Of a stretch of DNA of 35,723 nt, positions 1-35,723 are shown piece after piece. Each line of letters begins with the position of its first letter. Position 1 is the stretch's first letter. Source of the DNA: an uncultured Opitutia bacterium (GTDB taxonomy: Bacteria; Verrucomicrobiota; Verrucomicrobiia; Opitutales; UBA953); NCBI GenBank assembly GCA_903882335.1, contig CAIRWP010000153.1, forward strand, positions 1 through 35,723, written 5' to 3'. Below the pieces are notes generated by a model. It saw only the letters and a program-made list of their open reading frames with translations, was not told where the DNA came from and did not search any database. Position numbers and translations under genes: made by a program.

Positions 1-861
1 GTGTTTTCCGAGGAGGTGAAATGGGATCCGTATTTCCAGACCAACCCGGACTACCACCTCGAAGGGATCCGGGATTCGCTAAAACTCGCCGCCGCGCACC
101 TGCCCCGCGTCGACGCCATCGGCGGTTCCGCCGCCGGCGTCTATATCTCGAACCGCGTGCGCGCCGCCTCGCTGTTCCGCGGCATCACCGACCCGGAGGT
201 CTTCGACCGTCGGGTGAAAAACCTTTTCGTGGACCTAGGCAAGGAGTGGGAAGTCCCCTTTGAGGTGCTCAACGACGGCGACGTGACGGCCCTCGCCGCC
301 TCGATGTCCCTCGGACGCAACTCCGTCCTCGGCATCGCCATGGGCACCAGCGTCGCCGCCGGCTACGTCGACCCCAAGGGTAACCTGACGAACTGGCTGA
401 GCGAACTGGCCTTCGTCCCGGTCGACTACCGCGTCGACGGTCCGGCCGACGAATGGTCGGGCGACCTTGGCTGCGGCGTGCAATACTTCAGCCAACAGGG
501 CGTCGGGCGCCTCCTGCCGCTCGCCGGCATCCACCTGCCCGCGTCGATGCGCCTGCCGGAGCAACTCGAGGAATTGCAGAAGCTGATGAAGGCCGGCGAC
601 GCCCGCGCCCTCCGGGTCTACGAGACCATCGGCATCGCCTTCGGCTACGCCCTCGCCCACTTCGCGTCGTTCTACGACTACCAGTGCCTGCTCATCATGG
701 GCCGCGTCACCTCGGGTAGTGGCGGTGACGTGATCATCGACCGCGCCCGCGCGGTGCTCCGCGACGAGTTTCCGGAGCTCCGCATCGACCTCGTCGTGCC
801 CGCCGAGAAGGATAAGCGCCATGGCCAGGCAGTCGCCGCAGCCTCTCTTCCCCCTCTCTGA
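1..861 (+). CDS. ROK/ASKHA-fold sugar kinase-like protein (5' partial)
   Basis: Likely a cytoplasmic sugar kinase or kinase-like protein of the ROK branch of the ASKHA superfamily. The frame is open at the window edge and the N-terminal phosphate-1 motif (DxG type) is not visible, so the gene probably starts upstream; the GTG at base 1 need not be the start. Visible family features are NDGDVTAL (catalytic-Asp region), GIAMGTSVAAG (phosphate-binding loop), a SELAFVPVDY stretch where ROK proteins have the Glu-Gly-His region, and LLIMGRVTSGSGG (adenosine-binding loop) near the C-terminus. The CxCGxxGC zinc motif of typical ROK kinases is not seen, so substrate and even activity are open. It ends 2 nt before the deacetylase gene and heads a tight five-gene operon, which suggests a hexose or hexosamine substrate. 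Family fairly sure, substrate unknown. Confidence 0.7.
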   Translation: MFSEEVKWDPYFQTNPDYHLEGIRDSLKLAAAHLPRVDAIGGSAAGVYISNRVRAASLFRGITDPEVFDRRVKNLFVDLGKEWEVPFEVLNDGDVTALAASMSLGRNSVLGIAMGTSVAAGYVDPKGNLTNWLSELAFVPVDYRVDGPADEWSGDLGCGVQYFSQQGVGRLLPLAGIHLPASMRLPEQLEELQKLMKAGDARALRVYETIGIAFGYALAHFASFYDYQCLLIMGRVTSGSGGDVIIDRARAVLRDEFPELRIDLVVPAEKDKRHGQAVAAASLPPL

Positions 862-863
862 CC

Positions 864-1709
864 ATGAAGCTCAACCCCAAGGCGGACCTGCTCATCCCCG
901 ACCAGACCGAGGGTCCGACGGCCTTCGCGCGCACCACGCACCTCGGCATCGGCGCCCACCAGGACGACCTGGAGTTCATGGCGTTCGAAGGCATCCTCGC
1001 CTGCTACGACCGGAGCGACCGCTGGTTCGGCGGCATCATCATGACGGACGGGCGCGGCAGTTCACGCAAGGGCCCCTACGCCGGCTGGACCGACGACCAG
1101 ATCGCCGCCGAGCGCGTCAAGGAGCAGCACGCCGCCGCCCGCCTCGGGCAATTCTCGTTCATCGCCCAGCTGGGCTACCAGAGCAAGGAAGTCCGCGGCG
1201 CGGACCAAACCGACCCGGTCGATGACCTCGTCGCCCTGCTCGCGGCGGCTCGCCCCGAGGTCGTCTACCTACATAACCCGGCGGACAAGCACGACACGCA
1301 CGTGGCCTGCTTCGCCCGCTGCATCGAGGCCCTTCGCCGGCTGCCCCCGTCGGCCCGTCCGGCCAAGGTCCTCGGTTGCGAGGTCTGGCGAGCGCTCGAC
1401 TGGATGGTCGACAGCGAGAAGGTGGCGATGCCGGTCTCGGCCCGGCCCGAGCTCGCGCAGGCCCTGAACGAGGTTTTTGCCACTCAGATCGTCGGCGGCA
1501 AACGCTACGACCTCGCCGTCCTCGCGCGCCGCACCGCCAACGCCACCTTCCACGACGCCCACGCCGCGGACACCGAATCCGCGCTACAGTGGGCCATGGA
1601 CCTGACGCCGCTGATCCGGGACGACTCCCTCGACGTGACCACCTTCACCCTCGGCTTCCTGGAGCGCCTGCAACAGGATGTCGCCGCCCGCCTTCGCCGC
1701 GCCTATTGA
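864..1709 (+). CDS. PIG-L/LmbE family deacetylase
   Basis: Zinc-dependent N-acetyl-sugar deacetylase family (PIG-L, LmbE, MshB, BshB), 281 aa, no signal peptide, so probably cytoplasmic. The metal-binding signature is seen as GAHQDDLEFMA near residue 31 (the family AHxDD motif) and a downstream NPADKHDTHVA supplies the third ligand histidine. Family members remove acetyl from GlcNAc-containing glycoconjugates or small thiol precursors. It lies 2 nt after the ROK-like gene and 1 nt before the nucleotidyltransferase gene, so it is almost certainly co-transcribed with sugar-activating enzymes. An N-acetylhexosamine or a nucleotide/phosphosugar derivative is a reasonable substrate guess; nothing here points to bacillithiol or mycothiol synthesis. 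The ATG at 864 has no Shine-Dalgarno; its upstream bases are pyrimidine-rich. Confidence 0.85.
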   Translation: MKLNPKADLLIPDQTEGPTAFARTTHLGIGAHQDDLEFMAFEGILACYDRSDRWFGGIIMTDGRGSSRKGPYAGWTDDQIAAERVKEQHAAARLGQFSFIAQLGYQSKEVRGADQTDPVDDLVALLAAARPEVVYLHNPADKHDTHVACFARCIEALRRLPPSARPAKVLGCEVWRALDWMVDSEKVAMPVSARPELAQALNEVFATQIVGGKRYDLAVLARRTANATFHDAHAADTESALQWAMDLTPLIRDDSLDVTTFTLGFLERLQQDVAARLRRAY

Positions 1710-1710
1710 C

Positions 1711-2616
1711 ATGAAACCTACCCTCCTCGTCCTCGCCGCCGGCATGGGCAGCCGCTACGGCGGCCTGAAGCAGATCGACCCGATGGGCCCGTCCGGCGAG
1801 ACAATCCTCGACTACTCCGTCTACGACGCGATCCGCGCCGGCTTCGGTAAGGTCGTCTTCATCATCCGCCCCGACTTCGAGGCTGATTTCCGCGAGCGCA
1901 TCGCGACAAAGTTCGCCGGCCGTATCGAGGTGGGCTTCGCCTTCCAGACGCTCGACCGACTGCCGGCCGGCTTCGCCGTCCCGGCGGGACGCGAGAAGCC
2001 CTGGGGCACCACCCACGCCATCCTCTGCGCACGCGACGCCGTGACGACGCCCTTCGCGGTCATCAACGCCGACGACTTCTACGGTCGCGATTCCTACGCG
2101 ACCCTGGGCCGGCAGCTGGCGACCTTGGCCAACGCGGACCTGACCTTCTGCATGGTCGGCTTCACGCTGAAGAATACCTTGTCGGACCATGGCACGGTCG
2201 CCCGCGGCGTCTGCCGCACCGACTCCGCCGGTCGCCTGACCGACATCCAGGAACTCACCAAGATCGGCCGCACCGCGGGCGGAGCGGAAAACCGGGCCGA
2301 GGACGGCACGGTCACCCCGCTGTCGGGCGATGAACCGGTTTCGATGAACATGTGGGGCTTCACCCCGGCCATCTTCCCCCTGCTCGAGACCGACTTCCGC
2401 GCCTTCCTGCAGGCCAAGGGCGGCGAACTGAAGAGCGAGTCCTACATCCCCATGGCGGTCGGTAATCTCGTCGCGGGAGGGCGCGCCCATTGCGACGTCC
2501 TTCGGACCAGTTCCGCTTGGTTCGGCGTGACCTACCGCGAGGACAAGCCCGCGGTCCAAGCCAGCATCCTCGACCTTGTCCGCCAAGGCACCTACCCCGC
2601 CGCCCTCTGGGCCTGA
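1711..2616 (+). CDS. Sugar-1-phosphate nucleotidyltransferase
   Basis: GT-A-like nucleotidyltransferase, 301 aa. It transfers an NMP from NTP to a sugar-1-phosphate, yielding a nucleotide sugar plus pyrophosphate. The signature LAAGMGSRYGGLKQ at residues 6-19 is the GxGxR...K pyrophosphorylase loop, and INADDFYG carries the metal-binding aspartate. The ORF track begins at 1678 inside the deacetylase gene; ATG 1711 is preferred because the motif then sits at the normal distance from the N-terminus and the start lies 1 nt past the deacetylase stop. The next gene is a NahK-like kinase that would make the sugar-1-phosphate, so this enzyme may act as a UDP-HexNAc or UDP-hexose pyrophosphorylase. 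Base and sugar specificity cannot be read from the sequence. Confidence 0.85.
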   Translation: MKPTLLVLAAGMGSRYGGLKQIDPMGPSGETILDYSVYDAIRAGFGKVVFIIRPDFEADFRERIATKFAGRIEVGFAFQTLDRLPAGFAVPAGREKPWGTTHAILCARDAVTTPFAVINADDFYGRDSYATLGRQLATLANADLTFCMVGFTLKNTLSDHGTVARGVCRTDSAGRLTDIQELTKIGRTAGGAENRAEDGTVTPLSGDEPVSMNMWGFTPAIFPLLETDFRAFLQAKGGELKSESYIPMAVGNLVAGGRAHCDVLRTSSAWFGVTYREDKPAVQASILDLVRQGTYPAALWA

Positions 2617-2620
2617 ACCC

Positions 2621-3724
2621 ATGGCCGAACGCGTCAGCTACGATACCCGCGCCATCGCCCGGCATTTCGCCTTGCTCGGGGATTTTGTCTCGGCCCCGCC
2701 TTATGGCAGCGGCCATATCAACGATACCTTCGCGCTGGAGATGGACCAAGGCGGACGGTCCGTCCGCTACGTCCTGCAACGCATCAACCATAACATCTTC
2801 AAGAATCCAGACGGGCTCATGCGCAACGTCGAGCGCGTCTGCCGGCATGCACAGGCCAAGCTCGTCCAAACCGGCCGACATGACGCCTCCCGCCGCGCCC
2901 TCACGCTGGTGCCGACCCGCGAGGGCCTCGGCTGGTATGTCGACGCGCACGGCAACCACTGGCGCTGCTATATCTTCATCGAACGGGCCACCGGGCATGA
3001 CGTCATCCGCAACGCCGACCAGGCCTTCCAGGCGGCCAAGGCCTTCGGCGCCTTCCAGGCCCTGCTGGCCGACCTCCCCGGCGAGCGCCTAGTCGAAACC
3101 ATCCCGAACTTCCACCACACCCCGAGCCGCTACGCCGCCTTCGAAGCCGCGCTCGCCAAGGACGCCCATGGTCGGGCCAAGGAAGCTACCGCCGAGATCG
3201 CCTTCGCCCAGGCCCGGGCCCGGGAAGTCGGCGTGATCGTCGACGCGATGGCGCGCGGTGAGATCCCCGAGCGCGTGACGCACAACGACACCAAGCTCAA
3301 TAACGTCCTGCTGGACAACGAGACCCAAGAAGGCATCTGCGTCATCGACCTCGACACCGTGATGCCGGGTTCCGCGCTCTACGATTTCGGCGACCTCGTC
3401 CGCACCTCGACCTCCCCGGCCGCCGAGGACGAGACGGACCTTGCGAAGGTGACGATGCAGCTCCCGATGTTCGAGGCCTTGGTGAAGGGCTACCTCGCCA
3501 CCGCCGGCGGGTTCCTGACCCCCGCCGAACGCGCGCTCCTGCCCTTCGCCGGCAAGCTGATCACCTTCGAGATCGGCCTGCGCTTCCTCACGGACTGGCT
3601 CGAGGGCGACGTCTACTTCAAGATCAAGCGACCCCGCCACAACCTCGACCGTCTCCGCACCCAGTTCAAGCTGGTCGAATCCATCGAGGCCCAGTTCTCC
3701 GCCATGCAGGCGCTTATCCGCTAA
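2621..3724 (+). CDS. NahK-like anomeric sugar kinase (APH fold)
   Basis: Aminoglycoside-phosphotransferase-fold kinase of 367 aa resembling N-acetylhexosamine 1-kinase (NahK), which phosphorylates GlcNAc or GalNAc at C1. Visible motifs are YGSGHINDTF near residue 27 (nucleotide loop, as in NahK), VTHNDTKLNNVLLD (Brenner catalytic loop with catalytic Asp and Asn) and CVIDLDTVMPG followed by YDFGDLVR (metal-binding Asp region). ATG 2621 is chosen over the longer ORF-track start at 2576, which would overlap the nucleotidyltransferase by about 40 nt. It sits between a nucleotidyltransferase and a GalE-like epimerase, the same logic as the bifidobacterial lacto-N-biose salvage set (kinase, uridylyltransferase, epimerase). 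Assignment as a NahK-type kinase is good; exact hexosamine is inferred. Confidence 0.83.
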   Translation: MAERVSYDTRAIARHFALLGDFVSAPPYGSGHINDTFALEMDQGGRSVRYVLQRINHNIFKNPDGLMRNVERVCRHAQAKLVQTGRHDASRRALTLVPTREGLGWYVDAHGNHWRCYIFIERATGHDVIRNADQAFQAAKAFGAFQALLADLPGERLVETIPNFHHTPSRYAAFEAALAKDAHGRAKEATAEIAFAQARAREVGVIVDAMARGEIPERVTHNDTKLNNVLLDNETQEGICVIDLDTVMPGSALYDFGDLVRTSTSPAAEDETDLAKVTMQLPMFEALVKGYLATAGGFLTPAERALLPFAGKLITFEIGLRFLTDWLEGDVYFKIKRPRHNLDRLRTQFKLVESIEAQFSAMQALIR

Positions 3725-3726
3725 CC

Positions 3727-4647
3727 ATGCGCGTCCTCGTCACTGGCGGCGCCGGCTTCATCGGCTCCCACATCGTCGAGCATTTCCAAGGCCGCGCCGA
3801 GGTCGTCGTCCTCGACAACTTCCGCAGCGGTCATCGCCGCAACCTCATCGGCCTTGAGCACCGCCTGATCGAAGGCTCGATCCTCGACCGTGCCAAGCTC
3901 GACGAGGCCTTGCGCGGGGTCGACCAGGTGTTCCACCTGGCCGCCATGATCTCGGTCCCGGAATCCATGCTCCGGCCGCGCGAGTGCGTCGAGCTGAACG
4001 CCACCGGCACCCTCCACGTGCTCGAAGCCGCCGCCGCCGCGAAGGTCGGCAAGGTCGTCCTGGCTTCCTCCGCCGCCATCTATGGCGACAACCCGACGGT
4101 CCCGAAGGTCGAGACGATGCTCCCCGAACCGAAGTCGCCGTACGCGGTGACGAAACTGGACGGGGAGTACTACCTCGAGCTGTTCCGACGCGAACACGGC
4201 CTGGCGACCGCCTCGCTCCGTTTCTTCAATGTCTTCGGTCCCCGCCAGGACCCGAAGTCCCCCTACGCCGCCGCCGTCCCGATCTTCATCGAGAAGGCCG
4301 TGCGCGGTGAACCGATCGGCATCTTCGGCGACGGGGAGCAGACGCGCGATTTCATCTACGTGAAGGATATCGTTGGCGCCCTCGCCTTCGCCGCCGCGAC
4401 CCCCGCCGTCGCCGGGACGTACAACGTCGGTTATGGGCACACGATGACCGTGAAGGCGCTCGCCCAGGAAGTCATCCGGCTCACCGGCTCCAGCTCGACG
4501 ATCGAGCACAAGCCCGAACGTCTCGGGGACGTAAAGCACTCCCTGGCCTCCGCGGATAAGCTCCGCGCGGCCGGCTGGAGCCCGCGGCACACGGTAGCCG
4601 AAGGCCTGGATGCGACGGTCGCCTACTTCCGTTCGCTCAAGGCGTGA
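3727..4647 (+). CDS. NAD-dependent UDP-sugar epimerase (GalE-like, extended SDR)
   Basis: Extended short-chain dehydrogenase of 306 aa, expected to interconvert the C4 epimers of a UDP-hexose or UDP-HexNAc using tightly bound NAD. The N-terminal VTGGAGFIGSHIVEHF is the Rossmann GxxGxxG, VVVLDNFRSGHRRN binds the adenosine ribose, LASSAAIYGDNP carries the catalytic Ser, and SPYAVTKLDGEYY is the YxxxK catalytic pair. FFNVFGPRQDP and FIYVKDIVGA are typical of UDP-GlcNAc/Glc 4-epimerases. Last gene of the operon; its final 11 nt overlap the 3' end of the convergent gene on the minus strand. RmlB-like dehydratase activity is less likely because of the short length and GalE-like C-terminal half. Confidence 0.87.
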   Translation: MRVLVTGGAGFIGSHIVEHFQGRAEVVVLDNFRSGHRRNLIGLEHRLIEGSILDRAKLDEALRGVDQVFHLAAMISVPESMLRPRECVELNATGTLHVLEAAAAAKVGKVVLASSAAIYGDNPTVPKVETMLPEPKSPYAVTKLDGEYYLELFRREHGLATASLRFFNVFGPRQDPKSPYAAAVPIFIEKAVRGEPIGIFGDGEQTRDFIYVKDIVGALAFAAATPAVAGTYNVGYGHTMTVKALAQEVIRLTGSSSTIEHKPERLGDVKHSLASADKLRAAGWSPRHTVAEGLDATVAYFRSLKA

Positions 4648-5509
4648 CGGTGACCGGGATCCGGACGTAGCGGTCGCCGTCCGCGTCGACATGGACCCAG
4701 AGGTCGTACTCGCCCGGGCGAGGTAGGCGCATCCGGAAAGAAAGGGTCGGCTCCGCGTCGTACTCACCCCCTTCCAAGGAAGGATGCAGGTGGGCATAGC
4801 CCATCGCGGCCTCGTCCGGCGTCGCGGAGAACAAGGCAGCATGACCGAGGGAGCCCATCAACGGGCGCAGTTTGACCGGGCCGCCCGCCGAGCCTCGCAG
4901 ACGGACGCGCCACAAGGTGGACTCACCGGTGCGGGCGGTGGACGCGGTGAAGCCCGCGACCTCCAGGGACGGGACGGTGGGCGCGACGGGCGCAAGCCGC
5001 GGCCAGGGCGCCAACACGGCCTCCACCAGGGCGACGCGCCCGCCGCGCATCGGCACGAAGTCGACATAGGCATGGGCCCCCTGAGTCAGGTCGAAGTCGG
5101 CGGGCACCACGAAGTTCCAGTTACCGTCGACCCCGGGCTCCGGATGCAGGTGCACGTAACCGGACCGGGCTAGGGAGCGGAGGTGCAGGTGCAGCTTACG
5201 CGTATGGGAGAGGGCCAGCTGATGATCGAGCAAGGCGCGCCCGTCCTCACCCGTCAGCGTCAGCCGGCCGACCTGCCCCGACGCCGCTTCCCCGACCGGC
5301 TCGAGCTTGAGGGCGTAGGGGAACTTCAGGTCCCGCGGGCGGTAGAAGTTCGCCTCCTCATTGACGCCGCAGAACTCCAAGCCATCGACGACGACGGGCT
5401 GATGGTCGGCATGCAGCAACGCACAATGGGTGTCGGGCAGGCTGCGCAAGGCGAGGAAACCGAGCAGCGCCACCGCCGTGAGCACCAACGACTGACGGAG
5501 GGGGCTCAT
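4637..5509 (-). CDS. Membrane-anchored protein with repeated HLHP motifs, function unknown
   Basis: A 290-aa protein with an N-terminal hydrophobic segment (LVLTAVALLGFLALRSL) that should act as signal or anchor, leaving the rest periplasmic or surface-exposed. I do not recognise a named family. Two similar units are visible: LHLHLRSLARSGYVHLHP followed by an acidic/aromatic beta stretch, and LMGSLGHAALFSATPDEAAMGYAHLHP followed by FRMRLPRPGEYDLWVHVD. This His-rich HLHP plus PxPGxYxLW pattern recalls domains found near copper or cytochrome-oxidase functions. Its start overlaps the stop of the SCO-family gene by 4 nt, so it is the last gene of that operon, and a role in metal handling or respiration is possible. 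Its 3' end overlaps the convergent epimerase gene by 11 nt. Confidence 0.7.
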   Translation of the reverse strand: MSPLRQSLVLTAVALLGFLALRSLPDTHCALLHADHQPVVVDGLEFCGVNEEANFYRPRDLKFPYALKLEPVGEAASGQVGRLTLTGEDGRALLDHQLALSHTRKLHLHLRSLARSGYVHLHPEPGVDGNWNFVVPADFDLTQGAHAYVDFVPMRGGRVALVEAVLAPWPRLAPVAPTVPSLEVAGFTASTARTGESTLWRVRLRGSAGGPVKLRPLMGSLGHAALFSATPDEAAMGYAHLHPSLEGGEYDAEPTLSFRMRLPRPGEYDLWVHVDADGDRYVRIPVTVTP

Positions 5510-6351
5510 CGTTCCGGGACCAGTCCGGCCAGGACCTTGGCGACGTCGGCGGCGTCGAAGGAGGCGCCCTCCCGGCGTTGCGTGATGCGACCTTGGGCGC
5601 TGACGACGATCAAAGCGGCGTTGTGCACGATGGTCCCGTCGTCCCGGACCGTGAGGATGCCAAAGTTCCGCATCAGGTCCTTGATCTGCCCCGCGTCCCC
5701 GGTGAGAAAACGGTGCCGCCCCGAATCGATGGCGTAGCCCTGAGCATAGGTCCGGAGCAGACCGGGCGAATCGACCTCTGGGTCGAACGTAATCGTCACG
5801 AGGCGCACATCCTTGAGCTTGGGATCCTTTGCCAGTTCGTCACCCAGCTGCTTCATGCAAGCCGTGGAAGCCGGGCACATCTTGGCCGAACGACAGCTGG
5901 TGAAGATGAAGTTAAGGGCGAACGGCGCGCCGAGCAGGTCCTTCTTGAAAACCAGCCGAGCCTCCTGATCCCACAGCGCAAAGTCCGGGATAAGGTCGCG
6001 AGGCATCCGCGTCACCAGACGCCCTTGGTCCGCGGTCTGTCGGCGCAGGGAGTCGGTGACCTCGGCCACCCGGCGCAGCTCCTCCGTTCCCGCCGGGAAA
6101 ATCGTATCGGCCCACCGTCGGCCGGCGTCGGTCAGGACTTCGAAGCGGATCCGTCGCCCGGCCCACGGCAACTCCAGGTCGCCAGGACGGGCGAGGTAGC
6201 CCGTCGGCGCGGCGCCCGGCGACTCCTCGATAAGCAACCGATGTCGGCCGGGCTCCACTCCCACCACCAGCCCGGTGCGCACCTCGGGTCGTTCGGCGGC
6301 CGAGAGGAGGTGCGACGCCGCGGCGAGCGCGATCCAAGCGAGCATCCTCAT
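5506..6351 (-). CDS. SCO1/SenC family copper/redox protein
   Basis: Thioredoxin-fold protein of the SCO1/SenC family (281 aa) that normally delivers copper to, or maintains thiols of, the CuA site of cytochrome c oxidase. The N-terminal hydrophobic stretch ending ASHLLSAAE gives export. NFIFTSCRSAKMCPAS near residues 148-162 holds the two copper/redox cysteines (about C153 and C159, spacing CX5C rather than the classic CX3C), and IVHNAALIV supplies the conserved histidine (about 243). The segment at residues 25-75 (GVEPGRHRLLIEES) looks like the CusF-like domain that often precedes such SCO proteins, but without an obvious metal-binding Met cluster. It overlaps its neighbours by 4 nt on each side. 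No oxidase genes are present in the window. Confidence 0.85.
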   Translation of the reverse strand: MRMLAWIALAAASHLLSAAERPEVRTGLVVGVEPGRHRLLIEESPGAAPTGYLARPGDLELPWAGRRIRFEVLTDAGRRWADTIFPAGTEELRRVAEVTDSLRRQTADQGRLVTRMPRDLIPDFALWDQEARLVFKKDLLGAPFALNFIFTSCRSAKMCPASTACMKQLGDELAKDPKLKDVRLVTITFDPEVDSPGLLRTYAQGYAIDSGRHRFLTGDAGQIKDLMRNFGILTVRDDGTIVHNAALIVVSAQGRITQRREGASFDAADVAKVLAGLVPER

Positions 6352-7271
6352 GCCAGTGAACCCGAGGGGCCGAGCATCAGTTCCACCATGCCGTGGCGTA
6401 GCCCGTGGTGAGTGAGGTGGAAGGACTCCGCGCCGGTGAGGTCGGCGAGGACGCAGACCGTCAGAAGCGCCGCCGGCATGATGTCGGCGCGATCGGCCGG
6501 GATGCCGGGGACCGCGGCCCGCTCGGCCAAGGGCAAGGCGGAGAGTTTGTCCTTCAAGGCACGGATCCGGAGGGTGGGCAGACGTCCCTCGACGACCGCC
6601 TCGCCGACCGCCTCCAGGTGAAGCGCCACCGCGCTGAAGACCCCGCCCGCGCCGACGACCAGACCCTGTTCAGCCATCTTGGGCGACAGCACCGGGCCAA
6701 GCGTCCGGACCAGGTGATCGCGGATGGAGGCCTGATCTAGTTCATCGATGACCCCTTGGCCGCCGCGGAGGTAACCATGAGTGAGCCGGACGGAACCGAG
6801 GGGATAGCTCCGGGCCAAGGTCACCTGAGACCCGCGCACGGTGGCGACCTCAAGGCTGCCGCCGCCGAGATCGAAGAGGGTGAGATGGGGGCAGGCCGCG
6901 TAGGCCGGATCGGTCCGCACTCCGGCGGCAACGAGGCGCGCCTCGACCTCGCCGGAGATGATGGTCAGCGGCACGCCCACGGTGGCCTGGATCAGGGCCG
7001 CGAACTCGGCCCGGTTGGCGCAATCGCGGACGGCGCTTGTGCCGAGGATGGCCACCTGCTGGGCACCCTGCGCGCGGGCGAAGTCGACTAGGCGACGCAC
7101 CGCTTCCGCGGCGACCACTTGGGTCTCGCGAGCGAGCGTGAACTCGCCCAAAGTGGCCGGGAAGATCCGGACCGGCTCGCTGGTACGGGCCACCTCCCGG
7201 CGGGTGGCGGCGTCGACGACGGACACTTTGAGGGAATTCGACCCAAGGTCGACCACGGCGAGCAGGGACAT
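6348..7271 (-). CDS. Ppx/GppA family phosphatase
   Basis: Exopolyphosphatase/guanosine pentaphosphate phosphatase family protein of the ASKHA fold, 307 aa, cytoplasmic. Motifs: VVDLGSNSLKV at the N-terminus (phosphate 1), GTSAVRDCANR, ISGEVEARLVAAGV (catalytic Glu region) and LFDLGGGSLEVA (phosphate 2). The protein has only the two ASKHA subdomains, like short Ppx/GppA members, and lacks the C-terminal HD-type extension of E. coli Ppx. The ORF track extends to 7460, but ATG 7271 puts the phosphate-1 motif at the N-terminus and starts 1 nt after the lpxR-like stop. Whether polyphosphate or pppGpp is the substrate cannot be told from sequence. Second gene of a four-gene minus-strand operon. Confidence 0.85.
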   Translation of the reverse strand: MSLLAVVDLGSNSLKVSVVDAATRREVARTSEPVRIFPATLGEFTLARETQVVAAEAVRRLVDFARAQGAQQVAILGTSAVRDCANRAEFAALIQATVGVPLTIISGEVEARLVAAGVRTDPAYAACPHLTLFDLGGGSLEVATVRGSQVTLARSYPLGSVRLTHGYLRGGQGVIDELDQASIRDHLVRTLGPVLSPKMAEQGLVVGAGGVFSAVALHLEAVGEAVVEGRLPTLRIRALKDKLSALPLAERAAVPGIPADRADIMPAALLTVCVLADLTGAESFHLTHHGLRHGMVELMLGPSGSLA

Positions 7272-7272
7272 G

Positions 7273-8235
7273 TCAGAAAAGGAGATCGAGCTTGATGCCG
7301 CCGATGCCATGCAGCGACTGCTGCGCCTCGAACTCATGGCTGCGAACGGACGTGTAGAGGGTGGCGGCGAAACGCTGGAACTGGAAACTGTAGCCCAAGG
7401 AGAGTTGGCCGACGATGGGCGCACGGGGCACGCCACGGCTCGTGCGGAAATTCCCGCCATCGGTCGCGTAATTGCTGACGACGACCTCGACCTGGGCGTC
7501 GGCGAAGAACCAGGCGGCCACCGGCGGGTCGGTGAGTTCGCCGCGCAGCCGCTCGACGGGATCGAAGGCCGGGCTCTGCCGGATGGTGGTGTTACCCCAC
7601 GATCGTCCGAGTCCCCGCCCCCACCGGACCTGACCGCCTAGGATGAATTCCGTGCGGATCGTCCCGAGCTCGGCACCGGCCCGGACGATCAGATCACGCA
7701 GACCGGGCCGGCCGCCCGACAGCTCGAAGCGCTTGCGGAAATCCAGGTTAAGGTTCGCGACGAGCTCATTGGGTTGCTGCGTCTCCCAACCCATCGAGGT
7801 GGGTACGCCGATCAGACGATGAACCGAGTTCTGGATCGTCGGGCCGCCGGCGGCGGGCCCCACCACGCCGAGCTGCAGTTCCCAGACGAAGAGGACGTCG
7901 CGACGGCCCCCGCGCTCCAGCACCCGGCCATGACCATAGGAAAAATACACGGCCGCCGAGTAGGGCTGATCGTCGAGCGGCGGATTCGCGCTGAGGGTGT
8001 CCGCAGGCGTGTTGATCTCCTGGGTCAACGCGGCGTAGAAGCCGTTCTCGTGATTGACCGCCATCCGTAGCCCCTGGGTGTAATAACGGTCCTGGTTATT
8101 GAACGAGAACTTGTCGTTCTCCTGGAGCAGCGAGAATACCCCGGCTTCCGCCCCGGCGGGAAAAGGCGAACGCAGTTCCTCCGCGCGGACGGGGCGGCTC
8201 GCGGCGAGGAGGAGGATCAGGAGGGCGGATCGCAT
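7273..8235 (-). CDS. LpxR-like lipid A deacylase / outer-membrane beta-barrel (DUF2219)
   Basis: Predicted outer-membrane beta-barrel of the LpxR family, which removes the 3'-acyloxyacyl chain from lipid A at the cell surface. ATG 8235 gives a clean signal peptide (MRSALLILLLAASRPVRA, then EEL); a TTG at 8277 would add 14 residues before it and has an AAAGG upstream, so the start is not fully settled. The mature N-terminus FSLLQENDKFSFNNQDRYYTQGLRM matches the LpxR active-site strand (Asn-Asp followed by a D-x-YTxG block). Alternating hydrophobic strands and the final LHGIGGIKLDLLF are typical of barrels. First gene of a minus-strand operon; the divergent neighbour is an Mla lipid transporter, so this area concerns outer-membrane lipids. 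Confidence 0.78.
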   Translation of the reverse strand: MRSALLILLLAASRPVRAEELRSPFPAGAEAGVFSLLQENDKFSFNNQDRYYTQGLRMAVNHENGFYAALTQEINTPADTLSANPPLDDQPYSAAVYFSYGHGRVLERGGRRDVLFVWELQLGVVGPAAGGPTIQNSVHRLIGVPTSMGWETQQPNELVANLNLDFRKRFELSGGRPGLRDLIVRAGAELGTIRTEFILGGQVRWGRGLGRSWGNTTIRQSPAFDPVERLRGELTDPPVAAWFFADAQVEVVVSNYATDGGNFRTSRGVPRAPIVGQLSLGYSFQFQRFAATLYTSVRSHEFEAQQSLHGIGGIKLDLLF

Positions 8236-8289
8236 CCGACGGAGGGTCAGCAAAGCCTTGTCCGCTCGGCGGGACAACGCCTTTCTGAC

Positions 8290-8318
8290 TTGTTAACGGA
8301 GGCATCCCGAAGTATCTG
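8290..8318 (+). promoter_or_regulatory. Candidate promoter of the mla operon
   Basis: TTGTTA (8290-8295), a 17-bp spacer and TATCTG (8313-8318) lie in the gap between the divergent lpxR-like and mlaE genes. The -10-like box ends only 9 nt before ATG 8328, so transcripts would be almost leaderless. Matches to consensus are partial (about 4/6 and 3/6). Confidence 0.3.
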
Positions 8319-8327
8319 ACAGTCAGG

Positions 8328-9422
8328 ATGTCCCACGCGCCTGCCAACCCGCCGCGGGCCCGGACTGAGGTCCTGGCCGACGGGTCTACCGTGGTCGCCA
8401 TCGCGGGCGACTGGAGCGCGCAGGTCGCCACCCCGGAAATCACCTTCAAGGGCGACCGCATCCGGCTGACCGCGGCGGAACTCGGCGGTTTCGATTCCTC
8501 CCTGCCTGCCTGGATCCATCGCCACTTCCGGCACGTCCGGCAGCTCGACCTGAGCGCCCTGCCCCGCCGGCTGCGTGCGCTCGTCGAACTGACCGAGACG
8601 AGCACCTCGAGCGAGGTGGACGCGCAGACTCCCGGCCTCCTGGAACAGTTCGGCGACTGGGGACTAGCCAGTTCCTCCTCGTGGGCCCGGGCCTTCGAGC
8701 ACATCGGCGAGACCGCCAGCGCCTGCGGCCGGCTGCTCCTCGGGCGGGCCCGGGTCAACTGGCAGGACTTCTGGCTACAGTTGCAGACCGCCGGCGTCGA
8801 CGCGCTCCCGATCGTCGCCCTGCTCGGCTTCCTCACCGGCCTCATCATGGCCTACGTGGGTCTCATCCAACTCCGGCAGGTCGGGGCCACCATCTACGTC
8901 GCCAACCTCGTCTCGCTGGCGATGACCCGCGAGATGGGTGCGCTCATGACCGGCGTGATCGCCTGCGGACGCACCGCGACCTCGTTCGCCTCCCAGCTCG
9001 GCAGCATGAACGTCAGTCAGGAGACCGACGCCCTGCGCGTGCTCGGGCTCAACCCCGTCGAGTACCTGGGCCTGCCCCGCATCCTCGCCGTCACCCTGAT
9101 GGTCCCCTTGCTCGCCATCTTCGCGACCTTCGTCGGCGTGTTCGGCGGCATGGTTGTGGCCTGCGCCGGCGAGCTCAGCGTCAGCCAGTACCTCACGCAG
9201 GTGGTCGTCGCGATCAGCCTCAAGAGCTTCTTGGTCGGCGTCATCAAATCGGTCGCGTTCGGCTTCATCGCGGCGTGGGCGGGCTGCTACCGCGGCTCCG
9301 TGGCCAAGCCCTCCGCCCTCGGGGTCGGCGAGGCCGCCACCACCGCCGCGGTGCTCGGCATCACGTTGATCGTGGTCTCCGACGCCTTGTTCGCGGTCGT
9401 CTTCAACCTCTTCAACTTCTGA
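8328..9422 (+). CDS. mlaE: MlaE-type ABC permease with N-terminal STAS-like domain
   Basis: Inner-membrane permease of the MlaE/YrbE family, 364 aa, part of an MCE-type ABC system moving phospholipids between the inner and outer membrane. Residues from about 120 are the permease domain: five or six hydrophobic segments with the family core GFLTGLIMAYVGLIQLRQVGATIYVANLV, REMGALMTGVIACGRTATSFASQLGSM and VGVIKSVAFGFIAAWAGCYRG. The first ~110 residues, with an alternating beta/alpha pattern (VVAIAGDWSAQ, IRLTAAELGGFDSSLPAWI, VRQLDLSALP), look like a STAS domain, i.e. a fused MlaB-like subunit; such fusions are known in this family. The stop and the next start share one base (TGATG), so coupling with mlaF is tight. 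Confidence 0.9.
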   Translation: MSHAPANPPRARTEVLADGSTVVAIAGDWSAQVATPEITFKGDRIRLTAAELGGFDSSLPAWIHRHFRHVRQLDLSALPRRLRALVELTETSTSSEVDAQTPGLLEQFGDWGLASSSSWARAFEHIGETASACGRLLLGRARVNWQDFWLQLQTAGVDALPIVALLGFLTGLIMAYVGLIQLRQVGATIYVANLVSLAMTREMGALMTGVIACGRTATSFASQLGSMNVSQETDALRVLGLNPVEYLGLPRILAVTLMVPLLAIFATFVGVFGGMVVACAGELSVSQYLTQVVVAISLKSFLVGVIKSVAFGFIAAWAGCYRGSVAKPSALGVGEAATTAAVLGITLIVVSDALFAVVFNLFNF

Positions 9423-10180
9423 TGACCACCCCGGCCGCCATCCTGACCAGTGAAGGGCTCGCCATCGGCCATGGGGAGCAGGTGATCATGTCCGGCATCG
9501 ATTTCCAACTCGCGGCCGGGAAGATCCTCGCGATCGTCGGACCCAGCGGCTGCGGCAAAAGTACGCTCATGCGCTCGCTCAGCGGCCTCGACGAACCGCT
9601 TGGCGGGAAGACGACCGTGCTCGGCGTCGACCTCGCGACCGCCGCGGCGGCCGAACGAGCGGCCACCCTACGCCGGCTGGGCTTCCTATTCCAAGGCTCC
9701 GCGCTCTTCTCGTCGCTGACGTTGCTTGAGAACGTCGAACTGCCGATGCGGGAGTTCCTCGGCGCACCGCGCCGGGACCTCCGCGCGCTGGCCGAATACA
9801 AGCTCGCCCTGGTGGGCCTTGCCGACGCGATGGATAAGCTCCCGTCCGAAATCTCCGGCGGCATGGCGAAACGGGCGGGTATCGCCCGGGCGATGGCCTT
9901 GGACCCGGAGGTCATCTTCCTCGACGAACCCAGCGCCGGCCTGGATCCGATGACCTCGGGACGGCTCGACGAACTCATCCTGAAACTCCGGGAGGCCTTC
10001 GGCACCACCCTCGTGCTGGTCAGCCACGAGGTCCCCAGCATCCTCCGAATCGCCGACTTCTGCGTTTACCTCGACCCGGACGCGGGCAGGATGGGCGCCT
10101 ACGGCCCGCCCCGCGACTTCCTGTCGCCGGACGCCTATCCCAAGGCCCACGCCTTCTTCTCCCAAGCCCGCATCCCCTGA
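9422..10180 (+). CDS. mlaF: MlaF-type ABC transporter ATPase
   Basis: ATP-binding subunit (252 aa) of the MCE lipid transporter. Walker A is GPSGCGKST near residue 40, the Q-loop is LGFLFQGSALFSSLT, the signature is SGGMAKRAGIARAM (the SGGMxKR form characteristic of MlaF), Walker B is VIFLDEPSAGLDP and the switch His is in LVSHEV. The ORF track merges it with an upstream shadow reading; ATG 9422 is chosen because it lies one base into the mlaE stop and gives the usual N-terminus. It is followed 1 nt later by mlaD. Confidence 0.93.
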   Translation: MTTPAAILTSEGLAIGHGEQVIMSGIDFQLAAGKILAIVGPSGCGKSTLMRSLSGLDEPLGGKTTVLGVDLATAAAAERAATLRRLGFLFQGSALFSSLTLLENVELPMREFLGAPRRDLRALAEYKLALVGLADAMDKLPSEISGGMAKRAGIARAMALDPEVIFLDEPSAGLDPMTSGRLDELILKLREAFGTTLVLVSHEVPSILRIADFCVYLDPDAGRMGAYGPPRDFLSPDAYPKAHAFFSQARIP

Positions 10181-10181
10181 C

Positions 10182-11225
10182 ATGCGCCGTTCCGCCAACA
10201 AGACCCTCATCGGTGCCTTCGTCGCCAGCGGCATCGTGCTGGCCTGCGTCGCCGTGATCCTGCTCGGCGGCGGCAGCTTCGCCGGCACCAAGCCCACCGC
10301 GCTGGCCTACTTCGACGACTCGGTGAGCGGCCTCGACATCGGGGCGCCGGTCAAGTTCCGCGGGGTGACCATCGGTAAGGTCGCGCAGGTCCTGCTCCGC
10401 ACCGCCGAACAAGCGACCGGTGACTATTCCGTCCCGGTGGTCATGGAGTTCGCCCCCGACCTGCTGACCCGGCGCGGGCTCGACCAGGCCTTGCTCGACC
10501 AGCAAGGGCTCCGCGGTTCAATCGAGAAGGGGCTCCGTGCGAAACTGCAGCAGCAGTCGGTCATCACCGGCGTGCTTTACGTGGAGCTGGACTACTTCCC
10601 CGACACCCCCGCCCGGCTCCATGACACGAAAGGGGTCAACGCCGAAATTCCCACCCTTCCCTCCAACCTCGGCGCCTTGACCAAGGCCGTCTCGCAGACC
10701 CTCGACCAGCTCAGCCGCGTCGACTTCGTGGCGATCACGCGGAAGGTCGACGCGATCCTGGGCCGGATCGACCAAGGGGCGGCGCAGATTGAGTTCGGCC
10801 GGATCAACGGGAACCTCGTCAAGGCCTCCGATAACATCGCCCGACTCACCGGCGACCCCGCGGTGACCAAGGCGGTCGAGGATTTCTCCGCCGCGATGCG
10901 CTCCGTCGACGCTTTGGTGAAACGCCTCAACGCCCGGGTCGACCCGGTCGCTGAGGACATCCATGCGATGGCCGGGGCCGGCCGCAAGGCCCTCGAGAAC
11001 CTGAATACCACCGCCGAAAACCTGCGCGGCCTGACCAAGCCCGGGTCGACCATGCGCCGCGACCTCGACCAGGCCCTCGCCGACGTCGCGGAGGCGGCCC
11101 AGGCGATCCGCTCGCTCGCCGATTTCATCGAACGCAACCCTGAGACAATCATCCAGGGACGTCGGAAGTCGGCCCCCACGCTACTCGAGGTCAAGCCGGC
11201 GAGCACGGAGGAGGGCGCCAAATGA
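10182..11225 (+). CDS. mlaD: MlaD/PqiB-like MCE domain protein
   Basis: Periplasmic substrate-binding component (347 aa) of the MCE lipid transport system. One N-terminal transmembrane helix (LIGAFVASGIVLACVAVILLGGG) anchors it; a single MCE domain follows (AYFDDSVSGLDIGAPVKFRGVTIGKVAQVLL through VITGVLYVELDYFP, about residues 38-140). The rest is a long helical region rich in coiled-coil-like repeats (IDQGAAQIEFG, ALVKRLNARVDP, LDQALADVAEAAQAIRSLADFI), expected to hexamerise into a tube. The length and the C-terminal helices are closer to PqiB/MCE tails than to the short E. coli MlaD, consistent with the PqiC-like lipoprotein next to it. It overlaps that gene by 4 nt (ATGA). Confidence 0.88.
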   Translation: MRRSANKTLIGAFVASGIVLACVAVILLGGGSFAGTKPTALAYFDDSVSGLDIGAPVKFRGVTIGKVAQVLLRTAEQATGDYSVPVVMEFAPDLLTRRGLDQALLDQQGLRGSIEKGLRAKLQQQSVITGVLYVELDYFPDTPARLHDTKGVNAEIPTLPSNLGALTKAVSQTLDQLSRVDFVAITRKVDAILGRIDQGAAQIEFGRINGNLVKASDNIARLTGDPAVTKAVEDFSAAMRSVDALVKRLNARVDPVAEDIHAMAGAGRKALENLNTTAENLRGLTKPGSTMRRDLDQALADVAEAAQAIRSLADFIERNPETIIQGRRKSAPTLLEVKPASTEEGAK

Positions 11226-11806
11226 GAACGCTCACCTTGCTGCTGGCGCTCGTGCTCCTGCCCGGCTGCATCGTCTTCGACAAGAAAAGCGAAGCCGTTT
11301 CGTTCCACCATTTTGAGGCGGCCGCCGGCGCGCCGACGAAGGCGCAGCCGCTCATCCACTTGCCCCGCGCGAGCCTGCCGGCCAGCGTCCGCCGGCCCGC
11401 CGTCGTCCTACTGACCCCGGGCAGCCAGGTGCTCATCGATGATGCGCACCGCTGGACGGCCTCCCTCGATCGCCTCGTCGCCGAGACCATCGCCCGGCAC
11501 CTGACCCGCGAGGCGGGTTGCCCCACCGCGGTGGAGACCCCGGACGCCCCGCACCTCACCCTCATCCTCGAATGCGAACGCTTCGAGGTCGTCGGGGAGC
11601 GCCAGGCCGCCCTCACGATCCGCTACCGACTCGAGCGAGCGGATGGTTCGGCGGTCGCCGGCGGCACCTCGGCCTGCGTCGAGCCCATGGCCAAGTTGGA
11701 CGCGCCTGCCTTCGTCGCGGCGCAATCCCGCAACCTGGGCAAGGTCGGCCGTGCGATCGCCGAGACCGTGCGAGCGCTGCCCGCCAGCCAGTTCCCTTCC
11801 CGATGA
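11222..11806 (+). CDS. PqiC-like ABC transport auxiliary lipoprotein
   Basis: Predicted outer-membrane or periplasmic lipoprotein of 194 aa with lipobox LLPGC (Cys about residue 16). The remainder matches the layout of PqiC/DUF330 auxiliary lipoproteins: an early beta strand pattern (ASVRRPAVVLLTPGSQVLI), a DxxHRWTASLDRLVAETIARHL segment that is the most recognisable family block, then TLILECERFEVV and a C-terminal helix. PqiC partners MCE proteins in the Pqi system. The gene has one of the few good Shine-Dalgarno sequences in the window (GGAGGAGGG about 8 nt upstream) and overlaps mlaD by 4 nt. Function is inferred from family and operon. Confidence 0.8.
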   Translation: MRTLTLLLALVLLPGCIVFDKKSEAVSFHHFEAAAGAPTKAQPLIHLPRASLPASVRRPAVVLLTPGSQVLIDDAHRWTASLDRLVAETIARHLTREAGCPTAVETPDAPHLTLILECERFEVVGERQAALTIRYRLERADGSAVAGGTSACVEPMAKLDAPAFVAAQSRNLGKVGRAIAETVRALPASQFPSR

Positions 11807-12276
11807 GCGACCAGCCCACCCCGCGTCCCAACGGCTTCTCGGAGGCGACCGGTGAGATCTGCTACGACCTCCCGTCTTCCTACCTCCCGCATCGGACGAC
11901 CGGCTTGCTCCACCTGCCGCGCTTCCTCGCCAAGGCGCGCAAGCATGTGCACGGCGAGCTGCCGAAGTCGTACCAGCGTAATTTCTGCAAAGGGTTCGAC
12001 CGTTTCCTCTGCCTGCACCTCGGGATCGACCCCGAGGCCGTGGTCGCCTGCGTCCGCGCGGCCTCCGATGAAGCCGACCTCGACGCCCGCCTCCTCCGCC
12101 TTTTCCCGGCCGACCTCCGCGTCGCCACCTGGAACCGCGAACTGGTGCAGAAAGGCATGAGCGAGATGGGCCGCGAAGCCCTCGCCGACGCCAAACGCAA
12201 GATGGGCGCCGAGCACCGCACCGACATCATCTCCTTCGCCGACATGATCGACCTCGACGAAGGCCGCCTTCCGTGA
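11803..12276 (+). CDS. DUF5069 family protein
   Basis: Small soluble protein of 157 aa that fits the DUF5069 pattern, for which no function is known to me. Visible features are LLHLPRFLAKARKHVHGELPKSYQ, GFDRFLCLHLGIDPEAVVACVRAASDEADLDARL and a C-terminal MIDLDEGRLP. No signal peptide or membrane segment. ATG 11803 overlaps the lipoprotein stop by 4 nt (ATGA), and its own stop overlaps the next GTG start by 4 nt (GTGA), so it is translated within the mla transcript. No functional connection with lipid transport can be claimed from this. Confidence 0.72.
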   Translation: MSDQPTPRPNGFSEATGEICYDLPSSYLPHRTTGLLHLPRFLAKARKHVHGELPKSYQRNFCKGFDRFLCLHLGIDPEAVVACVRAASDEADLDARLLRLFPADLRVATWNRELVQKGMSEMGREALADAKRKMGAEHRTDIISFADMIDLDEGRLP

Positions 12277-13091
12277 CCACCCCCGACCCCCACCCCAACC
12301 GTCTCGTGCTCCGCGGGATGGCCTCCTTGCTGGCCTGCCTGCAGCATCATCCCAAAGCGCTCCGCGAGGTCGCGGCCACGGCCGCCTTCGCACCCGAACT
12401 GGCGCCGTACGACGCGGCCTTCCGCGAACTCGGCGTGAAGACCCGCGTCGTAGGGCCGATCGAGCTGGCCCAGACCGCGGAAGGTCCCTGCGAGGACGTG
12501 TGTGCGCTGACGATGCGGCCGGACTTCGGCCTGGCGCGGGTCGGTGATTTCACGGATTGGCGGGAGAGCCGCGAGACCATCGTCATCGCCGACGGCCTGA
12601 CGGACCCGGCCGACCTCGCCGCGCTGGCGCGGGCCATGGCCGCCTTCGGACTCGAACGCCTGCTGCTTTCCTCCGGCACCGAGAAGCTTTCCTTCCACCC
12701 CGAGGCCTGGCACCTGGCCGCGGGCGCGATGGAGAAACTCAAACTGATGCGCGCCGCCGCCCTGGGCGGCTTGCTCAAACTCGTCGAAGACCGTTGCTGC
12801 GTCGTCGCGCTTTCGCCCGACCTCGGCCGTAAGATCGACCTGGCCAACCCGGTCCGCGTCCCGGCCCGCCACCTGGCCTTGCTCGTCCCCGGCGGGCGCC
12901 TGGACCCCGACCTGCAGGCGCGCACCGAACACTGCTTCCGCCTCCCCGGCCAGCCGCCCTTGAGCCTCCGCGAGACCATCCCCCTGGTCATCGCCTGGCT
13001 CGCTTCGACCCCCAAACCCCGCCCGGACGGCTTCCTCGCCCGTAAAAGGGCTCGCCACGCCAAGGACTCGGGTTCCAATCCGGCCTCTTGA
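12273..13091 (+). CDS. SpoU/TrmH-like SPOUT protein with degenerate motifs
   Basis: 272-aa protein that follows the plan of TrmH-type 2'-O-ribose RNA methyltransferases: an N-terminal substrate-binding-like part (residues about 10-85, ELGVKTRVVGPIELAQTAEG) and a SPOUT-like part from about 105. The three SpoU motifs are altered. Motif 1 reads DPADLAALARAMAAFG where families have NxGxxxRxAxxFG (the Arg is kept, Asn and Gly are not). Motif 2 reads LALLVPGGRLDP where a GxEGxGL loop is expected. Motif 3 reads LSLRET where SLN is expected. It may be a pseudo-methyltransferase or a divergent enzyme. GTG start at 12273 is supported by the 4-nt overlap. Family moderately sure, activity doubtful. Confidence 0.62.
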   Translation: MTTPDPHPNRLVLRGMASLLACLQHHPKALREVAATAAFAPELAPYDAAFRELGVKTRVVGPIELAQTAEGPCEDVCALTMRPDFGLARVGDFTDWRESRETIVIADGLTDPADLAALARAMAAFGLERLLLSSGTEKLSFHPEAWHLAAGAMEKLKLMRAAALGGLLKLVEDRCCVVALSPDLGRKIDLANPVRVPARHLALLVPGGRLDPDLQARTEHCFRLPGQPPLSLRETIPLVIAWLASTPKPRPDGFLARKRARHAKDSGSNPAS

Positions 13092-13093
13092 CC

Positions 13094-13951
13094 ATGCCCG
13101 ACGACGCCCCCGAATCCGAGGAGAATATCATCTCCCTGCAGAGCATCAGCCGGACCTTCATGGCGGCGTTGCAACGCCAGCATGACATGCTCGCCTTCAG
13201 CCTGGCGGGTCTCCGCACCTCCGACCCGCGGGCCTACGATTACTACTCGGCCGTGAGCCGGGTGATGCCCTCCCCCCAGAACCACCTCACCGCCGACCAG
13301 GTGAACGCCTACGCGCGCAACCTGATGATGCGGACGACCATCAACGACCTGCTGGGCATCGCCGCAGAATGCCTGCATCGCTGCCACCTACTCTGCGTAC
13401 TGATCAAGGTGCGCGGCCAGAATCGTGCCCCGGACGCGGACCTCGACCGGCAGATCGGCGAGGCCCACCAGGCCTTCCTCCCGCTGTCCCTGCAGGACAA
13501 GTTCGAGGAACTGGAGAAGTCCTTCGGCATCATGTGCGACCTCGAGGATAGCATCTTCAGCCTCGCGGCGGCGCTGCGCGTGCTCGCCCGCGTGGGCGGC
13601 ATGGTGACAAACGACGACCTCGCACCCGACGGCAAGCTGACCTTGGAGTTCATGGCCATGAAGGATTACGAGGTCGACGACCAGGACGCCGAGTTCGACG
13701 ACGAGGCCCCCGCGACGCCTCCGCCCGGCGTCATCCGCCACCCCTTACCCGGCGAGGCCGACCTGCTGAAGAAGCCCACGAAGACCTTGTCCAAACTCAC
13801 CGAGACCACGCGCACCTTCCAGCCCGGCGAGATGCTGGACCTGAACGAGGAGGAACTGCTCGGGCTCAACATCACCGTGGCCAAGTTCTTCGACGGGCTG
13901 TTCCGCTCCGTCGACCACTACGGCCGCAGCCGCATCGGCGAGGGCAGCTAA
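13094..13951 (+). CDS. Unknown soluble protein with acidic linker
   Basis: 285-aa protein that I do not recognise. It is mostly helical by eye in residues 10-190 (FMAALQRQHDMLAFSLAGL, DQVNAYARNLMMRTTINDLLGIAAECLHRCHLLCVLIKV, LQDKFEELEKSFGIMCDLEDSIFSLAAALRVLARVGGMV), then has a disordered acidic/proline linker (DYEVDDQDAEFDDEAPATPPP) and a C-terminal helical piece (LNEEELLGLNITVAKFFDGLF). No signal peptide or membrane span is evident. ATG 13094 is preferred; a TTG six bases upstream would overlap the previous stop by 4 nt, like the other junctions in this operon, and cannot be excluded. It sits between the SpoU-like gene and the MFS gene and is probably co-transcribed. Confidence 0.65.
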   Translation: MPDDAPESEENIISLQSISRTFMAALQRQHDMLAFSLAGLRTSDPRAYDYYSAVSRVMPSPQNHLTADQVNAYARNLMMRTTINDLLGIAAECLHRCHLLCVLIKVRGQNRAPDADLDRQIGEAHQAFLPLSLQDKFEELEKSFGIMCDLEDSIFSLAAALRVLARVGGMVTNDDLAPDGKLTLEFMAMKDYEVDDQDAEFDDEAPATPPPGVIRHPLPGEADLLKKPTKTLSKLTETTRTFQPGEMLDLNEEELLGLNITVAKFFDGLFRSVDHYGRSRIGEGS

Positions 13952-13954
13952 GCC

Positions 13955-15211
13955 GTGGCCACCGACGCGACCCTGCCCGTACGCCGCGTCTGGTGGTGGG
14001 TCTTCGGCGGTTTCCTCTTCCAGTCGATCCCCGCGGCGGTCCGGGACGAAGCCTTACCCATCGCCCTCAAGAACCTCGGTCGGGAAGACGCCGAAATCAC
14101 CCGCTGGGTCGCCTGGCTTGGCCTGCTCGTCGGCATCAAGATCCTCTGGGCGCCGCTGGTGGGTCAGATCGACCGACCGCCCCGCCTTGTGCTGGGTTGC
14201 CAAGCCGCGATCGTCCTCTTGCTCCTCGGTCTCCAGGTCGGACTGGGGCTGCCGGAAGGGCCCTGGTCCTTCATCGCGCTGGCCTTGATCTCCATCGCCT
14301 CGGCCTGCCACGACTTCGCGCTCGACGGTTATTACGTGGCCTCCTTGGCGGAAAAGCCGCGGGCGGCCTACTCCGGCCTCCTGACCTTCGCCTCGAAGAC
14401 CGGCCAAGTGCTCGCCGGCCCCGGCCTGATCTGGCTCGCCGGCCGCTGGCACCATGAAGGCGGGACGACCTGGGCGGCGGCCTGGCAGCAGGCGCTGGGA
14501 GTCGCCGTCGCCCTCGCCGCGACCTGTTTCATCCTCAACGCCTACGCCTTCCGACACGAGCCCACCCTGCCCGCCGGCCCGAAGGTCGGACTGGGACAAA
14601 CCTTGGCGGAATTCTTCCGCGACCGGCGCTTCCCGGCCGTACTCGGTTTGATTTGTTTCTACCGCGCCAGCGAGGTCCACCTCACCCGGGTCCTGCCGCT
14701 CTTCTCGATGGCGGCGCCGAGCGCCGGCGGCTTGGGCTTCGACAATGAAAGCTTCGCCGTGCTCCGTCTCGTGACCGCCATCGGCGGACTCGCGCTCGGA
14801 GGGTTGGCCGGTTCCCGCGTGGTCGCCGGCCTCGGCGTGGGCCGGGCGTTGCTCCCGTTGGGCGTCGCGATGCACCTTCCGCTGCTCGGCATCTACTGGC
14901 TCGCGCAGCACCCCGACGCCTCGCGCCTCCAGGTGGGACTGCTCTACTTCGGCGAATACGTCGCCTATGGCGCGGGCGTCTGCGCGCTGCTGCTCGCGAT
15001 GATGAAATTCGCCGCCGGCCCGCAGGCCGCGGTCCGCTATGCCGCGCTCTCCACGCTGGCGCTGGTGGCGAATTACCTCCCGGGCTTCTGGGCCGGCGCG
15101 CTGGCGACCCGGCTGGGCTACGCCGATTACTTCGCTTTCGCTTTGCTGCTGGCGCTACCCGGCCTCGCGGTGACGCTCTGGGCCCGGCGCCACTTCGAGG
15201 ACCCGGCCTGA
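13955..15211 (+). CDS. MFS permease, AmpG-like
   Basis: Polytopic inner-membrane protein of 418 aa with about 12 hydrophobic segments, fitting the major facilitator superfamily and most like the AmpG/PAT branch (muropeptide or acetyl-CoA type permeases). Points of similarity are VWWWVFGGFLFQSIPAAVRDEALPIAL at the N-terminus, LVGIKILWAPLVGQID after the first helices, and ASACHDFALDGYYVASL where AmpG has its conserved Asp-containing helix. A GTG start at 13955 lies 3 nt after the previous stop. Substrate unknown; anhydromuropeptide uptake is a possibility only. Its stop codon directly abuts the stop of the convergent M16 gene with no spacer. Confidence 0.75.
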   Translation: MATDATLPVRRVWWWVFGGFLFQSIPAAVRDEALPIALKNLGREDAEITRWVAWLGLLVGIKILWAPLVGQIDRPPRLVLGCQAAIVLLLLGLQVGLGLPEGPWSFIALALISIASACHDFALDGYYVASLAEKPRAAYSGLLTFASKTGQVLAGPGLIWLAGRWHHEGGTTWAAAWQQALGVAVALAATCFILNAYAFRHEPTLPAGPKVGLGQTLAEFFRDRRFPAVLGLICFYRASEVHLTRVLPLFSMAAPSAGGLGFDNESFAVLRLVTAIGGLALGGLAGSRVVAGLGVGRALLPLGVAMHLPLLGIYWLAQHPDASRLQVGLLYFGEYVAYGAGVCALLLAMMKFAAGPQAAVRYAALSTLALVANYLPGFWAGALATRLGYADYFAFALLLALPGLAVTLWARRHFEDPA

Positions 15212-17767
15212 TCAGCTCTTGGGCAGCACGATGAGCTGCTGAGCCAGTTGGGCGTCCAGGTAGCGGCAGGCGAAACCCTGCACGGCCTTCTCGTCGGTCA
15301 AGGCCATGCGCCGCTCCCACTCGGCGTCGAAATTAGCGCCGAGCCCGGCGATCTCGCGGATCAGGGCCCCCTGCAGGCGGGCGCCGGCCGACTGACGCCC
15401 TTGGCGCCGCGCCACGCGCATCCGCCGCTTGGCGGCCTCGATCTCCTCCGGTTGGAAGTCACCCCGGCGTAACCGGGCGAGCTCCGCCAGCATCTCCGCG
15501 ACGACCTCCTCGGCCATGCCCGGCGCCGTGCCTGCGTAGAGGTAGAACATACCCTGGTCGACCACCTCGACGCGGTTGGCGCCGACAAAATAGGCCATGC
15601 CCTTCTCCTCGCGCACGCGCCGGAACAGGCCGCTGGCCATGCCCGAAAGCAGTTCCTCGGTGACACTGGCGGCGACGACGGCATCCGGACCGAACCCGCA
15701 ATGCGGGAAGGCGATGGCGACGACCGCCTGCTCGCCTTGCGCGTGCTCGACCACCGCGCGAGCGGGTCCGGGCGCATGAGGCGCCAGGCCGCGGGCTGCG
15801 AACGGGACCTTCGGCAGAGTGCCGAAGCGCGCCTGCGCGAACTCCAGCGCCTGCCGCCGGTCAAAGTCCCCGGCGATACCGACGACGAGATTGCCCGCGA
15901 CGACCAGGGCCTGATGCGCCGCGCCTAGGTCGGCCGCCTGGATCCGCGCCAAGGTCTCGGGCGTGCCGATCGGGTCGACGCCGAGCGGGTGCTCGCCGAA
16001 GAACTGCCGCAAAAGACGCAGGCGCGCCTTCTCGACGATATCATCCTCCGCGTCCTTGCAGGCCGTGATGACCGCGGCCCGCTCGAGCTCCACCGTCGCC
16101 GGGAGGAACTTCGGGCCGAGTACGCCGTCGGCGACGAGTTCGGCCAGCGCGCCGAAATCGGAACTCAGGGCCTCGCCCCACAGGCCGCAGGAGATCTGCG
16201 ACCCGACGTCGGCGAAGGTCGCCCCCATCGCATCGACGGCCTCGGCGACCTCCTCCTTGGAACGACGGAAGGTATCCCGGGTGAGCAAGGTCGAGAAAAG
16301 TCCGGTGGTGCCCCGGGTCGTCGCCTGCTCGTAGGCCGGGCCGGCGGCGAGGAAGACACCGATCGCGGCCTTCGGGATGGCCGCATCCTGCTGCAGTACG
16401 ACACGGACGCCGTTGTCGAGCGTCAGTACCTCGAACCGCTCCGGCACGACTGCCGCGGCGCGGGCGACGGCGACCGGCGCCGACGCGGCCCGGCCGCGCA
16501 GCGTGCCGTAAGTGACCGCTTCCGGGCGGAGCCAGCGCCGGGCCTCGCGGGCCAGGTCCTCCGCCGAGAGACGCGCGAGTTCCTCCACCCCGCGACGCGG
16601 CCAGTGGATGTCATGGCCCACGCAAGCCGCATAGGCGGAGCGACCGACGAGCCCGTGGATGTTCTTCTGGCCGTTGACCATCGAGACGGCCGCCTGGCGG
16701 CGGACCTTTGCGAATTCCGCCGGAGTCACGCCGCGCTGCAGCAGGCGATCCACCACCTCGCGAATCGCGGACTCGACCTGGGCGGAGTCGGCCTCGGCCT
16801 CGCCGGCCCAGCCGAACCAGGCAAGGCCGTGTTCGCGGATCCCGAAAGCGGAGGCATCGATCGAATGGACGAGCTTGCGGCGCTCGCGGAGCTCATCCCA
16901 AAGCAGCGAACTGTTGCCGGAGCCAAGGACGCCGAGGAAGAGATCCATCGCCAGTCGACCCTCGGAGAAGAGGCCCGGCGCGGCCCAGCAGGCGACCCCC
17001 TTGGCCGTGCTCACGTCGCGCACGAGGTCGGTCCGGCGCACGCCGGCCTGGGGGAGTTCGGCGACGGACTCGACGGCGAGGACGGGACGGCGTTCAAAAC
17101 GCCCGAACCATCGTTCCGCGGCAGCGAAGGCTTCGGCCGGCTCCATCGAGCCGCCCAGCGCCAGCACCACGTTGCTCGGGACATAGCGGCCGGCATGGTA
17201 GGCGCGGAGGTCGTCGGGGCGCAGGCGGATAAACAGTTCGCGATGCCCAATGACGGGATGGGACAAGGGGTGCGAGCGCAGGGTCTCGGCCAGCACGGTC
17301 TCGGCCAGCACGGAATCGTGCTCGTCGTCGCGCATCGCGATCTCGCGCAGGATGACCTCCCGCTCCATCTTCGCGTCGGCGTCGGCGATCAGGGGGTCGA
17401 AGACCATGTCGGAGACGGCCTCCATCGCGGTCTCGAAACCTTCCTGCGGCGCGTCGACGTGGTAGACCGTCCGATCGAAGGTGGTGTAAGCGTTCGCATA
17501 GCCGCCGGAACGGTGCACGGCCTCGGTGAGCTCCCGGTTGCTGAAGCGCCCGGTACCCTTGAAGACCATGTGCTCGAGGTAATGCGAGATCCCCGAGCCT
17601 TCCCAGCGCCCCTCGTGCACGCTACCGGTCCGGACCCAGGCCTGCACGGTGCACAGACCGATACCGGGACGATGGGAATACAGGACCTCCAGACCGTTCG
17701 GCAGGACGCGTCGCTCGGGCAAGGGGCCGGCGATCTGCGCGAAACTAAGGCCTTCGAGGTACGACAT
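15212..17767 (-). CDS. Two-domain M16 family zinc metallopeptidase
   Basis: 851-aa pitrilysin-family (M16) protein in which catalytic and non-catalytic halves are fused. The first half has the inverted zinc motif HYLEH ([16 protein letters not shown], near residue 62) and the downstream Glu block [18 protein letters not shown]. The second half, starting around [20 protein letters not shown] (about residue 440), has the same fold but [11 protein letters not shown] in place of HxxEH, so it is inactive; it keeps the C-terminal Arg/Tyr strand [20 protein letters not shown] used for substrate binding. No signal peptide is seen, so it is likely cytoplasmic and degrades peptides. Transcribed alone, divergently from prfB. 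A GGAGG lies 12 nt upstream of ATG 17767, at a loose distance. Confidence 0.9.
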
Positions 17768-17793
17768 GGTGCTTATATGCCTCCGCTCCGGCC

Positions 17794-17807
17794 GGGCGCA
17801 AGCGCCC
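17794..17807. other. Perfect GC-rich hairpin in the M16/prfB divergent gap
   Basis: GGGCGC-AA-GCGCCC forms a 6-bp perfect stem with a 2-nt loop, 27 nt upstream of the M16 start. It would fall in the M16 5' leader or promoter region. No T-run follows, so it is not an intrinsic terminator; operator or mRNA-structure roles are possible. The rest of this 158-bp gap shows only the candidate prfB promoter. Confidence 0.35.
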
Positions 17808-17884
17808 CTTCGATGGCCTCCGCCGCGAGTCCGACCGCGTCCATGGCTTCACCGCCGCGGGAGCCAACCCGGCCCGAATCGAGG

Positions 17885-17912
17885 TTGAAAAAGACCCCCA
17901 CCCCTGTATCCC
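17885..17912 (+). promoter_or_regulatory. Candidate prfB promoter
   Basis: TTGAAA (17885-17890, 5/6 to the -35 consensus), a 16-bp spacer and TATCCC (17907-17912, 3/6) lie just upstream of prfB. The -10-like box ends 13 nt before ATG 17926, implying a leader of only a few bases. Bases between it and the start contain no purine-rich ribosome-binding sequence. Confidence 0.35.
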
Positions 17913-17925
17913 CGAACCTTCCGCC

Positions 17926-19071
17926 ATGTATATCCCGCCTGAAACCCGCGCCCACCTGGAGGAGGTCGAACGTCGCGCCGGCCACCTCTGGAAGTTCCTG
18001 GACGTCCCGGGCAAGCAGGTGGCCATCGCCCGCCTAGAGGAACAGATGGGCGCCGCCACGTTCTGGGACAGCCAGAAGGCCGCGCAGAAGGTCATCGCGG
18101 AGTGCAATGGTTACAAGACGACGGTCGCGCCGCAGGTCGCCTTCCGGCGCAAGATTGACGACGCCAAGACCCTGGCGGAGCTGATCGTGGAATCCCCCGA
18201 CGGCACGGCCGACGCCGAGCTCGAGGAGCTGCGTGTGCTCGCCGAGACGCTCCTGGTCGAGGTCGCCGACATCGAGATCGCCGCCTTCCTCTCCGGCCTC
18301 CACGACAAGTCCAACGCCATCGTGACCGTCAAGGCGGGCGCCGGCGGCACGGAGTCCAACGACTGGGCCGACATGCTCTTCCGCATGTACACGCGCTGGG
18401 CCGAACGCCGCGGCTTCAAGGTCGAGATCGAGGATGTGGCCGAAGGCGAAGGCGCGGGCATCAGCCTGGCCACCTTCCGCCTCGAGGGCCCCAACGCCTA
18501 CGGCTACGTGAAAGCCGAGCGCGGCGTCCACCGCCTGGTCCGCATCTCCCCCTTCGACGCCAACGCCCGGCGCCACACGTCCTTCTGCTCGGTCGACGTG
18601 GTCGCCGAGATCGACGATGACATCGACATCGAGATCAACGAGGCCGACCTACGCGTCGACGTCTACCGTTCCAGCGGCAAGGGCGGCCAGCACGTGAACA
18701 AGACGGAATCCGCCGTCCGCCTGACGCACATCCCGACCGGCCTCGTGGTGGCTTGCCAACGCGAACGCTCCCAGGTCAAGAACCGCGCCCTCGCGATGAA
18801 GATCCTGCGCGCCCGCATCTACGAGAAGACCTTGGACGACAAGCGCGCCGAGATGGAGAAGTACTACGGCGAGAAGGGCGACATCGGCTGGGGCAACCAG
18901 ATCCGCTCCTACGTCTTCCAGCCTTACCAGATGGTCAAGGACCTGCGGACCGGCGTAGAGACGGGCAACATCCAGGCGGTGATGGACGGCGATATCGACG
19001 CCTTCATCAACGGCTGGCTGCGCGCCGGCGGTCCCCGCACCCGCAACAAGGACATCAAGATCGAGGACTGA
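17926..19071 (+). CDS. prfB: Peptide chain release factor 2 (RF2)
   Basis: Class I release factor of 381 aa, recognising UAA and UGA stop codons on the ribosome and triggering peptidyl-tRNA hydrolysis. The tripeptide anticodon SPF is in [17 protein letters not shown] (about 208-210) and the catalytic GGQ in [14 protein letters not shown] (about 253-255). The [29 protein letters not shown] block is the RF1/RF2 superdomain and the SPF signature separates it from RF1 (PxT). In many bacteria the gene has an in-frame TGA at codon 26 requiring a +1 frameshift; here codons 25-26 read CTG GAC (Leu-Asp) and the frame is open throughout, so autoregulation by frameshifting is absent. No Shine-Dalgarno before ATG 17926. 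Confidence 0.96.
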
Positions 19072-19084
19072 CCTCGCGCCCATC

Positions 19085-20473
19085 ATGCCGTCCCGGGAAA
19101 CGCTCCGCCAGAAGCTCCTCGATCCCCCGCTCTTCGCGGAGAAGATCTGGAAACTTTCGCCCGAGCCCTGGCCAATCACCGCCGCCCAGTTACGCGAGCT
19201 CAAGCTCATCGGCTTCGCCTGCCTGAGCTACCAGCGGGCCCTCGAGCGCCTCTACGTCCGCTCGGCCGCCGACAAGAAGATCCTCCGCAACCGCGACATC
19301 CATGCGCCCTGGGTGGCCCAGTACCTCGATCGCCACAAGCCGCCGGGCCTGGTCGAGCACGGCCGGCACCGCGCGGTCAAGGGCCAGCACCCGCTGGTGC
19401 TGCGCCCGGACCTCCTGATCACGGAGCAAGGCTTCACGATGACCGAACTGGACAGCGTCCCCGGCGGGGTCGGCCTCACGGCCTACCTCAACGAGGTCTA
19501 CGCGGAGGACTTTCCCGAGGTCATCGGCGGCCTCGGCATGCCGGCCCGCTTCCAGACGATGCTTAGCCGGCTCGTGCCGGGCGAACGCTTCCCCACGGTC
19601 GCCATCGCGGTGAGCGAGGAGGCCGCGACCTACCGCCCTGAGTTCGAATGGCTGGCCGAGAAGCTCCGCGGCCTGGGCCACGATGTGCACGTGGTCGACC
19701 CCTCCCAGGTGATGAAGATGGGCGACGAGTCGTTCATCCCGCTCCACGGCGCCCCGACGCGCATCCACGTCCTCTACCGGTTCTTCGAGCTATTCGACCT
19801 CGCCAACGTCAAGAGCGCCGACGGGATCTTCGCGGCCGTCGAGGCCGGCAAGCTGGCGCTCACGCCGCCGATGAAGGCCTTCCAGGAGGAGAAGCTCGGC
19901 CTGGCCCTGCTGCACCACCCGCAGCTCGGGGAGTTCTGGAAGGAAAACCTGCCGGAGGATCATCGCGAGGCACTGTTGCGCATCGTCCCCCGCACCTGGA
20001 TCATGGAGCAAGGCGAGCTACCGCCGACCGCGGTGCTGCACGCCCCTCTGGTGGGCGGTCAACCCATCCGCGACTGGCACGAGCTCGCCGAGGCCAGCCA
20101 GCGCGAGCGCAACCTCATCATCAAGGCCAGCGGTTTCCATGAGACCGCCTGGGGCGCCCGCAGCGTCACCCTCGGCAGCGATGTCTCGCGCGATGAGTGG
20201 CTCGAGGCCATCGAGCATGCGCTCGACCCCGAGAACGACACCTTCCACGTGATGCAGGAGTACCATAAGCCCTCCCGCCTGAGCCACCCGGTCTACGCGG
20301 ACGACGGCACCGTGACCGCGGCCGAGGGGCGCGTCCGGCTGTGCCCCTATTATTTCGTGGACGGCGATACGGTCGAACTGACCGGCATCCTCTCGACGTT
20401 CTGCCCGGCGGATAAGAAGATCATCCACGGCATGCGCGACGCGGCCTTGCTGCCCTGCCGGCTGGTCCCCTGA
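19085..20473 (+). CDS. ATP-grasp-like protein, function unknown
   Basis: 462-aa soluble protein that I cannot name. Several stretches recall circularly permuted or glutathionylspermidine-synthase-type ATP-grasp proteins: HPLVLRPDLLITEQGFTMTELDSVPGGVGLTAYLNEVY (substrate-domain block), FELFDLANVKSADGIFAAVEAGKLALTPPMKAFQEEKLGLALLHH (the T-P-P-x-K-x-x-x-E-K block), RNLIIKASGFHETAWGARSVTLG (glycine-rich loop) and a late RVRLCPYYFVDGD. If correct it would form an amide or peptide bond using ATP; substrate unknown. It begins 13 nt after prfB and is probably co-transcribed. A 5-bp hairpin follows it but lacks a T-run. ATP-grasp assignment is a judgement from motif layout, not a search. Confidence 0.6.
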   Translation: MPSRETLRQKLLDPPLFAEKIWKLSPEPWPITAAQLRELKLIGFACLSYQRALERLYVRSAADKKILRNRDIHAPWVAQYLDRHKPPGLVEHGRHRAVKGQHPLVLRPDLLITEQGFTMTELDSVPGGVGLTAYLNEVYAEDFPEVIGGLGMPARFQTMLSRLVPGERFPTVAIAVSEEAATYRPEFEWLAEKLRGLGHDVHVVDPSQVMKMGDESFIPLHGAPTRIHVLYRFFELFDLANVKSADGIFAAVEAGKLALTPPMKAFQEEKLGLALLHHPQLGEFWKENLPEDHREALLRIVPRTWIMEQGELPPTAVLHAPLVGGQPIRDWHELAEASQRERNLIIKASGFHETAWGARSVTLGSDVSRDEWLEAIEHALDPENDTFHVMQEYHKPSRLSHPVYADDGTVTAAEGRVRLCPYYFVDGDTVELTGILSTFCPADKKIIHGMRDAALLPCRLVP

Positions 20474-20521
20474 GGCCTGACCGCCCTTGCCTCCGGTGGG
20501 TTTTGCCACCAGCTTAGGGTC

Positions 20522-22570
20522 ATGCGACTCCTCTCCTGCTTCCTGCTCTGCCTCGGCGGCCTCCTCGCCGACCTCGATGCCGCGCAGCGTACCAAGGTCG
20601 ACCTGGTCAACCTGTCGTCCGAGATTAAGGCGGGCGGGAAGTCGCTGATCGCGGTCCGCTTCCGCTGCGACGACCACTTCCACATCTACTGGAAGAACCC
20701 GGGCGACGCCGGTCAGTCCCCCTCGATCGCCTGGAAGGAGACCGCCGGGACGAAAGCCGGCCCTTTGCTCTACCCCGGCCCCATCCTGCTGGACCAGAGC
20801 GGCGTCTACAACTTCGTGCACGAGCACGAGACCTTACTGCTGATGGAACTCGACGTGCCGGTCGGCGCGAGCGGCGAGCTCAAGCTGAAGGCGCACGTCG
20901 AGTGGCTGGAATGCGACGACAAAGGCTGCTACCCGTTCGAGCAGGATGTCGCCCTGACCATCAAGGTCGGACCGGGCAACACGCCGTACCCCCACGAACC
21001 CAAACTTTATCCGGACCTGCGTCCCGTCGTGGCCGCCGCCTTCCGCGTGGAAGGCGAGCAGTTGACGGTCCGCCCCGTCGCCGGCGCCAAGGTCGACCTG
21101 TCCAAGACGTGGTTCCCCGAACGTGGCTTCCTCAGCCCAGGAGCGGTCTTCAAGCAGAAGCGTGACGCCGCGTCCCTTGCCTTCAGCCTGCAGGAAGCCC
21201 CGGAGAAGCTGACCGACGGCCCCGTCAGCTTCGTCGGCCCCGATGGCGCCGGCGGCTTCGTCCGTCTGCTTGCCACCGCCGCCACCGGTCAAGGCGCCGG
21301 CGCGCCAGCGACATCCCCCGCGGCCCCTGCCGTGAAAGGCACGTCGGATTGGCAGCCATGGTCCCCCGAAGCCCAGGCCCAAGCCCTGGCCGCCGGCAAG
21401 ACCGTCTACGTCGACTTCACCGCACGCTGGTGCGCGAGCTGTCAGGTCAACAAGCGCGTGTACACCCAGCCGGAGGTCGCCGCGGCTTTGGCCAAGGACG
21501 GCGTGGTGCTGATGAAGGCGGACTGGACCCGCAAGGACGAGGTCATCACCGCGGAACTGAAGCGTTACGAACGCGAGGGCGTGCCGCTCAATGTCTTCCT
21601 CCGCAAGGACACCGCGCCCGCGGTGCTGTCGGAATTCCTGACGGGCGACGAGGTGCTCGCGGCGCTCGCCGCCGTCCGCTCGGGCCGCGCCTACCAGGCG
21701 ACCGCGACCCAGCACGGCTACGGCGTCTGGCTGCTCCTCGCCTTCGGCGGCGGTGCGCTGCTGAACCTGATGCCCTGCGTGTTCCCGATGATCGGCCTCA
21801 AGGTCCTCGGCTTCGCCAAGGAGGCCGGCGCCGCGCGCGCCACGGTAATCCGCCACGGCCTGCTCTACTCCGTCGGCGTCGTGCTGAGTTTCCTCGCCCT
21901 CGCGGGGCTCATCCTGGCGCTAAAGGCCGGCGGCGGCTCCGTCGGCTGGGGTTTCCAGATGCAGTCCCCCGGCTTCGTCCTCGCGACCTGCGTGCTCATG
22001 GTGACGCTCGGCCTCAGCCTGGCGGGCGTCTTCGAGATCGGCACCGGCCTCGCCGGCACCGCCGCCAACGCGGAAGGCAAAGGCGGCTCCGCCGGCGCTT
22101 TCTTCTCCGGTGTCCTCGCCACCGCCGTCGCCACGCCTTGCACCGCGCCCGGCCTCGGCGCCGCCCTCGGCTTCGCCTTGGACAAGCAACGTTCCCCCGG
22201 CGAGACCCTGCTCTTCTTCACCGTGATCGGACTGGGCATGGCCTTGCCTTACCTGCTGCTCTCGGCCTTCCCGCGCCTGGCCGCCCTCCTCCCGCGCCCG
22301 GGCGAATGGATGGAGACGCTCAAGCAGGCCATGGCGTTCCCGCTCTTCGCCTACGCTCTCTTCCTGCTCTGGGTGCTGTCCGCGCTCGTCGAGGAAGCCA
22401 GCTGGGTCCGCGACGCGTCGCTCGGCCTGGCCGTGATCGCCGCCGCCTGCTGGGTCTGGGGACGCTGGGGCGCCCCGCACCGCACGGACCGCGAGCGACT
22501 CGTCGGCAAGGCCATCGCGGCCCTGCTCTACGTCGGCACGCTCGGGTACCTTTACGGCACGCTCGCCTGA
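20522..22570 (+). CDS. DsbD-type thiol:disulfide reductase with permuted domain order
   Basis: 682-aa membrane protein carrying electrons from cytoplasmic thioredoxin to periplasmic disulfide partners. A signal peptide (RLLSCFLLCLGGLLADLDA) is followed by a DsbD-alpha-like beta domain to about residue 250 with redox pair LECDDKGCYP (about C131, C136). Next comes a thioredoxin domain at about 278-385 with WCASC (about C304, C307; TVYVDFTARWCASCQVNKRVY). The CcdA/DsbD-beta membrane domain then runs from about 398 to the end, with its two cysteines in NLMPCVFPMIG (about C419) and ATAVATPCTAPG (about C540). In E. coli DsbD the thioredoxin (gamma) domain is C-terminal; here it precedes the membrane part. 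All six redox cysteines are present. AGGG lies about 5 nt upstream of ATG 20522. Ends before a strong terminator. Confidence 0.9.
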   Translation: MRLLSCFLLCLGGLLADLDAAQRTKVDLVNLSSEIKAGGKSLIAVRFRCDDHFHIYWKNPGDAGQSPSIAWKETAGTKAGPLLYPGPILLDQSGVYNFVHEHETLLLMELDVPVGASGELKLKAHVEWLECDDKGCYPFEQDVALTIKVGPGNTPYPHEPKLYPDLRPVVAAAFRVEGEQLTVRPVAGAKVDLSKTWFPERGFLSPGAVFKQKRDAASLAFSLQEAPEKLTDGPVSFVGPDGAGGFVRLLATAATGQGAGAPATSPAAPAVKGTSDWQPWSPEAQAQALAAGKTVYVDFTARWCASCQVNKRVYTQPEVAAALAKDGVVLMKADWTRKDEVITAELKRYEREGVPLNVFLRKDTAPAVLSEFLTGDEVLAALAAVRSGRAYQATATQHGYGVWLLLAFGGGALLNLMPCVFPMIGLKVLGFAKEAGAARATVIRHGLLYSVGVVLSFLALAGLILALKAGGGSVGWGFQMQSPGFVLATCVLMVTLGLSLAGVFEIGTGLAGTAANAEGKGGSAGAFFSGVLATAVATPCTAPGLGAALGFALDKQRSPGETLLFFTVIGLGMALPYLLLSAFPRLAALLPRPGEWMETLKQAMAFPLFAYALFLLWVLSALVEEASWVRDASLGLAVIAAACWVWGRWGAPHRTDRERLVGKAIAALLYVGTLGYLYGTLA

Positions 22571-22597
22571 CCACGTCCGCGCAGAAGGTCCTCAACA

Positions 22598-22625
22598 AAA
22601 AGGCCCGCCGATCGGCGGGCCTTTT
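22598..22625. terminator. Bidirectional intrinsic terminator
   Basis: A perfect 14-bp inverted repeat, AAAAGGCCCGCCGA with its complement, has A-run and T-run flanks, so it can act on both strands. It lies between the convergent dsbD-like and pal-like genes, 27 nt after the dsbD stop and 22 nt past the pal stop. It is the only strong terminator seen in the window. Confidence 0.92.
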
Positions 22626-22647
22626 ACATGACCGGAAGACGGCCGAC

Positions 22648-23268
22648 TCAGAGAGCCGTCACCGGACCGGGAGCCGGACCGGAGACCGGCGCCTTGGCCG
22701 GAGCAGCCTTGCCGGCGGCCGGAGCCGACGGAGCGGCGGCGCCGCCACGGGTGAAGTAGTTGGCGTCGACGACGACGGCCTTGCGATCCTTGGCGCCGGA
22801 CTGACGGCCGGCGGCGGACTTATCGGCCTGCTGCTCGCCGAGACCGAGCACTTCGCTGTCGGCGGGATTGCAACCGAGCTTCACGAGGTAATCGCGGACC
22901 GACTGGGCACGCTTGTCGGACAGACCAAGGTTATATTCCTCGGTGCCGAACTGGTCGGTGTAGCCGACAATCAGCAGTTTGGTGGCCTTGGCCTTGCCGG
23001 CGGCGGCGTCGAGTTTGGTGCGCTCGCTGGCGCTGACGGTGTACTGGTCGAAGTCGAACTGGACGGTGACCAGGATCGCTTCCGGAGGGATAATGCCATC
23101 GCGGGCCGCCTGGGCAGCCGCACCGGCGGCGGAAGACCCGAGCAGATTGAGGTCGGTCGCACCGGTACCGCTACCCGCCGTGGAACCAGCGTAATCGGTG
23201 GGCATACGAGACGGACCACAGCCGACGAGGAAGGCGGCGGCCAAGAGGGGGAGAGTGAAGCGCTTCAT
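22648..23268 (-). CDS. Pal/OmpA-domain lipoprotein
   Basis: 206-aa lipoprotein with signal peptide and lipobox LVGC (Cys about 17), then a Gly/Ser/Ala linker, an OmpA-like peptidoglycan-binding domain and a Pro/Ala-rich tail (AAGKAAPAKAPVSGPAPGP). The OmpA domain reads VTVQFDFDQYTVSASERTKLDAAA, IVGYTDQFGTEEYNLGLSDKRAQSVRDYLVKLG and GAKDRKAVVV. The usual GHTD is GYTD and the usual NRR is DRK, but the Asp and Arg that contact diaminopimelate are still arguable (SDKRA and DRK). It likely tethers the outer membrane to peptidoglycan, as Pal does, though no Tol genes are nearby. ATG 23268 is preferred to the 62-residue longer ORF because it starts the signal peptide. Confidence 0.88.
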   Translation of the reverse strand: MKRFTLPLLAAAFLVGCGPSRMPTDYAGSTAGSGTGATDLNLLGSSAAGAAAQAARDGIIPPEAILVTVQFDFDQYTVSASERTKLDAAAGKAKATKLLIVGYTDQFGTEEYNLGLSDKRAQSVRDYLVKLGCNPADSEVLGLGEQQADKSAAGRQSGAKDRKAVVVDANYFTRGGAAAPSAPAAGKAAPAKAPVSGPAPGPVTAL

Positions 23269-23280
23269 GGGTGTAACGGG

Positions 23281-23309
23281 ATAAAAGGCAGGGCAAAAGG
23301 GGTCGGCAA
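23281..23309 (-). promoter_or_regulatory. Candidate pal promoter
   Basis: On the minus strand TTGCCG (23304-23309), a 17-bp spacer and TTTTAT (23281-23286) match the sigma-70 pattern 4/6 and 4/6. The -10-like box ends 12 nt before ATG 23268, again implying a very short leader without a Shine-Dalgarno. Confidence 0.35.
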
Positions 23310-23321
23310 GCCTTGACTGGC

Positions 23322-24479
23322 TCAGTAGCGGCGGACTTTCGGGTCGATCTTGAGCGACCAGGCGTCGATACCCCCCTGGACATTGGCGACCTGGGCATAG
23401 CCTTTGGCCCGCAGGAACTGCGTCACCTTCATGCTGCGGCCACCGTGGTGGCAATGGACCAACACCGGAACATCGCGGGGAATCTCGGCCAGCCGCTCTG
23501 GCACCGTGTTCATCGGGATCAACTTGGCCCCGGGGAGCTGGCAGACCGCGAACTCGCCCGGCTCCCGGACATCCAGGAGAAAGGGCGGCTCAGCGGAAGC
23601 GAGTAGACGGTGGGCTTCCTCGATGGAAACCTCCAGGGGATAGGCGGACATGGCGGAAGGGGAAGAACGGGGGCTGGACGCGCAGGTCGCCGCGTAGCGC
23701 GCAGGCTCCAGTTGCCGGATCGCGGGATGGGCGCCGCAGACCGGGCAGGCCGAATCGGTCGAGAGTCGGAGCGCCCGGGAAACGCCGGCGGCCAGGTCGA
23801 CGACCTGGAGGCGCGATTCCTGGCGCTGGCCGAGCAGCAGGGCGATGACCTCCGAGGCCATCCACGAGCCGATGACGCCGCAGGTGGCGCCGAAGACCCC
23901 GCCCTCCGCGCACGTGGGCACGCTGGCCGGATCCGGCATCACCGGGTAGACGCAGCGGTAACAGCCGGCGCCCGGCAGGAAGACCCCGACCTGCCCTTCG
24001 GTGCGCAGCACGCTGCCATGGACCAGCGGCTTGCGGCCGAGCACGCAGGCATCCGCCGCCAGGAAACGGGTCGGGAAATTATCGGTGCCGTCGACGACGA
24101 GGTCGTAGCGGGCGACGAGGTCGGCCGCGTTCTCCGCGATGAACCCTTCCGGGTGTAGGACGATGGTCAGCCCCGGGTTGACCTCGGCGAGCGCTTCCGC
24201 GGCCGAGATCGTCTTGGGCAGGCCCAGCGTGTCGAACCCATGGAGGATCTGACGGTGCAGATTGGAGACCTCCACCTTATCCGGATCGGCGATGCCGAGG
24301 GTGCCGACGCCGGCCGCCGCGAGGTAGAGGCCGACCGGCGAACCTAAGCCGCCGGCGCCGAGCAGGAGGACTTTGGCCGCGCGCAACTTCAGCTGCCCCG
24401 CCTCACCGACCCCGGGCAGACGGAGCTGCCGCGCATACAAGGCGCGCTCGTGCTCGGTCAGGCGTGGCTCCGCGGACAT
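23322..24479 (-). CDS. moeZ: MoeZ/MoeB-type E1-like sulfur-carrier adenylyltransferase with C-terminal rhodanese domain
   Basis: 385-aa fusion that adenylates and then thiolates the C-terminal glycine of a ubiquitin-like sulfur carrier (MoaD, ThiS or CysO type) for cofactor or cysteine synthesis. Residues 1-250 are the ThiF/MoeB fold: LLLGAGGLGSPVGLYLAAAGVGTLGIADPDKVEVSNLHRQ (ATP site with the Arg/Asp set), VVDGTDNFPTR, SVPTCAEGG (candidate catalytic Cys about 190) and two zinc pairs CYRC and CPVC. Residues from about 280 form a rhodanese domain with the persulfide loop VHCHHGGRS (Cys about 343). No carrier protein or Mo/thiamine genes are in the window, so the pathway is unsettled. TTGACA on the minus strand (24508-24513) lies 28 nt upstream of ATG 24479. 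Confidence 0.9.
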   Translation of the reverse strand: MSAEPRLTEHERALYARQLRLPGVGEAGQLKLRAAKVLLLGAGGLGSPVGLYLAAAGVGTLGIADPDKVEVSNLHRQILHGFDTLGLPKTISAAEALAEVNPGLTIVLHPEGFIAENAADLVARYDLVVDGTDNFPTRFLAADACVLGRKPLVHGSVLRTEGQVGVFLPGAGCYRCVYPVMPDPASVPTCAEGGVFGATCGVIGSWMASEVIALLLGQRQESRLQVVDLAAGVSRALRLSTDSACPVCGAHPAIRQLEPARYAATCASSPRSSPSAMSAYPLEVSIEEAHRLLASAEPPFLLDVREPGEFAVCQLPGAKLIPMNTVPERLAEIPRDVPVLVHCHHGGRSMKVTQFLRAKGYAQVANVQGGIDAWSLKIDPKVRRY

Positions 24480-24570
24480 ACCACCATGGAGACCGCGGAA
24501 GCGGCGGTGTCAAACCCCTCCCCGAAGCGGTTCGGGTTGAAATCAAGGCCGGACCTGCCCAGCGTACGGT

Positions 24571-25017
24571 GTGTCCTCAGTCTACCTCGGCATCGACTAT
24601 GGCGCCAAGCGCGTCGGCCTGAGCCATGCCGACAGTCTGGGGTTCGCCTTCCCGCTCCCGGCGGCGGTGGCCCCCGAGGCCGAGGAACGCTTCGCCCAAA
24701 TCGGCCGGGAAATCGCCCGCCTCCGGGCGACCCAACTCATCCTGGGTTACCCCCTGTCGGTCGAAGGCGAACGCACGAAGCGTTGCGACGAGGTCGACGC
24801 CTTCGCCGCCGAACTGACCCGACGTTTCGGACTGCCCATCGAACTGGTCGATGAGGCGCTGAGCAGCCAGGCGGCTGACGAATTGGGCGGGCGCCGCAAG
24901 CCGCGCTCCGCCCAGGAGCGCCGGGATCAAGCCCGCAGCGGCGAACGGGATTCCCGGGCGGCGGCGGTGTTGCTCCAGGACTACCTGAACAGCCGCGGCA
25001 TCGGCGCAAGCCTCTGA
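24571..25017 (+). CDS. ruvX: YqgF/RuvX family putative Holliday junction resolvase
   Basis: 148-aa RNase H-fold protein of the YqgF family, linked to 16S pre-rRNA 5' processing and proposed as a Holliday junction resolvase. The acidic active site is visible: LGIDYGAKRVGLS (Asp about 9), VDEALSS (Glu about 95) and DSRAAAVLLQDYL (Asp about 127); ILGYPLSVEGERTKRCDEV is the family core. GTG 24571 is chosen because it places the first motif at the N-terminus. It is read 1 nt before truA and divergently from moeZ; TTGAAA at 24537-24542, 28 nt upstream, is a possible -35. Confidence 0.92.
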   Translation: MSSVYLGIDYGAKRVGLSHADSLGFAFPLPAAVAPEAEERFAQIGREIARLRATQLILGYPLSVEGERTKRCDEVDAFAAELTRRFGLPIELVDEALSSQAADELGGRRKPRSAQERRDQARSGERDSRAAAVLLQDYLNSRGIGASL

Positions 25018-25018
25018 C

Positions 25019-25825
25019 ATGGGCAAACCGCTCAAGTCCATCCTCCAGCCGGAGCGCTTCCTCGCGACGATCGCCTACGACGGCACGGACTTCCACGGCT
25101 GGCAGGTCAACCCTAACCAACGGACCGTGGAGAGCACGATCGAGGAGCGGCTCTCGCGGATCTTCCGGACGCCGATCGACGTCCACGGCAGCGGCCGCAC
25201 CGACGCGGGCGTGCACAGCGTCGGCCAGCGTTTCCATTTCGACGCCTTCTGGCCGCACCCGGCCAAGCACCTGGTCTTGGCGATCAACTCCTGCGAACAA
25301 GAAGGCCTGCTGGTCACCGACCTGCGCCGCGTCCCGGCCGATTTCCATTGCCGACATTGGGCCAAGGGCAAGCGCTACCGGTATGAGATCTGCCAGGGCT
25401 GGCCGCCGCCCTGGGAGGCCCGCTACTGCTACGGCACCGGCAAGCGCGTGCTTGACCCCCGGCGGATGCGCGCCGCCGCCAAGCTACTACTTGGCACCCA
25501 CGACTTCCGCGCCTTCAGCGGCACTCACGCGCAGGGGATGGAACACGAGAACCCCGTAAAGGACCTCCGGCGGCTCGATATCGCGGTACGCGGAGAGCGG
25601 ATCACTATCACAACCGAGGCGAGCGGCTACCTCTATAAGATGGTGCGCCGGCTGGTCGGAGGCCTGATGCGCGTCGGCGAAGGCAAACTGCCCCCCGAGC
25701 GGCTCGCGGCCTACCGCGACGAAGGCATGATCACGGCGGAGATCCCGACCGCCCCGGCGCGCGGGCTCTTCATGGAGAAGGTCTTCTACGACCCCGCGGA
25801 CCTCAAGGTGCGACGCCGACCTTAA
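25019..25825 (+). CDS. truA: tRNA pseudouridine(38-40) synthase
   Basis: TruA, 268 aa, isomerises uridine at positions 38, 39 and 40 in the tRNA anticodon stem-loop. The catalytic Asp is in GSGRTDAGVHSVGQ (about Asp62). Other family blocks are ATIAYDGTDFHGWQ at the N-terminus, INSCEQEGLLVTDLRRVPADFHCRHWAKGKRYRYEI, HDFRAFSGTH and SGYLYKMVRRLVGGLMRVGEGK. It starts 1 nt after the ruvX stop and lacks a Shine-Dalgarno. Its TAA stop is inside the first unit of the direct repeat that precedes the YHYH gene. Confidence 0.95.
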   Translation: MGKPLKSILQPERFLATIAYDGTDFHGWQVNPNQRTVESTIEERLSRIFRTPIDVHGSGRTDAGVHSVGQRFHFDAFWPHPAKHLVLAINSCEQEGLLVTDLRRVPADFHCRHWAKGKRYRYEICQGWPPPWEARYCYGTGKRVLDPRRMRAAAKLLLGTHDFRAFSGTHAQGMEHENPVKDLRRLDIAVRGERITITTEASGYLYKMVRRLVGGLMRVGEGKLPPERLAAYRDEGMITAEIPTAPARGLFMEKVFYDPADLKVRRRP

Positions 25826-25837
25826 GCGGGCATTAAG
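25822..25837 (+). promoter_or_regulatory. TTAAG direct repeat with 11-bp period, upstream of the YHYH-sulfatase unit
   Basis: TTAAGC-GGGCA-TTAAGC places two identical hexamers 11 bp apart, one helical turn, as in sites for OmpR/PhoB-type response regulators. TAAACT (25847-25852) nine bases further downstream could be a -10 box. A matching TTAA pair with the same period precedes the PEBP gene at 28332. AT-rich words such as TTAAG are rare in this GC-rich window. A small inverted repeat (AGTTG-TCGG-CAACT, 25857-25870) follows. Regulator identity is not known. Confidence 0.45.
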
Positions 25838-25909
25838 CCCCGAAAATAAACTCAGCAGTTGTCGGCAACTTGGGCGGTTGGACGGTTTTAGTTGAGAGAG
25901 TCCACCGCC

Positions 25910-26998
25910 ATGTCCCACCCCCTCCCCGCCCTCCTCCTCGGCCTGGCCACCCTCGGGCCGCTCCTCGGCGCCGACGCCGCCAAGTCGACCGGCCCCGGAC
26001 TCCCCGACGTACCTGCGCTCTTCGACAAGCGCGCCTTGGTCAAGCCGATCACCGAGCTCGAAGGCACGCTTACCGACGGCTCCAAGTCCATCGTCTACAA
26101 GATTGTCGTGCGCTCCCTGCCGCCGGACCATGAGATGGGCCCGTGGGCCCCGGCGACCCTGAAGGACAAAGGCGGCTTCTGGGAAGATACCGTGGATAAG
26201 AAGCTCTACCGCGTCGACGCAGACTACCTGAAGATGCTCAACAAACGAGGCTGGGACATGTTCGAGGCCGACGGCACCGTCCACCGCACCAAGGACCGCA
26301 CCGAGTTCGACAAGGTCGCCCGTCAGGAGCTGGGCGGCTGGACCTTCGAGCAAGCCAAGGCTAGCGGGGTGGTCAACTCGATCATCGAACTGAAGCCCCT
26401 CGAGCAGATCGTCACGATCTTCCTGCCGAAGAATCCGAAGGCCACCGCCAAGGTCACCCCACTCCGTCAGGCCAGGTTCTCCCCGCGCTCCGGCCTCGGA
26501 CTCAGCGTCAACGGCATCCGCTTCTTCCCGCCGGAGCCGGTCGGCCGGATCACGGCCTTCCATAACATCGCCCCGCTGGACCCGCAGGGTGGCCACACGG
26601 GCTTCGGTCATGAATACCACTACCACCGCGCCCCTTCCGTGATGAACGAGGACAAGTCGGGCAAGATTGTGGGCTTCGCGTTGGACGGCTTCGCCATCCG
26701 CGGGCCGACGGAGACCGACGGCAGCAAGCCGAAGGGGCTGGATAGCATCAGCGGTCACGAGCACGACGGCCTGCCGTACCACTACCACGTCAGCGACCAG
26801 TGGCCCTACGTGGTCAGCGGCTTCAAGGGCCCGCTCGGCACGGCCGGCCTGGGCGACCTGGACAAGTGCGACGCCACCCAGTCCTCCGGCGGTCCCGGCG
26901 GCGGCGGCGAAGGCAAGGGCGGCAAAGGCGGCAAGAAAGGTCCTCCGGGCGGCGGCAACGGCGGCCCGCCCGGCGGTGGCCCTCCGGGCGGCAAATAA
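25910..26998 (+). CDS. Secreted YHYH-domain protein with Gly-rich tail
   Basis: 362-aa exported protein. A signal peptide (MSHPLPALLLGLATLGPLLGADA) starts at ATG 25910; the ORF-track TTG six codons earlier is less likely. The central part carries two YHYH motifs (GHEYHYHRAP about 236-239 and GLPYHYHVSDQWPY about 290-293) with LDGFAIRGP between them, which is the YHYH domain; its function is not established, although the histidines suggest metal binding. After about residue 325 the protein ends in a low-complexity Gly/Lys/Pro tail (GGKGGKKGPPGGGNGGPPGG). A WTFEQAKASGVVNSI segment precedes the domain. The sulfatase gene follows 9 nt later, so they are probably one transcription unit. Confidence 0.8.
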   Translation: MSHPLPALLLGLATLGPLLGADAAKSTGPGLPDVPALFDKRALVKPITELEGTLTDGSKSIVYKIVVRSLPPDHEMGPWAPATLKDKGGFWEDTVDKKLYRVDADYLKMLNKRGWDMFEADGTVHRTKDRTEFDKVARQELGGWTFEQAKASGVVNSIIELKPLEQIVTIFLPKNPKATAKVTPLRQARFSPRSGLGLSVNGIRFFPPEPVGRITAFHNIAPLDPQGGHTGFGHEYHYHRAPSVMNEDKSGKIVGFALDGFAIRGPTETDGSKPKGLDSISGHEHDGLPYHYHVSDQWPYVVSGFKGPLGTAGLGDLDKCDATQSSGGPGGGGEGKGGKGGKKGPPGGGNGGPPGGGPPGGK

Positions 26999-27007
26999 AT
27001 ATCCACG

Positions 27008-28327
27008 ATGATACGCGTCACGCTGTTCCTCCTGCTGGGCCTGCTCCCGGTCTTCGCCCAGAAAGCGCCCAGACCGACGAACGTGCTCGTGCTCGTCGCG
27101 GATGACCTAGGCTGGAACGGAGTCAGCTACCACAACCCGAAGATGACGACGCCGGCGCTGGCTAAGCTGGCGAAGGAAGGCGTGCAGCTCGAACGGTTCT
27201 ACGGTTATCCGGTCTGCAGCCCGGCCCGCTCCGCGCTGCTGACGGGGATGATGCCCCGCCGCTTCGGCGTCGTCGACGTGATCGGACCGGGTCAGCAGGG
27301 GATCCCCCAAGGCACCGCCACGCTCGCGTCCACGCTGCAGAAAGCGGGCTATGCGACCTCGCTGATCGGCAAGTGGCACCTCGGTACCAACCCCGGGCCG
27401 CTCGGACACGGCTTCGACCATTTCTACGGTTTCACGGGGGCCGAGCTGGATTACTTCAAGCACGTCGACCAACGCGGCAAGCCTGACTGGTGGCGCGACG
27501 GCAAACCGATCGAGGAGGCAGGCTACACCACCACGCTGTTCGCCGACGAGGCCATCAAGCAGCTCAAGCAGCGCGACCCGCGGAAGCCTTTCTTCCTGGA
27601 GGTGGCCTTCAATGCGCCGCACGCGACCCTGGCCGCCCCCCCGGAACTCCTCGCGAAACACCAGACCGATGGGCTCTACGGCGCCGTGGTTGACGGACTC
27701 GACCAAGGCATCGGCCGCATCCTAGCGACGCTGGATGAACAAGGCCTGCGCGCGACCACTTTGGTGATCTTCTGCTCCGACAACGGCGCTTCGCGGCGGA
27801 TGAGCTCCAACACCCCGCTGAACAGCGGTAAGGATACAGTCTTCGAGGGCGGCATCCGCGTCCCCGCCATCGTGCGCTGGCCGGGCAAGGTGCCCGCCGG
27901 AGTGCAGAGCCAACAGCCGGTCGCGATGCACGACCTCTTCCCTAGCATCCTCGCCGCGCTCGGCCTGACGACCGCCAAGGAGCTCAAGCTCGATGGTACC
28001 GATCAGTGGCCCGCTTTGGTCGCCGGCAAGACCCTGCCCCGCCCCGCCTTCCTCATCGCCTCCCACGACATCGCCTGCTTCGACGGCGACTGGAAACTGA
28101 TCGAAGCCGGCGACGGGAAACGTTCCCTCTTCAACCTCGCAAAGGATATCGGCGAGTCGAAGGATCTCGCCGGCGAACAGCCCGAGATGCTGAAGGCGCT
28201 GGGCGCCAAGTTGGACGAACTCAAGAAAGGCCTCCCCGCGGCCGCGGAGCGCCGCGGCGTCGGACCAGGCAAGGGCCCCGGGGCCGGCAAAGGCCCGCCC
28301 GGCAAAGGCAAAGGCTTAGCAAAGTGA
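27008..28327 (+). CDS. Secreted type I sulfatase
   Basis: 439-aa formylglycine-dependent sulfatase of the alkaline phosphatase superfamily, expected to hydrolyse sulfate esters, probably on a sulfated polysaccharide, outside the cytoplasm. Signal peptide MIRVTLFLLLGLLPVFA. Metal ligands are in NVLVLVADDLGWNG; the modification motif is YPVCSPARSALLTG (Cys about 70, CxPxR); SLIGKWHLG, NAPHATL and VIFCSDNGA supply further active-site residues. The C-terminus has a short Gly/Pro/Lys tail (GPGKGPGAGKGPPGKGKG) resembling that of the preceding YHYH protein. A formylglycine-generating enzyme is not in the window. Substrate unknown. Confidence 0.93.
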   Translation: MIRVTLFLLLGLLPVFAQKAPRPTNVLVLVADDLGWNGVSYHNPKMTTPALAKLAKEGVQLERFYGYPVCSPARSALLTGMMPRRFGVVDVIGPGQQGIPQGTATLASTLQKAGYATSLIGKWHLGTNPGPLGHGFDHFYGFTGAELDYFKHVDQRGKPDWWRDGKPIEEAGYTTTLFADEAIKQLKQRDPRKPFFLEVAFNAPHATLAAPPELLAKHQTDGLYGAVVDGLDQGIGRILATLDEQGLRATTLVIFCSDNGASRRMSSNTPLNSGKDTVFEGGIRVPAIVRWPGKVPAGVQSQQPVAMHDLFPSILAALGLTTAKELKLDGTDQWPALVAGKTLPRPAFLIASHDIACFDGDWKLIEAGDGKRSLFNLAKDIGESKDLAGEQPEMLKALGAKLDELKKGLPAAAERRGVGPGKGPGAGKGPPGKGKGLAK

Positions 28328-28331
28328 CGGC

Positions 28332-28347
28332 TTAATCTTCCCTTAAG
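28332..28347 (+). promoter_or_regulatory. TTAA direct repeat with 11-bp period, upstream of the PEBP gene
   Basis: CTTAAT-CTTCC-CTTAAG gives two TTAA-centred units 11 bp apart in the short gap between the sulfatase stop and ATG 28371. TATCCT (28359-28364), 11 bp further on, could be a -10 box, the geometry expected when a PhoB/OmpR-type activator replaces the -35. It matches the repeat before the YHYH gene in word and period. Confidence 0.45.
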
Positions 28348-28370
28348 TCGTCCTCGGTTATCCTGTCCAC

Positions 28371-29066
28371 ATGTCCGTCCTCGGCTCCTGGCTCGCCGCC
28401 ACGCTCGCCTGCCTGGCCACGCTCGCCCTGCCGGCCGCCGGGGAGACCCGCGCCAAGGGAGGCCAAGGGGGCGAGATGGCGAAAGGCGGGGTCGACCTGG
28501 TCGCCGCCGCCAAGCCGCATCCCGGCCCGTCTCCGGCCTTCACGCTGACCAGCCCCGCCGTGAAGGATGGTGGTGCCCTCCCGACCGAGTTCACGGGCGA
28601 CGGCGCCGGCGCCAGCCTGCCGCTGAGCTGGAGTAATGTGCCGCGTGGCACTGTCTCGCTCGCGCTGGTGATGCACCACCTGGACCCGGAGGGAAAGACG
28701 AAGGTCTACTGGCTGGTGGTCGACATCGACCCGAAGACGACTTCCGTCGCGAAGAACGCCCCCGACTTCGGACGACTGGGCCTGAGCACCGTCCATGACC
28801 GCGTCGAGTATGCCCCACCCCACTCCAAGGGCCCGGGTCTCAAGAAGTACGTCCTCACCCTGTTCGCGCTATCCGCCAAGCCCAACCTACCCGACGCCGC
28901 TCAACCGATCTCGCTCGAGACCTTGCTTCCCGTGATGAAGGGAAAGATCCTTGGCGCCGCCGACCTCACGGTCACCTACACCCGACCCACCGGGGCGTCC
29001 GACGAGCCAGCGAAGCGTCCGGCCCGGCCGGGACCGCCGCGACCGGCCGGCGGTAAAGGCGACTAA
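28371..29066 (+). CDS. YbhB/YbcL-type PEBP family protein, exported
   Basis: 231-aa phosphatidylethanolamine-binding-protein family member with a signal peptide (WLAATLACLATLALPAAG). The PEBP core runs from about residue 55: FTLTSPAVKDGGALPTEFTGDGAGASLPLSWSNVPRGTVSLALVMHHLD, then YWLVVDIDP and YAPPHSKGPGLKKYVLTLFALS, which are the anion-pocket blocks. Bacterial PEBP proteins have no clear role. A Lys/Gly stretch (AKGGQGGEMAKGG) follows the signal and the C-terminus is a Pro/Lys/Arg/Gly tail (PARPGPPRPAGGKGD), similar in kind to those of its two upstream neighbours. The HupE-like gene follows 50 nt later. Confidence 0.87.
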   Translation: MSVLGSWLAATLACLATLALPAAGETRAKGGQGGEMAKGGVDLVAAAKPHPGPSPAFTLTSPAVKDGGALPTEFTGDGAGASLPLSWSNVPRGTVSLALVMHHLDPEGKTKVYWLVVDIDPKTTSVAKNAPDFGRLGLSTVHDRVEYAPPHSKGPGLKKYVLTLFALSAKPNLPDAAQPISLETLLPVMKGKILGAADLTVTYTRPTGASDEPAKRPARPGPPRPAGGKGD

Positions 29067-29116
29067 CCAATCGCTTGCGGGTTGCCTGCGAGCAGGCCGG
29101 CGGCTACTCCCTGCGC

Positions 29117-30253
29117 GTGACCTTCCTGCGTCCGGTTTTCCTCGCCTGCGTCGCGTTCCTCGCGGCCACGTTGTCCGCCCATCCCGAATGGAAACCGGCT
29201 TACTGCGTCGGCGTGATCGAGGATGAGCGCTTCGACCTGACCATCAAGTTCGATGTCCCTTCCTACCTCGTCGGCAAGCACCCGAAGGAAGCCACCGTCA
29301 AGGAACTCGATGACCTGATGTTCGACTCCGGCCGGCTGCCCGCCGCCTACGCGCGCGAGCCGGCGGAGTTCCTGCGCGGAGTCCGCGTCCTCGTCGACGG
29401 GAAGGAGACGCCGGTTGAGCTCGTCGCGTTCCCGACCGCAGTCGAGGTCAAGGCCCAGTCCGCCAAGCAAGGCGAGGAGGAGCGCTACCCGGTCCTGCTC
29501 AACGCCAAGCTGCGTACCCGGATCCCCCGCGACACGGCCAAGGTGGAGGTGATGTTCCCGTCCGCCCTCGGGACGGTGCTCACCAACCTGCGCCGCGGGA
29601 TGGATTCGCAGGTGGTCATGAACGTGGCCCCGGGTGAGCGCGGCGAGTTCATCATCGGCGAGGTGCGCCTCACCCTCGGCGACTTCCTCCGCGAGGGCTT
29701 CGTGCACGTCATCCCCGACGGTTGGGATCACTGCCTCTTCATGCTGGCGATGTTTCTCGGGGCCGCCTCCCTCGCCCAGGCCCTGACGCGCTCCCTCGTC
29801 TTCACCCTCGGCCATGCGCTCACGCTCGGGCTGGTCGCCGCCGGCCAGCTACCCCCGGTGGGCGACTGGATCGAACCCGTGATCGCGGCCACCATCGGCG
29901 CCGGCGGGGTCCTCGCCTGGAGGAACCGCGGCGCGAGCCGACCCGGGAACTCGGCGCCCCTGCTGCTGATTCCCCTCATCTTCGGCCTCGTGCATGGGCT
30001 CGGTTTCGCCGCCGCGGTCACGGATCAGCTGGACGGCTGGGGACGCACGCAGGTCGTCCAGCTGCTCATCGGCTTCAACGTCGGGGTCGAGGCGGCCCAG
30101 GTCGCGGTCATTCTCGCGGCCGCCGTGCTCCTGAGTCTCGCCGTCAAGGCCCGCGCCAACGAGTCGCTGCTGCGCCGCGCGCTCGGCGCCGCGATCGCCC
30201 TCGCCGGTTTCAGCCTGATGGCCTGGCGCTGTTGGGAGCTCCGGTTCGGCTGA
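29117..30253 (+). CDS. HupE/UreJ-2 family membrane protein
   Basis: 378-aa membrane protein with a large N-terminal extracytoplasmic part and a C-terminal HupE/UreJ-like bundle. GTG 29117 yields a clean signal peptide (FLACVAFLAATLSA, then HPEW); the ORF-track TTG at 29075 adds 14 poorer residues. Residues about 20-190 are beta-rich; from about 195 the family block GFVHVIPDGWDHCLFMLAMFLG begins, followed by LVFTLGHALTLGL, EPVIAATIGAGG, FGLVHGLGFAAAV and IGFNVGVEAAQVAVI, with conserved His/Asp in membrane segments suggesting metal (nickel or other) handling. No urease or hydrogenase genes are nearby. Ends 6 nt from the convergent sulfatase. Confidence 0.83.
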   Translation: MTFLRPVFLACVAFLAATLSAHPEWKPAYCVGVIEDERFDLTIKFDVPSYLVGKHPKEATVKELDDLMFDSGRLPAAYAREPAEFLRGVRVLVDGKETPVELVAFPTAVEVKAQSAKQGEEERYPVLLNAKLRTRIPRDTAKVEVMFPSALGTVLTNLRRGMDSQVVMNVAPGERGEFIIGEVRLTLGDFLREGFVHVIPDGWDHCLFMLAMFLGAASLAQALTRSLVFTLGHALTLGLVAAGQLPPVGDWIEPVIAATIGAGGVLAWRNRGASRPGNSAPLLLIPLIFGLVHGLGFAAAVTDQLDGWGRTQVVQLLIGFNVGVEAAQVAVILAAAVLLSLAVKARANESLLRRALGAAIALAGFSLMAWRCWELRFG

Positions 30254-30259
30254 GACCGC

Positions 30260-31648
30260 TCAGAGGCGACCGACCGGACGCTTCCCGGCGTCGAGGGCGG
30301 CGCGTTCCTTCGCCGCCAGCTCCTTCAGCTGCGTCACGACTTCCGGGTGGGCGTCCTTGACGTCGTTGCGCTCGGCGGGATCGGCCTCGAGGTCGAACAG
30401 CGCGAAACCGATTTCTTTCTGCTGGGTCTTCATCGGGCCGCCGTCGTGTTCGGCGGGCTTCATGTCGTCGTAGCTGCGGTACGTGTGCGGCAGATGCAGT
30501 TTCCAGCGGCCTTGCCGGATCGCCTCCAGCTTGTCGCCGTAGTAATAAGGGAAGACCTCGCGCGCCACCGCGCTCTCGCCACGCAGGACCGGCAGGAAGG
30601 TGCGTCCGTCGATGGGCTTGGCCGGCGCCGGGGCGCCGCAGGCTTCGACCAACGTCGGCAGTAGGTCGAGATTCGCCGCGACCGCCCGGGTGGAGGAAGC
30701 GGGCTTCACCTTGCCCGGCCAGCGGATGATGAAAGGCACGCGCACGCCGCCCTCCCAGGTGGTGCCCTTGCCCTCGCGCAGACCGCCCGTCACGCCGGCA
30801 TGACGTCCGAAGTTAAGCCAAGGCCCGTTGTCGCTGGTGAAAATCACGATCGTATCCTGCGCGAGCCCCTTGCTCTCCAACGCATCGAGGACCCGACCGA
30901 CGGTATCATCCAGCTCCGCCAAGGTATCCGCGTAAGGCGTCGGCCCCTTGCCCTTGAAATCCTTGGAAGCGCCGAGCGGGGTGTGCGGCATCGACGTGGC
31001 CAGGTACAGGAAGAAGGGGCGGTCGATGGTATCCCGGATGAACTTCGTCGCGCGGAAGCCCTGCCGGACCGTCAGGAGATCCATATCTACCCAGTCCTCC
31101 AGCTCGCCGAAGGGCACGCCATCAACGATGCGCGGAAGCTTCGGGTACATCTTCTTGCGGGATACGTCCCCCGGGTAATACCCCAGCGGCCACATGTCGT
31201 TGGAATAGGGAATGATCAGCGACTCATCGAACCCTTGCTTGTTCGGCAGGAAGGTCAGGGCGTCGCCGAGGTGCCACTTGCCGACCACGCCGGTGCGGTA
31301 GCCGGCGCGCTGGAAGAGCTCCGCCACGGTCTCCTCTTCGTTATTGAGACCGAGCTTGGAGGCGGGCGGCAAAGCGGTCCCGCCCAGCCCCAGCCGATTG
31401 GGATAACAACCCGTCAGCAAGGCGCAGCGGGAGGAGGTGCAGACCGCCTGGGCCACGTAGAACTGCTCGAAGCGCATTCCCTGTTTGGCCAGCTGGTCGA
31501 TCCGCGGCGTCTTGTTCTGGGTGGAACCGTAGCAACCGAGGTCACCCCAGCCAAGGTCGTCGGCCATGATGAGCACGACATTGGGCGGCTTAGCCAGCAA
31601 CGAGCTGGCAAAAGCAATAAATAAGAGCCAGGCCGGGGTGCAGCGCAT
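30260..31648 (-). CDS. Secreted type I sulfatase (CTSSR variant)
   Basis: 462-aa sulfatase with signal peptide (WLLFIAFASSLLA, then KPPN). NVVLIMADDLGWGDLGCYG holds metal ligands; the formylglycine motif is AVCTSSRCALLTGCYPNR (Cys about 70), i.e. CxSxR rather than CxPxR. GVVGKWHLGD, SMPHTPL, VIFTSDNGPW and GKGTTWEGGVRVPFIIRWPGK are further active-site and family blocks. It differs from the upstream sulfatase in length and tail (no Gly/Lys extension), so the two are not recent duplicates. A Shine-Dalgarno AAGGA lies about 6 nt before ATG 31648. Likely acts on sulfated glycans. Confidence 0.93.
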   Translation of the reverse strand: MRCTPAWLLFIAFASSLLAKPPNVVLIMADDLGWGDLGCYGSTQNKTPRIDQLAKQGMRFEQFYVAQAVCTSSRCALLTGCYPNRLGLGGTALPPASKLGLNNEEETVAELFQRAGYRTGVVGKWHLGDALTFLPNKQGFDESLIIPYSNDMWPLGYYPGDVSRKKMYPKLPRIVDGVPFGELEDWVDMDLLTVRQGFRATKFIRDTIDRPFFLYLATSMPHTPLGASKDFKGKGPTPYADTLAELDDTVGRVLDALESKGLAQDTIVIFTSDNGPWLNFGRHAGVTGGLREGKGTTWEGGVRVPFIIRWPGKVKPASSTRAVAANLDLLPTLVEACGAPAPAKPIDGRTFLPVLRGESAVAREVFPYYYGDKLEAIRQGRWKLHLPHTYRSYDDMKPAEHDGGPMKTQQKEIGFALFDLEADPAERNDVKDAHPEVVTQLKELAAKERAALDAGKRPVGRL

Positions 31649-31654
31649 GTAGTC

Positions 31655-31682
31655 CTTCTAGGCCACACCACGCTGATTCCAA
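31655..31682 (-). promoter_or_regulatory. Candidate promoter of the minus-strand sulfatase
   Basis: On the minus strand TTGGAA (31677-31682), a 16-bp spacer and TAGAAG (31655-31660) each match consensus 4/6. The -10-like box lies 6 nt from ATG 31648 and overlaps the AAGGA ribosome-binding sequence, so only one of the two readings may be right. Confidence 0.25.
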
Positions 31683-31712
31683 GCCCTTATTAGGCGAGGG
31701 GACGCGACGCCT

Positions 31713-31988
31713 TCAGACCTGCAAACCGAGTTCCTTGCAGACGGCGGGGTGCTTCCGGGCCTTGGCCTTGAACTCATCGACCGAGAAATCCGCCACGATG
31801 AAGTCGCCGTAGCGGAGGCTCGGACACTTAGACTGCCCCGTCAGGGCGACCAGCTGACGCATTTCATGCATGCTGGCCACGACATCGCGGACGTCGAGCT
31901 TGACGCCTTGGGCCTCGAAGAAGGCCAGCGCCTCCGTGCACCAGGGGCATCCCGGCTTGGTGTAGAAAATCGGCAACGGCTGCGGCAT
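31713..31988 (-). CDS. Glutaredoxin family protein
   Basis: Small thiol-disulfide oxidoreductase of 91 aa with the redox motif in IFYTKPGCPWCTEALAFFEAQGV (CPWC, about Cys14 and Cys17). The later block GQSKCPSLRYGDFIVADFSVDEF contains the cis-proline (CPSL) and a substrate-binding loop. ATG 31988 is chosen over the 157-aa ORF because the extension is a low-quality Gly/Arg-rich shadow. No signal peptide, so cytoplasmic. It lies upstream of the sulfatase on the same strand with a 64-bp gap and is probably independently expressed. Confidence 0.87.
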   Translation of the reverse strand: MPQPLPIFYTKPGCPWCTEALAFFEAQGVKLDVRDVVASMHEMRQLVALTGQSKCPSLRYGDFIVADFSVDEFKAKARKHPAVCKELGLQV

Positions 31989-32043
31989 GCCCCGAGCCAA
32001 GCGGCCGCGGGGCCCCCTGGCAAGCCCCGGCCCGGTTGGCGCG

Positions 32044-32072
32044 TTGACAGCCCCGCGGACCGGAGCCAGAAA
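32044..32072 (+). promoter_or_regulatory. Candidate promoter of the mutarotase-like gene
   Basis: A perfect -35 hexamer TTGACA (32044-32049), a 17-bp spacer and a weak CAGAAA (32067-32072) lie in the 96-bp gap between divergent glutaredoxin and mutarotase-like genes. The -10 position ends 12 nt before ATG 32085, giving a very short leader. Confidence 0.45.
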
Positions 32073-32084
32073 ACGCCCCTTCCC

Positions 32085-33188
32085 ATGGAAACCATCCACG
32101 GCGCCCCTTCCTTCGTCCTGCGCACCCCCGAGGTCGAGCTCGCGGTGACCCGCACCGCCGGCCACCTCGCCCCGGTTCGCTTTCACCTCGGCGCCCTGAC
32201 GGCGTCGCCCTACTCGCTCTCGCCCTGGACGCCGACGGAGATCGACCCCTCCTTACCCAACCTCCTGCTCTACCTCCGCGGAGACTTCCTGTGCCTCCCC
32301 TTCGGCGGCCAGCAGAGCGGCCCGCCCCACGGCGACGTCGCCAACGCCGACTGGTCCCTCGTCGAACAGACCGGCAACCGCCTCCGCCTCCGCCAGACGG
32401 GCGCCGACACGGGCGCGACCGTGACGAAGACGCTGTCGCTGGTCCCCGGACACCACGCGGTCTACGCGGAGCATGTGATCGAGAACCTCTCTGGCCGCTG
32501 GAACTACGGCAACCACCCGGTCCTTGACCTTTCAGCCGTACCGGAAGGGACCGGTCGCATCGCGACCAGCGCTTTCCGGTTCGGCTCGGTTTACGCCGGC
32601 GAATTCTCCAACCCCGCCAACGGCGAGTCGGGCGCCCTCCGGCCCAACGCCCGCTTTTCCCACCTGGCGGCGGTGCCGACCAAGTCGGGCATGGACACCG
32701 ACCTGACCCGCTACCCCGCTCGCCCCGGCTACGATGACCTGATCATGCTGGTCAACGCCCCCGCGACGGAGGAGCAGCCGTTCGCCTGGACGGCCGTCAC
32801 CTTCCCGGGCTATGTCTGGTTCCAGCTGAAAGATGTCGCCGACTTCCCGGCCACGTTGTTCTGGCTCTCCAATGGCGGGCGCCCGGGCCACCCTTGGGAA
32901 AAGCGCCACCTGGGTCGCCTCGGCCTCGAGGAGGTCTGCTCGCACTTCTGCGACGGCGTCGATAGCGCGCGCGAGGATCGCCTGGCCGCCGACGGCGTCC
33001 CGACCAGCCGCGAATTCCACGCCGGCACCCCGGTGCGTCTGGCCATCATCCAGGGCGCCGTGGCGATCGGCCAGTCCTTCGGGCAGGTCCGCTCCATCAC
33101 CCCAGCCGGACCGGAGGCCGTCCGGATCACGGGCGAAAACGGCCAAACCCTTGAAGTCCCCCTTAATTGGGGCTTTTTGAAAGCCTGA
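32085..33188 (+). CDS. Galactose-mutarotase-fold (aldose epimerase-like) protein
   Basis: 367-aa soluble protein, beta-rich, resembling aldose 1-epimerase superfamily members, which interconvert sugar anomers or bind sugars. Supporting pieces are an N-terminal strand pair (FVLRTPEVELAVTRTAGHLAPVRFHL), a YAEHVIENLSGRWNYGNHPVLDLS block like the family HxxxN/HP motif with its conserved His, and LWLSNGGRPGHPW-type late strands (seen as LFWLSNGGRPGHPWEKRHLGRLGLEE). The ORF track starts at 31749, but only the part from ATG 32085 is compositionally sensible. A sugar-catabolic set follows after 75 nt. Exact substrate unknown; could be a non-catalytic sugar-binding relative. Confidence 0.68.
   Translation: METIHGAPSFVLRTPEVELAVTRTAGHLAPVRFHLGALTASPYSLSPWTPTEIDPSLPNLLLYLRGDFLCLPFGGQQSGPPHGDVANADWSLVEQTGNRLRLRQTGADTGATVTKTLSLVPGHHAVYAEHVIENLSGRWNYGNHPVLDLSAVPEGTGRIATSAFRFGSVYAGEFSNPANGESGALRPNARFSHLAAVPTKSGMDTDLTRYPARPGYDDLIMLVNAPATEEQPFAWTAVTFPGYVWFQLKDVADFPATLFWLSNGGRPGHPWEKRHLGRLGLEEVCSHFCDGVDSAREDRLAADGVPTSREFHAGTPVRLAIIQGAVAIGQSFGQVRSITPAGPEAVRITGENGQTLEVPLNWGFLKA
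33159..33178 (+). terminator. Weak terminator-like hairpin at the end of the mutarotase-like gene
   Basis: CCCC-TTAATT-GGGG followed by CTTTTT forms a 4-bp GC stem with a T-run, overlapping the last codons. An alternative 6-bp stem GGCTTT-TTG-AAAGCC (33171-33185) overlaps it. Either could partly end transcription before the cupin operon. Confidence 0.3.
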
Positions 33189-33263
33189 GGCCCGCTGACT
33201 CAATTCTTGTCCCCGCCCGCCGACTCCCCTAAATCCCACTTCCCCTCCCTTTCCCCCTCCCTC

Positions 33264-34535
33264 ATGTCCTCCCCCAAGATCGTCCAAGACTTGTCCACCA
33301 AGAAGAGCGGCGTCGCCCCGCTCGTGGCCAAGGAAATCGCCCGTACCGGCGGCCTGCTCCGCCTCGCCCCGTGCTGGGTGCCCCGCTCCTTCCTGCAGCC
33401 GGGCAAGCGCCTCAAGTTGCACCCCGATGACCTCTACGCGTTCGGCCTGAGCCGTGGCGGCATCGACGAGCGGTGGTTCGCCTCCACGACCGAAGCCGCC
33501 AACGACAACCGCACGGTCGACGAAGGCCTCTCCTACGTCGTCATCGGCAACACCCGCTTCACCCTGCACCAGGCCGTCAAGGAATGCGGCGCCGCCCTCA
33601 TCGGTTCCAAGATCTGGAGCAAGTATAAGAAGTGGCCCGTCTACTCCAAGTTCTTCGACAACATGGGTCCGATCCCGCACCACATGCACCAGAACGCCAA
33701 GCAGGCCAAGCTGCTCGGCCTCGAAGGCAAGCCGGAGTCGTACTACTTCCCGCCCCAGCATAACAACGTCGGCAACAACTTCCCCTACACGTTCATGGGC
33801 TTCGAGCCCGGCACGACCAAGGCCCAGGTCCGCGAGTGCATCGCCAACTGGCACAAGGGTGACAACAAGATCCTCGCCCTCTCCAAGGCGTACAAGCTCG
33901 AGCCCGGCACCGGCTGGCTCATCGACCCCTGCATCCTCCACGCTCCAGGTTCGCTCTGCACTTACGAGCCGCAGTGGGGTTCCGACGTGTTCGGCATGTA
34001 CCAGAACCTCGTCGAAGGCCGCGAAGTGCCGTGGGCCCTCCTCGTCAAGGACATGCCCAAGTCCAAGCATCAGGACGTCGACTTCATCGTGGACCAGCTC
34101 GACTGGGACAAGAACGTCGACCCGAATTTCAAGGACAACCACTACCTCGAGCCCGTCGTCTCCGTCGAGGGCAAGGGCTTCGTGGACAAGTGGATCGTCT
34201 ACGGCAAGGTCGACAAGTTCCAGTACTTCACCGCGAAGGAGCTGACCGTCGAACCGGGCGCCGAGTGCGTCATCACGGACAAGGGCGCCTACGGCCTGAT
34301 CTGCGTCCAGGGGTCCGGCACCATCAACGGCGAGGTCCTGAACAGCCCGAAGCTCATCCGCTTCAACGAACTGACCGAGGACGAATACTTCTGCACCGAG
34401 GACGGCGCCAGGAAGGGCGTCACCTTCCGCAACACCTCCACCACCGAGCCGCTGGTCTGCCTGCGCTACTTCGGCCCGGAAGTGAACCCGGACGCCCCGG
34501 CCATGGGCGCCTACAAGAAGGCCAAGAAGAAGTAA
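33264..34535 (+). CDS. Cupin protein resembling class I mannose-6-phosphate isomerase
   Basis: 423-aa protein with the layout of class I phosphomannose isomerases. Candidate metal ligands are PIPHHMHQN (His about 139-142), [11 protein letters not shown] (Glu about 158) and CILHAPG (His about 226), the last in a typical cupin strand; a second cupin-like part ([33 protein letters not shown]) follows near residues 325-365. The insertion and long C-terminal part differ from MPI/ManA, so true phosphomannose isomerase activity is not assured; isomerisation of another sugar or sugar acid is possible. ATG 33264 is chosen over the upstream MSPPAD start because the extension is a low-complexity leader. 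That leader is C/T-rich without any GG. Ends in GAYKKAKKK. Confidence 0.7.
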
Positions 34536-34572
34536 GCCTTCGCCCACCACCCCCTCACCCCACCCCACCGTC

Positions 34573-35577
34573 ATGAAACTGCACAACGCGATGTGGCCCG
34601 GCCTCGTCGGCAAGGAGCCCAACACCGACCACCCCCCGATCGCCCTCGAGCGCATGCTCGACATGACCGTCGCCGCCAACGTCGACGGGCATAAGTTCGA
34701 CGGCGTCGACCTGTTCCTGTTCCACCCGCACACCGACCCCGACATCTCGACCGACGCCCTCAAGGCGATGGCCGACCAGATCGCGGGCCGCGGCCTCAAC
34801 GTCGGCTCCCTCGTGGCGCCGGTCTGGGGTGGCACCGTCGGCGACTCCGCGATGGGCACCGACGAGCAGCAGAAGAAGTTCCTCCTCGCCATCGAGAAGG
34901 CCTGCCGCATCGCCCAGCAGCTCAACCGCCATGGCGTCCGCAAGTACGGCCTCATCCGCGTGGACTCCGCCGAGTTCGGCGTGGCCAAGTGGCGCGAGAA
35001 CCCGAAGGCCAACACCGCCCGCATCGTCGACACCTTCAGGAAGGCCGCGCAGATCGCCGCCGACCACGGCGAGCGCCTCGCCGCCGAAGGCGAGATCTGC
35101 TGGGCCGGCATGCACTCCTGGAAGGCCATGCTCGACACCCTCGAAGGCGTCGGCATGCCCAAGCATTTCGGCTTCCAGGCCGACCTCGCCCACACCTACC
35201 TCTACCTGATGGGTTACAACGAGCCCGAGGCCGCCCTCCTTAAGGAAGGCTACACCCCGGAGCAGTTCTGGCCCGCCTACCGCGAGATGGTCTCCAAGCT
35301 CCGCCCCTGGACCTACGACTTCCACGTCGCCCAGAACGACGGCACCGTGCACGGCACCGGCTCACACGAGAAGACCGGCCGCCATTGCCAAGCCGACGAC
35401 GTCAACGGCAAGCTCGACATCGCCGCTTGCGCCAAAGTCTGGCTCGAAGGCGCCGCGGGTCGCGGCATGCAGCACATCTGCTGGGATGGTTGCATGTTCC
35501 CGAACGCCACGCTCGAGAACCCGAAGACCTGGAACACCATCCTCTCCGCGATGGTCAAGGTGAAGAAGGCACTCTGA
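34573..35577 (+). CDS. Xylose isomerase-like TIM barrel (sugar phosphate isomerase/epimerase)
   Basis: 334-aa member of the AP-endonuclease-2/xylose-isomerase-like TIM-barrel family, which isomerises or epimerises sugars or polyols using a divalent metal. Candidate metal ligands are Glu in [14 protein letters not shown] (about 174), Asp in [11 protein letters not shown] (about 204) and His in [11 protein letters not shown] (about 251); HxxGxG follows in [13 protein letters not shown]. No signal peptide. It begins 37 nt after the cupin gene behind a C-rich, GG-free leader and precedes a Gfo/Idh/MocA dehydrogenase by 45 nt. This trio fits catabolism of inositol-, ketose- or sugar-acid-like substrates, but which one is not determined. 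Confidence 0.85.
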
Positions 35578-35622
35578 GCCGCCGACCTACCCGCCAACCG
35601 CTTACCGCCTACTCCTAACATC

Positions 35623-35723
35623 ATGTCTAAAGCCATTCGCATCGGTCTCATCGGTTACGGCTTCATGGGCCGCACCCACTCCAACGCCTACTCCCAGGTC
35701 GGTCACTTCTTCCCGAAGGACAA
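35623..35723 (+). CDS. Gfo/Idh/MocA family dehydrogenase (3' partial)
   Basis: Start of an NAD(P)-dependent sugar or inositol dehydrogenase, too short for the ORF track. The first 33 codons read [30 protein letters not shown], with the Rossmann GxGxxG and the ARxHSxAY-type pattern typical of this family. It continues beyond the window edge. The 45-nt gap before ATG 35623 has no GG dinucleotide and no Shine-Dalgarno. Its position after the TIM-barrel and cupin genes marks a sugar-catabolic operon. Confidence 0.85.

Follow-up and report, generated by a model that had tools for sequence, protein, structure and literature searches.

The human endosulfatase HSulf-2 carries a basic hydrophilic domain that recognises its anionic substrate (PMC10721642). 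In prokaryotes, lysine-rich low-complexity regions (LCRs) bind nucleic acid (DNA) electrostatically (PMC6821194). For the YHYH domain, a function as metal-dependent (Zn) hydrolase has been predicted in work on phage tail proteins (PMC7824862). Freshwater Verrucomicrobia are rich in sulfatases, which are found near polysaccharide genes and are thought to act on polysaccharides (PMC5615132). Our literature search retrieved no description of a sulfatase/PEBP/YHYH cluster, and none of a single tract type shared by adjacent exported esterase families. The locus described here combines both. A first-pass annotation of this DNA had noticed three neighbouring proteins with similar low-complexity tails; the pattern is genuine, and the shared tract is kept by selection and more widespread than had been described.

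Gene layout and protein families of the locus

The window, that is, the whole stretch of 35,723 nucleotides analysed, is a contig from a 2.4 Mb assembly (375 contigs, 91% complete) with a GC content of 67%. The nearest relatives of this genome are freshwater Opitutae (Verrucomicrobiota). Among named records, Opitutae bacterium BS10 comes closest, with a YHYH protein that is 96% identical. The host is a lake-dwelling verrucomicrobial bacterium. The features of the locus are listed in Table 1.

Table 1. Position of genes and low-complexity segments at the locus (window coordinates)
Feature	Position	Strand	Supporting detail
YHYH-family exported protein, 362 aa	25910..26998	+	PF14240, E 6.7e-10
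C-terminal G/P/K tail of YHYH protein, QSSGGPGGGGEGKGGKGGKKGPPGGGNGGPPGGGPPGGK	26879..26998	+	net charge +4
S1-type formylglycine sulfatase, exported	27008..28327	+	PF00884, E 8.9e-60
C-S-P-A-R formylglycine motif of sulfatase, residues 70-74	27215..27229	+	C70, P72, R74 invariant
C-terminal G/P/K tail of sulfatase, AAAERRGVGPGKGPGAGKGPPGKGKGLAK	28238..28327	+	net charge +6
Exported PEBP (YbhB/YbcL-like)	28371..29066	+	PF01161, E 6.7e-18
N-terminal tract of PEBP, AKGGQGGEMAKGG	28452..28490	+	behind signal peptide
C-tail of PEBP, PTGASDEPAKRPARPGPPRPAGGKGD	28986..29066	+	near-neutral, other type than YHYH/sulfatase tails
HupE/UreJ-like membrane protein, tail-less	29075..30253	+	PF13795, E 5.1e-28
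Second sulfatase, convergent, tail-less	30260..31648	-	PF00884, E 6.8e-61

As had been annotated, the YHYH protein, the sulfatase and the PEBP are adjacent exported proteins from three unrelated Pfam families (PF14240, PF00884 and PF01161), all encoded on the plus strand and each opening with a signal-peptide-like stretch. The sulfatase start codon lies 9 nt downstream of the YHYH stop. The tails carry the residues given in the first-pass annotation, the AKGGQGG stretch reported behind the PEBP signal was located at 28452, and the HupE-like protein and the second sulfatase indeed lack tails; the latter is also tail-less in its orthologues. In Opitutae, most versions of the locus include a HupE/UreJ-like gene.

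The YHYH protein scored 39.7 bits against its profile (PF14240, curated cut-off 25). Of the predicted metal site, H229, YHYH at 236-239 and D259 are present, and H229, H237, H239 and D259 are shared with distant YHYH proteins in alignments of 25 and 33 YHYH domains. A subfamily-specific insert precedes the core and is probably the reason for the poor AF2 model of this protein (pLDDT 67, zero matches); the model of a canonical YHYH domain reached a pLDDT of 92. No solved homologue was found by sequence, and a fold search with the canonical model gave no PDB match with E < 0.3, the only fold matches being viral YHYH proteins.

The sulfatase matched PF00884 with 203 bits. Its CSPAR motif and its metal and active-site residues are invariant among 21 sulfatase orthologues, its nearest solved structures by sequence are S1-19 and carrageenan sulfatases, and relatives of the FGE-family maturation enzyme are encoded in the same genome (PF03781, E 5.7e-81). 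The PEBP exceeds the cut-off of the PBP profile (65.8 bits vs 24) and falls under that of TIGR00481 (38.3 vs 57.75). It is the single PEBP match in its genome.

Rarity and distribution of the tract

As background we used the predicted proteins from a 1.12 Mb sample of a near relative, G031, plus whole-genome pattern searches; the gene caller was trained against shadow frames, since the genome is high in GC. Only three of 763 G031 proteins (at least 100 aa long) contained at least 60% G+P+K in their last 30 residues: the YHYH protein, its sulfatase and one further sulfatase, which adjoins a metallophosphatase bearing an N-terminal KGKGGGGKGKGG. A dense 15-residue G/K/P tract at any position occurred in 11 of 786 proteins, and three of these are encoded consecutively at the locus (permutation P ~0.0015). 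The first-pass view that the tails go beyond chance is thus upheld by both counts. We took two of the 11 tract-bearing proteins to be ribosomal. The source genome encodes about 40 sulfatases, and among the 26 C-terminal ends that were read, only that of the locus sulfatase was both strongly GPK-rich and basic. A shorter codon pattern, for GKGGKG, has a single match within the 2.4 Mb assembly, and this lies inside the YHYH tail.

The annotated similarity of three C-terminal tails was confirmed for the YHYH protein and the sulfatase. It did not hold for the PEBP, whose C-tail is unexceptional, with a GPK fraction of 0.40 (within the top 33 of 763 proteins). Across orthologues this C-tail consists of an EEKRPARKGP / KEEKRPPRREEGAK segment with a net charge of 0 to +2, and we rejected it as a tail of the same kind because it is near-neutral and compositionally ordinary. 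What sets the PEBP apart from the G031 background is its N-terminal tract, which is present in 20 of 20 orthologues and KGKGGKGGKGG-like in most. The pattern therefore consists of two C-tails and one N-terminal tract.

We scanned 55 genomes of the genus with a degenerate 20-base codon pattern for GKGGKGG, using the reversed pattern as control. This gave 116 matches, compared with 13 for the control, in 36 of the 55 genomes. The 52 distinct genes read around the matches cover part of the 116, the unread ones lying mostly at known YHYH/PEBP loci; 43 of them encode a YHYH protein, PEBP, sulfatase or metallophosphatase. There were 18 YHYH genes (seven alone, ten with gbd, our label for a conserved C-terminal domain, and one with PEBP as well), eight PEBP genes with the tract at the N-terminus, six sulfatases with the tract at the C-terminus and 11 metallophosphatases with the tract N-terminal behind the signal peptide; four small exported proteins and five others made up the remainder. 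Where both were read (L244, L252), the metallophosphatase adjoins a sulfatase. Genome-wide, the tract is almost confined to one group of exported proteins. It is also found on proteins away from the locus (metallophosphatase, YHYH-gbd and small exported proteins) and is thus the mark of a guild of exported proteins, not of a three-protein complex. Beyond the genus, GKGGKGG in its exact form was unenriched relative to the control in the order, and its matches there fell outside these families, which makes the exact form specific to the lineage.

A dedicated machinery might read the tract as an export, sorting or retention signal, as in surface display. Nearly all tract-bearing proteins are exported and the tails are mostly terminal, as such a signal would be, but most exported proteins do without the tract, including nearly all of the sulfatases read in the source genome. 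The tails end in G, K or P and contain neither the hydrophobic segment nor the conserved motif of an LPXTG- or PEP-CTERM-like tag. Since the sequence, length and position of the tract (C-terminal, N-terminal or internal) all vary, we consider a sorting signal very unlikely.

Conservation, selection and charge of the tails

The tails co-occur and are kept in orthologues, as the first-pass annotation would lead one to expect: a G/P/K tail is present in 28 of 28 unfused YHYH proteins, including that of the locus, and in 32 of 32 orthologous sulfatases, counting three fused ones and the locus's own. They are 17-44 residues long and align poorly with each other. Among the YHYH and sulfatase tails that were measured, the net charge was +4 to +7, with a standard deviation of 0.8-0.9 compared to 2.6-2.7 for composition-matched random tails. 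This is suggestive of a charge constancy beyond composition, the orthologues being related and the observations not independent. In tails of Verrucomicrobiaceae and of L047, Arg partly substitutes for Lys.

In a codon-level comparison of 14 close pairs, pN/pS was 0.146 for the tails and 0.078 for the cores. Gap-free pairs gave the same result (0.145-0.153), so the tail value is not explained by freedom in the alignment. The YHYH tail alone yielded 0.14-0.15; the PEBP C-tail and N-terminal region had values of 0.198 and 0.215, respectively. The YHYH and sulfatase tails are under purifying selection, and we count the N-terminal tract of the PEBP as selected too.

The genome being 67% GC, the tails could be neutral low-complexity DNA produced by slippage on GC-rich repeats. 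Tail DNA is in fact richer in GC than the gene bodies (0.76-0.79 vs 0.65-0.66), and in-frame indels are frequent in it. However, AT-rich Lys codons are retained, and all four Gly, all four Pro and both Lys codons are in use. A Gly/Arg/Lys tail persists in L062 at a GC3 of 0.40, and the 20-base pattern far outnumbers its reversed control in the census. The mixed synonymous codons together with the pN/pS of ~0.15 exclude slippage as the sole cause of the tails; as their origin we rejected it on codon usage and pN/pS, and a wholly neutral tract is hardly credible.

Gene fusions and the possible role of the tract

The strongest evidence that the YHYH, sulfatase and PEBP families act together comes from gene fusions, and the conserved neighbourhood supports it as well. 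YHYH-sulfatase fusions occur in more distant Verrucomicrobiota (L056, L061, L062). YHYH-linker-PEBP-linker-gbd fusions, some with EF-hands, were found in L028, L056, L057, L155, L156, L158 and L160, and in L165 a sulfatase-Ig-metallophosphatase fusion lies downstream of YHYH. YHYH-PEBP genes abut or overlap a basic-tailed sulfatase in L155, L156, L161 and L163. In the alphaproteobacterial Jannaschia locus (L066), YHYH, PEBP and gbd are consecutive ORFs without tails. Judged from sequence, it is well supported that the locus is a conserved, putative exported ester-hydrolase module.

Basic GPK tails are commoner on sulfatases that adjoin or are fused to YHYH than on other sulfatases (mean charge 5.1 vs 2.9, mean GPK 0.65 vs 0.30). 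Most YHYH-adjacent sulfatases beyond the genus still bear basic R/K/G/P tails; in a more distant subfamily, two of six lack one (L157, L164).

We tentatively favour the reading, to which we give slightly less than an even chance, that the tails are electrostatic tethers, or stickers, for a shared anionic polymer. Gly/Pro spacers would carry about 4-7 net positive charges in extensions that are presumably disordered, and these would bind the polymer outside the inner membrane. Candidate polymers are a polysaccharide substrate bearing sulfate or phosphate groups, LPS, capsule, and possibly eDNA or polyphosphate. Tethering may hold the enzymes close to their substrate and to one another and so raise the local esterase concentration. 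The module would comprise the YHYH protein as predicted Zn-dependent hydrolase, the formylglycine sulfatase and the PEBP, with the HupE/UreJ membrane protein adjoining. Of the roles suggested in the first-pass annotation (common destination, polymer binding or co-assembly), polymer binding fits the steady positive net charge; the other two are conjectural. Counted against a tether are the loss of Lys in the linkers of YHYH-sulfatase fusions, as might be seen in a plain linker, and the tail-less sulfatases of L157 and L164 as well as the tail-less L066 locus.

It is also possible that the tracts are interdomain linkers left behind on split genes, with a spacer or solubility role only. YHYH, PEBP, EF-hand, sulfatase, phosphatase and gbd domains would then have been repeatedly fused and split. 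In fused homologues (L056, L061, L062, L028, L057, L155), a low-complexity tract rich in G, P, K and R lies between the domains, where the free tails sit, and YHYH and sulfatase genes overlap or almost touch. The fusion state has changed, since the tree groups the unfused L047 with the fused L056 and L061. Low-complexity regions were moreover first viewed as neutral linkers (PMC6821194). The linker criterion "no constraint beyond flexibility" is at odds with the purifying selection (pN/pS ~0.15) and with the steady charge of the free C-tails among related orthologues. The tract is also found N-terminal to the metallophosphatase domain, after the signal peptide, and this too speaks against linker remnants. 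In the YHYH-sulfatase fusions, the joining linker is Lys-poor (charge +1 to +3), yet the sulfatase C-terminus of the same proteins stays basic at +3 to +6, which fits a role of charge at free termini, as seen in three mutually related fusions. In YHYH-PEBP and YHYH-gbd fusions, on the other hand, the linker is often Lys-rich. Because of this mixed picture we take linker remnants seriously as an alternative to the tether, although we think them somewhat less probable.

Building on polymer binding, the cationic GKGGKGG tract might serve as a modular address by which the exported esterases of one guild (YHYH, PEBP, sulfatase and metallophosphatase) co-assemble electrostatically on a cell-surface anionic polymer. 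It would then be a charge-defined, sequence-degenerate counterpart of dockerin/cohesin scaffolding. We regard this as unlikely.

Fusion, neighbourhood and a common tract tie the YHYH domain to sulfatases, PEBP and phosphatases, and this linkage provides a testable claim on the roles of YHYH and of bacterial exported PEBPs. The tails likewise offer a testable case of a bacterial low-complexity tract that appears to be selected for charge and not for exact sequence.

Compared with the known systems, the locus resembles HSulf-1 and HSulf-2 in that a secreted sulfatase carries a basic non-catalytic segment, which is an analogy only and no homology. The HSulf-2 domain has 307 aa with Lys/Arg clusters, whereas the tails here are short and made of Gly, Lys and Pro; unlike the HSulf domain, the tract is common to the sulfatase and its non-sulfatase neighbours. 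With prokaryotic LCRs the tracts share a Gly/Pro/Lys-rich composition, conservation and a sometimes terminal position, but in the present case a single type of tract is concentrated in functionally linked exported esterase families at adjacent genes. The YHYH protein has the conserved His and Asp residues of the predicted metal-dependent hydrolases of PF14240; it differs in being bacterial and exported, in lying beside or being fused to sulfatase and PEBP, and in its cationic tails. Finally, in contrast to the described verrucomicrobial sulfatase clusters, the partners here are YHYH, PEBP or metallophosphatase instead of glycoside hydrolases or PSCyt genes.

C-terminal domain gbd

Downstream of YHYH or PEBP, we noticed a conserved C-terminal domain (NVYADNWF.LYINGKL...DLDNTVIFRTKV, here termed gbd), for which no Pfam match was found. 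At one of the loci that carry it, L066, gbd forms an ORF of its own that adjoins YHYH and PEBP. The near relative G031 harbors a YHYH-gbd gene in near-identical form at two contig ends, and this duplication is probably an assembly overlap.

Positions of the features discussed
Feature	Location	Detail
Insert, window's YHYH subfamily	26144-26395	YHYH residues about 79-162; GGFWEDTVDKKLYRVDADYLKML...EFDKVARQELGGWTFEQA
gbd	L029:2398-2961
gbd	L028
gbd	L056
gbd	L057
gbd	L066:8139-8900
YHYH-gbd, G031	C7:123767-125650
YHYH-gbd, G031	C8:627-2486
Second YHYH, window's genome	L001:1261-2334	own genome C225
Sulfatase/metallophosphatase	L104	G031 C15:54910-58016
Sulfatase/metallophosphatase	L244
Sulfatase/metallophosphatase	L252
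Sulfatase-metallophosphatase, single protein	L165:9811-14001
Canonical YHYH domain	L155:6863-7471 (-)	model mb525067e6952

G/K-rich tracts on other proteins

The genome of the window encodes a second YHYH protein, which also ends in a G/P/K-rich tail (GGQGGAGQRKGGPGQGKGGPGMRKGPGG...). At three loci, a KGG-tailed sulfatase adjoins a metallophosphatase with an N-terminal KGG tract, and at a further locus a single protein combines both enzymes. KG-rich segments likewise occur in a family of small exported proteins (L249, L256, L260, L261, L263), with a KGG-type tract near the C-terminus and weak similarity to Metal_resist.

YHYH insert and fold

The YHYH subfamily of the window seems to carry an insert, which lies after the LP.DH strand and ahead of the YHYH core. 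It is missing in canonical YHYH members; a similar stretch is present in L172. The canonical domain was predicted with a pLDDT of 92, and a fold search with this model returned no solved-structure match (best PDB E 0.33). The canonical domain may represent a fold not seen before, one that bears a His/Asp site.
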